64,000 nucleotides of DNA from Pantoea cypripedii (GTDB lineage: Bacteria > Pseudomonadota > Gammaproteobacteria > Enterobacterales > Enterobacteriaceae). The notes below the pieces were generated by a model that saw only the letters and a list, made by a program, of their open reading frames with translations, was not told where the DNA came from and did not search any database. Below, one piece after another: positions 1-64,000 of this stretch; position 1 is the first letter of the stretch; the number at the start of each line of letters is the position of its first letter. The DNA lies in the NCBI RefSeq assembly GCF_002095535.1, contig NZ_MLJI01000002.1, positions 815,786-879,785 on the forward strand. Reading direction: 5' to 3'. Position numbers and translations under genes: made by a program.

Positions 1-1
1 T

Positions 2-1291
2 TACGAAATCAACAGACGCTTCCTGGAAGAAGTGCGCCAGGCGTTTCCTGATGATGCGGCGCGGGTGGCGCGTATGTCATTAATTGACGAACATGGCGAG
101 AAGAAGGTGCGCATGGCTAATCTGGCGACGGTAGGCAGCCATGCCGTCAATGGCGTGGCGGCGTTGCATTCCGAGTTACTCAGGCAAACGGTCCTGCATG
201 ACTTCGCCGGGCTGTATCCGCAGCGTTTTCTGAATGTCACCAATGGCGTGACCCCGCGTCGTTTTCTGATGCTGAGCAATCCGCGGCTGGCTAATCTGCT
301 GGATGAAACCATAGGCACGGGCTGGAGAAACGATCTGACTCAGCTCAGTGCCTTGGCCACACTTGCCGATGACGATGCTCTGCAACAAGCGTGGCGCGCC
401 ATCCGTCATCACAACAAAGCGGCGCTGGCGGGACGCATCAGTAAAGTGGTCGGCATCGACGTTGCGCCCGATATGCTGTTTGATGTGCAGGTGAAACGCA
501 TCCACGAGTACAAACGCCAGCACCTGAATGCCCTCTATATAATCAGCCTGTATCAGCGCTTAAGCCGTCATCCTGAACTGAAAACCGCACCGCGTTGTTT
601 TATTTTTGGCGGTAAGGCGGCACCGGGCTATGGCATGGCGAAACTGATCATTCGGCTGATTACGGGCATCGCCGAAGTGGTCAACAATGATCCGGCGATG
701 AATGAGCGTCTGAAGGTGGTGTTTTTTCCCGATTTCAACGTGAAGAACGGCCATCTTATTTATCCGGCGGCGGATCTGTCAGAGCAGATTTCGACGGCAG
801 GCAAAGAAGCCTCGGGCACTGGCAACATGAAGTTTATGATGAATGGTGCCATCACCATCGGCACGCTGGATGGGGCCAATGTCGAAATACGTCAGCAGGT
901 GGGTGAGGAGAACTTTTTCCTGTTTGGCATGACGGCTCAGCAGACGGAGACATTGAACCGTGCGGAGTATCGTCCGGCTGATTACGTGCAGGCCAATGAG
1001 GATTTACGCGATGCATTTGAGCAAATTGCCCAGGGACGTTTCTCCCGCGGGGATACGGCGTTGTTCCGTCCGTTGCTCGACAGTTTGCTGCACTACGATC
1101 CCTTCCTGGTCCTTGCCGACTATGCCGATTACGCGGCGAGTCAGGCGCGAGTGAGTGAAACCTGGCACGATCAACGCCTGTGGACACGCATGTCGATTCT
1201 CAATTGCGCCCACTCCGGGATCTTTTCGTCAGACCGCGCCATCAGCGAATATTGCCAGCATATCTGGCAAATACCGCGACGCAAGGGTTAA
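2..1291 (+). CDS. Alpha-glucan (glycogen/maltodextrin) phosphorylase, C-terminal part
   Basis: The reading frame is open from the first bases of the window, so the N-terminal half lies outside it. The product belongs to glycosyltransferase family 35, which splits alpha-1,4-glucans with phosphate to give glucose 1-phosphate. Visible family signatures are RMANL and the AVNGVAALHS stretch, NVTNGVTPRR, KRIHEYKRQHLN, and EASGTGNMKFMMNGA, whose Lys (codon near 830) carries pyridoxal phosphate. The C-terminus (NCAHSGIFSSDR, then HIWQI) is complete. I cannot tell GlgP from MalP on this fragment, so no symbol is given. No clear terminator follows it. Confidence 0.9.
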   Translation, partial: YEINRRFLEEVRQAFPDDAARVARMSLIDEHGEKKVRMANLATVGSHAVNGVAALHSELLRQTVLHDFAGLYPQRFLNVTNGVTPRRFLMLSNPRLANLLDETIGTGWRNDLTQLSALATLADDDALQQAWRAIRHHNKAALAGRISKVVGIDVAPDMLFDVQVKRIHEYKRQHLNALYIISLYQRLSRHPELKTAPRCFIFGGKAAPGYGMAKLIIRLITGIAEVVNNDPAMNERLKVVFFPDFNVKNGHLIYPAADLSEQISTAGKEASGTGNMKFMMNGAITIGTLDGANVEIRQQVGEENFFLFGMTAQQTETLNRAEYRPADYVQANEDLRDAFEQIAQGRFSRGDTALFRPLLDSLLHYDPFLVLADYADYAASQARVSETWHDQRLWTRMSILNCAHSGIFSSDRAISEYCQHIWQIPRRKG

Positions 1292-1356
1292 TGACCGGTG
1301 CCAGTATATTAAATGCGGGAGTCGTAGCCATTCTGATTGTCTGATTTGTGTCGCTG

Positions 1357-1371
1357 GCACAGATTTGGTGC
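1357..1371 (+). promoter_or_regulatory. Candidate NtrC-binding site upstream of the lyase operon
   Basis: GCAC-AGATT-TGGTGC matches the NtrC pattern GCAC-N5-TGGTGC exactly. Two further GGTGCGC half-sites follow within 50 bases. It lies about 100 bases upstream of the -24/-12 promoter, a usual distance for NtrC. The pattern is visible; binding is inferred. Confidence 0.55.
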
Positions 1372-1456
1372 ATCATTGTGGTGCGCAGGCATCATTTTGG
1401 GGTGCGCGGTGGTCTGTTATTGCAAAAATAGAGACAACAAAACCGTTTTTGTTAAT

Positions 1457-1472
1457 TGGCACCCACCTTGCA
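1457..1472 (+). promoter_or_regulatory. Sigma-54 (-24/-12) promoter of the lyase operon
   Basis: TGGCAC-CCACC-TTGCA has GG and GC separated by exactly 10 bases, as RpoN promoters require. It predicts a leader of about 210 bases before the lyase start at 1697. The interval 1292-1696 holds no convincing gene. With the NtrC-like site upstream it suggests expression under nitrogen limitation. Confidence 0.65.
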
Positions 1473-1696
1473 CTGAATAAAACAACACGAATTATCTTTT
1501 ACGATGAGTAAAAAATGATGATTTTTACCGTTGGCAACTTATAAAGATAAGCGACAAAGATAACATTAACAGATCGGCTGCTTTAAAAGCGGACAATACA
1601 TTGCCTGATTTTTATACGGCATATTTCTGACATATTATCTTTGGCCACTATGGGTTAATTTTGCTGGCATTTATTTTACAAGGGAATAAATCGTAC

Positions 1697-3244
1697 ATGA
1701 CTACGTCAACCATCGTCCTTGACGCTGTCCCACTCACTGCTGATGCGGTGGCTGCTATTGCCCGTCGCGGGGCAAAGCTGGTATTGGGAAACGAAGCACT
1801 TAACCGAATCCGCCAGGGCCGTGGCCTGGTTGAGCGATTCGCGGCGCAACAGAAACCGGTGTACGGGCTGAACACCGGGCTGGGTGCCAGCGTTGATACC
1901 AAACTGGCCGCCGCCGATCTCATCGCCTTCCAGCGCAGTGTCACCCATAGCCACAGCGCGGGTGTTGGCCCAATGTTGCCGGTGGAAGCGGTGCGAGCGC
2001 TGCTGACGGCGCGCATCTCCGGCATGGCCGCAGGTGGTACCGGTGCCTCGGAAAACGTGATTTCCGGCTTGCTGGCGGCGCTGAATGCCGGGGTCCATCC
2101 GGTCATTCCTTCCTGGGGATCCATCGGCGCTGCAGATCTGTTACCGCTGGGACATCTGGCTAAAGCGTTGCAGGGACATGGCAATGCTGAATACCAGGGT
2201 CGTATCATGCCCGCCACAGAAGCGCTGGCGCTGGCTGGACTGCCACTGATTGATCTGCGAGAGAAAGATGGTCATGCGATGGTGGTGGCAAACAGCCTGT
2301 CAACCGGCACCGCCTGCCTGGTGCTTGAAGATGTGCAGCGGTTTATTGACTGGTCGCTGGCGGCGGTAGCCCTCAACTATGAAGGATTCCGTTCACAGCT
2401 CACCGCTATCGATGCTGCGGCCCTCGCGGCTCGTCCGGCTTTCGGCCAGCAGGAAATTGGCAAACGCCTGCGCAGCCTGTTATCCGGCAGCGATTTGTGG
2501 CGCGATGGCGCAGCACGGCGTCTCCAGGATCCGCTGAGTTATCGCTGTGTGCCACAGGTCTGGGGTGGGTTGATCCACGCCCTCGAACAGGCACGACAGG
2601 CCACGGAGATCGAGCTGGGGAGCTCAGGTGATAACCCGGTGATTCTGGCCTCCAGTGAACGCATCGTATCGAATGGCAATTTTGACCTGACCGCATTTTC
2701 TCTGGCGTGGGAACAGGTGGGGCAAGCGCTGGCGCATTGCGCTGCGGGTATTGCCAACCGTTGTTTGCGCCTGATGTCGCCAGCTGCGGCTGAACTGCCA
2801 CGTTTCCTGTCAGCCAGTGGACAAAGCCGGGCGGGCTACGCGGAATTACAAAAACCGCTGGCGGCGCTGGAAGCTGAAATCCGCCATCTCGCCAATCCGA
2901 TATCGATCACCCCGCTGGCGGTTTCTGATGGTATCGAGGATCAGGCGTCGATGGCTCCCAGGGTGGTTGCCAAAGTGCAGGCGATTATCGAACGGCTGCG
3001 CTACCTGGTGGCGATCGAACTGATGAGTGGCGCAGTCGCCGTGGAATTACGTGGCGTGGTCGATGTGCTGGGTGACGGCCCGCGTCGTGCTTATGAGATG
3101 GTGCGCCAGTGGGTCCCGCCAATGGAAGAAGATCGGGAACTCAGCACCGACATGGAAAATATCTACCAACTGGTATCAGGAGCCTGCCCGATCGGCGAAA
3201 ACCACACTCAGCTGAGTGATGCAAATTTAACGCATTCAGAATAA
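1697..3244 (+). CDS. Aromatic amino acid lyase homologue lacking the MIO tripeptide
   Basis: A 515-residue member of the histidine/phenylalanine ammonia-lyase superfamily. The catalytic-loop Tyr is present (PVYGLNTGLG, Y56), as are SSGDNPV and DQASMAPR. In classical enzymes the MIO electrophile forms from Ala-Ser-Gly in a GSxGASGDL motif. Here the segment reads GSIGAADLLPLGH (A145-A146-D147): one residue shorter, with Ser-Gly missing, so MIO cannot form by the known route. The usual QDPYS is QDPLS. Ergothionases are, from memory, homologues that eliminate trimethylamine without MIO. With a quaternary-amine binding protein next door, a betaine-type substrate is inferred. The ATG at 1697 follows AGGGAA; an upstream in-frame TTG at 1661 has no better support. 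First gene of an operon running to 8987. Confidence 0.8.
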   Translation: MTTSTIVLDAVPLTADAVAAIARRGAKLVLGNEALNRIRQGRGLVERFAAQQKPVYGLNTGLGASVDTKLAAADLIAFQRSVTHSHSAGVGPMLPVEAVRALLTARISGMAAGGTGASENVISGLLAALNAGVHPVIPSWGSIGAADLLPLGHLAKALQGHGNAEYQGRIMPATEALALAGLPLIDLREKDGHAMVVANSLSTGTACLVLEDVQRFIDWSLAAVALNYEGFRSQLTAIDAAALAARPAFGQQEIGKRLRSLLSGSDLWRDGAARRLQDPLSYRCVPQVWGGLIHALEQARQATEIELGSSGDNPVILASSERIVSNGNFDLTAFSLAWEQVGQALAHCAAGIANRCLRLMSPAAAELPRFLSASGQSRAGYAELQKPLAALEAEIRHLANPISITPLAVSDGIEDQASMAPRVVAKVQAIIERLRYLVAIELMSGAVAVELRGVVDVLGDGPRRAYEMVRQWVPPMEEDRELSTDMENIYQLVSGACPIGENHTQLSDANLTHSE

Positions 3245-3353
3245 CCGTTATTTCCGCTTTACCCGGACGGCACGACGAGAATAGTGAGAACACTCACGCA
3301 ATCTGCCGTCCGAAAAACACCAACCTTAAATAAACATCGAAGGGAAAGTCATA

Positions 3354-4232
3354 ATGAAAAAAAGAGTGATAGCATTATTCAGTGCCTGTGCATTTATATT
3401 AATGCCCTGGGCCGCGAGCTATGCCGCAAGCACGACCACTTCAATTACCGTCGGCTCAGCCGATTTCCCGGAAAGTCAGTTGCTCGCCACTATTTATGCC
3501 AAAGCGTTATCTGCAAAAGGTATTACGGTGAAAACACGCATGAGCATTGGCAGCCGCGAAGTTTATATGCCGGCATTACTGGATGGGTCCATTGATCTGT
3601 TGCCGGAATATACCGGAGCCGCACTGAGTTATCTGAAAAAAAATCCTGCTGCCCATACGCCCGATGAAGTCGCTGCGGGTTTAAAGGCGGCTTTACCTAA
3701 AGGGATCACCATGCTGACCCCATCGCAGGCTCAGGATGCTGATGCGGTGGTGGTGACGCGCGCCACGGCAGATAAATACCAACTGAAAACCCTCGCTGAC
3801 CTGGCCCCGGTGGCGGACAAGATTGTCTTAGGCGGATCACCTGAGTGGAAAACCCGTACTGAAGGGTTGCTCGGCCTGGAAAAGGTCTACGGTCTGAAGT
3901 TTAAGGATTACAAGGCACTGGGTATCGGGCCGATCACCCTGACAGCTTTGCTCAACGGGCGAATTCAGGCGGCAGAACTCACCTCAACCGATCCCGCCAT
4001 CGCCAGCAAAAACCTGGTGGTACTGGACGACGTTAAATCGTTGTTTATGTCACAAAACATTGTGCCGATTATCGCGGAAAGCAAAGTGAGTGACACGGTG
4101 AGCCAAACGCTGAATGCGGTATCCGCCGCCCTGACCACGGCCGATCTCACCCGCATGAACGAACGCCTCGCAAACTATGACAGTTTCGATGTGGTAGCCA
4201 GCGACTGGCTGAAAGCCCACAACCTTAATTGA
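3354..4232 (+). CDS. Quaternary-amine (glycine betaine/choline type) ABC substrate-binding protein
   Basis: 292 residues with a signal peptide (MKKRVIALF, hydrophobic core, cleavage near SYAAS). The mature part resembles OpuAC/OsmX/ProX-type proteins: ITVGSADFPESQLLATIYA, SIGSREVYMPALLDGSIDLLPEYTG. These bind betaine, choline or carnitine in the periplasm. No permease or ATPase gene accompanies it, so it either uses a transporter encoded elsewhere or this is an orphan binding protein. Its place between the lyase and the CoA-transferase suggests that the pathway substrate carries a quaternary ammonium group. Start ATG follows GAAGGGAAAG. Confidence 0.82.
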   Translation: MKKRVIALFSACAFILMPWAASYAASTTTSITVGSADFPESQLLATIYAKALSAKGITVKTRMSIGSREVYMPALLDGSIDLLPEYTGAALSYLKKNPAAHTPDEVAAGLKAALPKGITMLTPSQAQDADAVVVTRATADKYQLKTLADLAPVADKIVLGGSPEWKTRTEGLLGLEKVYGLKFKDYKALGIGPITLTALLNGRIQAAELTSTDPAIASKNLVVLDDVKSLFMSQNIVPIIAESKVSDTVSQTLNAVSAALTTADLTRMNERLANYDSFDVVASDWLKAHNLN

Positions 4233-4257
4233 TATCCGTCTGAACAGGATAAAAACG

Positions 4258-5451
4258 ATGGCAGAAAAGGTGGGTCCCCTTAATGGTGTGACCGTGGTTG
4301 ATTTCACGCGCATGCTTGCTGGCCCGTTTTGCTCAGCGACCCTTGCCGATTTAGGCGCAGAGATCATCAAGATTGAGCCGCCGCACGGCGACGATCAGCG
4401 TGGCATTGGTGCGATGAAAGACGGGCTAAGTGTCAGTTTCGAACTGCTTAACCGCAACAAACGCAGCCTGAGACTCGATCTCAAGCAGGAAGAGGGCAGA
4501 CGTATTGCCCTGCAACTCGCGGCAGAAGCGGATGTCGTGCTGGAAAACTTCCGCCCTGGCGTTGCGGATAAGTTGGGTGTCGGTTATGAGGCGGTTCGGG
4601 AACGCCGTCCGGATACGATTTATTGCTCGATCTCGGGCTTTGGCCAGGTCGGTCCGATGGCCAGGGCACCCAGCTATGACGTGGTTGCGCAGGCGCTATC
4701 GGGACTGATGAGTATCACCGGTCAACCGGACGGTGATCCAACCCTGGTCGGTGATTCCATTGGTGACATCCTGGCAGGCATTTATGCCGCGATGGCGATT
4801 CCCGTCGCGCTATATCGGCGGGCAACAACCGGGCAGGGTAGCCGGATCGATGTTGCCATGTTTGATTCATTGTTCAGCCTGCTGCCGACGGCGCTGGCTA
4901 AATGGCAGGTAACGGGTTTGTCGCCTGAAAGAGTGGGTAATCGCCATCCGCTAACCGCACCTTTTGGTGCCTTTATGGCGGCGGACGGTCCTTTCATGCT
5001 GGCGGTGGCGAATGACAAGTTGTTCAGCACCTTAGCCAGTGCAATGGGACAACCCGAGCTGGCGCAGGATCCGCTTTTTGCCACCGATCCGGCACGTTTT
5101 GTCAATCGTGATGCGCTGACAACGGTCATTGAGACCTGGGCTGGGCAGCTGACCACTCACGACGTTGTCGCGCAGCTTACCCGTTTTGGCTTACCGGCCT
5201 CCACGGTGTGGACGGTGGAAGAGGCCGCCAATAGTGAACAGGTTGCCTCTCGCAACCTGATTTCAGGGGTTGAACATCCGGTCCTTGGCCCCTTGTCCCT
5301 GCCTGAACAGCCGGTTCATTTATCGGGTTCTGAACGCGGCCAGCAAAAACGTGCGCCGCACCTCGGAGAGGATGGCGCTGCAATTCTTGCTGAACGTTTG
5401 GGGTGTTCTGCCGAGGAGATCGCAGTGCTGCGATCCTCTGGCGTGATTTAA
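4258..5451 (+). CDS. Class III CoA-transferase (CaiB/BaiF family)
   Basis: 397 residues, normal for the family. Visible signatures are the N-terminal GVTVVDFTRMLAGPFCSATLADLGAEIIKIE, typical of CaiB/Frc proteins, then ENFRPGV, and SYDVVAQALSGL with the likely catalytic Asp at residue 141, which forms the aspartyl-CoA anhydride. Members move CoA between carboxylic acids, for example in carnitine and oxalate metabolism. In this operon it would activate the unsaturated acid released by the lyase. It starts 25 bases after the binding-protein gene with AGGA upstream. The substrate is not readable from sequence. Confidence 0.88.
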   Translation: MAEKVGPLNGVTVVDFTRMLAGPFCSATLADLGAEIIKIEPPHGDDQRGIGAMKDGLSVSFELLNRNKRSLRLDLKQEEGRRIALQLAAEADVVLENFRPGVADKLGVGYEAVRERRPDTIYCSISGFGQVGPMARAPSYDVVAQALSGLMSITGQPDGDPTLVGDSIGDILAGIYAAMAIPVALYRRATTGQGSRIDVAMFDSLFSLLPTALAKWQVTGLSPERVGNRHPLTAPFGAFMAADGPFMLAVANDKLFSTLASAMGQPELAQDPLFATDPARFVNRDALTTVIETWAGQLTTHDVVAQLTRFGLPASTVWTVEEAANSEQVASRNLISGVEHPVLGPLSLPEQPVHLSGSERGQQKRAPHLGEDGAAILAERLGCSAEEIAVLRSSGVI

Positions 5452-5472
5452 CCATCAATTGAGGTCTGTCTG

Positions 5473-6270
5473 ATGGATACAAAAGGCAAAGTTTACATTG
5501 TGACGGGATCGGCAACGGGTGTGGGTGCCGCGACTGTACTGCAACTGGCACAACGCGGTGCCAGGCTTGTCATCAATTTTACCCGCAGTCAGGAAGAGGC
5601 CGCGCAGACGGCTGCGGCCTGCGAGGCATACGGTGCCGAAGTTGAACTGATACAGGCGGATGTTGCGCAGGATGATCAATGCCGCAGGCTCGTCAATGCA
5701 GCGATTGAACGCTGGGGTCGCCTTGATGGCCTGGTCAACAATGCTGGCGTCACCGTGAAATCCGATCCCTTCGACCTCGAAACCCTGTCAGCGGATGATT
5801 TCCAGCGAGTGTTCGGCGTCAATGTGGTTGGCTGCTATCAGATGTGCAGAGCGGCGTTACCCTGGCTGCGCGAAAGCCAGGGTTCCGTGGTGAATGTATC
5901 GTCGCATGTGGCGTTCACCGGTGGCGGAAGTTCACTGGCGTACACCGCGTCAAAAGGGGCGATTAACGCCCTGACTCTGGCACTGGCGCGAACACTGGCT
6001 CCTGAAGTGCGGGTTAACGCCGTGTGTCCTGGCGTGATCGATACCCGCTGGATGCGTAATGCGATGGGGGAGGATGCCTATGCGAGCTTCGCGGAACGTC
6101 AGGCCTCGATGACACCGCTGGGTCGGGTGGCGACCGCTGAAGATGTCGCCCAGGCCATCGTGTGGTTGCTACAGGGCGCTGACTTTATTACCGGTGAGCT
6201 GCTGTGTGTCGATGGCGGATTCCGGTTGATGGGCGGTCTTCGTAAGACTGCTGCCGGGAGTGTAAGTTAA
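5473..6270 (+). CDS. Short-chain dehydrogenase/reductase
   Basis: 265 residues, classical SDR: nucleotide-binding TGSATGVGAA, NNAG at the expected distance, Ser in NVSSH, and the catalytic YTASK. The C-terminal stretch FITGELLCVDGG is typical of FabG-like members. A role as 3-hydroxyacyl-CoA dehydrogenase after the MaoC-type hydratase fits the operon order but is inference. It is followed directly, without a gap, by the MaoC-type gene. Confidence 0.85.
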   Translation: MDTKGKVYIVTGSATGVGAATVLQLAQRGARLVINFTRSQEEAAQTAAACEAYGAEVELIQADVAQDDQCRRLVNAAIERWGRLDGLVNNAGVTVKSDPFDLETLSADDFQRVFGVNVVGCYQMCRAALPWLRESQGSVVNVSSHVAFTGGGSSLAYTASKGAINALTLALARTLAPEVRVNAVCPGVIDTRWMRNAMGEDAYASFAERQASMTPLGRVATAEDVAQAIVWLLQGADFITGELLCVDGGFRLMGGLRKTAAGSVS

Positions 6271-7146
6271 ATGTCACTCCATGCTGATGACCTGTTCGCC
6301 TATGCTATCCCGGTCACGCATGCTCGCGTGACCACCAGGGACGCGTTGCTCTATGCGCTATCGACAGGTTATGCGACGCGACCACTCGACCCACAGCAGT
6401 TACGTTATAGCTATGGTCCCGATCCCATCGCCGCGCTGACCCTTGCCAATGTTGTCGCCCATCCCGGCCCGTGGATGCGCGATGCAGGTGTGAACTGGAG
6501 TGGTGTGGTTCACGCCGAGCAACGGTTAATCATTCATCGTGAAATGCCACTCGACCAGGACCTGGTCTGCACTTCCCGCATGGTCAGCGTTGTCGATAAA
6601 GGGGCTGAAAAGGGGATGTTTGCCAGTTACCAACGCACTCTTACCACTGCCGATGCAGGTGTGGTGATTGCGACGATCATCCAGACCGACGCCTGTCGAT
6701 TCGATGGGGGCTGTGGCTCGCAGGGGACGCCGCCTCCGGCATTATTGCGTGTTCCCGAACGTGAGGCCGATAAGGTTGTGGACATTGTTATACCTCCGGA
6801 TGCCGCACTCCTTTACCGCCTGAACGGTGACTTCAATCCACTGCATGCCGATCCTGCGTTTGCCCGGTCTGCCGGTTTTGAACGACCGATTCTGCACGGG
6901 CTTTGCACCCTTGGTCATGCGGGGCGTGTGGTCGCTGACTGGGTTGCGCAAAACGACGGGAGAACACTGCAAGCGATAGATGCCCGCTTCACGGCCGTGG
7001 TCTTTCCTGGCGATCGGCTTACGGTAGAACAGTGGATTGAAAATGCCCAGGTTCGTTTCAGAGTGCGCGCACCCGAGCGTAACAGCACGGTGATCGATTG
7101 TGGCACAGCGCTTCTGCCATCCGCAGCCCGTAGCGGCGATCATTAA
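6271..7146 (+). CDS. MaoC-like hot-dog hydratase/dehydratase
   Basis: 291 residues with two hot-dog halves. The N-terminal half resembles the FAS1-like dehydratase domain (HAEQRLIIHREMPLDQDL). The C-terminal half has the (R)-hydratase signature GDFNPLHADPAFA followed by RPILHGL; the Asp and His of this motif are the catalytic pair in MaoC/PhaJ enzymes. The likely reaction is reversible hydration of a 2-enoyl-CoA. It starts on the base after the SDR stop codon, so translation is probably coupled. Together, CoA-transferase, hydratase and SDR form a beta-oxidation-like side-chain route; no thiolase is present. Confidence 0.82.
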   Translation: MSLHADDLFAYAIPVTHARVTTRDALLYALSTGYATRPLDPQQLRYSYGPDPIAALTLANVVAHPGPWMRDAGVNWSGVVHAEQRLIIHREMPLDQDLVCTSRMVSVVDKGAEKGMFASYQRTLTTADAGVVIATIIQTDACRFDGGCGSQGTPPPALLRVPEREADKVVDIVIPPDAALLYRLNGDFNPLHADPAFARSAGFERPILHGLCTLGHAGRVVADWVAQNDGRTLQAIDARFTAVVFPGDRLTVEQWIENAQVRFRVRAPERNSTVIDCGTALLPSAARSGDH

Positions 7147-7160
7147 CCGGACAAATATCG

Positions 7161-8987
7161 TTGGAAACCGCCCAGCTCTCGTATTTCATTTTGGCATGTC
7201 AGTTTCGTAATCATGCTGAAGCAGCAACGTATTCACAGGTGCCGCCTTCGACCATGAGTGAGAATAACCATGCACTGGAGCGTGAGCTGGGATTAACCCT
7301 GTTTCAGCGTGGCCCGCACGGGCATTACCCCACGGAGGCGGCCCGCTGGCTCTATCAGGTGGTCGAGCCGTTGTTGCAGGCGGTCCAGGCTGCACAGGGG
7401 ATAGTGGCGCAGCCGGATTTGCTCTCCCTGCGTTATCTGGATGTGACCTCGCCCTTACAATTTATGGTCGGGCATCTTGCCCGTACCACCAGCCTGGCCA
7501 TCGCGGCGTTAATGCGCTCAATGCCGGGGGTGGTGGCGCGTGCTCACTTCGCCCTGAGTCGCCCTCCTTATATCCATGTGCTTGATAAACACCAGGGCAA
7601 TGAGCAACCAGACGTGGTGCTGAATTACGCCGCCAATGCTGATGAACCTGATGGCGCGGTAATTTTGCGGGATGAATGGATTTCCCTCGCCGGTCCGGCT
7701 CTGGGCAAAGCCCCTGGTGCCAGCACCCTCACTTTTGAGGCGTTGCGCAGTGCGCCGCTGTATGTGCCGCCGCTGGATCCCGTACAACTGGCGCAAATCC
7801 GCCATTACTGCCGCGCGCATGATTTACCACCACCGAGGGTGATTGAAGAAGATGTCGGCACATTTGAGCGACTCTCACGAGAACAGCAACCCTTTCATCT
7901 GCTGGCACCGCGCAGTCTGGTGGCGGCCAGTGCCGAACGTTCCACTCTGCGGCCCCAGCGTTTGCCGGTTGATCTGGCGGCGGTGATTGTTGCCCATTTT
8001 AGCGCGGGGGATGAGGTTGCGGCCTGTTTTGTTGAGCATCTGCGCGCCATCATTACGACTGACAATCCCGTCATCGCTTACAAACCTGGTATCACCATCA
8101 GGCAGCTCCGTTACTTTCTTGCTGTCTCGGAACGTTTAAATGTGACAGCGACTGCCCGGCAATTGCATGTCGCCCAACCGGCGTTATCAAGTCAAATCAG
8201 TAAACTGGAGGCGACGCTGGGGATGACGCTTTTTCAGCGCAGCCGCAAAGGCCTGATCCCCTGTGATTCGGCACATCTGCTGCGTGACCTGATGCGCCCG
8301 GCGCTGCTTGCCTGTGAAGGCATCACCGCCGCAGCGAGCTACTATGCCGCCTGTCGCGAAGAACGCCTGACGATCGGCATCACTCCTGTCAGCAACCATG
8401 ACGCACCGCTGGCGCAGGGTCTCGCGCTGACTATCGCAGCATGGACGCAACGCTATCCCAGCGTGAAACTCCGCATCACAGAAGGATCGGCAGAAACGTT
8501 GCGGTGTTGGGTGGAGTCTGGCGAAGTCGGATTTGCCATCGTAGCAGGTGAGGGTGATTTGTCGCGCGTGGATGCACTTGGGGTGATATCCCGTGCACAG
8601 CACCCCATCAGCAAACCGGGTGCTATCACGCTGTCCGAGGCACTCAAACTCCCGCTGGTGTTGCCTGGACCTGAGGTGGATTTACGGCAGCAACTGAATA
8701 AAGCCGCTGCGGAGATTGCGGCCAGCGTCACACCCGCCATAGAAGTCGGCTCGCAGTCGCTGATTCTCGCCCTGGTTAAACAGATGCCGCTGGCTGCCAT
8801 CATGCCAGCGTCAGCTGTCACCCGGCTGGTGGCAGAGGGCGTGCTGCAATTTAACCCCATCTGCGCTCCCCACCTTACCTATGGCCTATCCTTTCTCTGC
8901 CCGGATAACCGCACACTGACGCAGATGGAGCAGGATCTGCTGGCGCTGCTGGGTGAATATCTCCAGCTGGAGCCGAATCAGCTTTGA
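7161..8987 (+). CDS. Double LysR-type regulator (two complete LTTR units in one chain)
   Basis: 608 residues, about twice the length of a LysR protein. Residues 1-60 form a diverged LysR winged helix-turn-helix (QLSYFILAC, then ELGLTLFQRGPHG), followed by an effector domain to about 300. A second, canonical LysR HTH starts near residue 311 (ITIRQLRYFLAV, AQPALSSQISKLEATLG, LFQRSRKG) with its own effector domain. The reading frame is open throughout, so this is a true fusion. The start is a TTG at 7161, giving the usual LTTR opening; an ATG start would remove the first helix. It is the last gene of the operon and may regulate it or the downstream ubiD/ubiX pair. Confidence 0.85.
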   Translation: METAQLSYFILACQFRNHAEAATYSQVPPSTMSENNHALERELGLTLFQRGPHGHYPTEAARWLYQVVEPLLQAVQAAQGIVAQPDLLSLRYLDVTSPLQFMVGHLARTTSLAIAALMRSMPGVVARAHFALSRPPYIHVLDKHQGNEQPDVVLNYAANADEPDGAVILRDEWISLAGPALGKAPGASTLTFEALRSAPLYVPPLDPVQLAQIRHYCRAHDLPPPRVIEEDVGTFERLSREQQPFHLLAPRSLVAASAERSTLRPQRLPVDLAAVIVAHFSAGDEVAACFVEHLRAIITTDNPVIAYKPGITIRQLRYFLAVSERLNVTATARQLHVAQPALSSQISKLEATLGMTLFQRSRKGLIPCDSAHLLRDLMRPALLACEGITAAASYYAACREERLTIGITPVSNHDAPLAQGLALTIAAWTQRYPSVKLRITEGSAETLRCWVESGEVGFAIVAGEGDLSRVDALGVISRAQHPISKPGAITLSEALKLPLVLPGPEVDLRQQLNKAAAEIAASVTPAIEVGSQSLILALVKQMPLAAIMPASAVTRLVAEGVLQFNPICAPHLTYGLSFLCPDNRTLTQMEQDLLALLGEYLQLEPNQL

Positions 8988-9000
8988 TTCGGCCAGCCAT

Positions 9001-10362
9001 TTAATAATCTGCCAGGTTTTGACGTACACGTTCGTATATATCGGCAGGGGGGCGTACGAATTCTGAACGGCCCCCTGGCTCGCCATCTCCTGGCCGGGTG
9101 GTTGCGACCATGCCAATCTTGGTTACGGTCAGGTTCTCATGCACCGGATCGCAGCGATCGGCCTTCACGCCCGGTAGCACAATCAAATCCTCATGACCAC
9201 GGAAGCGCGCCGCCAGCGACCACTCCACCTGACGCGGGTCTTCAATATCGACGTCATCCTCAACCACAATGATGTTCTTGAGCAGATTCACTAAGCCCAT
9301 CGCCAGCAACACGGCGCGTTTGCCCTCACCGGCGCGCGGGCGATGCATGGAAATCACCGCATGCAGGCGTCCCATGCCGCCTTCAGTGATCAGCACCCGC
9401 CTGACGGAGGCGATCGAACGTTGCAGATCGCGTGTGAGGGTGGCACCGATGGCAACCGCGCCCAGCAGGCAATGTTCGGCAGCATAACCGGGCAGGATGG
9501 CCTGGTAGAGCGCATCCTGCCGATGCGTAACGCACTTAATTTCGCCGCCGATGCCTGGCCCATAATAAACATAGAATCCAGGAAACTCGGAGACTGCGCC
9601 TTCTTCGATCAAGTCGCTCGGGTACAGCTCACCCTCAAGAACGATTTCCGCATGAGCGGGGACTTCCAGATCAACCGTCTTGCATTTGACCAGTTCAACG
9701 CCTTCGCCCAGCAAACCACCGGCAATATCAAACTCGTCGTCGCCGAGGCCCACATACATTTGTGACCCCAGCAGCACCGCCGCATGATTACCAATGGCGA
9801 CAGCGATTTCGAGGGCATGGCCTCGTTGCTGCGCCTTCTCCGCCAGCATGGCGAGATGATGGTTCTTCGCAATCCCGGCCATGATGCGACCACCGCCTTC
9901 CAGACGTAAGCGGGCAATAGAGACATTGCGGCGGCCGGTTTCGGGATCTTTCGCCACAATGACACCGGCGGTGATATAGGGGGCGCTCTCTTTTTCGAAC
10001 CAATGGGGGACTGGCAGCAATGCGCCTAAATCGAAAGGGGCATGATGAACGACGGATTGCACTGGCGCATCTGCAACCATGACTGGGCTGACAGGATTTT
10101 GCAGGGCATGCAGGCAAACGGCATCGAGTTCGCTGGCATCAATCTCCAGCGCCTGGGCAAAACGGGCGCGCGCGTTGAAGAGATTACCGATGACCGGCAT
10201 GGAACTCTGACTGACATTGGCAAACAGCTGCGCCGGACCACGTTCACGCAGGGCAAGCACCGCCGCGATTTCAAATTTTGCATCGACGTTGCGGGTAATG
10301 CGTTTTAATTCGCCGGTCTTTTCCAGGCTGGACATAAATGCACGTAGGCTTTGGTCTACCAC
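9001..10362 (-). CDS. UbiD-family prenyl-FMN-dependent decarboxylase
   Basis: 453 residues. Family features are the N-terminal LRAFMSSLEKTGELKRI, central NVSIARLRLEGGGRIMAGI, and AVSEFPGFYVYYGPG, which contains one of the catalytic Glu residues of the Glu-Arg-Glu set. The C-terminus is rich in Asp and Arg as in other members. UbiD enzymes reversibly decarboxylate aromatic, heteroaromatic or alpha,beta-unsaturated acids and need prenylated FMN from a UbiX partner. That partner is encoded divergently at 10595. The start is a GTG with AAGGA nearby. Whether it acts on products of the lyase operon, with which it converges at 8987/9001, is inference. Confidence 0.85.
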   Translation of the reverse strand: MVDQSLRAFMSSLEKTGELKRITRNVDAKFEIAAVLALRERGPAQLFANVSQSSMPVIGNLFNARARFAQALEIDASELDAVCLHALQNPVSPVMVADAPVQSVVHHAPFDLGALLPVPHWFEKESAPYITAGVIVAKDPETGRRNVSIARLRLEGGGRIMAGIAKNHHLAMLAEKAQQRGHALEIAVAIGNHAAVLLGSQMYVGLGDDEFDIAGGLLGEGVELVKCKTVDLEVPAHAEIVLEGELYPSDLIEEGAVSEFPGFYVYYGPGIGGEIKCVTHRQDALYQAILPGYAAEHCLLGAVAIGATLTRDLQRSIASVRRVLITEGGMGRLHAVISMHRPRAGEGKRAVLLAMGLVNLLKNIIVVEDDVDIEDPRQVEWSLAARFRGHEDLIVLPGVKADRCDPVHENLTVTKIGMVATTRPGDGEPGGRSEFVRPPADIYERVRQNLADY

Positions 10363-10594
10363 TTACCCGTATCCTTAGCAGGAAACTGCGTATCTGTTCA
10401 AAATGCAGAGAAAATGTCAGCAGGTTGCCGTCGCTCTCTCTGCGCGAAAGGGGGAGCATATCCTGTTCGTCAGCGCAGCGATAATTGCTTTTTTCGAAGC
10501 CGGTCATCACTAAAAGCGAAGAGATAGATTGCTTGCTAAGTGTTTGATGATGCGGCAAAGTCGGCGCTCATTATCCCTTGTTCAGAGTTCAGTT

Positions 10595-11167
10595 ATGCAG
10601 CGAATCATTATCGGTATTTCCGGTGCCAGCGGGGTTATTTACGGTGTGCGGATGTTGCAGGTGCTGCAACAGGTTGCCGAAGTGGAAACCCATCTGGTGA
10701 TGAGCCAGGCCGCCCGACAGACTCTGGCGCTCGAAACGGATTTCACGCTACGTGAGGTGCAGGCGCTGGCTGATGTGGTCCATGATCAACGCGATATTGC
10801 CGCCAGTATCTCATCCGGTTCCTTCAAGACCGCCGGGATGGTGATTTTGCCCTGTTCGATTAAAACCCTGTCGGGGATCGCACACAGCTATACCGATGGT
10901 CTGCTGACACGGGCAGCGGATGTGGTGCTGAAAGAGCGCCGCCCACTGGTGCTGTGCGTGCGGGAAACGCCTTTGCATATCGGGCACCTGCGTCTGCTGA
11001 CCCAGGCCGCAGAGATGGGGGCGGTGATCATGCCGCCCGTGCCAGCCTTTTATCATCGACCGCAAACCTTGCAGGAAATCGTGGATCAAACCGTCAACCG
11101 CGTGCTGGATCAGTTTGATATCGCGCTACCGCAGGATCTGTTTACCCGCTGGCAGGGTGCTTATTGA
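10595..11167 (+). CDS. UbiX-family flavin prenyltransferase
   Basis: 190 residues beginning MQRIIIGISGASGVIYG, the standard UbiX opening; a longer TTG reading from 10529 adds 22 residues unlike the family. Other signatures are SGSFKTAGMVILPCSIKTLSGIAHS, RRPLVLCVRETPLH and the MPPVPAFY region. The enzyme attaches a dimethylallyl group to FMN, making the UbiD cofactor. It is divergent from the UbiD-family gene, and the 232 bases between the two starts probably hold both promoters. Its last 7 bases overlap the 3' end of the Fic gene on the other strand. Confidence 0.9.
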   Translation: MQRIIIGISGASGVIYGVRMLQVLQQVAEVETHLVMSQAARQTLALETDFTLREVQALADVVHDQRDIAASISSGSFKTAGMVILPCSIKTLSGIAHSYTDGLLTRAADVVLKERRPLVLCVRETPLHIGHLRLLTQAAEMGAVIMPPVPAFYHRPQTLQEIVDQTVNRVLDQFDIALPQDLFTRWQGAY

Positions 11168-12237
11168 TTCAACTCCTGCAACAACCGGGTGTTGATATAT
11201 AACTTCTCACGCCCGACATTCATTTCTTCCAGCACGCCGATTTCGACCAACTGCTTCAGATAAGATGATGCCGTCTGACGTTTTGCGACGCCGTGTTCAA
11301 CCAGGTTTTCAATGCGGCAATAGGGTTGTGCAAAGAGAACCTGAAGTAATTCATGAGTATAGATTTTGGGCAGTTTTTCCCGGACATAGTCAGTCGCTTC
11401 CGCCACCAGGCTACGTACAATCGCGATTTTTTTGGTTGTCCATTTTGCCGTGTTTTCCACGGCTTCCAGCATAAAGAGGATCCATGCTTCCCAGTTGCCC
11501 TCCGCGGTTACGCTGCGCAGCAAGGTGTAGTAATCATCACGTCTTTCGAGGATGAAACGGGAAAGATAGAGGATCGGCAGTGACAGTAGCTCAGTCTGGA
11601 TCAGATAGAGGATATTCAGGATACGGCCTGTACGCCCGTTCCCGTCCGGAAAGGGGTGAATGCATTCGAACTGGTAGTGAGAAATCGCCATTTTCACCAG
11701 TGGATCGATATCATCCTCGGCGTGTATGAAGCGTTCCCAGTTTGCCAGCAAATCACGAATGGCGGATTCACCGACTGGCGGCGTGTAGACCACATCATGG
11801 TTCTGGTCACGTAACACCGTACCCGGTGTTCTGCGGATATCGGTTTGCACCGCGCGCAACCGGGTACAAATCGATACTGCGGTATTGGTACAGAGCGGAT
11901 GTGTTGCCAGTTGGCTAAAGCCCTCAAACAATGCGCTGCGATAGCGCAGGGCTTCCTTCGTGGCGGGATCGGCATGTTCGGCGCGGTCCGCAAACTGGAA
12001 GAGCTGGTCGCTGGTGGTCACAATGTTCTCGATGCGGGAAGAGTCCTTTGCTTCCATGATGGGCAGGATATTGATCAGTAAACCCTGATCGGGGATCAAT
12101 TCGCCTGCGGTTTTCAGCTCCGCAACGGCCGCGCGCGCACTGATACAGGCTTTGAGCACTGCGCGTGTTTCAATGCGATCGAGATCGGGAGGAAGTAAAG
12201 GGAGTTCATTGTAGGGGGTTTCTGGCTGCCAGCGCAT
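11161..12237 (-). CDS. Fic-family protein with C-terminal winged helix
   Basis: 358 residues. An N-terminal Fic_N-like domain is followed by the Fic core with the complete active-site motif HPFPDGNGRTGR. Such proteins usually transfer AMP to hydroxyl side chains of targets. The C-terminal part (YTHELLQVLF, KRQTASSYLKQLVEIGVLEE) looks like a winged helix-turn-helix, as in autoregulating Fic proteins. No separate antitoxin gene was seen. Its ATG lies at the edge of a 70-bp tandem repeat array, probably its control region. It converges on, and slightly overlaps, the UbiX gene. Confidence 0.88.
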   Translation of the reverse strand: MRWQPETPYNELPLLPPDLDRIETRAVLKACISARAAVAELKTAGELIPDQGLLINILPIMEAKDSSRIENIVTTSDQLFQFADRAEHADPATKEALRYRSALFEGFSQLATHPLCTNTAVSICTRLRAVQTDIRRTPGTVLRDQNHDVVYTPPVGESAIRDLLANWERFIHAEDDIDPLVKMAISHYQFECIHPFPDGNGRTGRILNILYLIQTELLSLPILYLSRFILERRDDYYTLLRSVTAEGNWEAWILFMLEAVENTAKWTTKKIAIVRSLVAEATDYVREKLPKIYTHELLQVLFAQPYCRIENLVEHGVAKRQTASSYLKQLVEIGVLEEMNVGREKLYINTRLLQELNQ

Positions 12238-12410
12238 ATGTTTAAAAAAACCGATTTTATCGACATATCGCCATAATATGTCGATGCCATAAACATGTCA
12301 CGGCCATATGTTTAAAAAAACCGATTTTATCGACATATCGCCAAAACGTGTCGATGCCATAAACATGTTACGGCGACATGTTTAAAAAAATCGATTTTAT
12401 CGATATATCC
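12235..12410. repeat. 70-bp tandem repeats with nested palindromes upstream of fic
   Basis: The block TTTAAAAAAA begins at 12241, 12311 and 12381, an exact 70-base period. The first two units are nearly identical; the third is cut short near 12410. Each full unit holds ATCGACATAT and its inverse 7 bases apart (perfect in unit 1, two mismatches in unit 2). AAACATGT and ACATGTTT flank the unit junctions (perfect at 12361-12383). The array starts at the Fic start codon and ends about 110 bases before the MFS gene. It looks like a multi-site operator. Confidence 0.85.
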
Positions 12411-12519
12411 TCAGAATTCCGAATCAGCGCCCGCGTCTGCATTATCAGCTATTCTTACCGGCTACAGCATCAAACGGTGCTGATTCCCCTTAGTCGGTAC
12501 AAGCATTACAGAGAGTTAC

Positions 12520-13818
12520 ATGAGAAAAGTTATTAACGCCTTTTTGCCCCTCTATGCCACCACCCTGTTAATGTTGCTCGGTTCTGGTCTGCTGACCACC
12601 TACGTTTCACTGCGTCTGGCGCATGAGCAGGTCAACGGTGCATTGATCGGGGCGATCACCGCAGCGAACTATGTCGGGCTGGTGATTGGCGGCAAAGTTG
12701 GGCACAACCTGATTGCCCGCGTCGGCCATATCCGCAGCTATGTTACCTGCGCCGGTATCATCACCGCCTCGGTGATTGCGCATGGCCTGACCGACCTGAT
12801 TCCGCTTTGGGTGTTTCTGCGCCTGATAATCGGATTATGCATGATGTGCCAGTACATGGTGCTGGAAAGCTGGCTCAACGATCAGGCCGAGTCTTCGCAG
12901 CGCGGCATGATTTTTGGCCTGTATATGGTGGCGACCTACCTTGGCCTGAGTGGTGGCCAGGTGATCCTGGCGATGCAAAGCGGTTTTGGTATCAGCACGT
13001 TGCTGATTGTCGCGCTGTGCTTTGCGCTGTGCCTGGTGCCCATCGCCCTGACGACGCGAACCAACGCCAGGGCGATGTCGCCTGCACCGATGGAGCTGGG
13101 TTATTTTATTCGTACCATTCCGCGTCTGCTGGCCACCACGGTGGTCAGCGGGATGGCGATTGGCGCGTTTTACGGGCTGGCACCGGTGTATGCCAGCAGC
13201 CAGGGATTTAGCACGGAACAAACCGGGCTGTTTATGAGCCTGAGTATTTTCGCCGGGCTGGTGGCGCAGTTTCCGCTCAGTTGGTTGTCGGATCGTTTTG
13301 ATCGTCAGCGCTTACTGTTTTTTATCGCGCTGTTATATGGCGTGTCGGCGCTGGTGCTGGGCTTGCCGCTCAATCTGCCGTTTCAGTTCCTGCTCGCCAT
13401 GGCGTTTTTTATTAGCATGATGCAGTTCGGGCTTTATCCTTTGCAGGTGGCGCTGGCGAATGATCAGGTCATGTCAGAACGACGCGTGTCACTCACCGCA
13501 TGTTTGCTGATGGCGTTTGGTATTGGTGCCAGTATCGGACCACTGGCAGTGGGGGCCTTGATGCAGCCGTTTGGCAGCCATGTGTTGTATCTGTCTTTCA
13601 CGTTCTGCGCGCTGTTGATCGCGGTGATGAACCGTCCGGTTAAGGTGCAGCCCGTGCCGACTACCGAGGTGCCACTGCCGCATGTGGTGATGCCGGATAG
13701 CCTCGCCACCTCGCCGATTGGCGCAGCCCTGAACCCGGTGCTGGAAGAAGAAGCGATTCAGGCGACGATGGTGAATACCGACGACGTGCCAGATGAGCCA
13801 GCCGAAGCCACCCGGTGA
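12520..13818 (+). CDS. MFS transporter, YcaD-like
   Basis: 432 residues with about 12 hydrophobic segments. It resembles E. coli YcaD: the opening FLPLYATTLLMLLGSGLLTTYVSLRLA, the NYVGLVIGGKVG turn and LESWLNDQAESSQRG. The C-terminal tail of about 55 residues is hydrophilic and acidic. It is an inner-membrane exporter or importer of unknown substrate. It is divergent from the Fic gene across the 70-bp repeats. A CCCGGTGAA hairpin overlaps its stop codon. Confidence 0.82.
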   Translation: MRKVINAFLPLYATTLLMLLGSGLLTTYVSLRLAHEQVNGALIGAITAANYVGLVIGGKVGHNLIARVGHIRSYVTCAGIITASVIAHGLTDLIPLWVFLRLIIGLCMMCQYMVLESWLNDQAESSQRGMIFGLYMVATYLGLSGGQVILAMQSGFGISTLLIVALCFALCLVPIALTTRTNARAMSPAPMELGYFIRTIPRLLATTVVSGMAIGAFYGLAPVYASSQGFSTEQTGLFMSLSIFAGLVAQFPLSWLSDRFDRQRLLFFIALLYGVSALVLGLPLNLPFQFLLAMAFFISMMQFGLYPLQVALANDQVMSERRVSLTACLLMAFGIGASIGPLAVGALMQPFGSHVLYLSFTFCALLIAVMNRPVKVQPVPTTEVPLPHVVMPDSLATSPIGAALNPVLEEEAIQATMVNTDDVPDEPAEATR

Positions 13819-13907
13819 ACCATTTCACCGGGTCGTAGCGGCGCGATTTATCGCGCGCCTTTTGGCAGAGGCAGCGTTGTGAATAGCGCGATAAATCGCG
13901 CCGCTAC
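13810..13907. repeat. Palindromic repeat pair (BIME-like) between two convergent genes
   Basis: A 22-base element with a GCGCGATTTATCGCGC core lies at 13835-13856, and its exact inverse at 13886-13907. A separate hairpin, ACCCGGTGAA against TTTCACCGGGT, lies just before it and overlaps the MFS stop. The second arm contains the stop codon of the YopJ-like gene. The same core occurs at 23614 and 57864, so it is a dispersed extragenic repeat. It may also act as a bidirectional transcription stop. Confidence 0.75.
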
Positions 13908-16036
13908 CAGTCCCTGGACGGGTGCTGCATCAGCTGCAACGTCTCCGCCAGCCGTTCCAGGCGGGCATATTCGATAGCCGGGAGATATTTCGCTGGAATC
14001 CCGGTGACGCCCCCAGGCTCGTAGCATTTTGCCTTATACCACTCGGATTGCTGATTGACGCTTCTCGGCTCTGATTTACCCATCCATCCCAGCACCTTAT
14101 CAGCCAGTGCCTGTTCTGACGCGGGAATAGTACGCCATACCTGCTGGAGCACTTTTTCGGAGGGAGTATGCCGGTAGAAATCTGCCGGTAACACATTGGG
14201 CCAGTACAGCTCCACACCATACTTTCTGGAGAGTTCGACCCATTTTGTCAGGAAATTAGTGGGATTTTCCAGGTACGCTTCCCGCTCTGGCTGACTGAGA
14301 AATGCGGCGATATCGGTCATCCCGGATACGGTGGTTTGTAATGATGGGTGGAAGGGCGGTTCTCCCGCTTGCTGCCGACGATGGCAGGCCTGGAAAAATT
14401 CCGCATGCTGCCAGGCGGTACGGGCGAACGTCAGACAATAAATAATACAATCCCACTGGCTTTTTTGCGCAAAAGCGCCGATGACGCTAATGCGGCTATG
14501 GATCAGTTGTGGCGTGCTTTTTAGCATGGATGTTAAGCGCTGGTGAATGACATCGATAATGCCTCCTCCCAGATGCGCCGCGCTCTGGACAACCATCAGC
14601 GATGGCGGTTTGCCAGCGGAAAAGACCATGTCGAGATACAAATGATGGCTATTACTTTTCTTTGTCACCGGTGCCCATAAGATACAGCGATTATGTATTA
14701 ACTGGCCTGTTTCCTGAGCGTGATTATGTGCTGACAGAATATCAGCCAGCAGCGCGGCGAGGGATGTAAATGATTTCAGATTGATATCAGGATGCCGGAT
14801 ATTTTCATTCCGTATCAACGCGGGTAATAGCTTCCTGTCACGCTCCCAGCTTTCCCACGTAGGTGCCAGCCCGGCATCGATATCATTGGCGGATAAATGC
14901 CAATGGTTTTTCAACGCGCTAAGGGTGGTATTGTCAGAATAACGATAGTTGAGAAAGTCTGGTCGGTTGATGGTATTAATGCCGGATGACTCACCTTTAC
15001 CATTTAACGTTAAAATTGCGCGCGCTTGCAAATCAGCATATCGGAACGCTAAAGAACGTGAAAACTCCGGGTCATAATGCCGCTTAATCTTTCCGGGCAG
15101 AGAGGCGGTGACATAGGCCGAGGGGTATTGGGTTTTCTGTAGCAAAAGCATCTGCACCGCATTGTTATCAAAGCATTTTTTCGCCACGGTCGTCAGCATT
15201 TTTTTGCTCTGCGTATGTTTAATGAATTCAACGGGCAAAATGGAAGAAGGGTGATGAATAACGTCTGGAAAAAATTCGTCTGATAGCGGAATAAAGGGAG
15301 GAGAATCATTTCTGGCATGCTGGTTATCATGCCACTCTTGAAAAAGTTCCCGATATTTATATGATTTAAGCGAAAAATCCAGACCAAAACGAACGCAATC
15401 CCACGTTATCTTTTGGGCACCAATACCGATCACACTGATATTCGAGTAAACACGACGGCCATCTTCTCGTCGAATACTCACCAAACGATCGCCAGATAAG
15501 CCAGATACGATGTCTCTCATCATTTGACGGGATGCCATGGATAACGGATCGCAGGAATCAATAACGATAAACGAAGGATTCATACCCGGTTTCAGCGAGA
15601 CATCAATAAATTGCGCGTGGGAAATCGTTGGCCTGGCGTCAGTGGCATTATCGTTAGCCACAATATAGCGACCATGGATGGCTTCACCTTTCTGGTTCAC
15701 CTCTTCCTGGTCACGTTGCAGGCTGGAAATAAAGTGATGGATGGCAGGAGAGAATCTGAGATTGAGCGCGGGGTTGCGGTCATTTTCCGCCTGCACCAGT
15801 AGCGGCAAGGTTACGCTGATATCTTTCAGGAAATCATCCTGGTTGGTGGGCTGACCATTTTTTATCGCATATAAATGTTCACGGAGCCGGTGTTGCAACG
15901 TTAACGAGGCGGGAGAGCATTGGCAGTTTGCCGCTTTTAACACCGCCGATTTGAAAAGATACTGCTGATTAATAATGAAGTCTTGGGTGACGGGAGAAGG
16001 GGAGAGTGTCAGGGCAGTGGCATCCGTATGCATCAT
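13904..16036 (-). CDS. Two-domain YopJ/HopZ-family acetyltransferase-like effector
   Basis: 710 residues holding two tandem copies of a YopJ (C55) domain. Domain 1 (about 60-245) shows the His-acid-Cys arrangement of YopJ: H140 in ISHAQFIDV, D160 in FIVIDSCDP, C214 in AQKITWDCVRFGLDF. Domain 2 (about 400-570) aligns with H464 in SHHLYLDM and C530 in AQKSQWDCIIYCLTFA, but has Q484 (LMVVQSAA) where the acid should be. YopJ proteins are type III effectors that acetylate host Ser/Thr/Lys. No secretion genes lie in the window. ATGATG at 16036 follows AAGGA at the end of licT, so it is probably co-translated with the bgl operon. By eye it is more AT-rich than its neighbours, suggesting acquisition. 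Family assignment is from motifs only. Confidence 0.75.
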   Translation of the reverse strand: MMHTDATALTLSPSPVTQDFIINQQYLFKSAVLKAANCQCSPASLTLQHRLREHLYAIKNGQPTNQDDFLKDISVTLPLLVQAENDRNPALNLRFSPAIHHFISSLQRDQEEVNQKGEAIHGRYIVANDNATDARPTISHAQFIDVSLKPGMNPSFIVIDSCDPLSMASRQMMRDIVSGLSGDRLVSIRREDGRRVYSNISVIGIGAQKITWDCVRFGLDFSLKSYKYRELFQEWHDNQHARNDSPPFIPLSDEFFPDVIHHPSSILPVEFIKHTQSKKMLTTVAKKCFDNNAVQMLLLQKTQYPSAYVTASLPGKIKRHYDPEFSRSLAFRYADLQARAILTLNGKGESSGINTINRPDFLNYRYSDNTTLSALKNHWHLSANDIDAGLAPTWESWERDRKLLPALIRNENIRHPDINLKSFTSLAALLADILSAHNHAQETGQLIHNRCILWAPVTKKSNSHHLYLDMVFSAGKPPSLMVVQSAAHLGGGIIDVIHQRLTSMLKSTPQLIHSRISVIGAFAQKSQWDCIIYCLTFARTAWQHAEFFQACHRRQQAGEPPFHPSLQTTVSGMTDIAAFLSQPEREAYLENPTNFLTKWVELSRKYGVELYWPNVLPADFYRHTPSEKVLQQVWRTIPASEQALADKVLGWMGKSEPRSVNQQSEWYKAKCYEPGGVTGIPAKYLPAIEYARLERLAETLQLMQHPSRDW

Positions 16037-16038
16037 AT

Positions 16039-16884
16039 TTATCCTTCCATGGGTGGCTCGGCGATTCGCACCAGATGGACGATCAGCCACAGCAGCTCAT
16101 CATCCGTCATCCCTACCTCAAGCATCTTTTTCACATAATCATTGATCGCCAGCGCACAGCGATGCATGCGCGGATGCTGCTGAATGATCTGCGGCAGCAA
16201 GGTATTACCCTGACTGTGGTTCAGCTGCCCGGCAAACATGCGCTGAATAAAAAACTGCATATGAATCAGAAAGCGTGAGTAGTTGAGAGAACCGGTGTCG
16301 ATGGTGATATAGGCATGGTACTGAATAATATTGAAGATATCTTTGAGCATACGCATTGCCAGTAGCGTCTGGCTGGTATCACTGTGTTCAGACTGACCAT
16401 TCACCAGATGAAAGGCGATATTACCCGCTTCCTCAGGCGGCAGTTCGAGCTGGAACTGGCTGTTGAGCCGGGTCACCACCTGCTGCGCCAGCGTGAACTC
16501 CGCTGGCCAGAAGCGCTGGACCTCAAACAACACGCGGTTTTGCAGCATGATGCCTTTACGGCTGCGTTCCACGGCAAACATCAGGTGATCGGTCAGAGTA
16601 AAGAAGATTTGCGGACGCAGCGGATTGCTTAGCCCCTGCTGCGCCATCTGCATCACCAGCGCCGTCATCTGGAAAACTTCTTCCGGCATGGCGGCGAAAG
16701 CATTGAGATATTCCGCGCCCGGCAGGTTTTCCTGCACCATAAACAGCTTCTCGACTTTTTCCCGTGGGATCATGTCGCCGACGCGGCTGCTGAAACCGAT
16801 ACCTTTACCCATCACGATGGCTTCCTTGCCATCGCGATCTTCGGTCAGCACCAGGCTGTTGTTCAGGACTTTAATGACCTTCAT
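16039..16884 (-). CDS. BglG/LicT-family transcription antiterminator
   Basis: 281 residues. The N-terminal RNA-binding (CAT) domain is MKVIKVLNNSLVLTEDRDGKE followed by VMGKGIGF. Two PTS regulation domains follow, with their conserved His residues in LTDHLMFAVER, NIAFHLVN and LIVHLVRI. These are phosphorylated by the PTS and control dimerisation. The active dimer binds the RAT stem-loop in the operon leader, which is visible at 20262-20287, and blocks the terminator. Here it is the third gene, after bglF and bglA, rather than the first as in E. coli bglGFB. Confidence 0.92.
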   Translation of the reverse strand: MKVIKVLNNSLVLTEDRDGKEAIVMGKGIGFSSRVGDMIPREKVEKLFMVQENLPGAEYLNAFAAMPEEVFQMTALVMQMAQQGLSNPLRPQIFFTLTDHLMFAVERSRKGIMLQNRVLFEVQRFWPAEFTLAQQVVTRLNSQFQLELPPEEAGNIAFHLVNGQSEHSDTSQTLLAMRMLKDIFNIIQYHAYITIDTGSLNYSRFLIHMQFFIQRMFAGQLNHSQGNTLLPQIIQQHPRMHRCALAINDYVKKMLEVGMTDDELLWLIVHLVRIAEPPMEG

Positions 16885-16887
16885 CTG

Positions 16888-18312
16888 CTAACGGGTGTCC
16901 TGTAATTGTTGTCCGTTACTGGCGATAACCTGTTGATACCAGCCAAAACTGCGTTTAGGGATGCGTCGCAAATCATGCAGCGCTTGCTCATCGCGATTAA
17001 CATAAATGAAACCATAGCGTTTCGCATAGCCCTGATGGGTGCTGACCACATCAATCGCCGACCACGGGAAGTAACCGATCACCTCGACGCCATCGGCCAG
17101 CGCCAGCTGGATCTGCTCAATATGCTGGCGCAGGAAATCGATACGATAACCATCGTCCACCGTGCCATCCGCCGCCAGGGTATCGGGCGCACCGATGCCA
17201 TTCTCGGTGATCATTATCGGCAGGTTATAGCGTTCGCAGACTTTGCGCAGGGTTAAACGCAAGCCGACAGGGTCGATGACCCAGCCATAAGGCGTTTTCG
17301 CGGTATACGGATTCTCCTCGGGCCGGTACACGCCTGGCTCGCCCAGCATGATCTGCTGATCACCCGCGCGGGGTGCCACGTCCGAGGCATCTCCCCGGCT
17401 GGCGGCAATGGTGGCGGTGGAATAGTAGTTGATGGCGACAAAATCAGGACGCGCTGCGGCCAGCAACTCACCATCTTCCGGCAGCATCTGTGGTGCCAGC
17501 CCGCGATCCTGCAAATAACGCAGGGCAAGGGCGTTGTAGCGACCGTGTACCGCGACATCAAGAAAGCTCCAGCAACGCAGGGTTTCCCAGTTATGCGCGG
17601 CAATGGCATCTTCCGGGCGACAGGTGGCGGCGTACATCGAAGTGGTGTTGATCGCCGGGCCGATTTTCGCGTCGGGCAGCAATGCGTGGCACCGCTGCAT
17701 CACCTGGGCTTGCGCCACCAGCATATGGTGGCTTTGCTGGTAGAGCGATTTTTTATCCGGCAACTCGCGTCCGGGCGGCGTACCAATCGCGCCCGGATGC
17801 AGGATCATGGTGTTCTGTTCGTTGATGGTCAGCCAGTAACGCACCTGGTCACCCAATTCCCGGAACAGCAAATCGGCATAACGCACAAAAGCCGCAATGG
17901 TGTGGCGATTCAGCCAGCCACCTTGCTGCTCCAGCGCCCACGGCAGGTCGAAATGGTACAGGGTGACGATAGGTTCAATGTCATGATTGCGCAGGGTGGT
18001 GATCAGCCGCCGGTAAAAATCCAGCCCGGCAGGATTGACCGCGCCATCGCCGTCGGGGATGACCCGTGACCAGGCCACCGAGAAGCGGTAGGCTTTCAGG
18101 CCGAGTTGCGCGAACCACGCCACGTCGGTTTCCATCTGCTGATAATGATCGCTGGCTACGGTGAAATCAGCTTTGCCAACCGGATGGCTCAGCATATCGA
18201 CCACCGAAGGGCCTTTACCGTCGCTGTCCCAGGCTCCTTCGACCTGGTAAGCCGAGGTCGAAGCACCCCAGAGAAAATCCGCCGGAAAAGGGGTGGATTG
18301 TTGATAAATCAT
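16888..18312 (-). CDS. 6-phospho-beta-glucosidase (GH1)
   Basis: 474 residues, full GH1 length. The N-terminus FPADFLWGASTSAYQVEGAW is the family signature. The acid/base Glu lies in LTINEQN and the nucleophile Glu in ITENGIG. Cytoplasmic; it hydrolyses the 6-phosphorylated beta-glucosides delivered by the PTS permease, whose gene overlaps its start by 4 bases. 6-phospho specificity is inferred from the PTS context. Confidence 0.9.
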   Translation of the reverse strand: MIYQQSTPFPADFLWGASTSAYQVEGAWDSDGKGPSVVDMLSHPVGKADFTVASDHYQQMETDVAWFAQLGLKAYRFSVAWSRVIPDGDGAVNPAGLDFYRRLITTLRNHDIEPIVTLYHFDLPWALEQQGGWLNRHTIAAFVRYADLLFRELGDQVRYWLTINEQNTMILHPGAIGTPPGRELPDKKSLYQQSHHMLVAQAQVMQRCHALLPDAKIGPAINTTSMYAATCRPEDAIAAHNWETLRCWSFLDVAVHGRYNALALRYLQDRGLAPQMLPEDGELLAAARPDFVAINYYSTATIAASRGDASDVAPRAGDQQIMLGEPGVYRPEENPYTAKTPYGWVIDPVGLRLTLRKVCERYNLPIMITENGIGAPDTLAADGTVDDGYRIDFLRQHIEQIQLALADGVEVIGYFPWSAIDVVSTHQGYAKRYGFIYVNRDEQALHDLRRIPKRSFGWYQQVIASNGQQLQDTR

Positions 18313-20177
18313 GCGGCCTGCTCCCTGAGACTGAGTTCCATAATCGGCTGACCAAAATCAACCGGCGCATCCGCCGCAATAGTGATGGCAAATTCATCGC
18401 TGTTGATCACCACCACTGGTGTGATCAGGTCATAACCGGCGGCGGCAATCGCCTGCATATCGAAGCGAACCAGCTCATCACCTGCCTGCACCTCATCACC
18501 CACCTGCAAAGATGAGCTAAAGTGCTGACCACCCAGCGCGACGGTATCCAGACCAATATGCACCAGCACCTCCATCCCATCGTGGCTCATCAGGCCAACG
18601 GCATGGCAGGAAGGGAGAAAGGTCATCACTTTGCCGCTGACCGGGGCGCGCAGAACGCCTTCCTGTGGGCGGATCGCCACGCCCTGGCCGAGCAGGCCAT
18701 TGGAGAACACATCATCATTCACTTCGCTTAACGCCACCATCTCGCCACGCAGCGGGCTGACGATAGTCCCAGGCTTCAGGTTAACCGGCGCAGGAGCCAC
18801 CTTTGGCGTTTGCGTATTCGCTTCGGGAATATCTTCAAAGCCCAGGATCCAGGTCAGGGCGAAGGTGACCACCATGGCGATGGCACAGGTTATCAGCGCA
18901 TGCACGATGTTCATTGGATTGGCACCGATAAACGCGGGCAGCGCGGCCAGGCCCGGAGAGACAAAGGCATAACGCACCAGGCCACTTAATCCGGCATAGA
19001 TACCGGCACAACCGCCACCGATCATCGCCGCAATCAGCGGGCGTTTTAATTTTAGCGTCACGCCATACAGCGAAGGTTCGGTAATACCCAACAACGCGGT
19101 GAAACCGGCAGAAGAAGCGAGCTGACGCAGGTTTTTGTTGCGGGTTTTCAGCGCGACGCACAGGGTCGCCGCCCCCTGGGCGATGTTGGACGCCAGCATG
19201 CCTGGGCCGTTAATCATCTCAAAACCATTTTTACTCAATTGCCCGGTGGCAATCGGGGTCATCGCCCAGGCGGTGCCGGTGATCACCAGGAACGGTTGCA
19301 GCCCACCCATCAGCATCGGGATCAGCCAGCTGGCATGACGATCGATAATCACCGCGCCGGAAGCCACCACATCGTTCAGCCAGATACCGAGCGGACCGAC
19401 CACCACCAGCGCCAGCGGGGCGGTCACCAGCAGGATAATCATCGGCTTAACAAAGAATTTGATAATCGACGGGGAATAGCGTTCGGCAAAACGCTCAATC
19501 CACGACATCAACCAGACGGTAAGGATAATCGGCAGCACTGACCCGGCATAATCCGCCAGTTGGAAGGGCAGACCAAGGAAGTCCACCGGTTTGCCGCTGG
19601 CGATCATTTTGCCAATCTCCGGGTGCAGCATCGCACCGGCAATGGTCATCGCCAGAATGGCGTTACATTCAAATTTCAGCGCCGCGCCATACGCCAGCAG
19701 CACTGGCAGGAAGAAAAAGGCCGCATCCGAGATGATGTTGAGCAACTGCCAGGTCGGGCTGCTCTCATTCATCACGCCGGTGAGTTTGCAGATGGCGAGC
19801 AGCGCCTTGATCATCCCGGCCCCGGTTATCGCCGGGATCACCGGGGTGAAGGTGGTGGAGATCACGCTAATAATCTGCGAGACAATGCCGCTGCGCTCTT
19901 TGTCGGTCTGCGGCACCGCCTTCGCTTTGTTGCCGCTGGTGGCTTTTTCCAGTACGCGAAACACCCGCTGCACATCGTTGCCCACCACAATCTGGAACTG
20001 CCCGCCGCGCTCGACGACGCTGATCACCCCCGGCAACTTTTCAATCTGCGCGCTATCCACCGCATCGCGATCGTTAAATTCCATACGCAGCCGGGTGGCG
20101 CAATGGGTCAGGGTACGGATATTCCCGCCCCCTTTCACCAACCGTAAAATCTCGTCCGCTAACTCGTTATGACTCAT
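18309..20177 (-). CDS. bglF: Beta-glucoside PTS permease EIIBCA
   Basis: 622 residues from the ATG at 20177, which follows AAAGGGAAAACT; the longer reading from 20351 would include the leader terminator. Domain order is EIIB (Cys26 in THCATRLR), EIIC (hydrophobic, about 100-460, with ITGAGMIKA and GITEPSLYGV), and EIIA (about 480-620, with the phosphorylated His in EVLVHIGLDTV). It imports and phosphorylates beta-glucosides such as arbutin, salicin or cellobiose. First gene of bglF-bglA-licT-yopJ-like. Expression is expected to depend on antitermination by the LicT-type protein. Confidence 0.92.
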   Translation of the reverse strand: MSHNELADEILRLVKGGGNIRTLTHCATRLRMEFNDRDAVDSAQIEKLPGVISVVERGGQFQIVVGNDVQRVFRVLEKATSGNKAKAVPQTDKERSGIVSQIISVISTTFTPVIPAITGAGMIKALLAICKLTGVMNESSPTWQLLNIISDAAFFFLPVLLAYGAALKFECNAILAMTIAGAMLHPEIGKMIASGKPVDFLGLPFQLADYAGSVLPIILTVWLMSWIERFAERYSPSIIKFFVKPMIILLVTAPLALVVVGPLGIWLNDVVASGAVIIDRHASWLIPMLMGGLQPFLVITGTAWAMTPIATGQLSKNGFEMINGPGMLASNIAQGAATLCVALKTRNKNLRQLASSAGFTALLGITEPSLYGVTLKLKRPLIAAMIGGGCAGIYAGLSGLVRYAFVSPGLAALPAFIGANPMNIVHALITCAIAMVVTFALTWILGFEDIPEANTQTPKVAPAPVNLKPGTIVSPLRGEMVALSEVNDDVFSNGLLGQGVAIRPQEGVLRAPVSGKVMTFLPSCHAVGLMSHDGMEVLVHIGLDTVALGGQHFSSSLQVGDEVQAGDELVRFDMQAIAAAGYDLITPVVVINSDEFAITIAADAPVDFGQPIMELSLREQAA

Positions 20178-20198
20178 AGTTTTCCCTTTCGTTAAGGC

Positions 20199-20287
20199 AA
20201 AAAAAAAGACCAAAACAAAAATGCACGCCGGAAAAATAACCGGAGCTGACATTTTCATTTTGGTCTTGCCTGCCGAAGCAGTAGCAC
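20199..20287 (-). promoter_or_regulatory. RAT antiterminator and leader terminator of the bgl operon
   Basis: On the minus strand, 20287-20262 reads as a ribonucleic antiterminator: TACTGC, a TTCG loop, then GCAGGCAAGACC, close to the known bgl/lic RAT. Its 3' end overlaps the 5' arm of a terminator: AAGACCAAAA at about 20266-20257 pairs with TTTTGGTCTT at about 20215-20206. A run of nine U follows (20207-20199), just upstream of the bglF start. RAT and terminator are mutually exclusive. Confidence 0.85.
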
Positions 20288-20550
20288 GCCGCAATAAAAC
20301 GTATGTGGTTGTTGCGTGGAGGAGTATCTTTACGCCTCGCAACATTGGCAATAACTAATAATAAAAACTGTGAAGCAACGCAATCATTTCCCACCGTTCA
20401 GCGCTCGGGTCACTGGCTGAAAGCGCGCCATAACATAGGAAAATATGATGAATAAGGCTGGGCAGCAGGTCGCAGAGGCGATTGCCGCCGAAAATCAGCG
20501 CAGGCAATCGTCGCCGGTAATAGGAAAATCGTTGGGATTAAAACACAGCA

Positions 20551-21372
20551 TTAAATCTGCCGGGCATACGCCGCCGCTTTTTTGAAAAGCTCGTCTGAGG
20601 GACGCACCCCGGTATATAAGTAGAATTGTTCCACCGCCTGAATGGCGAAAACTTCAGCACCACTGATCACCGTTTTCTGTTTCTCCTGCGCATAGCGAAT
20701 CAGCGGGGTTTGTTCAGGTAACGCCACCACATCAAACACGATCTCAGCCGTTCCCACTTCATCGGCGGAAAACGACAGGGTATCAGCATCAGGGCCGCCA
20801 GACATGCCTACCGGCGTGGCATTGATCAGCAATGCCGGGGCCAGGCCTGCCATGGAGGGACGATATTCATACTGATAAGCCTCAGCCAGTTCTTTGCCAC
20901 TGTCTTCATCTCTGGCAATAATATATCCCTGCTTAAATCCGAGATTTTTTAATGCACAGGCAACCGCTTTTGCCATCCCGCCACTGCCTTTAAGCGCAAA
21001 TGTCAGGTCGCCTGAAACCTGATATTTCTTCAGCAGGGTGGTGATGGCAATATAATCGGTATTATATCCCTTCAAATAACCCTCGGTATTCACGATGGTG
21101 TTCACCGCATTAATTACCCGTGCGGATTCATCCAGCTCGTCAATAAGTGGAATACATGCCTGCTTAAAGGGCATCGAAATTGCGCAACCGCGGATCCCCA
21201 GCGCTTTCACGCCGCCAATCGCCGCTGCAAGATCGTGGGTGGTAAATGCTTTGTAGAGGTAATCCAGGTCCAGCGCATCGTACAAATAATTATGGAAGCG
21301 GGTACCGAAATTGGTTGGCCGCGCGGCAAGAGACATACAAATTTTGGTGTCTTTATTGATCATTCTGGTCAT
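20551..21372 (-). CDS. Shikimate 5-dehydrogenase-like protein (SdhL type)
   Basis: 273 residues from the ATG at 21372, which follows GAAGGGAAAAATGTC. It resembles Haemophilus HI0607 (SdhL): INKDTKICMSLAARPTNFGTRFHNYLY, RGCAISMPFK, NAVNTIVN and the nucleotide-binding GSGGMAKA. The AroE substrate pocket normally opens with a GxPIxHSxSP motif; here it is MSLAARPTNFG, so shikimate itself is probably not the preferred substrate. The usual catalytic Lys is present in MPFK. It is divergent from the SgrR-like regulator, which may control it. Confidence 0.85.
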   Translation of the reverse strand: MTRMINKDTKICMSLAARPTNFGTRFHNYLYDALDLDYLYKAFTTHDLAAAIGGVKALGIRGCAISMPFKQACIPLIDELDESARVINAVNTIVNTEGYLKGYNTDYIAITTLLKKYQVSGDLTFALKGSGGMAKAVACALKNLGFKQGYIIARDEDSGKELAEAYQYEYRPSMAGLAPALLINATPVGMSGGPDADTLSFSADEVGTAEIVFDVVALPEQTPLIRYAQEKQKTVISGAEVFAIQAVEQFYLYTGVRPSDELFKKAAAYARQI

Positions 21373-21470
21373 GACATTTTTCCCTTCAGTGTGATTGCCT
21401 GCGGAGAAATATTGCTTTAAAAAGGTGAAATGAAAAACTGATGTGTTTTGCTGCACAGAGTTCATCTTTT

Positions 21471-23207
21471 ATGAGCACACAACGGCTGGAACGGCATTAT
21501 CAGAAGCTGCTGGAACTGTTTCCGCAGCGTGAGGCACTCACCACGCTGCAAACCCTGGCGGATGCGCTCTATTGCAGTAAGCGGCATATGCGCACGCTGA
21601 TCATTCAGATGCAATCCCAGGGCTGGCTGGCGTGGGAGGCCACCCCTGGTCGCGGGCATCTGGCAAAACTGGTGCTGCATTATTCACAGCAGCAATTGAT
21701 GCTGGCGAATGCGCAACGCTTGTTAGATCTCAATGATATGCGCGGCGTGCTGAAGTTATTAGGTAACGAGAAACATCACCTCGCGACCTTGCTGCGTGGT
21801 CGGCTCGGCCATCGTATTGACGATGAGCAGCAAACCCTGCGCATTCCCTATTATCGTTCGATGCCGAATCTTTATCCCGGCACCGCGCTGCGACGCTCTG
21901 AAGTGCATATCATCAAACAGGTGTTTAGCGGACTGACGCGCATTGAGGAAAGCAGCGGTCAGGTGGTGAAGGATTTAGCCCATCACTGGCGCAGGCTGGA
22001 TGCGTTGCACTGGCGCTTCTTCCTGCGTCCTGGGGTTCAATTCCATGATGGCACGCCGTTAACCAGCAGAGATGTGGTGGTTTCCCTGCTACGCAGCGCC
22101 CGATTGCCGTTGTTTTCGCATCTCAGCAAGGTTGAGGCTGAGGGGAATCTCAGCGTGATCATTACCCTGACCCAGCCGGATGAATTGCTGCCGCAATTGC
22201 TGACCGATGCCGCGGCCCTGATAGTACCGGCGGACCATCAGCAGCGGCAGAATTTTGCTGCACTTCCGGTTGGAACCGGCCCCTTTAAGGTTGCCGATAA
22301 TAATGAGTGGCATTTAACCCTGCGGGCGTTTGATGGTTATTTTGGTTTCCGCAGTTTGCTGGACGAAATAGAAATTATTACCTGTCTGGATACCCCGGTA
22401 TCAAATGCCTCCCAGGGGCCGCTGGCGTTACTGAGTTCCAGCATGAGCGATCTGGCCTATGTATCCAGCCCGCTCAGCCATGTGGATCGCCCTTCTGCCG
22501 ATGAAATTGAACTGGAAACCGGCGGGTATTTTTTGCTGTGCGACAGTCGCTCACCGTTCTGGCAAAACATGGCCCACCGGCGCTGGATACGCGAGCAGAT
22601 CGACCCGCAGGCTATTATTCAGAATTTCGTGGCAGAAATTCGTCCGCTATGGATGGCTGCGGCCAGCATCCTGCCCGGCTGGTTGCATCATATTGACGCC
22701 GGGGAAAGCGTCAGTCCGTGGGAAGATTCTACCCTGCCACGGCGGTTGCGACTGGCTTACCACCATCAGCACTGGGAATTCCCGATGGTGATTGCCGAAT
22801 TTAAACATCGCCTGGCGGCCAGCGGCGTGACCTTAGAGGTGACGGAATTAAGCTATGAAGCCTGGGCGGCAGGCGCAGGGGTGTTCGATTTGTGGCTGGG
22901 AACGGTGAATTTCACCGCGCCGGAAGCGTGGAATGTCGGTGCCTGGCTCACCGGGATGCCGTTATTAACCCGTTCGGTTGCCGGTGGCGACCAGGCGTTG
23001 TTCGCCAACTGGCAACAACAATGGCGCAGTGGCGCGCTGTCTTCGCAGCAACTGGCGGAAACCATCATTCAGCGCGGCTGGTTACAGCCGTTATTCCATC
23101 ACTGGATGCGCCTGCAAGGGCCAGAACAGGCCAGAGGCGTGCATTTTAATAATCTGGGATGGTTCGACTTTACCTCCACCTGGATTGAACCGGAAAACCC
23201 ACCCTGA
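21471..23207 (+). CDS. SgrR-family regulator with solute-binding-like domain
   Basis: 578 residues. An N-terminal winged helix (about 1-75: LADALYCSKRHMRTLIIQMQ, GWLAWEATPGRGH) is fused to an extracellular solute-binding family 5-like domain (about 150-560), as in E. coli SgrR (compare LRRSE, HWRFFLRPGV, LTQPD, GTGPF). SgrR activates sgrS during sugar-phosphate stress, but the family is varied. The small-RNA context of sgrR is absent here: its divergent neighbour is the SdhL-type gene. Hence it is called SgrR-like. ATG at 21471 chosen by similarity; the ribosome site is weak. Confidence 0.82.
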   Translation: MSTQRLERHYQKLLELFPQREALTTLQTLADALYCSKRHMRTLIIQMQSQGWLAWEATPGRGHLAKLVLHYSQQQLMLANAQRLLDLNDMRGVLKLLGNEKHHLATLLRGRLGHRIDDEQQTLRIPYYRSMPNLYPGTALRRSEVHIIKQVFSGLTRIEESSGQVVKDLAHHWRRLDALHWRFFLRPGVQFHDGTPLTSRDVVVSLLRSARLPLFSHLSKVEAEGNLSVIITLTQPDELLPQLLTDAAALIVPADHQQRQNFAALPVGTGPFKVADNNEWHLTLRAFDGYFGFRSLLDEIEIITCLDTPVSNASQGPLALLSSSMSDLAYVSSPLSHVDRPSADEIELETGGYFLLCDSRSPFWQNMAHRRWIREQIDPQAIIQNFVAEIRPLWMAAASILPGWLHHIDAGESVSPWEDSTLPRRLRLAYHHQHWEFPMVIAEFKHRLAASGVTLEVTELSYEAWAAGAGVFDLWLGTVNFTAPEAWNVGAWLTGMPLLTRSVAGGDQALFANWQQQWRSGALSSQQLAETIIQRGWLQPLFHHWMRLQGPEQARGVHFNNLGWFDFTSTWIEPENPP

Positions 23208-23286
23208 GAATGCTGATCTTGTCGCAGGTCATGCGCGGGGAATGCGATACACTCGAAGCTGTGCCTCCACCATTGGACGAGAAGTT

Positions 23287-23595
23287 ATGAATGACAAAAA
23301 AATGATATCCATTGATCAATTCAACGCAGATGAACGGCTTGCGGTTGATGAAGCATTCAACGCATTGATGCAGAAGTATCGCCAGCGCACCGGGAGAGAG
23401 CCGGACGCGAAGAAAGAGAAAGAATTCACCGCCGAGGCCAGGCAGCAAATCATGTCGGTGAAGCAGGCCAAAGAGAAAGCGCTGGCGGAGAAAGCAAAGA
23501 AAAAACCGGTGCGCAAGAAAAAGCCTGAATCGCTGGCCGCGAGCGAAGTCAGTGATTTCAACTGGTCAGCTTCGGTCACCAAAGGCCGCAGATAA
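23287..23595 (+). CDS. Small basic protein of unknown function
   Basis: 102 residues beginning MNDKKMISIDQFNADERLAV, with GAGAAG upstream. The middle (about 35-80) is charged and Lys-rich (EKALAEKAKKKPVRKKK), probably helical, and the C-terminus is SDFNWSASVTKGRR. No signal peptide or membrane segment. The basic patch suggests nucleic-acid binding, but I do not recognise the family. It stands alone between the SgrR-like gene and a palindromic repeat. Confidence 0.6.
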   Translation: MNDKKMISIDQFNADERLAVDEAFNALMQKYRQRTGREPDAKKEKEFTAEARQQIMSVKQAKEKALAEKAKKKPVRKKKPESLAASEVSDFNWSASVTKGRR

Positions 23596-23613
23596 ACTGA
23601 TCGCGACAAATTT

Positions 23614-23652
23614 GTAGCTGCGCGATTTATCGCGCAATACATTGCGCAGCTA
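23614..23652. repeat. Dispersed palindromic repeat, second locus
   Basis: TAGCTGCGC and its inverse GCGCAGCTA enclose a GCGCGATTTATCGCGC core, the same as at 13835 and 57864. It follows the small basic gene by 18 bases and could serve as its transcription end. Confidence 0.7.
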
Positions 23653-23749
23653 TATTTTCCTTATCGATATTTTGGTGCAACGCACCAGCACCACGCCCCA
23701 GGCTGGGGCAGCACTTCGGGCACTAAATGAATATCAGGTACTGAACGCC

Positions 23750-23765
23750 TGGCATTGCTCTTGCA
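23750..23765 (+). promoter_or_regulatory. Sigma-54-type promoter of the ABC importer/dehydrogenase operon
   Basis: TGGCATTGCTCTTGCA has GG and GC 10 bases apart and a good TTGCA box. It predicts a leader of about 60 bases before the ATG at 23835. Upstream (near 23670) GGTGC and GCACC half-sites occur, but in the wrong order for a standard NtrC site, so the activator is uncertain. Confidence 0.55.
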
Positions 23766-23834
23766 TTTCCCTTGTATATACATGCCCGGATGACCTCCGG
23801 CTTCTAACCATAACGACAACTGAAGGAAATAGTT

Positions 23835-24821
23835 ATGCTTTCTCGCTATGCATTGAAAAGATCGTTTAGCACCGTTTTATGCGCAGGGATGCTGTCAGTT
23901 ACGGTTCACTCTGTTTACGCCGCGGAAACGGAACAGGTGAAAATGGGGATCGAACCCTGGCTGGGTTATGGTCAGTGGCATATCGCCTCTGCCAAAAACC
24001 TGTTTGAGAAAGAAGGGTTAAAGAAAGTCGAGGTCATCAACTTTGCCGAGGATAAAGACATCAATGCCGCGCTGGCGAGTGGGCAGATTGACGTCGCCAA
24101 CATCGCGACCCATACCGCGATGGGGATGATCTCGGCAGGCCTGCCGGTGAAGATTGTACTGCTGCTGGACCAGAGCAACACCGCCGATGCGATTCTGGCA
24201 AGCTCTGGCATCACCAGCATTAAAGACCTTAAAGGTAAGCAGGTGGCCTACGAAGAGGGCACCACCAGCGACATTCTGTTGCGCAGCGCCGTGGCCGCAG
24301 CGGGCTTGTCCTTTAGCGATATCAAACCGGTGCCGATGCCAGCTGCATCAGCCGGGAGCGCCATTATCGCCGGACGCGTACCGGTGGCCGTCACCTATGA
24401 ACCCTACCTCACGGTGGCAAAAAAAGGCGATCCCAGCCTGAAAATGATTTACAGCGGTTCTTCCGATCCAGGGCTTATCAGCGATGTGTTGGTGGTGCGT
24501 GACGACTTTATCAAAGACCATCCGGATGCCATCAAAGCGCTGATTAAAACCTGGGGCCAGGCGCTGGATTACTACAACGCCAATCAGACCGAAGGGCGCG
24601 CCATTATCTCCAAAGCGGTGGGCGCGACACCGGAAGATCTCGGCACTGCGTTTGATGGTGTGAAGTATTTCACCCTGAGCGACAACAAAGCGCTGCTGTC
24701 GCATGACTTCACCAGCAAAACTTTCCCGCACATTCTTCAGGCCGCGACTGCGGCAGGTATCGTCACGCAGCCGGTCACCCCTGCGCAGACCATCGATGCC
24801 AGCTTTGCCGACGCGCAATAA
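23835..24821 (+). CDS. ABC substrate-binding protein, SsuA/TauA/NrtA family
   Basis: 328 residues with a signal peptide (basic start, hydrophobic core, cleavage near YAAET). The mature domain is an NMT1/SsuA-type fold: VKMGIEPWLGYGQWHIA, INAALASGQIDVANIATHTA, and KGKQVAYEEGTTSDILLR. Relatives bind taurine, alkanesulfonates, nitrate, pyrimidine precursors or short amides. It is followed by its own permease and ATPase. Start ATG follows GAAGGAAATAG. Confidence 0.88.
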   Translation: MLSRYALKRSFSTVLCAGMLSVTVHSVYAAETEQVKMGIEPWLGYGQWHIASAKNLFEKEGLKKVEVINFAEDKDINAALASGQIDVANIATHTAMGMISAGLPVKIVLLLDQSNTADAILASSGITSIKDLKGKQVAYEEGTTSDILLRSAVAAAGLSFSDIKPVPMPAASAGSAIIAGRVPVAVTYEPYLTVAKKGDPSLKMIYSGSSDPGLISDVLVVRDDFIKDHPDAIKALIKTWGQALDYYNANQTEGRAIISKAVGATPEDLGTAFDGVKYFTLSDNKALLSHDFTSKTFPHILQAATAAGIVTQPVTPAQTIDASFADAQ

Positions 24822-24833
24822 GCGCGGTTAAAA

Positions 24834-24862
24834 CTTCTCCGCCGGTGCTGCCAGCGGAGAAG
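24834..24862 (+). other. Intercistronic hairpin after the binding-protein gene
   Basis: CTTCTCCGC and GCGGAGAAG form a perfect 9-base stem around an 11-base loop, with no U tract. It is probably a stabilising or attenuating hairpin that leaves more message for the binding protein than for the permease. Confidence 0.6.
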
Positions 24863-24882
24863 ACCTGCCACACGGAGGAATT

Positions 24883-25728
24883 ATGAGTTCTATCGACGTT
24901 CAGCGCGTCAATCGTCAGGCCAAAAAGAAACGGCGGCGCTCGAATTTATTAACCATCGGCAAAGAGCCAACCCGCGCTCAATTCCTCATCATCTCTGTCG
25001 CCGTGTTTGCGGTGTTGTTGCTGGCATGGTGGCTGGCGACCTCAACGGGCACGATAAAACCGATATTCCTGCCGGGGATAGAGCGCGTCTGGCATCAGAT
25101 GGTGACTCTGGCGCAGAACGGCACGTTACAAAGCGACATCGCCAGCAGCCTGTATCGCATGGTTATCGCTTTCGCCATTTCCTCGGTGATGGCGATTGTG
25201 ATTGGAGTGCTGGCCGGTTGTTATGGGTTGTTCAAGGCGATTGTCGAACCGCTGGTTGATTTTATCCGCTATATGCCGGTGGTGGCGTTTGTGCCGCTGA
25301 CCATTTTGTGGACCGGCACCGACGATATTCAGAAGTTCCTCGTTATCTGGATCGGCACCTTTTTCCAGCAGGTACTGATGATGATCGATGCTATCAAACG
25401 TGTGCCGACGGATTTTGTCGGGCTGGGCCGGACCCTTGGCCTGTCCGATCGCCGCATCCTGCTGCGCATCGTGATCCCTTCCGCGTTACCGTCGATCTGG
25501 GATGCGTTGCGGATCAGTCTCGGCTGGGCGTGGACCTGGCTGGTGCTGGCCGAACTGGTGGCGTCTACTTCCGGTCTCGGTTATCGCATCGTGGTTTCCC
25601 AGCGTTATTTCCAGACCGACACCATCATCGGCTACATCCTGCTGCTCGGTTTCCTCGGGCTTATCACCGATCAAATCATGCGCGCGGCTGAGCGTGTGCT
25701 GTTCCGTTACAACCGGAGAGGTTCCTGA
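24883..25728 (+). CDS. ABC transporter permease, SsuC/TauC type
   Basis: 281 residues with a basic N-terminal cytoplasmic tail (about 1-45) and some six membrane segments. The EAA loop that contacts the ATPase is visible: RTLGLSDRRILLRIVIPSA followed by LPSIWDALR. Strong ribosome site GGAGGAATT. Its stop overlaps the ATPase start by one base. Confidence 0.9.
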   Translation: MSSIDVQRVNRQAKKKRRRSNLLTIGKEPTRAQFLIISVAVFAVLLLAWWLATSTGTIKPIFLPGIERVWHQMVTLAQNGTLQSDIASSLYRMVIAFAISSVMAIVIGVLAGCYGLFKAIVEPLVDFIRYMPVVAFVPLTILWTGTDDIQKFLVIWIGTFFQQVLMMIDAIKRVPTDFVGLGRTLGLSDRRILLRIVIPSALPSIWDALRISLGWAWTWLVLAELVASTSGLGYRIVVSQRYFQTDTIIGYILLLGFLGLITDQIMRAAERVLFRYNRRGS

Positions 25729-26489
25729 TGGCGACGCTGACGCTGAATAAACTGGAAAAAAGTTTCCCGATGGGCAAAACCCGCCGCCGGGTGCTGCATG
25801 GCATCGACCTGACGCTCAACGACAACGAATTTGTGTCGATTGTCGGGGCCTCGGGCTGTGGCAAAAGTACCTTGCTTTCTATCGCCGCCGGTCTGGAAGA
25901 GTTCGATAGCGGTGATGTGCTGGTGGATGGCGCCCCCATTGAAGGACCGGGACTCGATCGCGGTGTGGTGTTTCAGTCCTACACGCTGCTGCCGTGGCTG
26001 ACCGCGCGCGGCAACATTGAGTTTGCGTTAAAAGCCGCAGGCACCCCGGCCAAAGAATGTCGCGACATCGCGCAGCAGCATCTCGAACTGGTGAAACTGG
26101 GCAACGCGGCCGACCGCTGGCCCGGTGAACTTTCCGGTGGGATGAAACAGCGCGTCGCCATTGCCCGTGCCTTGTCTTACCGTCCCAAAATCCTGCTGAT
26201 GGATGAACCCTTTGGCGCGCTGGACGCCATGACGCGTCATCAGATGCAGCAGTTGCTGATCGAAATCTGGGAAAAGCATCGCCTGACGGTGATGTTTGTC
26301 ACCCACGACATTGAAGAGGCGGTGTGGCTCTCCGACCGCATCGTGGTGATGGGCCAGGGCTATATCGACTCCACCTTCCCGGTGGGGCTACCCCGTCCGC
26401 GCCTCGAAGGGGTTAACCGCACCCCGGAATTTCTTGAACTCCAGCATGAAGTGCTGAATCGCATTCAACAACACGCATTAGCTCATTGA
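25728..26489 (+). CDS. ABC transporter ATP-binding protein, SsuB/TauB type
   Basis: 253 residues with Walker A GASGCGKST, signature LSGGMKQR, Walker B ILLMDEP and switch THDIEEA. It energises the permease encoded just upstream. Full family length. Confidence 0.92.
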   Translation: MATLTLNKLEKSFPMGKTRRRVLHGIDLTLNDNEFVSIVGASGCGKSTLLSIAAGLEEFDSGDVLVDGAPIEGPGLDRGVVFQSYTLLPWLTARGNIEFALKAAGTPAKECRDIAQQHLELVKLGNAADRWPGELSGGMKQRVAIARALSYRPKILLMDEPFGALDAMTRHQMQQLLIEIWEKHRLTVMFVTHDIEEAVWLSDRIVVMGQGYIDSTFPVGLPRPRLEGVNRTPEFLELQHEVLNRIQQHALAH

Positions 26490-26503
26490 AACAAGGAATC
26501 AAT

Positions 26504-27832
26504 ATGCCTGTTACATTTCATGACCTGACCGATGCTGATGTCTTACCCGATCATCTGTTTAAACGCACCGAGTCTGACCTGTCGTTTTTCATCGAGAAAG
26601 TAAAACCGATCATTGAGGCGGTGAGAACCGAAGGCGACCAGGCGCTGATTCGCTTTGCCCGCGAGTTTGACGGGGTGCAGCCAGAGACCTTTGCCATCAA
26701 AGCGGAAGAACAGGAATTTGAAGAGGCTTTCGCCAGAGTCGATGCGGATGTAATCGAATCGATTCGTTTCTCGGTGGAAAACGTGCGTGCCTTCCATGAA
26801 GCGCAAAAGCCGGAAGAAATGTGGTGGAAGGAGATGCGTCCGGGGGCATTTGCGGGCGATCGCCATGTGCCGATTGATGCGGTGGCCTGCTACGTCCCGC
26901 GCGGTAAAGGGTCATTCCCCAGCGTACTGATCATGACCACGGTTCCGGCGGTGGTGGCGGGTGTCCCTCTGCCGATCGTCATCACCCCGCCGGGACCGGA
27001 CGGCAAAGTCGATGATGCAACTTTGATTGCTGCACGCCTGGTGGGCATCAAAGATGTCTATAAATGTGGCGGTGCGCAGGGAGTGGCGGCAGTGGCTTAC
27101 GGCACGGCAACGGTGCCGAAATGCCTGAAAATCGTCGGCCCCGGCAGCCCGTGGGTGGTAGCGGCGAAACGTCAGTTATCGGGCCTGATCGATCCGGGCA
27201 TCCCGGCAGGGCCGAGCGAAAGCCTGATTCTGGCGGATGACTCGGTGAATGGAGCGCTGGCGGCGCTGGACCTGCTGATTGAGTCAGAACATGGCCCGGA
27301 TTCCTCGGCTTATCTGGTGACTTCCAGCCGTCGCGTGGCGGAAGAAGCCATTGCCGCGTTACCGGGTTACTGGGACAAAATTGGCGCGCAGCGCGCCGGG
27401 TTCTCGCAGCAGGTGCTGTGCGGCACCCACGGTGGCGTGGTGCTGACCAAAGATTTTGCTACCGCGATCGAGTTTGTGAACCAGTATGCCCCGGAGCACC
27501 TTGAGGTGCTGGCGCATGAACCGATGGATGTGATGATGAAGATCCGTAACGCCGGTGAAATCTTACTCGGCGAGCATTCGCCAATTGTGCTGGGTAACTT
27601 TGTGCTGGGTCCGAATGCCGTACTGCCGACCAACAGCGCTGCCAAAACCAATGGCCCGCTCTCGGTGTTTGATTATATGAAGCGGGTCTCCATCGCCTAT
27701 GTTACCAGCCGGGGTTATCAGGAACTGGCACCGAAAGCCAAACGCTTTGCTGAATACGAAGGCTTCCCCGGTCATGCGCTGGCCGTTTCTGATATCCGTC
27801 AGGCGCTGCTGAAGGGGAGCAAAAATGGATGA
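26504..27832 (+). CDS. HisD-family NAD-dependent dehydrogenase (possible sulfopropanediol dehydrogenase HpsN-like)
   Basis: 442 residues, histidinol dehydrogenase superfamily. Conserved features are CYVPRGKG, GPGSPWVVAAKRQLSG, the His in ESEHGPDSSAYLV, the catalytic Glu-His in YAPEHLEVL, and the terminal His in GFPGHALAV. It sits with a sulfonate/nitrate-type importer and two other dehydrogenases, not among his genes. HisD homologues in such settings oxidise 2,3-dihydroxypropanesulfonate (HpsN); another amino or sulfo alcohol is possible. It starts at ATG 26504 (AAGGAATCAAT upstream) rather than the in-frame TTG at 26486. It overlaps the kinase-like gene by 8 bases. Confidence 0.85.
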   Translation: MPVTFHDLTDADVLPDHLFKRTESDLSFFIEKVKPIIEAVRTEGDQALIRFAREFDGVQPETFAIKAEEQEFEEAFARVDADVIESIRFSVENVRAFHEAQKPEEMWWKEMRPGAFAGDRHVPIDAVACYVPRGKGSFPSVLIMTTVPAVVAGVPLPIVITPPGPDGKVDDATLIAARLVGIKDVYKCGGAQGVAAVAYGTATVPKCLKIVGPGSPWVVAAKRQLSGLIDPGIPAGPSESLILADDSVNGALAALDLLIESEHGPDSSAYLVTSSRRVAEEAIAALPGYWDKIGAQRAGFSQQVLCGTHGGVVLTKDFATAIEFVNQYAPEHLEVLAHEPMDVMMKIRNAGEILLGEHSPIVLGNFVLGPNAVLPTNSAAKTNGPLSVFDYMKRVSIAYVTSRGYQELAPKAKRFAEYEGFPGHALAVSDIRQALLKGSKNG

Positions 27833-29117
27833 AGCCCGCCCGCCGTTAGCGGCGGAAGCGCGCCGCCTGACGCAGCAAGGCCAATGGGATCAGGCGCGTG
27901 AAAAACTCAGTCAGTTGATCGCCGAGGTAACCGGGGTGAACACCGCCGCGCTTGAGATCAACCGGGACCAGTACAGCCTGAACTCGCTGAACGGCCGTGT
28001 CTCGCTGGTGGATGGCCGCACGCTGTTTTTCAAATATCACCATGAGGAAGGGGAAGAACAGACCATCCAGGAATACTACCGCGCCGAGCTGTTACGTGAT
28101 CACGGCTTTGAGGTCGATGTGCCTGCGTACGCCTGCGGTGAACCCGGACGACAAATCCTGTTGTATCCGCTGCGTGATGATCAGCGGCTGGCGGATGTCT
28201 GTCGCGAGATTGAGACCGCCGCGGCGTGGCAGCAGATCGAGCCGATTGTTGCGGCGCAGCGTCGTGCCGATCAGGCGATTATCGCCCATACGCTGCCGAC
28301 GCTGCGCATGGGCACCAGCGCAGAAGTGGAGGCTGAATCCATCCATCAGCTGTTCTGGAACCGGCTGGTGTCGCCTGGTCATGATGTCGGTCTGGGGGGA
28401 CGCGTCGCCAGCTTTTATGTCGATCAAACCTTCACCCTCGGGGAGATGCAACTGGACTGGGCAACCCTGAGTCGGCTGCACTGGCGGGTCAATGGGGTGG
28501 CGTATCAGCAAAGCCTGCGCGATCTGTTCTTAGCGGCGGGCCGCGTGCTGGCCCCTGCGGCGCTGTCCCGGCACGGCGTAGTGGTGGCACACGGGGATGC
28601 GCATAACGCCAACGTCTGGTACGAAACCCATCATCCGCAGCCGAAGCTGGTCAGTTTCGATCCGGCTTTCGCCGGGAGCAGCATTCCGGCGTTGCTGGCG
28701 GAGATCAAAGCGACGTTCCACAACATTTTTGCCCATCCCTGCTGGCTGTATGAACCGGCTGATGCGGCACAGCGTTACCAGGTCAGCGTGCGGCGTGATG
28801 GCGACACGCTGGAGGTGAATCATAACTGGGAGCTGTCGCCGCTACGTGCTGCGTTCCTGCAAAGCAAAGGGGAACTCTACTGGCAACCTTTGCTGGCAGA
28901 ACTGAAGCAGAAAGGCTGGCTGCCTGCCAACTGGCAACAGATTATGCGTCTGGCATTGTTCTGCTGCCCGACGCTGGTGATGAACCTGCGCGCGGGTTCC
29001 GCGAGTCATCATAATCCCACCAGCTCGGCGCTCGGTTTCTCCATTGCCATGATGCTGGGCTGCGGTGGCGATGACGACTTTAGCCAATGGCTGGATGGCC
29101 TTGTGACGGAGAACTGA
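27825..29117 (+). CDS. APH/choline-kinase-like phosphotransferase
   Basis: 430 residues. The kinase catalytic loop is VVVAHGDAHNANVWYE (HGDxHxxN) and the metal-binding Asp follows in VSFDPAF. The N-lobe Lys is likely in LFFKYHHEEGEEQ. It would phosphorylate a small hydroxylated or amino substrate; which one is not visible. A kinase in this operon suggests that the imported compound, or a product, is phosphorylated. It overlaps the dehydrogenase before it and ends 1 base before the zinc dehydrogenase. Confidence 0.75.
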   Translation: MDEARPPLAAEARRLTQQGQWDQAREKLSQLIAEVTGVNTAALEINRDQYSLNSLNGRVSLVDGRTLFFKYHHEEGEEQTIQEYYRAELLRDHGFEVDVPAYACGEPGRQILLYPLRDDQRLADVCREIETAAAWQQIEPIVAAQRRADQAIIAHTLPTLRMGTSAEVEAESIHQLFWNRLVSPGHDVGLGGRVASFYVDQTFTLGEMQLDWATLSRLHWRVNGVAYQQSLRDLFLAAGRVLAPAALSRHGVVVAHGDAHNANVWYETHHPQPKLVSFDPAFAGSSIPALLAEIKATFHNIFAHPCWLYEPADAAQRYQVSVRRDGDTLEVNHNWELSPLRAAFLQSKGELYWQPLLAELKQKGWLPANWQQIMRLALFCCPTLVMNLRAGSASHHNPTSSALGFSIAMMLGCGGDDDFSQWLDGLVTEN

Positions 29118-29118
29118 G

Positions 29119-30084
29119 ATGAAAGTAGTGCGTCTGCACGGTATCGAAGCAGTGACGGTGGAGCAGGCGGCACTGCCTGATTTACCCTCAGGCTGGGCCA
29201 GGGTTAAGGTGCATTCTGCCGGGATTTGCGGCTCCGATTTGCATAACTTCAAAACCGGTAAATGGTTTGCCAGCTTACCGGTGACGCCGGGTCATGAACT
29301 GTTTGGCATGATCAGCGAAATCAACGGTGAGGCAGACCCCTTCCGGGTGGGGATGCGCGTCGTGGCGGACTCGCGCGTCTGGTGTGGCGAGTGCGCATTC
29401 TGCCTGGCAGGGGAAAATAACCTTTGTGAGTCGTTAGGTTTTGTCGGTGAAGTGTTCGATGGTGGTTTCGCTGAGGAAGCTATCCTGCCATTACAAAGCC
29501 TGCTGGCGGTACCGGATGATGTGCCAGACGACATCGCCGTGCTGTGCGAACCTTTGGGTGTCGCCCTGCGGGTGGTTAACCAGTTAAATCCAGCGGAAGG
29601 GGACAGCGTATGTGTTGCCGGAGGCGGCACCATCGGTGGGCTGACGGCGTTGCTGCTCAGTCGGTTGAGAAACTGCCGGGTGCAACTGCTGGAGCCAAAT
29701 CTGCAGCGCTATCAGTTGATTTCCTCCGTGGTGACACTCGACCCGCCGGGCGTATATGCGCTGGCGGTTGAAGCCTCAGGCCATCCTGCGGCGCTTAATG
29801 CGCTGATTGGCGGCATCCGCTCCGGTGGACGTATTGCGCTGGTGGGCATCTTTCATCATACCGATGGCGTGGATCTCAACGCGCTGGTTGAACGCGAAAT
29901 CTCTCTGACCGGCTGTAGCGTCTTTCGCGATGAACAGCACGAAGCATTGCAGGTGATGGCCGCGCTGGCCGGGGATCTGCGCCGACTGGTGGCTCCGCCG
30001 ATTTCCCTTGATGAGGTACCGGAGACCTATCTTGCGCTGCTGGCGGGTAAATCAGACTATCTCAAAACGGTGATTAAGCTATGA
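29119..30084 (+). CDS. Zinc-dependent medium-chain alcohol dehydrogenase
   Basis: 321 residues. Catalytic zinc ligands lie in GICGSDLHNF and PGHELFG; the structural zinc loop is CGECAFCLAGENNLC. The nucleotide motif is AGGGTIGGL. It is about 20-25 residues shorter than usual: the segment after the first Rossmann strands (LEPNLQRYQLISSVVTLDPPG) lacks the expected helix and strand, so cofactor binding may be altered. Threonine/sorbitol dehydrogenase-like. Overlaps the SDR start by 4 bases. Confidence 0.85.
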   Translation: MKVVRLHGIEAVTVEQAALPDLPSGWARVKVHSAGICGSDLHNFKTGKWFASLPVTPGHELFGMISEINGEADPFRVGMRVVADSRVWCGECAFCLAGENNLCESLGFVGEVFDGGFAEEAILPLQSLLAVPDDVPDDIAVLCEPLGVALRVVNQLNPAEGDSVCVAGGGTIGGLTALLLSRLRNCRVQLLEPNLQRYQLISSVVTLDPPGVYALAVEASGHPAALNALIGGIRSGGRIALVGIFHHTDGVDLNALVEREISLTGCSVFRDEQHEALQVMAALAGDLRRLVAPPISLDEVPETYLALLAGKSDYLKTVIKL

Positions 30085-30842
30085 ATGTGTTATCCACCTT
30101 TTCCCTCGCAGGTAAACGCGCGCTGGTGACCGGGGCCACGCGCGGCATCGGTTTTGCCCTCGCCAGAGCGTTGTTACAGGCCGGGGCCAGCGTGATCATT
30201 ACCGGACGCCAGCAGAGCACCCTGACTCAGGCAGTGAGTTTATTGCGTGAGGAAAGTGACAATGTCACCGGGTTGTTGCTGGATGTCACCCAAACGCCGC
30301 AGATTGCGCAGGCGATCGCATCAATCGGCAACATCGATATCCTGGTCAATAACGCCGGTACGGAACAGGTTTGCCCATCGCTTGAAGCCGATGAAGCGCT
30401 GTGGGATACCATTGTTGGCACCAACCTGAAAGGGGCGTTTTTCTGCGCTCAGGCGGCGGCAAAAGGGATGGCTGCATCCGGCACCGGTGGGGTGATTATC
30501 AACCTTTGCTCGTTAACCAGCTGTGTGGGCGTACCGGGTGCGGCGGCCTATGGCAGCTCCAAATCCGGACTGGTGGGATTGACCCGCACCCTCAGTGCCG
30601 AGTGGGCAGGGCATAACATCCGCGTGAACGGCATCGGACCCGGCTATTTCGAAACCGATATGACGCAGGTGTTTTATCAGGATGAGCAATGGCGTAACGC
30701 CATGCAGCAAAAAATCCCCCTTGGCCGCTTAGGCGAACTGGATGACCTCGCCGGTAGCGTGGTGTTCCTCAGTTCCGATGCCGCTCGCTACATTACCGGG
30801 CAGATTCTGTACGTTGATGGCGGGTATCTTGCGGCGATTTAA
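30081..30842 (+). CDS. Short-chain dehydrogenase/reductase
   Basis: 253 residues, classical SDR: TGATRGIGFA, NNAGTE, catalytic YGSSK, and the ITGQILYVDGGYLA ending. Resembles gluconate 5-dehydrogenase/FabG-like enzymes. Last gene of the operon from 23835. Three dehydrogenases of different families suggest stepwise oxidation or epimerisation of a polyol-like substrate. Confidence 0.87.
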   Translation: MNVLSTFSLAGKRALVTGATRGIGFALARALLQAGASVIITGRQQSTLTQAVSLLREESDNVTGLLLDVTQTPQIAQAIASIGNIDILVNNAGTEQVCPSLEADEALWDTIVGTNLKGAFFCAQAAAKGMAASGTGGVIINLCSLTSCVGVPGAAAYGSSKSGLVGLTRTLSAEWAGHNIRVNGIGPGYFETDMTQVFYQDEQWRNAMQQKIPLGRLGELDDLAGSVVFLSSDAARYITGQILYVDGGYLAAI

Positions 30843-30935
30843 CGGGGGAGCGTGCAAAGGGCATAAGGATGTTATTATTCAGGCCAGACGTTGCAGGTAG
30901 CAACGGACACAGACCTTAATCCCTGGGGATGACTT

Positions 30936-31181
30936 ATGAACCACGAAGTACCACTGAAATTTTATGACATCGTTGAGGAGTATGCGACGGAAACAGCCAA
31001 GCCGGTAAGCGAGTCTGAACATGATGCGCTGGCGCGCTATTTTCAACTGCTGATCACCCGCTTAACCAATAACGAAGAAATCAGTGAAGAAGACCAAAGG
31101 GACATGGCCAGTGAAGCCGGCATCGACCCGCTGCGAATTGATGACATCGCTGAGTTTCTCAATCAATGGGGCAATGAATAA
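30936..31181 (+). CDS. ymjA: YmjA-like DUF2543 protein
   Basis: 81 residues, recognised by close resemblance to E. coli Ymj[39 protein letters not shown] and the ending [11 protein letters not shown]. Small acidic cytoplasmic protein of unknown function. An 8-base inverted repeat (GTCCGCTT at 31201, AAGCGGAC at 31224) follows it without a U tract. Confidence 0.85.
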
Positions 31182-31369
31182 CCCCGGTTGACACTGTCAT
31201 GTCCGCTTCTGGCTAACGGCCCTAAGCGGACGTAGTTCCTGGCCCGGTGCAACAGATAGAAATTGCCTTGCAAAAGATAACAACTGGCAATGAACTTCTG
31301 TTTTAACTCTGCGCCGGGAAATGTGATTTTAGATTGTAAGGTGATGCCAGGAATCCGCTAAGGTAAGAA

Positions 31370-32305
31370 ATGGAAAAACCATTTTTCCGCAAACATACTC
31401 TCGAATCTTCCGGTGATGCGTGTTCTGCAACCCTGTCATCTGCCTTGCTTTTTTTTCGCAGAAATCTGTTCTCTCTGGTTATCGGTACGGTGAGCTTTAT
31501 TTATTTTGTCGAAAGCCATCAACCTGACTTGTTTAAAGCAACGGCAAAACCGCTGCCACAGAGCCAGCAAATTACCGTCAGCGCCTCTACAGACGGCACT
31601 GTCGAGCAGATCCCTGTCACCCTCGGTGAGCATGTCACGTTAAAAACACCCCTCGTGCTGTTCTCTAACGAAAACCGACAGGCACTGGAAGGAACCCGGC
31701 TGGTCTGCGAGCAGTTAAAGCTCGAACAGAGTAGCCTGCTGCAGGACATTCAACATACCCAACAGCTTGCGCTTCAGCAGGCCAGCGACAACCGCTACCA
31801 GAAAGACATGCTTAACGGGCAACTGGAACAACTTCTGGAACAAATTAAAATTGAGTCATCGCAAATCAGCATGGCGCAAAATCTGGTTAACAAGTGGCGG
31901 CCTTTGCTGGCAAAGGGATACGTTTCAACCCTGCAGTTTGCGCAGGAACAGTCGATCGCGTGGGGCTATGAGAGTCAGTACCGATCTTTACTGCAACAAC
32001 AGTATGGAACCCGGCAGCAGCTCATCGAGTTGAATGACCAACAGCTCCAGTTACCGCTGGCGACAGCGGTTAAAATCAATGTACTGCGGCGGCAGCTGGC
32101 GCAGGTGGATGAAAGCCTCGAACAAAATGAAAATACGCCAGAACGGGTGGTTTATACGCTTTCCGCCGGTACGGTAAAATCGGTGTTCGCTAAAGCGGGC
32201 GATACCATAACGACCGGGCAACCACTGCTGACCATCGAACCGGATAATCAACCGGGCATTGCCACAAACATTCCACATCACAAGGTTTCAGCGCATAAAG
32301 TGTAA
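31370..32305 (+). pseudogene. Truncated HlyD/CvaA-type membrane fusion protein
   Basis: 311 residues, against about 400 for the accessory proteins of peptide/bacteriocin exporters. One membrane segment lies at about 30-48 (LFSLVIGTVSFIYFV). It is followed by the first half of the lipoyl domain (SASTDGTVEQIPVTLGEHV), a long Gln-rich coiled coil (about 105-250) and the second half (SAGTVKSVFAKAGDTITTGQPLLTI). The chain then stops after a short tail (DNQPGIATNIPHHKVSAHKV), so the beta-barrel and membrane-proximal parts are missing. No ABC exporter or bacteriocin gene is nearby. It may be a remnant, or a shortened functional protein, as the frame is intact. Ribosome site AAGGTAAG. Confidence 0.65.
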
Positions 32306-32590
32306 TGTCACATCCGGCCTGAAACTGACGGACATACAGCCATCCGGGTGTTTAAGGGGTTAAAATAAAAAAATATAAACATTGCTATATTCATTTCGCT
32401 ATGTCTTAATGACGCCCTCGGTTTGGAATACAGACCTTATGAAAGCAGTTTTAGTAAAGCAGTTCTCAGTTCAAGTGTTATCCAAAGATACCCTTCTTCA
32501 TGAGCCTCCTCCTAAGTGCCAAATAAGTAACTCTCCCATTGCAGGCCATTACTGCCGCTTTTCGTGGCTCATAAAATTAAGGAAGTATCT
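32306..32590 (+). promoter_or_regulatory. Long AT-rich leader region of the CspA-like gene
   Basis: 285 bases without a convincing gene. An AT-rich stretch near 32360-32400 could hold the promoter, leaving a leader of up to about 190 bases before 32591. Long structured leaders are typical of cold-inducible csp genes. I could not identify a cold-shock box with certainty. Confidence 0.35.
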
Positions 32591-32803
32591 ATGTCTAACA
32601 AAATGACTGGTTTAGTAAAATGGTTTAACTCAGATAAAGGTTTTGGCTTTATCACTCCTGACGATGGCAGCAAAGATGTATTTGTTCATTTCTCTGCTAT
32701 CCAGAGTGACAGCTACAAAACTCTTGATGAAGGACAGAAAGTTTCCTTCACCATCGAAAGTGGCGCTAAAGGCCCTGCGGCTGGCAACGTCACCGCGCTG
32801 TAA
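32591..32803 (+). CDS. cspA: Cold-shock protein, CspA-like
   Basis: 70 residues, nearly identical by memory to E. coli Csp[21 protein letters not shown] with RNP1, [10 protein letters not shown] with RNP2, and [20 protein letters not shown] single-stranded RNA/DNA-binding chaperone of the OB fold. Start ATG follows GGAAG. The symbol marks the family; paralogues (cspB, cspG) cannot be excluded. Confidence 0.9.
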
Positions 32804-32883
32804 GCCGCGCTAATTATCAGTGATGTTTACAACCGCGATGAAGGCAATAGCCTGAGCAGCTAAGCTCTACTGATAATAAAATG

Positions 32884-32907
32884 AACCCGCCTGGTGCGGG
32901 TTTTTTA
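32884..32907 (+). terminator. Rho-independent terminator after cspA
   Basis: AACCCGC and GCGGGTT form a stem around CTGGT, followed by a run of six T. It lies about 80 bases after the stop codon. Confidence 0.85.
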
Positions 32908-33077
32908 TTGCATAAATTTCAGACCATGGCCTGGCTTTCCTGTCTGGATGCGGGATGCTCACTCGCACAGTCGAAATTTATCGTCCAGACTTAAACCAAA
33001 GGCGTAGTTTATGCAGGCATTGTGCTTTACACTGCGCGCTGCAAAAACTGAGTAGATAAACAATCAAGTAGGCGGTA

Positions 33078-33563
33078 ATGGCGATGAAAGGCACGATCAC
33101 GACCTGGTTTCAGGATAAAGGTTTTGGATTTATCAAAGATGAAAACGGTGACAATCGCTATTTTCATGTGATTAAGGTCGCCAACCCTGATTTGATTAAG
33201 AAAAATGCAGCGGTGACTTTTGAGCCGACCACCAATAACAAGGGCTTGTCAGCCTATGCGGTGAAAGTCGTACCGGAAAGCAAATACATCTTTATTGCCG
33301 GTGAACGCATTAAGCTCACGTCGATCAAGTCTTACCTGGTTTACAGTGAAGAAGTGCCTGCCGATACCCGCATCGATAAGGAAAATGCGTTGTTGTCTGT
33401 GGGGTTACTGATGAACAGTATCCGACCGAAAGCCGCTGCTGAACCCGCTGAAATGCGCTCACAGAAAAAACTGGCGATCACCACATTCCAGGGCACGACG
33501 TTAATCTTTTCGGAAGATGAGATTGACGTGGAAGCCACGGTAAAAATGCTCAAACTGAAATAA
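33078..33563 (+). CDS. Cold-shock-domain protein with a unique C-terminal half
   Basis: 161 residues. Residues 1-65 form a diverged cold-shock domain: KGTITTWFQDKGFGFIKDENG keeps RNP1 (KGFGFI) and RYFHVIKV takes the place of RNP2. Residues 70-161 do not resemble a known family to me (IFIAGERIKLTSIKSYLVY, then TTFQGTTLIFSEDEID). The GERIKLTSIKSY and EDEIDVEATVKMLK segments look like a small alpha/beta fold. A role as nucleic-acid binding protein is inferred. Its own promoter is likely in 32908-33077. Confidence 0.75.
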   Translation: MAMKGTITTWFQDKGFGFIKDENGDNRYFHVIKVANPDLIKKNAAVTFEPTTNNKGLSAYAVKVVPESKYIFIAGERIKLTSIKSYLVYSEEVPADTRIDKENALLSVGLLMNSIRPKAAAEPAEMRSQKKLAITTFQGTTLIFSEDEIDVEATVKMLKLK

Positions 33564-33731
33564 TTCCCACCGCCCCTGCGCCGGAGTCCTGCGTTATTTA
33601 TCCGCGTGATTTCGGCCTGAATATGTCGCTCTATCATTCTTATCCTCATCGTTACGGGATGAAACAGATGACGACAGCTATTTATTTTGCGTAAGGTTAA
33701 TTGCGATTCTTAAGACGAAGAGGGGTTAATC

Positions 33732-34472
33732 ATGGGCAGATTTCAGGGAAAACGCGTACTCATCACCGGCGGTACCAGCGGCATGGGGTTTGCCGGTGCG
33801 CAGCGCATCGTCAACGAGGGTGGTCAGGTCGCGATAACCGGGCTTAATCAAGAACGACTGGATCGCGCTCGCAGCCTGCTACCGGAGTCATCACTGATCA
33901 TCCAAAGCGATGCGGCCAGCGAAGAGGACATCAGCGAGCTGCAGCAAGCTATCTGCCGCTGGGGATCGCTTGACGGGTTATGGCTTAATGCCGGTTTCGC
34001 AGAAGTCGGATCTCCGGAATCGGTAACCGCTGATGCGTTCAACCGCATGATGAATGCTAACGTCCGTGGCCCGATGCTCCAGCTTGCTGCCCTTTCCGGT
34101 TCACTTAATCCGGGAGCCTCTGTTCTGGTGACGTCGTCTTCTTCTGTTTATGAAGGTGCGGCAATGACGAGCCTGTATGCCGCAACCAAAGGCGCAGTTG
34201 TCGCTATGGTGAAAAGCTGGGCCTCTGCGCTGGCCGCGCGCCGCATCCGCGCCAACACGCTGGTACCGGGACCGATTGAAACTAACTTCAGGCATTTCAT
34301 GCCGGAGGAGTCCCGCCAGCAATTTGAGGATTTTGTGGTAAGCCAGGTCCCTCTCGGCAGGGCAGGAACCGCGGAAGAAGCCGCCGCCGTTGCGCTCTTT
34401 CTGCTTTCCGATGATGCCTCGTACGTCACCGGCAGCCAGTACGCCGTTGATGGCGGCTTAGTTCATTACTGA
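33732..34472 (+). CDS. Short-chain dehydrogenase/reductase
   Basis: 246 residues with TGGTSGMGFA, LNAG, catalytic YAATK and YVTGSQYAVDGG. A single-gene unit preceded by AGGGGTT. The substrate is not readable. It converges on the DUF4865 gene with only 26 bases between them. Confidence 0.85.
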   Translation: MGRFQGKRVLITGGTSGMGFAGAQRIVNEGGQVAITGLNQERLDRARSLLPESSLIIQSDAASEEDISELQQAICRWGSLDGLWLNAGFAEVGSPESVTADAFNRMMNANVRGPMLQLAALSGSLNPGASVLVTSSSSVYEGAAMTSLYAATKGAVVAMVKSWASALAARRIRANTLVPGPIETNFRHFMPEESRQQFEDFVVSQVPLGRAGTAEEAAAVALFLLSDDASYVTGSQYAVDGGLVHY

Positions 34473-34498
34473 AGCGTTTTTAGTTCAACCGACGACTA

Positions 34499-35002
34499 TC
34501 ACCACGCCTCGCTTGCCATATAACCAATGCGGTAATTTTCCCTGGCCGGGTGCGGTGCATCGCCAAAATTGGCCTGCAATAGCTGCCAGCGGCTGATATC
34601 CCAGGCGCTAAGATGTCCGTCGAGAGGCAATATGGAAAGGTCGCTGTGTGCGGGAATGTTCTGTTTGGTAATTGATAGCCAGCTGGCGCTTCTTATCTCA
34701 TCAATACAGGGGAGATGTAGCGCCAGCCAGGTCTCAATCTGCGGCCAGCCAAAATCCTGCGTTAGCTTTTTAAAGGCAGGACTCTGTAAAAACATTGTCA
34801 TCGCGTTGGCATTCTTCCAGACATAGAGCGGGGCATAGCGGTTTTCAATGCTATATCCTTCACCGCATTTGGCAACGAGCCAGGCTTTAAACAACAAACC
34901 AGGAAAGCCGTTTAACTTTGCCCCATTCTCCTCAATGCGCTTCTCAATGATGGTCATGTCGTAATTAGCGGGCAAGGTAAAACGATATTGCATCACAATC
35001 AT
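34499..35002 (-). CDS. DUF4865 family protein
   Basis: 167 residues. MQYRFTLPANYDMTIIEKRI, FPGLLFKAWLVA and the NRYAPLYVWKN stretch are typical of DUF4865, possibly a ferredoxin-like (monooxygenase-type) fold. Function unknown. Last gene of a three-gene unit with the tautomerase and CMD-family genes, overlapping the former by 4 bases. Confidence 0.75.
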   Translation of the reverse strand: MIVMQYRFTLPANYDMTIIEKRIEENGAKLNGFPGLLFKAWLVAKCGEGYSIENRYAPLYVWKNANAMTMFLQSPAFKKLTQDFGWPQIETWLALHLPCIDEIRSASWLSITKQNIPAHSDLSILPLDGHLSAWDISRWQLLQANFGDAPHPARENYRIGYMASEAW

Positions 35003-35388
35003 AATTCCTCCTCAGAGAGTAACCGCCCATTACTGAAACTCCATTCATCGGCGGTATTAAATTGAATAATCACCATCACGTCATCCGGGCGAATATTCAG
35101 CGCCGTGTTGAGTCGATCGCATAATGTGCGACAGAGATTCTTCTTCTGCTCGAAAGAGCGGGGCCTGCCTGCGGTGATATGGAACTGAATAAAATTATCG
35201 CTGCGCCCGGCGCTTTTATAGTGATGGTCAAACACACGCAGACCGGTAGCTGGCGTTTCGAAAACCTGAAAGCGATCGTGGGGAGGGACGGCAAATTCTT
35301 TCTCAAGGCTTTGTTGCAGAATGTCGGAAATTTGCACAATTTGCTCGTCGCTATAACCCGGACGCAGAATGATACGGGTGAAAGGCAT
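34999..35388 (-). CDS. Tautomerase-superfamily protein
   Basis: 129 residues. The mature protein would begin with Pro (MPFTRIILRPGYS), the catalytic base of 4-oxalocrotonate tautomerase-like enzymes. IQFHITAGRPRSFEQKK and DDVMVIIQFNTADEWSFSNG are typical of the longer members. Probably an enol-keto tautomerase of unknown substrate. Confidence 0.8.
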   Translation of the reverse strand: MPFTRIILRPGYSDEQIVQISDILQQSLEKEFAVPPHDRFQVFETPATGLRVFDHHYKSAGRSDNFIQFHITAGRPRSFEQKKNLCRTLCDRLNTALNIRPDDVMVIIQFNTADEWSFSNGRLLSEEEL

Positions 35389-35696
35389 CAGTGTTTATCC
35401 TCTTCCAGGCATTCGAGGGCGGAAACCGCCGCAGGCCAGCCTGCGTAAAATGCCAGGTGCGTGAAGGCTTCCACAATTTCATCACGGGTCAGGCCATTTT
35501 GTTGCGCGAAGCGAATATGCCATGGCAACTGCTGGACACGGCCAAGAGCCGTCAGGGCTGCAAGCGTAATTAAGCTACGTTCGCGCGGGGAAAGAGTTTC
35601 ACGTTGCCAGATATCATTGAAAAGTAACTCCTGACTCAATTCGGCCAACTTCGGCGCAACACGGGCCAGGGTTTCGCGATCAAGGGACTTCGTCAT
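35388..35696 (-). CDS. Carboxymuconolactone decarboxylase family protein
   Basis: 102 residues. ERSLITLAALTALGRVQQLPWHIRFAQQNGLTRDEI is the CMD core, with His in LPWH; it has no CxxC pair, so it is not of the AhpD peroxidase type. First gene of the CMD-tautomerase-DUF4865 unit, divergent from a LysR gene. Probably a catabolic or detoxification activity; actual substrate unknown. Confidence 0.82.
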   Translation of the reverse strand: MTKSLDRETLARVAPKLAELSQELLFNDIWQRETLSPRERSLITLAALTALGRVQQLPWHIRFAQQNGLTRDEIVEAFTHLAFYAGWPAAVSALECLEEDKH

Positions 35697-35745
35697 CGTT
35701 GTTACTCCATATTGACAGTGAAGCCATTCTGGCGCGATATTTTAA

Positions 35746-35791
35746 TCCTGAAAATTGAATTAATTAAGACTTACTATCCCGAATTTCAGGA
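35746..35791. promoter_or_regulatory. Candidate LysR operator between divergent genes
   Basis: TCCTGAAA at 35746 and its exact inverse TTTCAGGA at 35784 flank an AT-rich stretch in the 94-base divergent region. This suits binding by the LysR protein encoded next to it, acting on the CMD unit. Confidence 0.35.
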
Positions 35792-36681
35792 TGATGATGA
35801 CTAAACTTCCTTTGACGCTCGACCTGGATGCACTGCGCAGTTTCGTGACCGGCATTGAGTGCGGCAGCTTTGCGCAGGCGGCACATCGCCTCTGCCGTTC
35901 AACTTCGGCTGTAAGCGCACAGCTAAAAAAACTGGAACAGCAGTGCGGTGCCGATCTGGTGGTCAGGAATGGCCGCCATCTGGCGTTGACCCATAATGGC
36001 GAGATAATTATGGGGTATGCCCGTCGGCTGTTAGCGCTAAACGATGAAGCGCTGCTGGCCCTGAATGGCAAGCTGATGCAGGGTGAAATACGTATTGGTA
36101 TGCAGGAAGATTTTGGCGAGTCACTTATGCCGGGCATCCTTGGTGAGTTCAAACGCCACCATCCGGGGATGCGTATTATTGCCCGCGTCGATCGCAACCG
36201 GGGATTGCTGAATGCGATCAATGATAACGCGCTGGATATGGCGCTGTTATGGCAACCGGAGAACGTGCAGCGTGCAGGTAAACTGATCGGTCAGTGCCCG
36301 CTGGAGTGGATAACACACCCAAAACTGGATATCAGCACGCTGCTGGCGCAGGGCATGCCATTACCGTTGGTGATGCTTGAAAGCCCGTGCCTGATGCGTT
36401 CCCGAGCCATCGAATGTCTGGACCGGGCCAGCATCGCCTGGCAAGTGGTATTTGTCAGCCAAAGCCTGAGCGGCATTTGGGCGGCGTTGCAGGCAGGGCT
36501 GGGTATCACCGTGCGAACACGTATCGGAATGCCCGGTAACTTGCGCGTTGCCGGGAGTATTTTGCCCTCACCGGGGAATCTCGGTATCACGCTGGAGCAC
36601 GGGCTGGGAAATGAAGCCATCCACGGAGCGCAGGCGATGCTGGGGCAACTTATGGAAGAAGCGCTGTTAAGCGTGATGTGA
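35791..36681 (+). CDS. LysR-family transcriptional regulator
   Basis: 296 residues. N-terminal HTH: LDLDALRSFVTGIECGSFAQAAHRL, SAVSAQLKKLEQQCG. An effector domain follows (EIRIGMQEDFGESLMPGILGEF). Divergent from the CMD/tautomerase/DUF4865 unit and probably its regulator. Three ATG codons in a row (35791-35799) leave the exact start open. Confidence 0.88.
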   Translation: MMMTKLPLTLDLDALRSFVTGIECGSFAQAAHRLCRSTSAVSAQLKKLEQQCGADLVVRNGRHLALTHNGEIIMGYARRLLALNDEALLALNGKLMQGEIRIGMQEDFGESLMPGILGEFKRHHPGMRIIARVDRNRGLLNAINDNALDMALLWQPENVQRAGKLIGQCPLEWITHPKLDISTLLAQGMPLPLVMLESPCLMRSRAIECLDRASIAWQVVFVSQSLSGIWAALQAGLGITVRTRIGMPGNLRVAGSILPSPGNLGITLEHGLGNEAIHGAQAMLGQLMEEALLSVM

Positions 36682-37191
36682 GTATGATTTCTTTTCAGCC
36701 ACTATCCTGCTTTCGCTTTTAATGGTTGCTAAGTGCCTGGAACAGTCGTTTGTTACGTCAGGAGGGGGATATCGTCGAGGTGCCCATTAACTGGGCAGCA
36801 AGTATGTCAATAATCAAATCGTGTGGAAAGATCGTTTCATTTGTATGTCTGACTTCTTCTAATGTCCACCAGTAGTGATAATGGATAACTTTCTTTTAGT
36901 TACTACTCCATCCGGAACAATCGATATCACCGCAAATACATGGCCATAAAAAACATGTTGGTAATTATACGTTTTCGTTATCAGGGTATGTTCTAAAAAG
37001 GGAGTTAAGGCCATTTAATATCAATATAAACAATGAATTACCTCCTTGGTATGGTTTTTAACATCACTGGCCCCGGCCCTCCTGAACAACCGGAACAAAA
37101 AAATGCCTAAGCTTCACCATCAGGCTTGAGTTCTGCACGTCTAGTTTTTAGTCATTCACGGGTTAGCTTTGAACTATGCTATAGGGAAAAG
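36682..37191. other. AT-rich intergenic region without a recognisable gene
   Basis: 510 bases. No ORF with a credible start was seen. TGCCCA-TTAAC-TGGGCA at 36780-36796 is a perfect 6-base inverted repeat. The shift to AT-rich sequence begins here and continues through the next gene, suggesting that this interval and that gene arrived together. Confidence 0.4.
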
Positions 37192-38295
37192 ATGACTTTA
37201 TACGAGGATTATATGGGGCCTTCGATACCAGCTGTCTGGGAAATCATAGGAAAAGTTACCAGTGGCTTTACGTTGCTGGCATTGATAATCGTCGTTATTC
37301 TCTATATTTATAAAATCAATTCTGAAGCACGTTCTAAAATTTTAAAAAGTTCTACAGGGGAAGATCAGATAAAATTAATACAGACATTATCTGAGATTTA
37401 TGATATCCCTGTAAAGGGGTTATCACAAAGACAGCAATACTCAATTGTAATGGAACAATTGAAGCAAAGAAAACAAAAATACCTCCTTAAAATAACATCA
37501 TTAGCCGCTTTCATGGTTATGTTTTTCGTAGCTACCATTGTCTCTATTTACAAATACAACACCACCAGTTCCCAGCCAGCGCCTACCCCAATTAAACAGG
37601 AAAAACAGGCACTCGCTTACAGTGATACCGTAAGCATTAATATAGGCAATACGCCAATCATTAAACCCGCGCCTGAAAATGCTAAGGCACTACCCCAGAA
37701 ATCGACAGCAACAGTGACAAAGACTCTGGTGGAACCAAAAACCATCGATGAATACATCACGGCAATAAAATCAAGCAAAGACCCGGTACTACGTAGTGCG
37801 TTGCGCAGTAAAGCAAGGGTATTGCTTGCGCCTCAATTTGACTTTGGTGAAATCCACATAAAAACAGACAAGCAATATGATAAAGTGATAGCTACGTACA
37901 AATTCATTAATTATGACCCGGTAAAAAATGTATTAAAGTTCCATCAAAACTATCAATCTTTCACCGAAAATTTTGATAATCTTTATGTAGAGATAGAGGG
38001 AGATGTGTCTATTGAATTAAACAAGGTTTTGTATATTGATAAATTGGAAAATGATGTCTTTTCTATATCCTGTAATTCCAAAAAATACAGCACCTGCGTG
38101 TCCTACAATATTGAAAGAGGCTCATGTCCGAGTTGGGTAAAATCATCCTTCCCACAATGTCTCGCAGAAACGACTCATAATCTAGACGTTCCTTTCTATA
38201 TTTTTTATGATGATAGTGGAGCGGGGAAGTTACAGAAACTACACTCCGCTCTACGTACAGAGATTGAAGATATTAGTGGTCTGACATTGAAATAG
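37192..38295 (+). CDS. Orphan two-TM membrane protein of unknown function
   Basis: 367 residues from ATG 37192, preceded by AGGGAAAAG; a TTG reading from 37126 adds 22 residues without support. One membrane segment lies at about 16-40 (FTLLALIIVVILYIY). A charged cytoplasmic stretch follows, with STGEDQIKLIQTLSEIY and a LSQRQQYSIVMEQLKQ helix, then a second segment at about 104-125. A Pro/Lys/Thr-rich linker leads to a C-terminal domain (about 195-367) with four Cys near 302-335. Strongly AT-rich compared with its neighbours, so probably transferred. I do not recognise the family; the layout could suit a sensor or defence-type protein, but nothing shows this. Confidence 0.65.
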   Translation: MTLYEDYMGPSIPAVWEIIGKVTSGFTLLALIIVVILYIYKINSEARSKILKSSTGEDQIKLIQTLSEIYDIPVKGLSQRQQYSIVMEQLKQRKQKYLLKITSLAAFMVMFFVATIVSIYKYNTTSSQPAPTPIKQEKQALAYSDTVSINIGNTPIIKPAPENAKALPQKSTATVTKTLVEPKTIDEYITAIKSSKDPVLRSALRSKARVLLAPQFDFGEIHIKTDKQYDKVIATYKFINYDPVKNVLKFHQNYQSFTENFDNLYVEIEGDVSIELNKVLYIDKLENDVFSISCNSKKYSTCVSYNIERGSCPSWVKSSFPQCLAETTHNLDVPFYIFYDDSGAGKLQKLHSALRTEIEDISGLTLK

Positions 38296-38595
38296 TCATA
38301 CTTGTTGATTATTCAAAGTAAATGAATCAAACCCACATAATCATGAGATGACCTGCGTATACGATGTCAAAAAAACTTATGAATGAAGCACCTATGTTGT
38401 GGTGCTCATGTTGGTGTTGTAAGTGTCCCGCTTAAACGAACCATTCTCTTTTAGAGACCCTCAAGCATACACTTAAAGCAAACTTCCGCAATTCGCTCAC
38501 AGCTGACATAACAGTTATCCACTGTATCCGGTTCGTGCCAGATACGAACATGACGGCTCCCCCTTAGATTTATCCTGGGGGAATGAAATCCATAG
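38296..38595. other. Intergenic region, nothing recognisable
   Basis: 300 bases, AT-rich at first and then of normal composition. No gene, clear terminator or repeat was seen. The composition change may mark the right end of a transferred segment that starts near 36700. Confidence 0.3.
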
Positions 38596-39123
38596 CTATT
38601 TCTCCGTTCTGTTCCAGGGCATTTTTAACAGTAAACTCGCCATGCCACAGAAGCCACTCACTCCAGCAAACAGTAAACCTGCGCCGACGAAGCCGGACAG
38701 TAAAAACAGCCTGCTATCAGCGGTATATCCCAATACCACGCCGATAAGAATCAGTGTGCCTGCAACAATCTGAACTTGCCTCATGACAGGCAACGGTTGT
38801 TTTTTGTCTTCGATAGTCGGGAGGTGGGCGCTCTTCCACGCGTTAATGCCGCCTGTCATCAGTAAAGCCTGCGCAGGGCTTGCCGCTTTCATCAGCGCGC
38901 TGGCATTTTGGGCCGTGCGCATTCCTGCCTGACAATGAAAAATGACCGGCTGTTGCTCGGCCCCCTCCACCGTTTTCCCTGCTGTCATCTCGGTAAGCGG
39001 AAGCGAACGCGCGTGCGGTATGTGCTCACGCAGATATTCAGCGCGGTCCCGAATATCAATCAGCACAGCCCCTTGATCAATCAGTTTTTTGGCTTCGAGC
39101 GGTGATACCGATTCTGGCGTCAT
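38596..39123 (-). CDS. ygaP: Membrane-anchored rhodanese YgaP
   Basis: 175 residues closely resembling E. coli YgaP. The rhodanese domain (about 1-105) has the active-site loop FHCQAGMRT, whose Cys takes the sulfane sulfur. Two membrane segments follow (VQIVAGTLILIGVVLGY, and FLLSGFVGAGLLFAGVSGF). The ending CGMASLLLKMPWNRTEK also matches. Inner-membrane thiosulfate:cyanide sulfurtransferase. Overlaps ygaV by 4 bases. Confidence 0.93.
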   Translation of the reverse strand: MTPESVSPLEAKKLIDQGAVLIDIRDRAEYLREHIPHARSLPLTEMTAGKTVEGAEQQPVIFHCQAGMRTAQNASALMKAASPAQALLMTGGINAWKSAHLPTIEDKKQPLPVMRQVQIVAGTLILIGVVLGYTADSRLFLLSGFVGAGLLFAGVSGFCGMASLLLKMPWNRTEK

Positions 39124-39437
39124 TTGAAATCCTCCGGACAGTAAATCTCTTTTAACGTGGAGATGACTTTTTTCACCGCGTCGTTTTTGATGAAATAGTT
39201 CACTCTTTGCGCCACCCTCTCAGACTCAATCAAACCATCTTCTTTCATTTTCGCCAGGTGCTGAGAGGTTGCAGAAGGCGTTAAGCCGGTCAATTGCGCC
39301 AAATCCCCTGCCGAAGTGCCGGGTTTATCAATGAGCATGCAGAGGATCAATAGCCGATTGGTGTTACTCATCGACTTAAGCAGCGTGGTTGCCAGCGAGG
39401 CACTTTCCTGAAATTGGAACAGCTGAGTCTCTTTCAT
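39120..39437 (-). CDS. ygaV: ArsR-family repressor YgaV
   Basis: 105 residues with a winged helix: KSMSNTNRLLILCMLIDKPG, TGLTPSATSQHLAKMKEDGLI. It resembles E. coli YgaV, a repressor of ygaVP that responds to tributyltin or reactive sulfur species. Cys residues lie in the helix (LCML) and near the end (YCPEDFK), available for persulfide sensing. First gene of ygaVP. Confidence 0.92.
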   Translation of the reverse strand: MKETQLFQFQESASLATTLLKSMSNTNRLLILCMLIDKPGTSAGDLAQLTGLTPSATSQHLAKMKEDGLIESERVAQRVNYFIKNDAVKKVISTLKEIYCPEDFK

Positions 39438-39633
39438 TTTTTACTTTAGCATTTTCTAAATTTAGGAAAATCTAAATCAAATAGCGCCCGCACGCAATCA
39501 AAAGATTTCAGCGCCTGGCGCGCTTTACCACACCTGTGGCGTGTTATGAATGTTATTGCCCGAATTGAAACGTTATGCTGATAACTGAAACCCGCTTCAT
39601 ATTCGAAGATCATTCATTCCTGGAAATCTGACC

Positions 39634-40644
39634 ATGGCACGTAACCGCACTTTCTCTCTCGATATTGGCTGGAGAACGCTGCTGAAAGACGCAGGCATGC
39701 AGCCTGAACATGTATTGCGTAAGGCAGGTTTGCCCGACGATCTTTTTTCAGGCACAAAGCGCGGACTCGACACTGACGAATATTTTCGTTTCTGGCGCGC
39801 ACTGGAGACGGAAGCGAATGATGTTGCTTTTCCCTTACGGCTGATAGAAATGGTCACTACCGAAGTGTTCGATCCTCCGCTTTTCGCCGCGCTGTGCAGC
39901 AGTAATATGATGCAGGCGATGCAACGACTGGCCCGCTATAAGCAGCTGATTGCGCCGATGGTGCTGGAAACGGCAGTGGATCGAAGCGGTGTCCTGACCG
40001 TGTCACCGCGCTGGTTGTCGGTCGTGACAGGTATACCCCTGTCTCTGCAGGTGGCAGAGCTTGCCTTCTTTCTGCGACTGCTGCGGCTGGCAACCCGTGA
40101 ACCGATCCAGGCGCTGAAAGTGACGCTCCCTCAGCTTCCTTCCGGGATTCCGGCCCGCCACTTTGCACGTTTCTTCGGTATCGCTGTGCATTATGGTGAA
40201 AAGCCCGCCATCAGTTTTTCCGCCACGGATGCACTTCGACCATTTTTGACGGTGAATGAAGGCATGTGGCAGGTATTTGAGCCTGAGCTGCGACGTCGTC
40301 TCAGTCAGTTAGGTGAAGCGGCTTCAACCGCAGAACGCGTGCGTGCAGTCCTTCTGGAGTTGCTGCCGGCTAACGAAGCGACTATCGAGAAAACTGCCGA
40401 ACGCCTGGGGTTGAGCAAGCGTACCCTTCAGCGCAGGCTTGAGGAGGAAGGGGAAAATTTCCGCACCCTGATCAACGGCTGTCGGGAAAATCTGGCCCGC
40501 CATTATCTGTGCAATACCAGTTTATCCGGCTACGAGATTGCGTTCCTGCTGGGCTTTGAAGACCCGAACTCATTCTACCGGGCATTTATGGCCTGGACTG
40601 GCCAGACTCCGGAAACTGTCAGGGGAACCCTGCGTCTCAATTAA
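39634..40644 (+). CDS. AraC-family regulator with arabinose-binding-like N-terminal domain
   Basis: 336 residues. The N-terminal ligand domain (about 15-200: GWRTLLKDAGMQPEHVLRKAGLP, YFRFWRALE) is of the OruR/ArgR-like type. The C-terminal AraC HTH pair lies at about 240-336 (AERLGLSKRTLQRRLEEEG, GYEIAFLLGFEDPNSFYRAF). It probably controls the two oxidoreductase genes that follow on the same strand, the first only 11 bases away. Confidence 0.9.
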   Translation: MARNRTFSLDIGWRTLLKDAGMQPEHVLRKAGLPDDLFSGTKRGLDTDEYFRFWRALETEANDVAFPLRLIEMVTTEVFDPPLFAALCSSNMMQAMQRLARYKQLIAPMVLETAVDRSGVLTVSPRWLSVVTGIPLSLQVAELAFFLRLLRLATREPIQALKVTLPQLPSGIPARHFARFFGIAVHYGEKPAISFSATDALRPFLTVNEGMWQVFEPELRRRLSQLGEAASTAERVRAVLLELLPANEATIEKTAERLGLSKRTLQRRLEEEGENFRTLINGCRENLARHYLCNTSLSGYEIAFLLGFEDPNSFYRAFMAWTGQTPETVRGTLRLN

Positions 40645-40655
40645 AAGAGAACACG

Positions 40656-41333
40656 ATGATGATGTCAGAAACAAAACGCGTTGTGCTACTTGCGGGCGCT
40701 ACCGGCCTGGTGGGTGGCAAGCTGCTGCAAATTTTGCTGAATGATCCGGATGTTGCACAGGTCCATGCGCTGAGCCGGAAACCGCCGGCAATCAGCCACC
40801 CAAAGTTAACCGTCCACCTGGTCGATTTTGCTTCTTTGCCGCAATTGCCCCGTGCGGATGAAGCCTACCTTGCTCTGGGAACAACGATTAAAGTCGCGGG
40901 GAGCCGGGAGGCGTTCCGGGCGGTTGATTTCGATGCCAATATGGCGGTTGCCAGGGCGGCACTTTCAGCAGGCGTAAGCCGGGTAGGGCTGGTCAGTGCG
41001 GGTGGTGCCAATGCGCAATCATCCATGTTTTATACTCGCGTGAAGGGTGAGCTGGAACAGGCGCTCAGAGCCATGCCGTTCACCACGCTGGTGATTGCAC
41101 AACCTTCTTTGCTGCTGGACTCCCGTCATGGGTTGGGGCAGCCAGTACGCCTGGGAGAACTGATTTCCATACCGCTCGCCAGGCTGGTATCTCCGATTCT
41201 GCCCGCCGCTTACAAACCTATCGAGGCACTGGCTGTTGCCCGGGCGCTGGCGCAGCAGGTCCCCACCACAACGGGTGTTGTTGTGCTGGCTTCTGACCAG
41301 ATGATCAAACTGGGGAAATCCGGGCACGTTTAG
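40656..41333 (+). CDS. NAD(P)-binding oxidoreductase, NmrA/HTATIP2-like
   Basis: 225 residues with an N-terminal Rossmann motif LLAGATGLVGGKLL. It matches atypical (extended) SDR proteins related to YwnB/HTATIP2. TTIKVAGSREAFRAVDFD and LVSAGGANAQSSMFYTRVKGELE are typical; the Tyr-Lys pair lies in FYTRVKGE. Probably in the same transcript as the AraC gene. Three successive Met codons leave the start slightly open. Confidence 0.8.
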   Translation: MMMSETKRVVLLAGATGLVGGKLLQILLNDPDVAQVHALSRKPPAISHPKLTVHLVDFASLPQLPRADEAYLALGTTIKVAGSREAFRAVDFDANMAVARAALSAGVSRVGLVSAGGANAQSSMFYTRVKGELEQALRAMPFTTLVIAQPSLLLDSRHGLGQPVRLGELISIPLARLVSPILPAAYKPIEALAVARALAQQVPTTTGVVVLASDQMIKLGKSGHV

Positions 41334-41413
41334 CAAGCGCTCTGGCGCGTTGTGCGAGTTAGATCAGGTCTCTGTTGAGGCAAACTGGGGACAGTTCACT
41401 TAACGAGGTGCCT

Positions 41414-42244
41414 ATGTTTACTCAGGAAAAGAAAACCGCGCTGGTTACCGGCGCATCGTCAGGCATGGGCAAGGCCATTGCTCTCCGTCTGATACAGGAG
41501 GGTTATCAGGTCTACGTGGCTGCCCGTAGTGTCGGGAAAATGGCTGATCTGGCTCAGCTCGGAGCACAGCCACTGCGGATGGATATTTCCAAAGATGAAG
41601 AGATTGTCTCCGGCGTAAATACCATTCTGGCGCAGACAGGCGGTGTCGATGTGCTGGTCAACAATGCCGGTTTTGGCCTGTATGGGCCGGTAGAAGAGAT
41701 CGGTATTGATGAGGCTCGCTATCAGTTTGAGGTGAATGTGTTCGGTGCAGCACGGCTCACACAGCTGCTGCTCCCGGCGATGCGCGCCAGACGCAGCGGG
41801 CACATTATCAACATCACCTCGATGGGCGGAAAGATGTACAGCATCCTGGGTGCCTGGTATCACGCAACCAAACACGCACTGGAAGGATGGTCAGACTGCC
41901 TGCGTCTGGAAGTCGCTCAGTTCGGCATAAAGGTGGTGATCGTTGAACCGGGAATAATAGAGACGGGCTTCGGTGATGCCGCCAGTGACAGTATCGTCAA
42001 ACGTTCGGCCAGTGGGCCCTATGGTCAACTGGTGAAGATGGTGGCTATGTCGATAAAAAACACATACGGACAGGGTAAAGGCAGCGATCCAAACCTTATC
42101 GCCGAGGTGGTCTCACGCGCGGTTAACAGCAGCAACCCACGCACACGCTATGCGGCCGGTAAATTTGCCAAAATGTTGATCCGTATGCGCGTCTGGCTGG
42201 GTGACCGTCTATTCGACCGCATCATTCTCAGTCAAACCCGTTGA
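41414..42244 (+). CDS. Short-chain dehydrogenase/reductase
   Basis: 276 residues from ATG 41414, preceded by GAGGTG. TGASSGMGKA, NNAGFGLYGPVEE, NITSMGGK and catalytic YHATKHALEG are typical of the retinol-dehydrogenase-like group. A probable target of the AraC regulator upstream. A terminator-like hairpin follows. Confidence 0.87.
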   Translation: MFTQEKKTALVTGASSGMGKAIALRLIQEGYQVYVAARSVGKMADLAQLGAQPLRMDISKDEEIVSGVNTILAQTGGVDVLVNNAGFGLYGPVEEIGIDEARYQFEVNVFGAARLTQLLLPAMRARRSGHIINITSMGGKMYSILGAWYHATKHALEGWSDCLRLEVAQFGIKVVIVEPGIIETGFGDAASDSIVKRSASGPYGQLVKMVAMSIKNTYGQGKGSDPNLIAEVVSRAVNSSNPRTRYAAGKFAKMLIRMRVWLGDRLFDRIILSQTR

Positions 42245-42259
42245 CGTAACATTACGACC

Positions 42260-42303
42260 CAGTCCGGTTGCATCATATCGCTCACCCCGGACTGAGTTTT
42301 CTT
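42260..42303 (+). terminator. Probable terminator after the SDR gene
   Basis: CAGTCCGG and CCGGACTG form an 8-base stem around a 19-base loop, followed by AGTTTTCTT. It lies between convergent genes. Confidence 0.45.
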
Positions 42304-42319
42304 CATCTGTCCGGCTATG

Positions 42320-43351
42320 TTAGCCCAGCAGTTCTCTGCGCACGATTTCTGCGCCAGCACTTAACGCATTCAGCTTGCCTCTGGCGACCCGGCGAGATAA
42401 AGGCGTCATGCCGCAGTTGGTAGAGGGATAGAGTTTGTCGGCGTCAACAAACTTCAATGCATTGCGGATGGTATTAGCCACTTCTTCCGCTGTTTCAATG
42501 GTATTGGTTGCCACATCAATGGCACCAACCATCACTTTTTTACCGCGAATAAGCTCAATGAGATCCATTGGCACGCGAGAGTTGTGACATTCCAGTGAAA
42601 TGATATCGATAGCCGATTTTTGCAGTTTGGGGAACACTTCTTCATATTGACGCCACTCGGTCCCCAGCGTCTTTTTCCAGTCGGTATTGGCTTTGATGCC
42701 ATAGCCATAGCAAATATGCACAGCCGTTTCACATTTAAGCCCTTCAATGGCTTTTTCCAGGGCAGCAATCCCCCAGTCATTCACCTCATCAAAGAAAACA
42801 TTAAATGCAGGCTCATCAAACTGGATAATATCGACACCGGCAGCTTCTAATTCGCGGGCTTCCTGATTAAGAATTTTGGCGAATTCCCAGGCGAGTTTTT
42901 CGCGACTTTTATAATGACCATCATAGAGGGTATCAATCATCGTCATTGGGCCTGGCAGCGCCCATTTAATCGGCTGAGTGGTTTGCTGACGCAAAAATTT
43001 GGCATCTTCCACAAATACTGGCTTCTGGCGCGCCACTTCACCCACAACGCTGGGTACGCTCGCATCGTAGCGATTACGAATTTTAACGATCTCACGTTTT
43101 TCAAAATCAACGCCGCTGAGGTGTTCGATAAAGGTCGTGACAAAATGCTGACGTGTTTGCTCGCCATCACTGACAATATCAATACCGGCCTTGAGTTGAT
43201 CCTCCAGGCACAAACGCAGAGCATCTTGTTTACCGTCAATTAATTCCTCACCCTCTAATTTCCAGGGGGACCACAGTGTCTCTGGCTGTGCCAGCCAGGA
43301 CGGTTTGGGTAAGCTGCCGGCAGTTGAAGTGGGTAATAACTTTTTCATCAC
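42320..43351 (-). CDS. mesD: Oxygen-dependent folate-independent methionine synthase MesD
   Basis: 343 residues, a core MetE-like TIM barrel without the N-terminal folate half of MetE. Zinc ligands match MetE: His and Cys in AVHICYG, Glu in ISLECHNS, Cys in STNCGMTPLSRR. Also TSTAGSLPKPSWL, VSDGEQ and IIQFDEPAFNV. MesD proteins make methionine from homocysteine with an unknown methyl donor and need both oxygen and MesX. The gene just upstream encodes a DUF1852 (MesX) protein, which decides this assignment. Confidence 0.85.
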   Translation of the reverse strand: MMKKLLPTSTAGSLPKPSWLAQPETLWSPWKLEGEELIDGKQDALRLCLEDQLKAGIDIVSDGEQTRQHFVTTFIEHLSGVDFEKREIVKIRNRYDASVPSVVGEVARQKPVFVEDAKFLRQQTTQPIKWALPGPMTMIDTLYDGHYKSREKLAWEFAKILNQEARELEAAGVDIIQFDEPAFNVFFDEVNDWGIAALEKAIEGLKCETAVHICYGYGIKANTDWKKTLGTEWRQYEEVFPKLQKSAIDIISLECHNSRVPMDLIELIRGKKVMVGAIDVATNTIETAEEVANTIRNALKFVDADKLYPSTNCGMTPLSRRVARGKLNALSAGAEIVRRELLG

Positions 43352-43375
43352 AGGTGACCTTTTATTTTAAGTTAA

Positions 43376-44359
43376 TCAAAGAACGGCAGTAGCAGACCAT
43401 TGCTCAAGCACAGTTTGATATGGTTTGATGAAGTTCTCTTCAGTAAACTTTCCCTGCTCAATAGCCAGCTGGCTACGTTCTTCTCGATCATAAACAATGC
43501 GGGTTAATGAATAATCCGGGTGCTTCAGGTTTGGCTGATAGCATTGTCCTGCTGCCGAATTCGCGTTGTAAATTTCAGGGCGGTAAATCTTTTGAAAAGT
43601 CTCCATCGTGCTGATGGTACTGATCAGTTCAAGATTCGAGTAATCACTGAGCAAATCGCCAGAAAAATAGAATGCCAAAGGCGCAGCACTATTCGGTGGC
43701 ATAAAATAACGTGCCTGCAAGCCCATTTTTGCGAAATAATGATCGGTCAGGGAGAGTTCATCTTGCTGGTATTCGATGCCCAATACCGGATGTTGATTTC
43801 CCGTCTGACGATAGATGTTTTTACTGGAAACACTCAGGCAGATAACCGGTGGCTTAGTAAAGTTCTCTTTATAAGCGTCTGAATTAACGAACTGCTTAAA
43901 GATGTTGCCATGCAGATCGCCAAAGTTTTCTGGCGTGGCGAATCCGGATTGGTTTTTATTGTGCTCAGGCAATACGACGCTAAAGTCATAATCGCGCACG
44001 TAGGAGGAGAAGTTATTCCCGACAATACCTGCAATACGTTGGTTAGTTTTTTTATCAACGATATTGGTTTTCAGGATTTCAATCACCGGGAAGGCGTTGC
44101 CATGGCCTTCGAGGTTAATATTCAATTCGGCAGAAATGATGTCCAGCTCGACAGCATAACGATCGCCATTAGGGTTATCCCAATGCGCCAGAGAATTGAA
44201 ACGATTGTCAATCATCACCAGGGCGTTGCGCAGGTTTTCCTGACGTTTATCCCCTCTGGCCAGATTAGCAAAGTTGGTGGTGATGCGAGTGTTTTGGGAA
44301 GGGTTATAGTTTTCGTCGAAACGAAGGCTTTTAACCGTAAATGAAAAATGCTTATTCAT
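43376..44359 (-). CDS. mesX: MesX (DUF1852), partner of MesD
   Basis: 327 residues of DUF1852: FSFTVKSLRFDENYNPSQNTRITTNFANLARG, SLAHWDNPNGDRYAVELD. It is required by MesD for methionine synthesis; its own reaction is not established, but oxygen need suggests an oxygenase-like step supplying the methyl group. Conserved His residues, for example in SLAHWDNP, could bind a metal. It is 24 bases upstream of mesD, clearly one operon. Confidence 0.85.
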   Translation of the reverse strand: MNKHFSFTVKSLRFDENYNPSQNTRITTNFANLARGDKRQENLRNALVMIDNRFNSLAHWDNPNGDRYAVELDIISAELNINLEGHGNAFPVIEILKTNIVDKKTNQRIAGIVGNNFSSYVRDYDFSVVLPEHNKNQSGFATPENFGDLHGNIFKQFVNSDAYKENFTKPPVICLSVSSKNIYRQTGNQHPVLGIEYQQDELSLTDHYFAKMGLQARYFMPPNSAAPLAFYFSGDLLSDYSNLELISTISTMETFQKIYRPEIYNANSAAGQCYQPNLKHPDYSLTRIVYDREERSQLAIEQGKFTEENFIKPYQTVLEQWSATAVL

Positions 44360-44720
44360 GGTGATCTGGCATCCTGGTTTCCAATATAAAGCCTGATTTT
44401 TTTGTCTTTTAACTGTTACCTAATCTTGTTGTGGGCGTTCTCAATCAGTTGTCTTTATATTGTTTAGAAGTTAATAATGCATCTTTTATGCCAGAAGAGT
44501 TGTATGAGGAAAAGTGATTAAATTTCAATGGAACATGAGTCATCTTCATGTTCTGGCGCACGGCCAGCAGTGGCGTTGTGGCCGATGCCTGGCGGATGAT
44601 GGAGAAAGGCTCCGCAGAGCCTTTATGTTCCACTGTGAGGTGTGAACCGGGTGCTGGGTAGATAAGTCAATTCAGCCATGTAGTCTTTCAATCAATGCTG
44701 GAAACAAGGTATGCAGTGGC
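44360..44720. other. Intergenic region with mesX promoter side and a hairpin
   Basis: 361 bases. No gene was found. A perfect hairpin AAAGGCTC-CGCA-GAGCCTTT lies at 44605-44624; it could end the hydrolase transcript but has no U run. The AT-rich part next to 44400 probably holds the mesX promoter. I saw no MetJ box of good quality. Confidence 0.4.
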
Positions 44721-45695
44721 TCAATCAATGTTGAGCTCAAAGTCATTCGAGCCATTTTTCGCATGGCGAGAGGTGATGTAATTTCTGTCGGTGCTTCCGC
44801 TAAGGGTCTGCGCCAGATCCTTGTACCAGACTTCGTCTTCCAGGTACCAGGAATGAGACTCCATGCCATCGAGTATTTTGAGTTTAGGATCGGGGATAGC
44901 CTGATAGCGTGCCCCGCAGTCTACGTCCACCGCTTTGTTCGGGACGGGAGTATCCACTGGCATTCCCACCCGTCCCACGCGCGAACTTAAATCGATATTC
45001 TTGATATTAGAGGCGGCCAGCGCCTCGTCAAAACCGCTGTAATAATTGGTCAGCCGCCCGCAGTGATTGAAGACGGGTAGCATGTCTGCATTATTTGCTG
45101 CGAAACAGCTGGAGGAGATATCTGCGGCAAAGAGCGCGATCTGCCCGATTCGCCAGTCGTTTGCCAGGTCTGAATCACGCACTTTATCGACATGCCGGAA
45201 TGCCTCCCGCACCACAAACGCGCCCATTGAATGAGCCATAATATGAACGTTTACCGGACAATCTTTTTTAGAAAAAATGGTGAAGGGGATAATGCCGCCT
45301 CTCACCAGAACTGGAGCAGTATCCAATGCATCCCCACGGTCTGACAGATAATCCTGAGGCTTTTCGTTTGAGGGCCAGTCGAATCCAATAACCATGCAAT
45401 TGAATTTGTGTTCATTCAGCTTTAACTCGGCGAGTCGCTGGCGCTTTAAGGCCTCTTCGGGGGAGGTGTTATAACCGTGCACAAAGAAGACAATATCGCG
45501 TTTGTGTTCCGGAACGTTGTCTGGCTTGGCTATTTGCAGCACTTTCGTCATCCATTGCTGAGCCGTACCAGCCGAATGGGACGGCAATGGAACGGTAGCC
45601 GTATCAGGTACTTCCAGATAAGTTGCCCCACCCACCTGGTTGCCGAAGACATCTCCCGCCATTTTCATTCTGACGCTTAATACATAACTGTTCAT
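44721..45695 (-). CDS. DUF900-type alpha/beta hydrolase
   Basis: 324 residues. Oxyanion-loop FFVHGYNTSPEEALKRQ, nucleophile Ser156 in MAHSMGAFV, a likely acid in the IDLSSRVGRVGMPVD region and His in MESHSWYLEDE. DUF900 hydrolases are esterase-like proteins of unknown substrate. No signal peptide. Stands alone between the mes operon and the nitrile region. Confidence 0.78.
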   Translation of the reverse strand: MNSYVLSVRMKMAGDVFGNQVGGATYLEVPDTATVPLPSHSAGTAQQWMTKVLQIAKPDNVPEHKRDIVFFVHGYNTSPEEALKRQRLAELKLNEHKFNCMVIGFDWPSNEKPQDYLSDRGDALDTAPVLVRGGIIPFTIFSKKDCPVNVHIMAHSMGAFVVREAFRHVDKVRDSDLANDWRIGQIALFAADISSSCFAANNADMLPVFNHCGRLTNYYSGFDEALAASNIKNIDLSSRVGRVGMPVDTPVPNKAVDVDCGARYQAIPDPKLKILDGMESHSWYLEDEVWYKDLAQTLSGSTDRNYITSRHAKNGSNDFELNID

Positions 45696-45840
45696 ATAAT
45701 GACCTCATGTTAAGGACGCAATGAAAAGTGTAGAAAAGTCAGATCGCTCAGGCGGGATATATTCACGGACCGTGAGTACTATCACTCATGATTAAGTCAG
45801 ACTGGCCCCGTAGAGTGGAGCCAGCCCGTGTTTTAAGGCC

Positions 45841-47361
45841 TTAATGCACCCCCACATCATTCCCGGTCATCAAACCCACCATCCGGTTCTCATCCATATC
45901 CTGTTGTTCCAGCATCGCGACAACGCGACCGTGGTACATCACCAGACAGCGATCAACCAGCGCCTGTAATTCGGGCAGGTCGGTGGAGTAAACCAGCACC
46001 GAACCGCCATCCTCCACAAACTGACGAATCGCCTGATAGATAACTTCTTTCGTCCCGACATCGACACCACGCGTTGGGTCGAATAACAGTAAGGTTTTCG
46101 CCCCGGACAGCAGCGCCCGCGCAATCAGTGCTTTTTGCTGATTGCCGCCGGACAGGGTGCCAATTTTAAAATTGAGATAACGTGGGCTGAGCTCCACGCG
46201 CGGGGCGACGCGACCAATCGCCTCGTCTTCGGCATCGCGTTTAATCAGGCCCAGCCGGGTAAATCGCGACAGCACGGAAGGCGTCACATTGGCAGCGGTG
46301 GACAGGGTGGGGAAAATCCCTTCGCTTTTACGGTCTTCCGGCACAAAGGCAATGCCGCTATGCAAATTCAGCGCTTCACGGGAATGGCGTAAATTAACCA
46401 CATGCCCATCCAGTTGCATTTGCCCGCTGCCGGGTTTCATCAGACCCGCAAGGGTACGAAATAATTCCCGCTGCCCTTGTCCTTCAAGGGCTGCCACGCC
46501 CAGTATCTCGCCCTGATGGAGTTCCAGCGAGACATCCGCAAAGGCACTGCCACTCAGGTCATTGGTCACCAGGCGGGGGAGGTGCGCTGCGATGGCGGTT
46601 TGACGGCGGGCGGTCGAGCGCTGGCTGGATCGGCGGCCTACCATCAGGGCGAAAATATCGTCATTGCTGACGGCGGATAAATCGACGGTTTCGATACTTT
46701 TTCCGCTGCGTAGCACTGTGGCATGGCTGGCAATGGCGCGAATTTCAGCCAGACGATGCGAGATATACAGCACTGAACTGCCCTGTTGCGTCAGGCGGCG
46801 TATCAGACGAAATAACCACTCCACATCGGCCAGCGCCCCGGTCGGTTCATCGAGGATCAACAAGCGGGGATTGAGGTGCATCGCACGCACGATCTCCAGT
46901 CGCTGACGCGCCGCTAATGACAGGCTTTCGACGTTGGCCTGCGGCGAGATATCGAAGATATCATGTTGATTAAGAATGGTTTCGGTTTCCTGTTGCATGC
47001 GTTTGCGCGCGGGCAGGCCAAATGCATTCTTCGGCGCATGGGGCAGAAAAAAATTCTGCGCCACGCTGAGATTGGGTAACAGGCTCAGTTCCTGAAATGC
47101 GGTGCTGACCCCGAGTCTGCGGGCGTGCTGGAGGGAATGCGGCGCGTAAGTCTCGCCATCCATCGTCATGGCTCCGCTATTGGGGGCCACCACGCCGGAG
47201 AGGATTTTCACCAGCGTGGATTTTCCGGCACCGTTTTCACCGAGAATAGCCTGCACCTGACCCGGCTGGAGCGTCATGCTGACTTCCTCCAGCGCGACGG
47301 TCGGGCCATAGGATTTGGCGACAGATGAAAGGTGAACGCCTTGTGGCATGGCATGTTGCAT
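45841..47361 (-). CDS. RbsA-type double ATP-binding subunit of an ABC importer
   Basis: 506 residues, two ATPase halves. The N half has Walker A GENGAGKST, signature LSLAARQ and Walker B LLILDEPTGAL. The C half has the usual degenerate Walker A (VAALEGQGQRE), signature LSGGNQQKALIARAL and LLFDPTRGVD. This layout is that of RbsA/MglA/XylG. Last gene of the likely transcription unit beginning with nitrile hydratase. Substrate unknown; see the binding protein. Confidence 0.9.
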   Translation of the reverse strand: MQHAMPQGVHLSSVAKSYGPTVALEEVSMTLQPGQVQAILGENGAGKSTLVKILSGVVAPNSGAMTMDGETYAPHSLQHARRLGVSTAFQELSLLPNLSVAQNFFLPHAPKNAFGLPARKRMQQETETILNQHDIFDISPQANVESLSLAARQRLEIVRAMHLNPRLLILDEPTGALADVEWLFRLIRRLTQQGSSVLYISHRLAEIRAIASHATVLRSGKSIETVDLSAVSNDDIFALMVGRRSSQRSTARRQTAIAAHLPRLVTNDLSGSAFADVSLELHQGEILGVAALEGQGQRELFRTLAGLMKPGSGQMQLDGHVVNLRHSREALNLHSGIAFVPEDRKSEGIFPTLSTAANVTPSVLSRFTRLGLIKRDAEDEAIGRVAPRVELSPRYLNFKIGTLSGGNQQKALIARALLSGAKTLLLFDPTRGVDVGTKEVIYQAIRQFVEDGGSVLVYSTDLPELQALVDRCLVMYHGRVVAMLEQQDMDENRMVGLMTGNDVGVH

Positions 47362-47415
47362 GGTGCATCTCCTGTCGCCCGATGGCAGCAGACCATCGGG
47401 CGACGTCAGGCAAAA

Positions 47416-48639
47416 TTATGGGGTGACGGTGGGCTTCACTTTGGTGAGCTTGTATTCATCCGGTGCGGCCTGGCAGCGATCACAGTTGATCCCCGGTTCA
47501 TCGGCGGCCTTCACAATCTCGGCGGGCAGGGGCTGGATAGTGGTGCCCGGCGTCGGAATGCCTTTCAACGCCGAATCGAGAGAAACTTCAGGCAAATACA
47601 CCGGGTTATAGATTTCGGCGGAGAACCCTTCCGGCACCATATTGGCCGGGAACACATTACAACCCTCGGTGATTTTTCCGTCCTGACACATTTTGACCTG
47701 ATCGGCGGTAACCCACGGCAATGGATATTCGATATTGGTCGGCGGCAGATTGCGCTTACCGGTGAGAACTTCCATCATCAGTTTGAAAGCATAACCGGCG
47801 GTGGCTGGTGGAGAACCCGCAGATACGCCGCTCAGCCCGCGTTGGCGATAATCCGCATTCAGGAAGCCTAAGCGAAACCCGTTCATATTCTCGCCCATAA
47901 TCGGGATCATCTTGCCTTTACGATCTGCCACGGCGTTCAGCACCCCGGCTTCACCCAATTCTGACCAGATACCATTGACATCAGGATGGGCGGCAAGCGC
48001 TTTCGCGGTTTCGCGCTGACTAATACGATCGTCCCAGTAACCATAATATTCAGAGACAATCTGGATGCCCGGATACTGTTTAAAAATATGCATCGCGCCA
48101 TCGTAATGACGTTTATCCACCGAGGTACCAGGCACACCACGGTTCATAAATATTTTTCCTTTACCGCCTAATTCATTGACCAGTTCCTGAGCCATGTTTT
48201 CCCCCGCACCTGCCGAAATATAGCTGACGTTATAGGCGCATTTCTCGGTGACGGTGGAGTCAAACATAAAGAATTTCACCCCCTGGCTACAACCACGGCG
48301 AATAACCCGGTTTAATGCGGTGGGAGAAATTGGAAAACTAATAATGCCATCCGCTTTTGCCGCAATCATACTTTCATAGGCGGAAATCTGTGCCTGGGGA
48401 TCGGTGCCAGAAATCACCTCGGTCAGGTCCACCATCTTGTCGTAAGGTGGCGTTTTGGCTAGTGATTTAATGATGTTTGCGGTTTCGCTCATCCAGTTAT
48501 TTCCGCTATAGCTTAAGCTGAGAAATATTTTGTATTTCTTCGGTGCTTCATCGGCGTGAACAGCGGAAACCGTTCCGGCCATCAGCATGCAGGCGCAGGC
48601 TAACGCCGCGTATTTTTTTACACGTGTTTGAAAGGACAT
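47416..48639 (-). CDS. Periplasmic binding protein of RbsB type with a CxxC tail
   Basis: 407 residues with a signal peptide (cleavage near VHADEAPKK). The core resembles sugar-type periplasmic proteins (KIFLSLSYSGNNWMSE, SYESMIAAKADGIISFP, AAHPDVNGIWSE). It is about 100 residues longer than RbsB. The C-terminal extension (about 330-407) contains CQDGKITEGCNVFP and CDRC. Extra Cys pairs suggest disulfides. Genomic position suggests it delivers a nitrile or amide compound, perhaps a glycosylated one; this is inference. Confidence 0.8.
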   Translation of the reverse strand: MSFQTRVKKYAALACACMLMAGTVSAVHADEAPKKYKIFLSLSYSGNNWMSETANIIKSLAKTPPYDKMVDLTEVISGTDPQAQISAYESMIAAKADGIISFPISPTALNRVIRRGCSQGVKFFMFDSTVTEKCAYNVSYISAGAGENMAQELVNELGGKGKIFMNRGVPGTSVDKRHYDGAMHIFKQYPGIQIVSEYYGYWDDRISQRETAKALAAHPDVNGIWSELGEAGVLNAVADRKGKMIPIMGENMNGFRLGFLNADYRQRGLSGVSAGSPPATAGYAFKLMMEVLTGKRNLPPTNIEYPLPWVTADQVKMCQDGKITEGCNVFPANMVPEGFSAEIYNPVYLPEVSLDSALKGIPTPGTTIQPLPAEIVKAADEPGINCDRCQAAPDEYKLTKVKPTVTP

Positions 48640-48681
48640 AGTGACTCCAGAAAATAGAATGTTAGCGTTCAGGTATTACAT

Positions 48682-49713
48682 TTATTTGGAAAAGGCACCG
48701 ATTTTCTTTGATAAAATTAAAATAGAATTAATGGATCCGGACTGAAATAACAGCGCCAGCAGGATAATTAAGCCAGACACAATTAATCGCCAGCCCTGAT
48801 CTAATCCGGTCGCAGCAATCACCGAATCAACGGTAGTTAAAAACAACGCACCCGCCAGCGTACCGATAAAGGTTCCTTTGCCACCAAGGATGGAGGATCC
48901 GCCTACCACTACGGCGGCAATTGAGGGCAGCAAATAGGGATCGCCCATACGTAACGTGGCACCATCGGAATACCCGGTCAGCAGTGCGCCACCCAGTGCC
49001 GCGCATAAGCCACTCAGGGCATACGCCAGCACCGTCACCTTGCCCACCGGAATCCCGCTGATGGCGGCGGCGCGCGCATTGCCACCCAGTGCATACAGCT
49101 GGCGACCAAACAGGGTGCGTGACTGGAGCAGCAGCGCCAGCAGGCTGAACACGATAAAGAACAGCAAAATACCGGGGATACCGAACAGGCTGCCTTTTAC
49201 CACGGCCGACAGCAGCGGGGGCGAAGCACCGAGGGTACTGCCACCGCTTGCCCCCAGCGCCAGTGAAGCCACGATGATGCCGGACCCCATCGTCATAATG
49301 AACGGCGGGATGCGTAACAGCGTAATGCCCAGGCCGCTGATAGCACCAATCGCGGCGGCAGAGAGCAGAATTAACGGCAGCATCCACAGCGTATTGCTGC
49401 CATTCTCGCCAATCATGCCTGCGGCCATCACACCGCCATACATAAATAACGAGGCAACAGAGAGGTCCATGCCCCCGGACAGAATCACCAGTCCCTGTCC
49501 AAAAGCCACCACCAGTAAAAAGGAGGCGAGGGTGATAATCATCATCACCTGCGACCAGGAACCAAGGGCCGGGCTTATCAGGCGTGAGGCGAGAATCATC
49601 ACCACGGTCAGCAGTAATAACAGCACCGGCGCAATGAAATCGGCATTCAGACGGCTACCGCTGCGGCGATCGTCGCGGTTGATCTCCGCGCTGGCTAAGG
49701 TTGCTTTGTTCAT
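48682..49713 (-). CDS. RbsC-type ABC permease
   Basis: 343 residues with 8-10 hydrophobic segments. GGMDLSVASLFMYGGVMAA and the YALGGNARAAAISGIPV/ALSGLCAALGG region are typical of RbsC-type permeases. Forms the membrane channel together with the other permease, whose gene it overlaps by 4 bases. Two different permeases suggest a heterodimer, as in some simple-sugar and nucleoside importers. Confidence 0.88.
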   Translation of the reverse strand: MNKATLASAEINRDDRRSGSRLNADFIAPVLLLLLTVVMILASRLISPALGSWSQVMMIITLASFLLVVAFGQGLVILSGGMDLSVASLFMYGGVMAAGMIGENGSNTLWMLPLILLSAAAIGAISGLGITLLRIPPFIMTMGSGIIVASLALGASGGSTLGASPPLLSAVVKGSLFGIPGILLFFIVFSLLALLLQSRTLFGRQLYALGGNARAAAISGIPVGKVTVLAYALSGLCAALGGALLTGYSDGATLRMGDPYLLPSIAAVVVGGSSILGGKGTFIGTLAGALFLTTVDSVIAATGLDQGWRLIVSGLIILLALLFQSGSINSILILSKKIGAFSK

Positions 49714-50723
49714 ACCGGTGCTCCTTTTTTGGTCGCACGTCGGTTAAGTAAATGGCTGGAGACAATCGACAGGATCAGCAGCACGCCCTGGAAAAACCCG
49801 ATATAGAACGAGGAGACGCCGAGTGCGAACAACATTTTTTGCATCAGCAGCAGCACCGCCGCGCCCACCATCGAGCCAAACGCGCCACCGCGACCCCCGC
49901 TCAGGCTGGTGCCACCCAGCGCCACCGCCGCAAAGGACAGCAGCAGGAACGGTTGCCCGGCATTGGGATCGCCGGTCGCGGTTTGCGCGCTGAGCATAAA
50001 ACCGGCCGCGCCATAGAAACAGCCCGCCAGAATGAAGGCTTTGCAACGGGTCCAGCGCACCGCGACACCAGAGAGACCTGCGGCGGTTTCATCTGCGCCG
50101 ATGGCATAGATGGCGGTACCGGTATCGGTGCGTTTGATCACCAGCCAGATCAGGGCGAAAGCCAGCAGAAACAGGCCCGAGATCGGCAAGACCTGCCACA
50201 GGGAATCGGTTAGCGTGTCGCTGATAAACGCCGACACGCTGCCGCCCGGTACCGGCAGCAGCAGCAGGGCGATACCCTGCGCCACAATCATGGTGCCAAG
50301 GGTGGCCGCAATGCTCTGCACACCGTGCCACGCCACCAGATAACCGTTCACCAGCCCAATCAGCGCTCCTGCGGCGAGACACATGGCCAGGCTGAAGCAA
50401 GCACCGAGCGGTCCCTCAAACGGGAAGACGGCGGTCAGAACATTGGCTATCGAAATCACGCCAACCAGCGATAAATCGAAGCCTTTGGCCAGCACCACCA
50501 GCGTTTGCCCGGCGGCGGCCAGCGCCAGCGGAGCCGCGTTATTCACCAGATTGCCAATCGCGTAAGCGCTAAAGGCATCGGGTTCGGACCAGCCGTACAA
50601 CAGATACATCAGCACATACAACACCACGGCCAGCACGGCACCGTTGGGGGCGGTCAAACCTCTTTTCACAGGCCGAGGGGAGCCTGGGGTCCTGGGATCA
50701 AGACCCGACGAGAGTGAACTCAT
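49710..50723 (-). CDS. RbsC-type ABC permease, second subunit
   Basis: 337 residues; GFDLSLVGVISIANVL, AIGADETAAGLSGVAVRW and the GGTSLSGGRGG loop mark the family. A hydrophilic N-terminus (about 1-25) precedes the first membrane segment. AAAGGATATTCGGAA precedes its start. It lies 70 bases after the NiCoT gene on the same strand with no terminator between, so it is probably part of the nitrile hydratase transcript. Confidence 0.87.
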   Translation of the reverse strand: MSSLSSGLDPRTPGSPRPVKRGLTAPNGAVLAVVLYVLMYLLYGWSEPDAFSAYAIGNLVNNAAPLALAAAGQTLVVLAKGFDLSLVGVISIANVLTAVFPFEGPLGACFSLAMCLAAGALIGLVNGYLVAWHGVQSIAATLGTMIVAQGIALLLLPVPGGSVSAFISDTLTDSLWQVLPISGLFLLAFALIWLVIKRTDTGTAIYAIGADETAAGLSGVAVRWTRCKAFILAGCFYGAAGFMLSAQTATGDPNAGQPFLLLSFAAVALGGTSLSGGRGGAFGSMVGAAVLLLMQKMLFALGVSSFYIGFFQGVLLILSIVSSHLLNRRATKKGAPV

Positions 50724-50793
50724 TTCCGAATATCCTTTAGATAACGGCGAAGATGTGAATTACCCGTTGCGTGACAGCAGGCCCGCGTCGCGG

Positions 50794-51822
50794 CTATTCG
50801 AAGTTAACATCGACTTCGTCATAGCGTTTCAGGCGGTAAATCAGGGCGGAGACCCCCCAGCTAATCAGGAACAGGGCAATAATGGCGTAGCCAAGCGTAT
50901 TGAAGTGATCGGTCAGGGCCTGCACATCGCGCCAGAAGAGGCCGGTAAACGCCATCTTGTCTGACAGCAAACTCAGCACCTCGATCCCACCGATAAAAAA
51001 GGCCACCACAACCGACATCATGGTAATGGTCAGGTTGTAATACAGCTTGCGGATCGGGCGGACAAAGGCCCAGCGATAAACCCGCACCATCAGAATCCCG
51101 TCCAGCGTATCCACCAGCAGCATCCCGGCGGTAAACAGTGCGGGCATCACCATGATGCTGGCGAAGGAGATCCCGCCCACCGCCTGTGCCGAGGAGAGGC
51201 CAAACAGGGCGATTTCCGTGGCGGTATCAAAGCCGATACCGAAGAGAAAGCCGATAGGAAACAAATGCCAGCTGCGGGAAACCAACCGGAACAGCGGTCG
51301 GAACAGGCGTGCCAGCAAGCCACGACGGTTCAGCAACATGTCCAGGTCATCCGCGACCACGGTGCCGCCATTTTTGGCCTGGCGGAAGGTTTTCCACACG
51401 GACAGCAAAATCGACAGATTGGCGAAGGCCAGCACCAGCATAAATCCGGCAGATGCCAGGGTGCTGATCAGGCTGCCAATTTCCTTCGCATCACCCAACG
51501 CCTTATCCAGTGCGCTGGCGGTTAATGCCACGAATAAGCAGCTGATGATGACCACGGCAGCGTGACCCAGTGAAAAGAACGCACCGGCGCTTTCGGCTGA
51601 GCGTCCTTCCTGTAACAGTTTGCGCGTTGCGTTATCGATAGCCGCGATATGGTCGGCGTCCACGGCATGGCGCAGGCCAAACATATAGGCTAACAGCGCG
51701 GTGCCCATTAGCGTGGGTTGCGTGCGAAACTCAACCCATGCCCAGCACCAGGCTAGAATATTGACAACAACAATGCCCCAGCACAGACCTTTCAGACGCG
51801 TTGACGATAGAGCTGTATTCAT
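50794..51822 (-). CDS. NiCoT-family nickel/cobalt importer
   Basis: 342 residues from ATG 51822 (AGGTGATACCG upstream); a GTG 9 bases earlier is also in frame. The signature GLRHAVDADHIAAIDN in the second membrane segment binds and selects Ni/Co. A further LGHAAVV motif and FGIGFDTATEIAL are conserved. About eight membrane segments. Next to a cobalt-type nitrile hydratase it should supply Co(II) for enzyme maturation, like NhlF of Rhodococcus. Confidence 0.92.
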   Translation of the reverse strand: MNTALSSTRLKGLCWGIVVVNILAWCWAWVEFRTQPTLMGTALLAYMFGLRHAVDADHIAAIDNATRKLLQEGRSAESAGAFFSLGHAAVVIISCLFVALTASALDKALGDAKEIGSLISTLASAGFMLVLAFANLSILLSVWKTFRQAKNGGTVVADDLDMLLNRRGLLARLFRPLFRLVSRSWHLFPIGFLFGIGFDTATEIALFGLSSAQAVGGISFASIMVMPALFTAGMLLVDTLDGILMVRVYRWAFVRPIRKLYYNLTITMMSVVVAFFIGGIEVLSLLSDKMAFTGLFWRDVQALTDHFNTLGYAIIALFLISWGVSALIYRLKRYDEVDVNFE

Positions 51823-51863
51823 CGGTATCACCTGTAAATTGTGGTATCAACATGGCAGGGAAG

Positions 51864-51881
51864 GCCGCCAGACATGGCGGC
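51864..51881 (-). other. Intercistronic hairpin between the activator and NiCoT genes
   Basis: GCCGCCA-GACA-TGGCGGC is a perfect 7-base stem without a U tract. It may be a processing or partial attenuation point that lowers expression of the transporter genes relative to the enzyme. Confidence 0.5.
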
Positions 51882-51889
51882 TCCGAATG

Positions 51890-52375
51890 TTAACGACTTC
51901 CCGGCACGATAGTGATCGGCGTTGGGATGCCATGAAGGTGCCCATGGTGATGATGATGGTGGTGATGGTCATGATCGTTCTGCACGCCTTGCAGCGTTGA
52001 GCAGGGATCGATAATGTGCGCCACCCGATCGAGCTGCACCGGCTGCCCGTGCGGAGTATGCAGATAAGCCAGATGCCACAGCGCCTGGCGATCCTCCACA
52101 TCCTGTTCGCTGACCAGCGCTTTGTGCTGCAACATCATTTCCAGCGTGGTCAGCCACTGGCGATAATAGGCTTCGCCTAAACTTTCCCCTGGCTGCTGCG
52201 GTTGCTCGCGGATGGTGGTGGCAAAGGCTTCAACCCACTCACTCCATGAATAAACCCCGTTTTGCGACAGTTGCAGCGCGGTGGCGAAGGCTTCCGCCTG
52301 CCAGGGTTCGCCGAACGCCATTTCAGGTTCTTCCGTGGCCGCCTGTGGGGCCAGTGTCATCGACATTAACGTCAT
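51890..52375 (-). CDS. Nitrile hydratase activator with histidine-rich tail
   Basis: 161 residues. The core (AFGEPWQAEAFATALQL, FSWSEWVEAF-like SWSEWVEAF, YYRQWLTTLE) resembles the N-terminal region of NHase and the P14K/NhlE activator family. Residues 132-147 hold a run of His after DHD, followed by GHLHG. This suggests metal binding, fitting cobalt delivery to the alpha subunit. Such tails are common in Ni/Co chaperones. Ribosome site GAGGAG. Confidence 0.85.
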   Translation of the reverse strand: MTLMSMTLAPQAATEEPEMAFGEPWQAEAFATALQLSQNGVYSWSEWVEAFATTIREQPQQPGESLGEAYYRQWLTTLEMMLQHKALVSEQDVEDRQALWHLAYLHTPHGQPVQLDRVAHIIDPCSTLQGVQNDHDHHHHHHHHGHLHGIPTPITIVPGSR

Positions 52376-52386
52376 AACTATGCTCC

Positions 52387-52740
52387 TCAGGCCACTGGCT
52401 CGATGTAGTCATCCCACAGGTCGAGGTAGACCGCAGAACCTTCGGTTGCCGCGTCTCCCCATAACTCTTCCGCTTCAAAACGGACGCTGTACAGATGCTG
52501 CGGTTTTTCGCCTTTGCCGTGGGCATAGGTGTCCGGGAATACGAACGAACCGTGATATTGCACGATGGTCCCGCTACGTCCGCGAACATAACGCGGTAAA
52601 CGGGTGTGGCCGATCGGGTGGATATTTTTCGCCCGCACGCTATCACCGGGTGCAAAACGTACCGGCAGGGCGGTGTCACGCACATACACCGGGTTGGTTT
52701 TCACTGCGGCATAGACCTGATCTTTCTCTAAAATATTCAT
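52387..52740 (-). CDS. Nitrile hydratase beta subunit, C-terminal half (separate gene)
   Basis: 117 residues. RFAPGDSVRAKNIHPIGHTRLPRYVRG and the SVRFEAEELWG ending form the SH3-like barrel that is the C-terminal domain of NHase beta subunits. Here it is encoded apart from the N-terminal half, whose gene it overlaps by 4 bases. Split-beta NHases are known, for example toyocamycin nitrile hydratase. Confidence 0.9.
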   Translation of the reverse strand: MNILEKDQVYAAVKTNPVYVRDTALPVRFAPGDSVRAKNIHPIGHTRLPRYVRGRSGTIVQYHGSFVFPDTYAHGKGEKPQHLYSVRFEAEELWGDAATEGSAVYLDLWDDYIEPVA

Positions 52741-53054
52741 GCCTGTGTCTCCTGAGCGGCGAGTTGTTTCACTTTGGCTTCCAGCTCATCCAGCGTGAAG
52801 AGGCCGTTTTCGATACCGAGGGTTTCCATGGCGTGATACCAGTGCACGTAATAAGGGGTGCTGAGGTATTCGCTGGGGTCCATCACTTCAATAGCGTGAC
52901 GAAACTCATCAATCGGGCACAGTCCACCGGCAAAATAGAGGCCGATGGTGGAAAACACCTGTTTTTCCCATTCCGCTTTGAATACCGGCTCGTTGAGGTC
53001 GATCTGGATCGGCCCGAGGTTATGCATACCGCCAACGTCATGAATCGAATTCAT
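52737..53054 (-). CDS. Nitrile hydratase beta subunit, N-terminal half (separate gene)
   Basis: 105 residues from ATG 53054, preceded by GAGGAG; MNSIHDVGGMHNLGPIQ is the classical start of NHase beta. The helical EWEKQVFSTIGLYFA, EVMDPSEYLSTPYYVHWYHAM follow. It ends with TLDELEAKVKQLAA before the domain boundary. The split is real: the two reading frames overlap with a start codon for the second half. Confidence 0.9.
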   Translation of the reverse strand: MNSIHDVGGMHNLGPIQIDLNEPVFKAEWEKQVFSTIGLYFAGGLCPIDEFRHAIEVMDPSEYLSTPYYVHWYHAMETLGIENGLFTLDELEAKVKQLAAQETQA

Positions 53055-53064
53055 CAGGATCTCC

Positions 53065-53673
53065 TCAGGATTGCACTGCAGGTAAAAGATCGGTGCCAAT
53101 CATGGCGTTGCGGGTGACCAGCTCTGCCAGCTCCGCTTCGGTTAAATGTTCACTGCCGCTGGGGCGCTGGGGCAGCACCATATAGCGAATCTCGGCATTG
53201 CTGTCCCAGACGCGGATTTCGACGTTGGCAGGCAGGGTGACGCCAAATTCCGCCAGCACGCTGCGCGGTTCGATCACGGCGCGGGAGCGATATTGCGGGG
53301 CTTTGTACCAGGTTGGCGGCAGGCCAAGGGTGGGCCACGGATAGCAGGAGCACAGCGTACACACCACCATGTTATGGACGTCCGCGGTATTCTCAGCGAC
53401 ATACATATGCGCGCCTTCCAGGCCGGTGAAACCGAGTTCGGCAATGGCGGCGGTGGCATCGGTCAGCAGGCGCTGTTTATAGTCCGGGTCGGTCCAGGCC
53501 TTCGCCACCACTTTTGCACCGTTTTTCGGGCCAAAACGATGTTCAAAAATATCAATGATTTCATCGACAGCGTCCGCCTGGATGTAGCCCTTCTCAATTA
53601 ATAACGACTGAATTGCCTTAATCCGCAGCGTCGGAATATTCGGGGGTGTTGTGGGCTCGGTGATAGTGCTCAT
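53065..53673 (-). CDS. Cobalt-type nitrile hydratase alpha subunit
   Basis: 202 residues. The metal-claw motif is CTLCSC (C105-C110), where Thr marks the cobalt type and Ser the iron type. Two of the Cys are normally oxidised to sulfenic/sulfinic acid. [23 protein letters not shown] follows as in other alpha subunits. The enzyme hydrates nitriles to amides in the cytoplasm. First gene of alpha-beta1-beta2-activator-NiCoT-ABC importer, preceded by AGGAAAG and the leader terminator. Confidence 0.95.
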
Positions 53674-53742
53674 TGTCTTTCCTCATTTTCTGTTGGTAAC
53701 GCAATCCGTGAACCATTTCACTGGCGTGGGATTATTTTTCGC

Positions 53743-53789
53743 AAAAAAAAAGCCCCTAAGCTCTTGCGAGCTACAGGGGCATCTTTGCC
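53743..53789 (-). promoter_or_regulatory. ANTAR-type leader: antiterminator hairpin and terminator before nitrile hydratase
   Basis: On the minus strand, GGC-AAAGAT-GCC (53789-53778) forms a small hairpin whose hexaloop has A at 1 and G at 4, the rule for ANTAR-protein RNA targets. It shares bases with the terminator that follows: GCCCCT at 53780-53775 pairs with AGGGGC at 53757-53752, with an inner AGCTC/GAGCT stem and nine U. AmiR would favour the first hairpin and allow readthrough. Confidence 0.75.
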
Positions 53790-53884
53790 ATTGTCAGATT
53801 ATTTATGAAGCAGGCGAACGATAATATTAAAAAAGCAGCAATCCAAATTAGCGTGACAGGAATATCACATGACGTCTTTAACTA

Positions 53885-53900
53885 AGCAATATATATGCCA
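53885..53900 (-). promoter_or_regulatory. Sigma-54-type promoter of the nitrile hydratase operon
   Basis: On the minus strand TGGCATATATATTGCT has GG and GC 10 bases apart. It would give a leader of about 200 bases containing the ANTAR-type terminator. The same TGGCAT-N5-TTGCTTA form occurs before the amidohydrolase gene at 57713. Confidence 0.6.
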
Positions 53901-54003
53901 TAAAAATAATCTTTGATCCAGTTCATTTTTATGTTTTAAAACATCATGTTAATCATGGCATTTGACGTCAGCCATCAGGACATAATAAAAGGTTATTCCT
54001 GTT

Positions 54004-54040
54004 GCGCATTTTTAGTGCAGCGCCATCACTCTGCTGGTGC
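54004..54040. promoter_or_regulatory. Two candidate NtrC sites upstream of the nitrile hydratase promoter
   Basis: On the plus strand TCAC-TCTGC-TGGTGC (54026-54040) matches 9 of 10 positions of GCAC-N5-TGGTGC, and GCGC-ATTTT-TAGTGC (54004-54018) matches 8 of 10. They lie 100-150 bases upstream of the -24/-12 promoter, overlapping the region after amiR. Confidence 0.45.
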
Positions 54041-54055
54041 GAAATACCAATACCA

Positions 54056-54661
54056 TCACAATGATAATAATTTTATATGTCTGATCCATGCCTCCGGATT
54101 AGCGAGTACTATCAGGCAAAACTCTTCCACCGTTTTTTGCTGTTCGGTTGCCAGTTGACGTAATAAAGCATAGGCGGATTGTTCACTAAAATTAAACTCT
54201 TTAATCAGTAATAATTGCGCTGATAATAAAAAACGTCGCAGTTGATGCCGATGTTCAAATTGCTGCAACTGGTCCTGTAATTGCTTTTGACGCTGAAAAT
54301 CATGGCGCGCCAGAATCAGGGTCGATAGCACGCCCTCAGCTTTAACTGGTTTGCGTAAATAACCATTGATGTTCTGATCGATCACCCATTTAACCCGTGA
54401 AGGGGTTTCCATGCCCAGCAGCGCAATTTTTGCCAGGGCGGGCCAGCTGTTTTGCTCCATGCTCTGGATCAGCGCCCGGTTATCCGAATCAAAAATCATG
54501 CCGTCATATGGCGCATCAAAAATAGTCGGGTGGAAATGGCTAAAACTGTCACCCGCGATCCCCAGTCGCTGGAACTGGAGCAGCAACGCATTTTCGTCAC
54601 GGGTATGACAGCCAATGAGTGCGATGCGTAATCCTCTCACCACCATCAGTTGCTTTTGCAT
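54056..54661 (-). CDS. amiR: ANTAR-domain antiterminator, AmiR-like
   Basis: 201 residues. The N-terminal part (about 1-125) is a receiver-like domain without the phosphorylation residues. A coiled coil follows (QRQKQLQDQLQQFEHRH), then an ANTAR domain at about 140-195 (LLSAQLLLIKEFNFSEQSAYALLRQLATEQQKTVEE). In Pseudomonas, AmiR binds the amidase leader RNA and prevents termination when released from AmiC. It follows an AmiC homologue, and two leaders with matching hairpins lie in the same region. Confidence 0.88.
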   Translation of the reverse strand: MQKQLMVVRGLRIALIGCHTRDENALLLQFQRLGIAGDSFSHFHPTIFDAPYDGMIFDSDNRALIQSMEQNSWPALAKIALLGMETPSRVKWVIDQNINGYLRKPVKAEGVLSTLILARHDFQRQKQLQDQLQQFEHRHQLRRFLLSAQLLLIKEFNFSEQSAYALLRQLATEQQKTVEEFCLIVLANPEAWIRHIKLLSL

Positions 54662-54686
54662 ATGCAGCTTACCCCCTTGCGACCGG

Positions 54687-55853
54687 TTACTGACGGGACA
54701 AATCGGACCAGGTTAACCACGGGTCCGGCGTCACAGGCGAAGCCGCCTGCCACAGCAGGTGGAACTGACCATCCGCCCCGATGCGCGCCAGGCGCGGCGT
54801 CAGGCTGGCATGGTTGTTTTCCCGATTAATCCGGGTTACCCCGTTCGGCGCATCCAGTTCATAGCCGTAAATCGCTTCCTTTACCAGCGCAGGATCATCG
54901 CTACCACTGGCCTGGATACCTCTGGCCAGGAAATGGCCACTCATCCATGCCGCCTCGGCATCGACAGTGGTGGTGGCCTGTTCACCGAAACGCTGGTGAT
55001 ACCGGGCGACAAACTGTTCATTTTGCGCGTTGGCGATGCTATGAAAATAGACGGCGGAGACCAGACAACCTTCCAGCGCCTCGGCTCCAATCATCGCCAC
55101 CTCACGTTCACACAAGGTCAGGCTCAAACGGGCGGGGGCCGCTTCACGCAGAAAAGGATGGTCCGGCATCATCGTTTTCCACAGCTGGAAGAAGCGATAG
55201 GCGGAGATGCCGACCAGCGTGATCAGAATCACCGGCGGACGACGCGCCAGGATGTCCTGAATAATGGGCAGCACATCGGTTTCCCCCAGCGGCAGGAACT
55301 CGCTGGCGATCATTTTTCCACCGCGGGCTTCCACCGTTTCGCGGGTGATGCGGTCAATCTCTTCGGACCAGATATAGTTAGATCCGACGTGATAAACCTC
55401 GCGCGGATAATGCGCGAAGACATAATCCAGCATCGGCAGGACATGCTGGTTGGGCGCGGCCCCGAGATACATCACATGGTCGCTGCTTTCAAATCCCTCG
55501 TAACGTGCGGTGTGCCATAGCAGGGCGTTCGCTCCCTCCACCAGTGGCAGGATCAGTTTGCGCGACGCCGAGGTGTAACAGCCGACAATATGTTTCACGC
55601 CGTGACTGTGCAGCAAATCACGGCAATAGCGATAGTAATTCTCCAGCTGGCAGCCGGGATCGCAGACGATCGGCGCGAGGGAAAAGTCCAGGCGATCATC
55701 TGCGTTGACCTCTTCAATCGCCAGCATGATGCCGTTCAGCATCTCGCGGCCAATGCTGCCATAGTGCCCGGACACCGAGTAGAGGATGCCGACCGGAATG
55801 GTGGACTTACACCTGCGCTCACGCGGTGCGAAAGGGGCTTCTTTTGCTGACAT
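54687..55853 (-). CDS. amiC: Amide sensor, AmiC-like (negative regulator)
   Basis: 388 residues from ATG 55853, which has the ideal GGAGAGGAG; an ATG at 55871 overlapping the previous stop is also possible. No signal peptide, as expected for cytoplasmic AmiC. A type I periplasmic-binding fold: IPVGILYSVSGHYGSIGREMLNG, IVGCYTSASRK, YHVGSNYIWSEEIDR, GISAYRFFQLWK. AmiC holds AmiR inactive and releases it when a small amide binds. Encoded between the amidohydrolase and AmiR, as the pathway sensor. Confidence 0.9.
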   Translation of the reverse strand: MSAKEAPFAPRERRCKSTIPVGILYSVSGHYGSIGREMLNGIMLAIEEVNADDRLDFSLAPIVCDPGCQLENYYRYCRDLLHSHGVKHIVGCYTSASRKLILPLVEGANALLWHTARYEGFESSDHVMYLGAAPNQHVLPMLDYVFAHYPREVYHVGSNYIWSEEIDRITRETVEARGGKMIASEFLPLGETDVLPIIQDILARRPPVILITLVGISAYRFFQLWKTMMPDHPFLREAAPARLSLTLCEREVAMIGAEALEGCLVSAVYFHSIANAQNEQFVARYHQRFGEQATTTVDAEAAWMSGHFLARGIQASGSDDPALVKEAIYGYELDAPNGVTRINRENNHASLTPRLARIGADGQFHLLWQAASPVTPDPWLTWSDLSRQ

Positions 55854-55870
55854 GCGCGTTCTCCTCTCCA

Positions 55871-57583
55871 TTAATCCGCTTCTGCCACCATGATCAGCAG
55901 CGGGTAATAATGCGGCTGACGCATCGCCACCAGATCTTTACGGCGCACCACATTGGTGGGATAACCGGAGGCGAGGTTGCTGGTATCGATATCGAGTAAC
56001 GCCAGGCCTTCGGCATCAGTGATCAGCGTTTCCTGCCGTGGCCAGGCGAAGGTGTCCGGACCAAAATTGCCGCTCAATCCACTGGCATCGGCATTGGCAT
56101 AACTGAGATAAACATTGTTCTCACCGGCTCTGACACGGGGCAACAGCCAGTGGTAATCGGAGGCTGCGGTGGATATCGGGAAGTTATGCGGTACCGCGGT
56201 TCCCGGATGGGGCATCGAAGGCGGCAACGCCAGCGTGGCCGGACAAGCGATAATATCGCAACCCTGCATCGATAATACCCGTCCCGCTTCGGGATACAGC
56301 AGGTCTTCACCCAACAGGATCCCCACGCGGCCACAGGGGAGGTCAAAGGTTTTCCAGCAATCACCGGCGTGCGCCCAGTGACGGGTGGCATCACTGAGGT
56401 GGGTCTGCCGATAGTGCCCGACCAGGCCATCAGGGCCGATCAGTAACGCGCTGTTGTAACAGCTACCGTCGTCATCTTTCTCTGCCATCCCCAGCACCAG
56501 ATACAGTCGCAGGCGAGCCGTCAGTGCCATCAGGTGATGAATGGCCGGATGCTGCTGAGTCATGGCGCTCTCTGAGGAAAGATAAGGTCCGGTCAGGCTG
56601 TATTCCGGCAGGGTTAACAATTCCACGCCAGCCTGTGCGGCGGCAGTGGCCCAGTGGGTGATGGTGGTCAGATTGCTTGCCACCTCACTTACCGGGGTAA
56701 ACTGCGCCACGGCGATACGCGAGCGTTTGCCCGTCGGCAGTGGGGATTTATCGTAAAGCCGGAAGAAATCGAGCGGATTCCACATAAAAGTGTGCGTCAT
56801 TAAACTTTTATACAGCTCCGGGCGACGGCGGGTTAACTGCGGGCGCAGCGTGACTTCCGGCAATAATTCGCCATACACAATGCCATCGCCGCTGTCTCGC
56901 CACGCCTGAACGTTGCCATCCGGATCGATGATGCAACTGCCGCCGCTGAACTGAACGCCACGTTCAGCACCCCAGCGGTTACTTTCGATCAGGTAGCAGC
57001 CATTTTCATAGGCGCGATTGATCCAGTACGGTGCCGGGGTACGTTCCGCCAGCCAGTTACTGATATGGCAAATCACATCAGCCTGTTGCACACAGGCCAG
57101 CCGCGCGGTTTCGATAAAGTGGATGTCCATGCAGATCAGCAGGGCGATATTACCGATCGGCGTGGCGAAGACCTGATGACCGAGATCGCCATTGGCGGCC
57201 CACTTGGGTTCTGAGATATAAGGATGGGTCTTGCGGTGTTTGCCGATAACACCCTCAGGGCCGATCAAGACCGCGGTGTTGTAATATAGGTCGGTCACGC
57301 TATCCACTTCCGGCATACCGAGCACCAGATAGCAGCCATAGTGGGCAGCCAGTTGCGTAAAGCGAGCGGTAGTCGTACCGGGTACGGTCTCGACAAAGTC
57401 AGCCACTTCTTCCCGATCCATCCAGCAATAACCGGTGGTGCCCATTTCGGGCATGACAATCAATTGAGCGCCATTACGTGCCGCCTCTTCCACCAGGGCG
57501 CACAAACGTTGAATATTTTCTTCTTTGCGGAATTGCTGCGGCTCAAATTGAATCGCCGCAACGGACAGGTGCTCTTTAATCAT
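55871..57583 (-). CDS. Double-domain carbon-nitrogen hydrolase (amidase/nitrilase family)
   Basis: 570 residues with two nitrilase-superfamily domains. Domain 1 (about 5-270) has the Glu-Lys-Cys triad: E46 (VMPEMGTTGY), K118 (GKHRKTH), C151 (LLICMDIHF). Domain 2 (about 288-560) keeps E327 (TLPEYSLTG) but has Q393 for Lys (GHYRQTHL) and G425 for Cys (GILLGEDLLY), so it should be inactive. Probably an aliphatic amidase-like enzyme that turns the NHase product into acid and ammonia; a true nitrilase cannot be excluded. ATG 57583 follows AAGGAG right after the leader U run. The ATG at 57616 would start inside the terminator. Confidence 0.85.
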   Translation of the reverse strand: MIKEHLSVAAIQFEPQQFRKEENIQRLCALVEEAARNGAQLIVMPEMGTTGYCWMDREEVADFVETVPGTTTARFTQLAAHYGCYLVLGMPEVDSVTDLYYNTAVLIGPEGVIGKHRKTHPYISEPKWAANGDLGHQVFATPIGNIALLICMDIHFIETARLACVQQADVICHISNWLAERTPAPYWINRAYENGCYLIESNRWGAERGVQFSGGSCIIDPDGNVQAWRDSGDGIVYGELLPEVTLRPQLTRRRPELYKSLMTHTFMWNPLDFFRLYDKSPLPTGKRSRIAVAQFTPVSEVASNLTTITHWATAAAQAGVELLTLPEYSLTGPYLSSESAMTQQHPAIHHLMALTARLRLYLVLGMAEKDDDGSCYNSALLIGPDGLVGHYRQTHLSDATRHWAHAGDCWKTFDLPCGRVGILLGEDLLYPEAGRVLSMQGCDIIACPATLALPPSMPHPGTAVPHNFPISTAASDYHWLLPRVRAGENNVYLSYANADASGLSGNFGPDTFAWPRQETLITDAEGLALLDIDTSNLASGYPTNVVRRKDLVAMRQPHYYPLLIMVAEAD

Positions 57584-57600
57584 TGCCTTGCTCCTTGAGA

Positions 57601-57647
57601 AAAAAAAAAGCCCCATTGCCGGTTAAGGACAATGGGGCATCTTTGCC
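57601..57647 (-). promoter_or_regulatory. ANTAR-type leader: antiterminator hairpin and terminator before the amidohydrolase
   Basis: On the minus strand the same GGC-AAAGAT-GCC hairpin (57647-57636) precedes and overlaps a terminator with arms CAATGGGGC (plus 57630-57638) and GCCCCATTG (plus 57610-57618), followed by a run of at least nine U ending next to the ribosome site. Fourteen bases (GGCAAAGATGCCCC) are identical to the nitrile hydratase leader, while the rest of the two leaders differs. Confidence 0.78.
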
Positions 57648-57712
57648 TGGTCGTATGCTGATAACTTAGCTATCGACGTCTGAAAACGTTTGACTACGCG
57701 ATGATTTTTTTA

Positions 57713-57728
57713 AGCAAATTGAATGCCA
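57713..57728 (-). promoter_or_regulatory. Sigma-54 promoter of the amidohydrolase-amiC-amiR operon
   Basis: On the minus strand TGGCATTCAATTTGCT, with GG and GC 10 bases apart. Start of transcription would be near 57701, giving a leader of about 118 bases that contains the ANTAR-type hairpin and terminator. Confidence 0.65.
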
Positions 57729-57781
57729 GATTTAATTTTGATGAAAAATCATAAAGTTATGTTTTTCTGTCAGGCTTATAA

Positions 57782-57827
57782 GCACAGTGCTGGTGCAAAA
57801 AAACAGCGAAATGCATCAGGCGGGTGC
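57782..57827. promoter_or_regulatory. Two candidate NtrC sites
   Basis: On the plus strand GCAC-AGTGC-TGGTGC (57782-57796) is a perfect match to GCAC-N5-TGGTGC, and GCAT-CAGGC-GGGTGC (57813-57827) matches 8 of 10 positions. They lie about 60-110 bases upstream of the -24/-12 promoter. Confidence 0.6.
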
Positions 57828-57863
57828 GTTAATCACTTGCCAGACCAATAACCGCACGGATCC

Positions 57864-57885
57864 GTAGCGACGCGATTTATCGCGC
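57864..57885. repeat. Dispersed palindromic repeat, third locus
   Basis: The GCGCGATTTATCGCGC-type core (one base changed: GACGCGATTTATCGCGC) lies between the nitrogen operon promoter and the 3' end of the sugar porter gene. Confidence 0.65.
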
Positions 57886-57905
57886 AATTCTGTGCGGAGT
57901 GCCAA

Positions 57906-59336
57906 TTAACGCACAATGTCAGAAACGGCAGCATGACGACCGTTTTTGCGCATCTTCGCACTGGCAATTTTTTCGATATCCTCCAGCGCGATGCCTTTGG
58001 TTTCCGGGACAAACTTCACCAGGAACAGATAGCAGATCACATTGAAGCCCACGAAGATCCACATCGAAAACGCCCCGTTAAAGTGGCTTTGCAGCCAGGC
58101 ATTATCATTAACGATCGGGAACAGCAGCGTGATGATGAAATTCGCTACCCACATCAGGCTCACCGCCAGACTCATGCCGACGTTGCGGATTTTCTCCGGG
58201 AAGATTTCAGCAATCAGCACCCAGGCACCGGCACCCCAGCCCATCGCAAACGACACCATAAATAACAGAATGCCGAACACGGTTAAGTAGCCGGTGTCAT
58301 GGCTGTATAAACCCCACGAGGCGATAAGCAGGCCGAGTGTGGCGCCGGTGGTGCCGATTTTCATAATCGGCAACCGGCCATAACGATCAAACAAATTCAT
58401 ACCGATAAAGCCGCCGACACCATTGGCCACGGCGATGAAAATGGTCTGGAACAGCACCGCATCTTTGCCGGAGGATCCCTGTTCCAGCACCAGTGGTGCG
58501 TAGTAGTTCATTACATTGATACCGGTGAACTGCTGAAGCACGGCAATCATCACGCCCACCGCCAGAATAAATTTGAGCACTGGTGTGTCGGGTCGGCTGC
58601 CTTTAATTTTGGCTCCGGTGTTTCTTGCCTGCTGTGCGGCAAAGATTTGCTGCGCTTCCACGCTGTTGAATTGCGGGTAGATGCGGCTATACAAGGTAAT
58701 CGCTTTGGCACTGTGGTTATGGCGCAGGTTCCACTGCGGTGACTCGGGCATGAGGATACTGAGCACCAGCATGATCACTGAAGGCACCAGCTGCGACCCC
58801 ATCATCCAGCGCCATCCCTGATTTTGCATCCAGGTATCATCCATGCCACGGGCAATGGTGTAATTGACGATAAAGACGCCCAGCACGCCAATCACCATCG
58901 CCAGGTTAAACAGACCCGAACATTTTGCCCGGATGGCGGTAGGGGCGACTTCCGACATATACATCGGGGCAACGGTACCGGCGACGCCAACAGCGAATCC
59001 GCACAGGATGCGTCCGGACCAGAACACTTCAAAGGAATCCGTCAGGGAACAAAGCAGTGATGTCGCGATAAACACCAGCGACGACAGGAACAGCGCAGGG
59101 CGGCGTCCCACTTTTTCGGCAATGGTCCCGGCCAGCAACGCACCCACCGTCGCCCCGGCGATAATGCTGGACACCGCCCAACCCACCTCGGCGGGCGACA
59201 GCGCGAAATGCATTTTAACCGGTGAAATTGCGCCAGAGATGACGGCGGTAGAATAGCCGAACATCAGGCCCCCGAGGGAAGCGCAGCAGCATATGAGATA
59301 CACATAGCCGGCATTAAATTTTTGTTCGTAGGACAT
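57906..59336 (-). CDS. MFS sugar porter family transporter
   Basis: 476 residues, 12 membrane segments. Sugar-porter signatures: AEKVGRRPALF, the RILCGFAVG/SEVAPTAIRAK region, PESPQW, DRYGRLPIMK, IAEIFPEKIRN and FVPETKG. Like XylE, GalP or inositol porters it should be a proton-driven sugar or polyol importer. Divergent from the two isomerase genes; the substrate is probably shared with them. Confidence 0.9.
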   Translation of the reverse strand: MSYEQKFNAGYVYLICCCASLGGLMFGYSTAVISGAISPVKMHFALSPAEVGWAVSSIIAGATVGALLAGTIAEKVGRRPALFLSSLVFIATSLLCSLTDSFEVFWSGRILCGFAVGVAGTVAPMYMSEVAPTAIRAKCSGLFNLAMVIGVLGVFIVNYTIARGMDDTWMQNQGWRWMMGSQLVPSVIMLVLSILMPESPQWNLRHNHSAKAITLYSRIYPQFNSVEAQQIFAAQQARNTGAKIKGSRPDTPVLKFILAVGVMIAVLQQFTGINVMNYYAPLVLEQGSSGKDAVLFQTIFIAVANGVGGFIGMNLFDRYGRLPIMKIGTTGATLGLLIASWGLYSHDTGYLTVFGILLFMVSFAMGWGAGAWVLIAEIFPEKIRNVGMSLAVSLMWVANFIITLLFPIVNDNAWLQSHFNGAFSMWIFVGFNVICYLFLVKFVPETKGIALEDIEKIASAKMRKNGRHAAVSDIVR

Positions 59337-59400
59337 CGCAGAACCTCTGAGCTATCAATGATGCATTAGTGATCATCTTTGCTGTCTCATTCCGCAACTC

Positions 59401-59414
59401 AAATGATCACATTT
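59401..59414. promoter_or_regulatory. Possible operator in the porter/isomerase divergent region
   Basis: AAATG-ATCA-CATTT is an inverted repeat near the middle of the 253-base divergent region. The region is AT-rich and holds no gene. A repressor of the sugar operon may bind here; none is encoded nearby. Confidence 0.3.
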
Positions 59415-59589
59415 GTATCAGTTTTATGATCGCTCTCACAGGAATGAAATGAAAATGCCATTCGTGTATTTTTTAAAACATTCATTTGGGTAGTATCGGG
59501 ATCAGCTTCTCCACTTATCAGGCGGGGCGCAGGTGTTATTGCCTGGCCTGAAAGTTTTCATTCGGTCCCTGAGAATCAGAGGAAATAAA

Positions 59590-60414
59590 ATGATTACGTC
59601 ACTGCATGGTATTTCGACAATGCACGGAAATTTGATCAGTGATATCCGCTTAGCCAAAGAGGCGGGATTTAATTCGCTGGAAGTATTTTATCCAAAGTTT
59701 GTCCGTTATCTGGAAAATGGTGGAACGATTGAGGCGTTAAAAAAACACATCCATGACGCGGGTCTGACGGTGTCTTTTCTCAGCGCCCTCGATCATATCG
59801 AACGTTTCGAAGCGGACGATCGTGCCGCGCTGCTGGCCGAAGCAGAGAAAATTACCCAGGAAGCGGTGCAGTTAGGCACGGACACGGTGATGGTGCTGCC
59901 GAGAAACGGTATCGACCATTTCTCCGATGAAAAAATCATGAATATTATGACGGACAATATCGCCGCGATAGCCAGCATCGGCGAGCGTTACGGTGTGCGT
60001 TATATGATTGAATTACCGGCGTTTACTAAATTCAGAACCCTTCAGCAAGGCCTTGAGGTGATTAAGCGTGTCGGTAAAAAGAACGTCGGTATTGTGGTCG
60101 ATTTCTGGCACTTCTACGCAGCGGGATGCACCCCTGAGGAAGTCAGCCGGATGAATAAAGATCATATTTTCGGCGTCCATTTCTGCGATGGATTTGTACC
60201 GAAAAATGAGGGCGACAGCTGGGATGAAACTATTTTGCGCTCCTGTATGCCCGGTGAAGGGGAGATTGATTTGCAGCAATGGTCGGATGCGGTTAAAGCC
60301 ACCGGTTATGACGGTGCCTGGTCTGTTGAATTAATCAGCCCGACTATCTGGGAGAAAGATCCGGTTATTACCACAAAGACGTTGTGTCATTCCCTGAAGC
60401 AATACGCCGCTTAA
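59590..60414 (+). CDS. Sugar phosphate isomerase/epimerase-family TIM barrel
   Basis: 274 residues from ATG 59590, preceded by AGAGGAAATAAA. Xylose-isomerase-like barrel: AKEAGFNSLEVFYPKF, GIVVDFWHFYAAG, GVHFCDGFVP, GAWSVELISPTIW. Glu and His metal ligands are present in the expected strands (MIELPAF, DFWHFY, HFCDG, VELIS). Relatives are inosose isomerases, hydroxypyruvate isomerase and dehydroshikimate dehydratase. First of two paralogous genes. Confidence 0.8.
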   Translation: MITSLHGISTMHGNLISDIRLAKEAGFNSLEVFYPKFVRYLENGGTIEALKKHIHDAGLTVSFLSALDHIERFEADDRAALLAEAEKITQEAVQLGTDTVMVLPRNGIDHFSDEKIMNIMTDNIAAIASIGERYGVRYMIELPAFTKFRTLQQGLEVIKRVGKKNVGIVVDFWHFYAAGCTPEEVSRMNKDHIFGVHFCDGFVPKNEGDSWDETILRSCMPGEGEIDLQQWSDAVKATGYDGAWSVELISPTIWEKDPVITTKTLCHSLKQYAA

Positions 60415-60485
60415 TTGCCATAATTCCTGTTATCGAACATCCGGGATTTTATATTCCGGATGTCTGGCTATGGATGAGAAACATT

Positions 60486-61385
60486 ATGAATCAGGTAAAA
60501 AACAATCAACTGCCAATCGCGATCAGCCCGTTATCCTGGGCCAATGAAGTGATTGCGGAATTTGGTCAGGATGCCACCGCAGACATGTGCCTCAGCGGTG
60601 CGAAAGTTGCAGGTTACGACGGTGTTGAAATGAGCCGTTTATTTCCGAACTCGGCCCCGGAGCTTGCCGCACTGCTGCAGCAGTACCCGCTGAAACATGC
60701 ATCCGGCTGGCACAGCGGCTTCCTGGCGCAGCGCAGTGTCGATGAAGAACTGGCCGCCGTCGCGCCTTTTGCCACCCTGTTACGCGACACCGGTGCCCGC
60801 GTCATGGTGTACGGTGAGTGCGGCAATATGCCGGACAATGCGCTGGATATTGCGATGAGCGGGCGGCTCACCCTGACAGCCGCGCAGTTCGGCGCTTATG
60901 GCGACAGACTCACGGCATTTGCCAGCGAGTTGCAGTCCCGTTATGGCCTGGGGCTGGCTTACCATCATCATCTGATGATGGTGGCGGAGCAACTGGATGA
61001 GGTCAGGGCGGTGATGGCGGCAACCGGTCCTGCGGTCGGTTTATTGCTGGATACCGGCCATGCTTTCTCTGCGGGTTTTGATTATCAAATCCTGCTGAAG
61101 GAGTTTGGTGAACGCATTAATCATATCCATCTGAAAGATATCCGCGCCGACGTGTTGCAGCAGGTGCGTCGGGACGATCTCAGTTTCAACGATGCAGTGA
61201 GAAAGGGGATATTTGCCGTGCCGGGGGATGGTGCGATTGATTTTGCCCCGCTGGCGCAGTTTGTGCGCACAAGCGGCTATCAGGGCTGGATGGTGGTGGA
61301 GGCCGAACAGGATCCGTCACTGGAACCGCCGGAAATCACCGTTGCCAGAGCGCGTCAGTTTATCCGTCACACGTTTGCCATGTAA
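60486..61385 (+). CDS. Sugar phosphate isomerase/epimerase-family TIM barrel, IolE-like
   Basis: 299 residues. IAISPLSWANEVIAEFG and VAGYDGVEMSR resemble IolE/IolI openings. Metal-site residues are likely in GLAYHHHLMM, LLLDTGHAF, INHIHLKDIR and GWMVVEAEQDPS. IolE dehydrates 2-keto-myo-inositol; here an epimerase or dehydratase of a keto sugar or cyclitol is equally possible. ATG 60486 chosen; an ATG at 60474 is also in frame. Follows the first isomerase by 71 bases. Confidence 0.8.
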   Translation: MNQVKNNQLPIAISPLSWANEVIAEFGQDATADMCLSGAKVAGYDGVEMSRLFPNSAPELAALLQQYPLKHASGWHSGFLAQRSVDEELAAVAPFATLLRDTGARVMVYGECGNMPDNALDIAMSGRLTLTAAQFGAYGDRLTAFASELQSRYGLGLAYHHHLMMVAEQLDEVRAVMAATGPAVGLLLDTGHAFSAGFDYQILLKEFGERINHIHLKDIRADVLQQVRRDDLSFNDAVRKGIFAVPGDGAIDFAPLAQFVRTSGYQGWMVVEAEQDPSLEPPEITVARARQFIRHTFAM

Positions 61386-61410
61386 AAAAATGCCCGGCAT
61401 TGCCGGGCAT
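61384..61410 (-). terminator. Terminator between convergent genes
   Basis: ATGCCCGGCA and its inverse TGCCGGGCAT form a strong stem. A run of seven U follows on the minus strand, so it mainly ends the PQQ dehydrogenase transcript. Confidence 0.85.
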
Positions 61411-61420
61411 CTGATCAACA

Positions 61421-63814
61421 TCATGGCAAGGCGTAAGCCATGACGTAGTCTCCGCGATTTTTGTTAGTGCCAGTGCGCGTCGCACCACCATCAACCACTA
61501 CCACGTACTGTTTACCATCTTTGCCAATGTAGGTCATCGGCACACCCTGGCCACCCACCGGCAGGCGCGAACGCCACAACTCTTTACCGGTATCGTTATC
61601 CAGCGCACGAATAAAGTAATCGAGCGAACCGTGGAAGAAGGTCAGCCCGCCGCCGGTGACTAACGGGCCACCCAGGGTTGGCATGCCAATCGGAATGTAA
61701 ACGTGTGGCACCACACCTTCACCCGGGAAGATGCCATGAATCGGTGCATCCTGAATGCTGCCCATCGGCACCTGCCATTTCGTTTTACCCGTCGCCAGAT
61801 CGATGGCGGTCATGCTGCCGAAAGGCGGTTTAAAGCACGGTGTACCGAGCGGTGACAGGAACATCGAACGTTCCACCCCCCATGGCGTGCCTTTCTGTTC
61901 GGAATACTCACCTTCGGTTGACGGCACCAGACCGTGCTTCGCCGCTTCCTCACGTTTAATGAACTGTCCCCACATCGCCATGCGAATATCATTGACGATT
62001 AAGGTGCCGGTTGAGGCATCCAGCGCACCGCCACCCCAGTTAAAGCCACCGTAATAACCCGGCCAGATCAGGGTACGTTGTTTATCAGAAAGCGGAGTCC
62101 ACTCACCTTCCCAGCGCATTTTCTTAAACTCGATGCGGCAGTAGAGCTGGTCGAACAGCGTGGCACCCCAGGTATCGGCTTCCTTCAGCGGATCAACGCC
62201 GACGGAAATCGCCGAATAGGGCTGGGTGTCCGCCACTTTCATGCCTGGCATAGCATCGGTCGGGACCTTGCGGTACTCCACCGGTGCTACCGGTTTACCG
62301 TCACGGCGATCCAGCATAAATACCTGACCGCGCTTGGTCAGCTGGATCACCACCGGTGTGGTGCTGCCGTCTTTATTTGGCAGGTCGTACAGAATCGGTT
62401 GTGATGAAACGTCATAGTCAAACTGGTCATTATTGGCCGTACGGAAGTGCCAGCGCAGTTTGCCGGTTTTCAGTTCGATAGCGACGATAGAGTCGTTAAA
62501 TTCATCCGAGTAGGGGTGACGATTGCCGGTCCAGAAATCCGGTGTCTGGTTGCCCGTGGGGAAATAGGCCAGTCCGAGTTTCGGATCATAAGACGCAGTA
62601 CCCCAGAAGTTCGGGGATTCCGGTGCATAGTGCTGACCGGGTGGCAACGGGGTGCTGTCGTTCGGTCGCGCCGGATCGAAGGCCCACAGCAATTTACCGC
62701 TGCGCACATCAAAACCGCGTACCACGCCGGAAGGCTCGCCGATTGACATGTTATCGTTCAGTTTGCCACCCACCATGATCACGCCATCAGCCACCAGCGG
62801 GGCGGACGTCAGGTAATACGAACCTTCTTCCGGGCTGGAACCAATATCAGCAGTCAGATCGACATAACCTTTGTCACCAAAATCTTCACAAAGCTTGCCC
62901 GTTTCCGCATCCAGTTCAAACAGGCGACCATCGTTGGTGTTGCTGACGATACGCTTGCGACAGGTTGCCAGCGGGGCCGCATCCGGGGTGGGGGCTGGCA
63001 TGGTTGACAGGTCGGCATAGCTGACGCCACGGCAGCGTTTCCAGCCTTTGTTGCTGGCGGTTTCCTTCATGTTCGGGTCGAAACGCCAGCGCTCCTTGCC
63101 GGTGGTGGGATCCAGAGCAATCACCTTATTCAGCGGGGTGCACAGATACATCGTATCTTCAATTTTCAGCGGCGTGACCTGATACTCGGAACCATCAATT
63201 GCCAAATCGCCAGTGCGGTAACTCCAGGCCAGCTTTAAATCTTTGACGTTGGTCTTGTTGATTTGATCAAACTGCGCGTATTTGTCGCCACCCAGATTGC
63301 GTCCCCAGGCGGGCCAGTCTTTGCCATCGGCTTTCCCGGCCTCAGGATGAATCACTTTGGCGCTTTCGCCAGAAGCCTCAACCTCAGCATGGGGGACAAA
63401 CATCCCGGCAATTAACGCCACGAAACTCACGGCATACACACCGGCAACCGCGAAGGAAGCTTTTGTACTGACCGGCTGACTGCCATCTTTGCGACGCAAA
63501 TGAGGCACGCAGACTGAGACAAGTACACCAAAAACCACAAAGACGATGACACGGGGCAGGAACTGCCAAAAGTCAGTGCCGGTTTCCCACAACGCCCATA
63601 TGACGGCAATCAGCGTCATCGCCAGCGTCAGTGGCCAGGCCATAAATTGCCTGCGGAGCAGTGTCCAGCCTGTCAGCAGCCAGACGAACCCGGTGAAAAG
63701 GTAAAACCATGAGCCGCCGAGTACCGCAAGATACCCACCGCCTGCACCCAGCACGAGTCCTGCCAGAGCAATCACGACGCCGATCAGGGGAGGTAACCAT
63801 CCCATTTTTCTCAT
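61421..63814 (-). CDS. Membrane-bound PQQ-dependent dehydrogenase (glucose/quinate/shikimate family)
   Basis: 797 residues. Residues 1-145 contain five membrane segments, as in Gcd and QuiA. The periplasmic eight-bladed propeller follows (DWPAWGRNLGGDKYAQFDQIN, NDGRLFELDAETGKL, VVRGFDVRSGKLLWAFDP). The catalytic Asp lies in FDYDVSSQP and the PQQ-binding Lys in LTKRGQVFMLDRRDG. E. coli Gcd has HHDLWDMDLPAQP where this protein has NNDQFDYDVSSQP, so the substrate may not be glucose. Electrons go to ubiquinone. No pqq genes lie in the window. ATG at 63814 has a weak ribosome site. Confidence 0.87.
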   Translation of the reverse strand: MRKMGWLPPLIGVVIALAGLVLGAGGGYLAVLGGSWFYLFTGFVWLLTGWTLLRRQFMAWPLTLAMTLIAVIWALWETGTDFWQFLPRVIVFVVFGVLVSVCVPHLRRKDGSQPVSTKASFAVAGVYAVSFVALIAGMFVPHAEVEASGESAKVIHPEAGKADGKDWPAWGRNLGGDKYAQFDQINKTNVKDLKLAWSYRTGDLAIDGSEYQVTPLKIEDTMYLCTPLNKVIALDPTTGKERWRFDPNMKETASNKGWKRCRGVSYADLSTMPAPTPDAAPLATCRKRIVSNTNDGRLFELDAETGKLCEDFGDKGYVDLTADIGSSPEEGSYYLTSAPLVADGVIMVGGKLNDNMSIGEPSGVVRGFDVRSGKLLWAFDPARPNDSTPLPPGQHYAPESPNFWGTASYDPKLGLAYFPTGNQTPDFWTGNRHPYSDEFNDSIVAIELKTGKLRWHFRTANNDQFDYDVSSQPILYDLPNKDGSTTPVVIQLTKRGQVFMLDRRDGKPVAPVEYRKVPTDAMPGMKVADTQPYSAISVGVDPLKEADTWGATLFDQLYCRIEFKKMRWEGEWTPLSDKQRTLIWPGYYGGFNWGGGALDASTGTLIVNDIRMAMWGQFIKREEAAKHGLVPSTEGEYSEQKGTPWGVERSMFLSPLGTPCFKPPFGSMTAIDLATGKTKWQVPMGSIQDAPIHGIFPGEGVVPHVYIPIGMPTLGGPLVTGGGLTFFHGSLDYFIRALDNDTGKELWRSRLPVGGQGVPMTYIGKDGKQYVVVVDGGATRTGTNKNRGDYVMAYALP

Positions 63815-63878
63815 TTTAATATGCCCAGTTAACGATAATGATGGAGGCTAAACATCAGCCAGATAATCTGCACGCCTT

Positions 63879-63893
63879 TGAGAATCATTCTCA
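63879..63893. promoter_or_regulatory. Fur-box-like palindrome upstream of the PQQ dehydrogenase
   Basis: TGAGAAT-C-ATTCTCA is a perfect 7-1-7 inverted repeat matching the Fur pattern TGATAAT-N-ATTATCA in 12 of 14 arm positions. It lies 65 bases upstream of the dehydrogenase start; it could instead serve a gene beyond the right edge. Confidence 0.5.
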
Positions 63894-64000
63894 CATGAGG
63901 CGAAGTGGCGATTTTAGATCATAATGAGAACAAAATGATACAAATATGTCTCAATTAAATAACAAACTGAGGCACAAAAAGTATCATTATGAATCATGGG

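Follow-up and report, generated by a model that had tools for sequence, protein, structure and literature searches.

Which compound is attacked by a PAL/HAL-family lyase that lacks the MIO-forming tripeptide, and what becomes of its product? The question is raised by a gene cluster of Pantoea cypripedii that lies in the 64,000-nucleotide stretch of DNA analysed here (the window). A sequence-only reading of this stretch had proposed that the lyase removes trimethylamine from an aromatic or heteroaromatic betaine, and that the resulting unsaturated acid is then activated, hydrated and oxidised by the products of neighbouring genes. To our knowledge, few lyases releasing trimethylamine from aromatic betaines are known. 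The five open reading frames from the lyase gene to the MaoC gene lie, all in the same orientation, where that reading had placed them. Their families were confirmed with Pfam, and the intergenic gaps of 109, 25, 21 and 0 bases agree with one tight operon (Table 1). The gene of a LysR-type regulator starts 14 bases past the hydratase gene. Scans for promoters and terminators returned sites no more numerous than in shuffled sequences.

Table 1. Features of the lyase cluster, with positions in the window.
Feature	Position	Strand	Basis
Lyase, MIO-less PAL/HAL-family, proposed trimethylamine-lyase	1697-3244	+	loop G144-A145-A146-D147
Periplasmic substrate-binding protein, OpuAC/ProX-type, N-terminal signal-like stretch	3354-4232	+	PF04069 157.4 bits
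Family-III (CaiB-type) CoA-transferase	4258-5451	+	PF02515 409.4 bits; no NCBIfam equivalog cut-off reached
SDR dehydrogenase, proposed 3-hydroxyacyl-CoA dehydrogenase	5473-6270	+	PF13561 201.7 bits
MaoC/hydratase-2-type enoyl-CoA hydratase	6271-7146	+	PF01575, PF13452, PF22622
Regulator with two LysR-type halves	7161-8987	+	PF00126 twice, PF03466
UbiD-family decarboxylase, proposed to act on heteroaryl acid	9001-10362	-	PF01977/PF20695/PF20696
UbiX-family flavin prenyltransferase, divergent from ubiD	10529-11167 (likely start 10595)	+	NF004685 309 bits, above cut-off 188

The lyase has the PAL/HAL fold (PF00221 family). Its loop reads G-S-I-G-A145-A146-D147-L, as compared to GSVGASGDL in P. 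putida HAL and SSIGEGDI in T. denticola ergothionase, and alignment with the P. putida enzyme places one gap at Ala-Ser-Gly in both the window lyase and the ergothionase. The claim that the MIO tripeptide is replaced by A145-A146-D147, with one residue deleted, is thus borne out. Ala-Ser-Gly does not occur elsewhere in the loop; the instance noted at residues 373-375 is located outside of it and is unconserved in a 21-row alignment. In the AlphaFold model, the loops of interest are weakly predicted, with pLDDT below 50 at residues 142-145, 365-377 and 410-417. Although HutH belongs to the same family and has similar substrate-side residues, the window protein lacks both Ala-Ser-Gly and Tyr280. 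Identity with HutH is ruled out by the G-A-A-D loop and by a HutH model score of 374.4 bits, under the cut-off of 539.15.

The nearest solved relative, both by sequence and by fold, is the Treponema ergothionase, as expected from the previously suggested kinship with MIO-free ergothionases. The T. denticola enzyme (PDB 6s7j/6s7q) shares with the window lyase the PF00221 fold, the one-residue deletion at the MIO triad and the residues Tyr53, Gln277, Arg283, Glu414, Leu280 and Asn197. On the other hand, the two proteins are only about 30% identical, their loops differ (GAAD in the window, GEGD in the ergothionase), and the His/Ala pattern of the window lyase is not that of the ergothionase. In a phylogenetic tree, both fall, at a support of 0.61 and on long branches, inside one group defined by the deletion, which may or may not amount to a true grouping with ergothionase. 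The loop G-A-[A/G]-D is present in all 120 listed homologues (the best 120 of 682 passing the cut), and Ala-Ser-Gly is missing in 97 of 101 PAL/HAL-family rows. Among these 97 rows, the MIO-side tyrosine (HAL Y280) is lost to Leu (96) or Phe (1), Gln277, Arg283 and Glu414 are retained without exception, and Tyr53 is retained in 95 (one His, one gap). The window lyase also keeps the Ser-His selectivity pair found in HAL and ergothionase; His83 is replaced by Arg in the Rhizobium relatives. Most relatives of the lyase are found in plant-associated rhizobia.

Ergothioneine and S-methyl-ergothioneine operons (NCBIfam NF058529-NF058532 and NF058538-NF058540; NF058536 and NF058537 are unrelated families) resemble the window in their OpuC-type import and in having a MIO-less lyase first. 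However, the later steps in these operons fall to a urocanase-like hydratase, a desulfurase, ErtD and ErtE, none of which the window operon encodes, whereas its own proposed course runs via CoA thioesters. Conversely, the lyase's partners CoA-transferase, SDR, MaoC and UbiD are not known from ergothioneine operons. No thiourocanate hydratase was found among the eight window proteins scanned; S-methyl thiourocanate hydratase and S-methyl thiohydantoin desulfurase were likewise absent from the scanned proteins of the window. The latter two are present, and satisfy the respective models, in a separate S-methyl-ergothioneine-type operon on the same replicon (G000:C2, ~605-609 kb), for which reason plain S-methyl-ergothioneine is rejected as the window substrate, although some overlap is possible. 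This second operon and the UbiD/UbiX pair had no part in the sequence-only reading. Of the urocanase-family proteins of this genome, which number two, the first belongs to the hut operon and the second scores as S-methyl thiourocanate hydratase; thiourocanate would therefore be left without a standard hydratase. Among the relatives, a hydratase-like gene was seen in the cluster of an actinobacterial MAG, Ancrocorticia, alone. This cluster carries thiourocanate-hydratase-like, desulfurase-like, ErtD-like and ErtE-like genes (these ert-type proteins are under the curated cut-offs, the general HutU model excepted, and in the MAG both the hydratase gene and the CaiB gene are either disrupted or wrongly assembled), in a genome with one PF00221 protein. 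A HutC-type regulator is found in the Rhizobium operon (279.5 bits, cut-off 220).

The binding protein had been called a quaternary-amine binding protein, which is consistent with its family (PF04069) but finds little backing in its pocket. The ergothioneine site of EgtU comprises an aromatic cage (F293/N339/Y341/Y419/Y443) plus K242 and G244 (PMC9732360). At the cage positions the window protein displays Y, D, D, T and Q, so that most of the cage is replaced, and at 242/244 it has A and F; E375 and R379 are retained. The OsmF glycine-betaine binding model NF049931 yields 96.4 bits versus a cut-off of 400. As the aromatic cage is not kept, the case for quaternary-amine binding draws on the protein family and the gene context rather than on the residues of the pocket. 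Asp, Asp and Gln in the cage may suggest that the substrate is not a betaine and that the MIO-less lyase does something else, for instance acting on another N-substituted amino acid. Such a function could also accommodate the conserved OCD gene, a partner of the lyase in 44 of 80 loci, to which the betaine scheme assigns no part (no OCD orthologue was found in the P. cypripedii genome, the best match being 32%). However, the S-methyl-ergothioneine-type operon encodes a binding protein with the same type of pocket (58% identity to that of the window), hence the window pocket may well accept a betaine. Furthermore, the binding protein of window-type Rhizobium operons retains N339, Y341 and Y443, and a non-betaine substrate appears very unlikely to us. 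The window operon contains no permease or ATPase gene; its binding protein probably delivers its ligand to the permease and ATPase that the S-methyl-ergothioneine-type operon encodes.

Among 80 loci of related lyases, 14 have the trio of CoA-transferase, SDR and MaoC next to the lyase; the association extends over two phyla. The CoA-transferase belongs to family I in 13 of these loci and to family III in one, and recurrence of the trio with two non-homologous families supports the activation, hydration and oxidation proposed before. The window SDR is 69-71% identical to that of Rhizobium/Ancylobacter operons, and the top PDB match of the MaoC protein is peroxisomal enoyl-CoA hydratase 2. A phylum-wide MaoC search gave a match in 31 of 398 sampled genomes at 1e-40, the own genome included; one match (~50% identity) was the Rhizobium operon found before, and around the next (41%) no further query gene was present. 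By family, CoA activation, enoyl-CoA hydratase and 3-hydroxyacyl-CoA dehydrogenase of a beta-oxidation set are encoded in the window. No thiolase was found near the cluster in the four genomes searched, all of which encode thiolases elsewhere. In Rhizobium sp. ICMP 5592, downstream of the other type of MIO-less lyase come CaiB, 3-hydroxyacyl-CoA dehydrogenase and enoyl-CoA hydratase (assigned at family level, under equivalog cut-offs).

The window UbiD scores 297.6 bits with TIGR00148 (cut-off 244.85). In a Hyphomicrobiales MAG (L038), the gene of an 83% orthologue immediately precedes that of the lyase, and the Ancrocorticia cluster joins UbiD (40%), UbiX (40%), CaiB, SDR, MaoC and lyase. UbiD thus accompanies the lyase in three loci, including the window; distant UbiD/UbiX matches in a further locus, L107 (26%, 49%), were left out of this count. 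Because orthologues accompany the lyase in both MAGs, a chance neighbourhood of UbiD is rejected. The nearest PDB entries, 6h6v/6h6x (282 bits over nearly full length), are presumably HmfF, a furan-dicarboxylate decarboxylase; the second-best relative is AnInD (161.3 bits), which we take to be an indole-3-carboxylate decarboxylase. The latter match would suit a betaine of Trp, Tyr or Phe (hypaphorine or alike), whose acrylate would be shortened to indole-3-carboxylate or hydroxybenzoate and decarboxylated by UbiD. Cinnamate-type acids usually have their side chain shortened in a CoA-dependent manner, and the predominance of plant-associated rhizobia among lyase relatives points the same way. 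Nevertheless, this alternative seems unlikely given the Ser-His pair and Glu414, which match HAL and ergothionase, the HutC-type regulator and the ergothioneine-type genes of Ancrocorticia.

The lyase might also be the plain ergothionase of this genome, with the CoA genes, UbiD and UbiX serving an unrelated aromatic acid. Its closest solved relative and the pair of urocanase-family proteins (hut and S-methyl type, with no standard thiourocanate hydratase) would be in line with that. We consider it quite unlikely, as the trio stands beside the lyase in two phyla and UbiD in three loci, and as Rhizobium mongolense possesses a complete ergothioneine operon with a different lyase in addition to a separate window-type operon. 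Several observations speak against the pathway that we propose below, namely the altered cage of the binding protein, the OCD gene, the Arg that replaces His83 in Rhizobium relatives and the lack of a thiolase near the cluster in the four genomes searched. Moreover, the modules are not always found together, since no MaoC match was obtained in the L038 genome or the Mesorhizobium genomes searched, which have the lyase, and UbiD is absent from the Rhizobium genomes searched.

We hypothesize, at roughly even probability, that this gene set serves to degrade an amino acid with an alpha-N-trimethyl group and a heteroaromatic ring. The ring would most likely be imidazole, as in ergothioneine or a relative modified at the ring or the sulfur. 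An imidazole-type betaine is favoured over hypaphorine or Phe/Tyr betaines because the Ser-His pair and Glu414 are retained as in HAL, because of the HutC-type regulator in Rhizobium operons and the ergothioneine-type genes in Ancrocorticia, and because the window binding protein has a paralogue in the S-methyl-ergothioneine-type operon. The broader aromatic or heteroaromatic range first proposed is narrowed accordingly. Plain ergothioneine is possible as a substrate; plain hercynine is less likely, since its product, urocanate, is handled by hut genes.

Judging from homology and active-site residues, the lyase, with a Tyr as base and Arg283 binding the carboxylate, would eliminate trimethylamine without need of MIO, yielding an aryl acrylate. 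The conserved gene order suggests that the CoA-transferase would form the acryloyl-CoA, that the MaoC hydratase would add water and that the SDR would oxidise the 3-hydroxyacyl-CoA. In the weakest part of the scheme, a thiolase encoded elsewhere might release acetyl-CoA and heteroaryl-CoA, the transferase could pass CoA from the latter to the next acrylate, and the free heteroaryl acid could be decarboxylated by UbiD, a prenyl-FMN enzyme, together with UbiX. More tentatively, this may represent a further route for histidine betaines, in which a (thio)urocanate-like acrylate is degraded without urocanase by CoA-dependent beta-oxidation to a heteroaryl carboxylate for UbiD/UbiX, CoA being recycled by the transferase. 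Such a route would have been assembled repeatedly, with unrelated CoA-transferases, and beside the second type of MIO-less lyase enoyl-CoA hydratase and 3-hydroxyacyl-CoA dehydrogenase would replace MaoC and SDR. No description of it was found in the open-access literature, which is weak evidence, as key ergothioneine work lies outside this coverage.

Taken together, the cluster probably strips trimethylamine from a histidine-like betaine, the remainder being degraded by an unfamiliar CoA-based route. Release of trimethylamine from dietary or plant betaines bears on host health and on the nitrogen economy of soil bacteria. If our reading is true, a G-A-A-D loop combined with leucine at HAL position 280 would mark a whole group of MIO-free lyases that are labelled histidine ammonia-lyase in databases, and betaine breakdown would gain a new, CoA-based catabolic route.

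Across a family alignment of 101 rows (the window lyase, ergothionase, HAL 1gkj and 98 stretches from related loci, including at least four pairs of identical or near-identical copies), the MIO loop carries the Ala-Ser-Gly (ASG) triad in 4 rows, is one residue shorter in 86 and three residues shorter in 11. The window lyase sits among the one-residue-deletion rows, which bears out the sequence-only reading of a MIO loop with one residue deleted. Of the 97 non-ASG rows, 96 have Leu and 1 has Phe at position 280 (HAL numbering), where all three natural ASG rows have Tyr; the fourth ASG row, 1gkj, is a Y280F mutant. Gln277, Arg283 and Glu414 are each present in 97/97 non-ASG rows, and Tyr53 in 95/97. 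The alignment suggests that the MIO-less lyases have lost the MIO-serving side of the pocket and retained its substrate-holding side, as would be required of a lyase whose leaving group departs easily. In the tree, all MIO-less rows form one group (support 0.999), and the one-residue-deletion rows, with ergothionase and the window lyase among them, form a weaker one (support 0.61). PMC13405746 describes ergothionase as lacking MIO and cites the Treponema structure paper for this.

These genes lie on a contig of 1.416 Mb; the whole genome measures 6.55 Mb. Five plasmid records match the first 20 kb of the window, three of them from Pantoea, with identity of up to 85% over part of that stretch. 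No orthologue of the window lyase was found in the 35 same-genus genomes searched, full-length matches reaching at most 37%.

Positions of the operon, its neighbours and related loci (window coordinates unless a contig or locus is named)
Feature	Position	Strand	Remark
Five-gene operon, lyase to MaoC	1697-7146	+	gene calls
Regulator, two LysR-type halves	7161-8987	+	starts 14 bases after the five-gene run
ubiD	9001-10362	-	convergent with regulator gene
ubiX	10529-11167	+	likely start 10595; divergent from ubiD
Fic-family protein	11161-12237	-	
70-base tandem repeat	12235-12374		two copies 94% alike, just upstream of Fic-family gene
728-residue protein	13904-16090	-	two stretches matching YopJ Ser/Thr acetyltransferase family (PF03421, 211.5 bits)
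Hut-linked second lyase, ASG-less	G000:C1 (own genome) 1368015-1369481; L036:16009-17499		
S-methyl-ergothioneine-type operon	G000:C2 (own genome) about 594-609 kb (L035, L154)		TonB receptor-like gene adjoins
Candidate Rieske oxygenase and reductase genes	L038 (Hyphomicrobiales MAG):3930-6043	-	near UbiD-lyase pair; by-eye reading
Other MIO-less lyase type, then CaiB, 3-hydroxyacyl-CoA dehydrogenase and enoyl-CoA hydratase genes	L158 (Rhizobium sp. ICMP 5592):6914-11376		divergent from a window-type operon

A scan of genome contigs confirmed 91 lyase loci, of which the best 80 were taken. CoA-transferase, SDR and MaoC genes all lie within about 10 kb of the lyase in 14 of these best 80 of 91. 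Thirteen of them, from Rhizobium, Ancylobacter or related organisms, carry a family-I CoA-transferase, with SDR at 69-71% and MaoC at 49-55% identity to those of the window; the remaining one, from an Ancrocorticia MAG, has a family-III CoA-transferase like the window's (SDR 58%, MaoC 45%). Ancrocorticia being an actinomycete, the gene set is shared between two phyla. In most Mesorhizobium loci the lyase occurs without it, and MaoC is present in three of eight genomes searched whole (own genome, R. mongolense and Ancrocorticia). The association is optional yet real. No CoA-dependent route for such betaines was found in the open-access literature searched.

Two gaps are left in the betaine scheme. 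All four genomes searched encode thiolases, but only at sites away from the cluster. An ornithine-cyclodeaminase-like gene (OCD/mu-crystallin, PF02423) is found near MIO-less lyases in 44 of the best 80 of 91 loci (L061-L116), its copies at least 61% identical to that of R. mongolense and more conserved than the lyases themselves; the own genome has no orthologue (best match 32%). A PhnD-like protein (PF12974) lies near the lyase in 22 of the best 80 of 91 loci.

In L038, whose lyase shares 77% identity with that of the window, the lyase gene is preceded on the same strand, after a gap of about 100 bases, by a ubiD whose product is 83% identical to the window UbiD. In Ancrocorticia, UbiX (40%) precedes the CoA-transferase gene and UbiD (40%) is encoded in the cluster's divergent arm. 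Among nine genomes searched for UbiD, orthologue-level matches are confined to two, the own genome and the one carrying L038; six have no match and one more has a match at 32%. By score, UbiD is nearest in the PDB to 6h6x/6h6v (282 and 281 bits), which we take to be HmfF, and next to AnInD (161 bits), a pattern that would suit removal of a carboxyl group from a heteroaromatic ring. UbiD might instead act directly on the acrylate, since the L038 genome, searched whole, has no MaoC; we give this less weight than ring decarboxylation.

The own genome encodes four PF00221 proteins: HutH with ASG, a hut-linked lyase with GSVGYLTHMAH, a third with GSVGYLIATAH, and the window lyase. Among the best-lyase loci of related genomes (L006-L034, n=29), 24 have GSVGYL[TS]HMAH (L006-L028, L030) and 5 the normal ASG. 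The hut-linked protein would fit a hercynine lyase supplying urocanate to the hut pathway. The GSVGYLIATAH lyase, with three residues missing at the MIO loop, belongs to the S-methyl-ergothioneine-type operon, together with S-methyl thiourocanate hydratase (978.5 bits vs cut-off 880), S-methyl thiohydantoin desulfurase (565.9 vs 450), ErtD (711.9 vs 600), ErtE (533.3 vs 520), a BisC-type molybdoenzyme and a complete OpuC-type transporter.

According to PMC9732360, EgtU cages ergothioneine with F293, N339, Y341, Y419 and Y443, and contacts it further through K242, T296, E375 and R379. Aligned with EgtU, the window binding protein carries Y, D, D, T and Q in place of these five cage residues, in that order, and A at both 242 and 296, but retains E375 and R379. 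This replacement of the cage is the strongest result against the earlier wording of a quaternary-amine binding protein. It leaves more than one ligand possible, since an S-methyl-ergothioneine-type operon also encodes a pocket of this type. The paralogue from that operon, a Rhizobium paralogue and the Ancrocorticia protein show mainly the same residues. The binding proteins of window-type Rhizobium operons retain K242, T296, N339, Y341 and Y443. As the window operon lacks genes for a permease and an ATPase, and its binding protein shares 58% identity with that of the S-methyl-type operon with its complete transporter, we infer that it probably shares that permease and ATPase.

For the substrate of the window-type lyase, an imidazole ring is favoured by the Ser-His pair and Glu414, which HAL and ergothionase also have, by a regulator of the HutC family that the Rhizobium operon encodes (279.5 bits vs cut-off 220), and by ergothioneine-type genes in the Ancrocorticia cluster, a search of that 2.2-Mb MAG having found no PF00221 protein besides the lyase of the cluster. 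Against it count Arg at position 83 in the Rhizobium relatives (53/86 one-deletion rows) and the low scores of the Ancrocorticia ergothioneine-type proteins, which do not reach the curated ert cut-offs, in part because of broken genes in that MAG. The reference list of PMC13405746 includes a bacterial ergothioneine-sulfonate pathway. Besides its window-type operon, R. mongolense has a complete operon for ergothioneine, in which thiourocanate hydratase scores 1056.2 bits (cut-off 930) and the lyase is yet another one. Given this operon and the separate S-methyl operon of the own genome, the window-type lyase probably serves another substrate, or another route, than the ergothioneine and S-methyl-ergothioneine operons.
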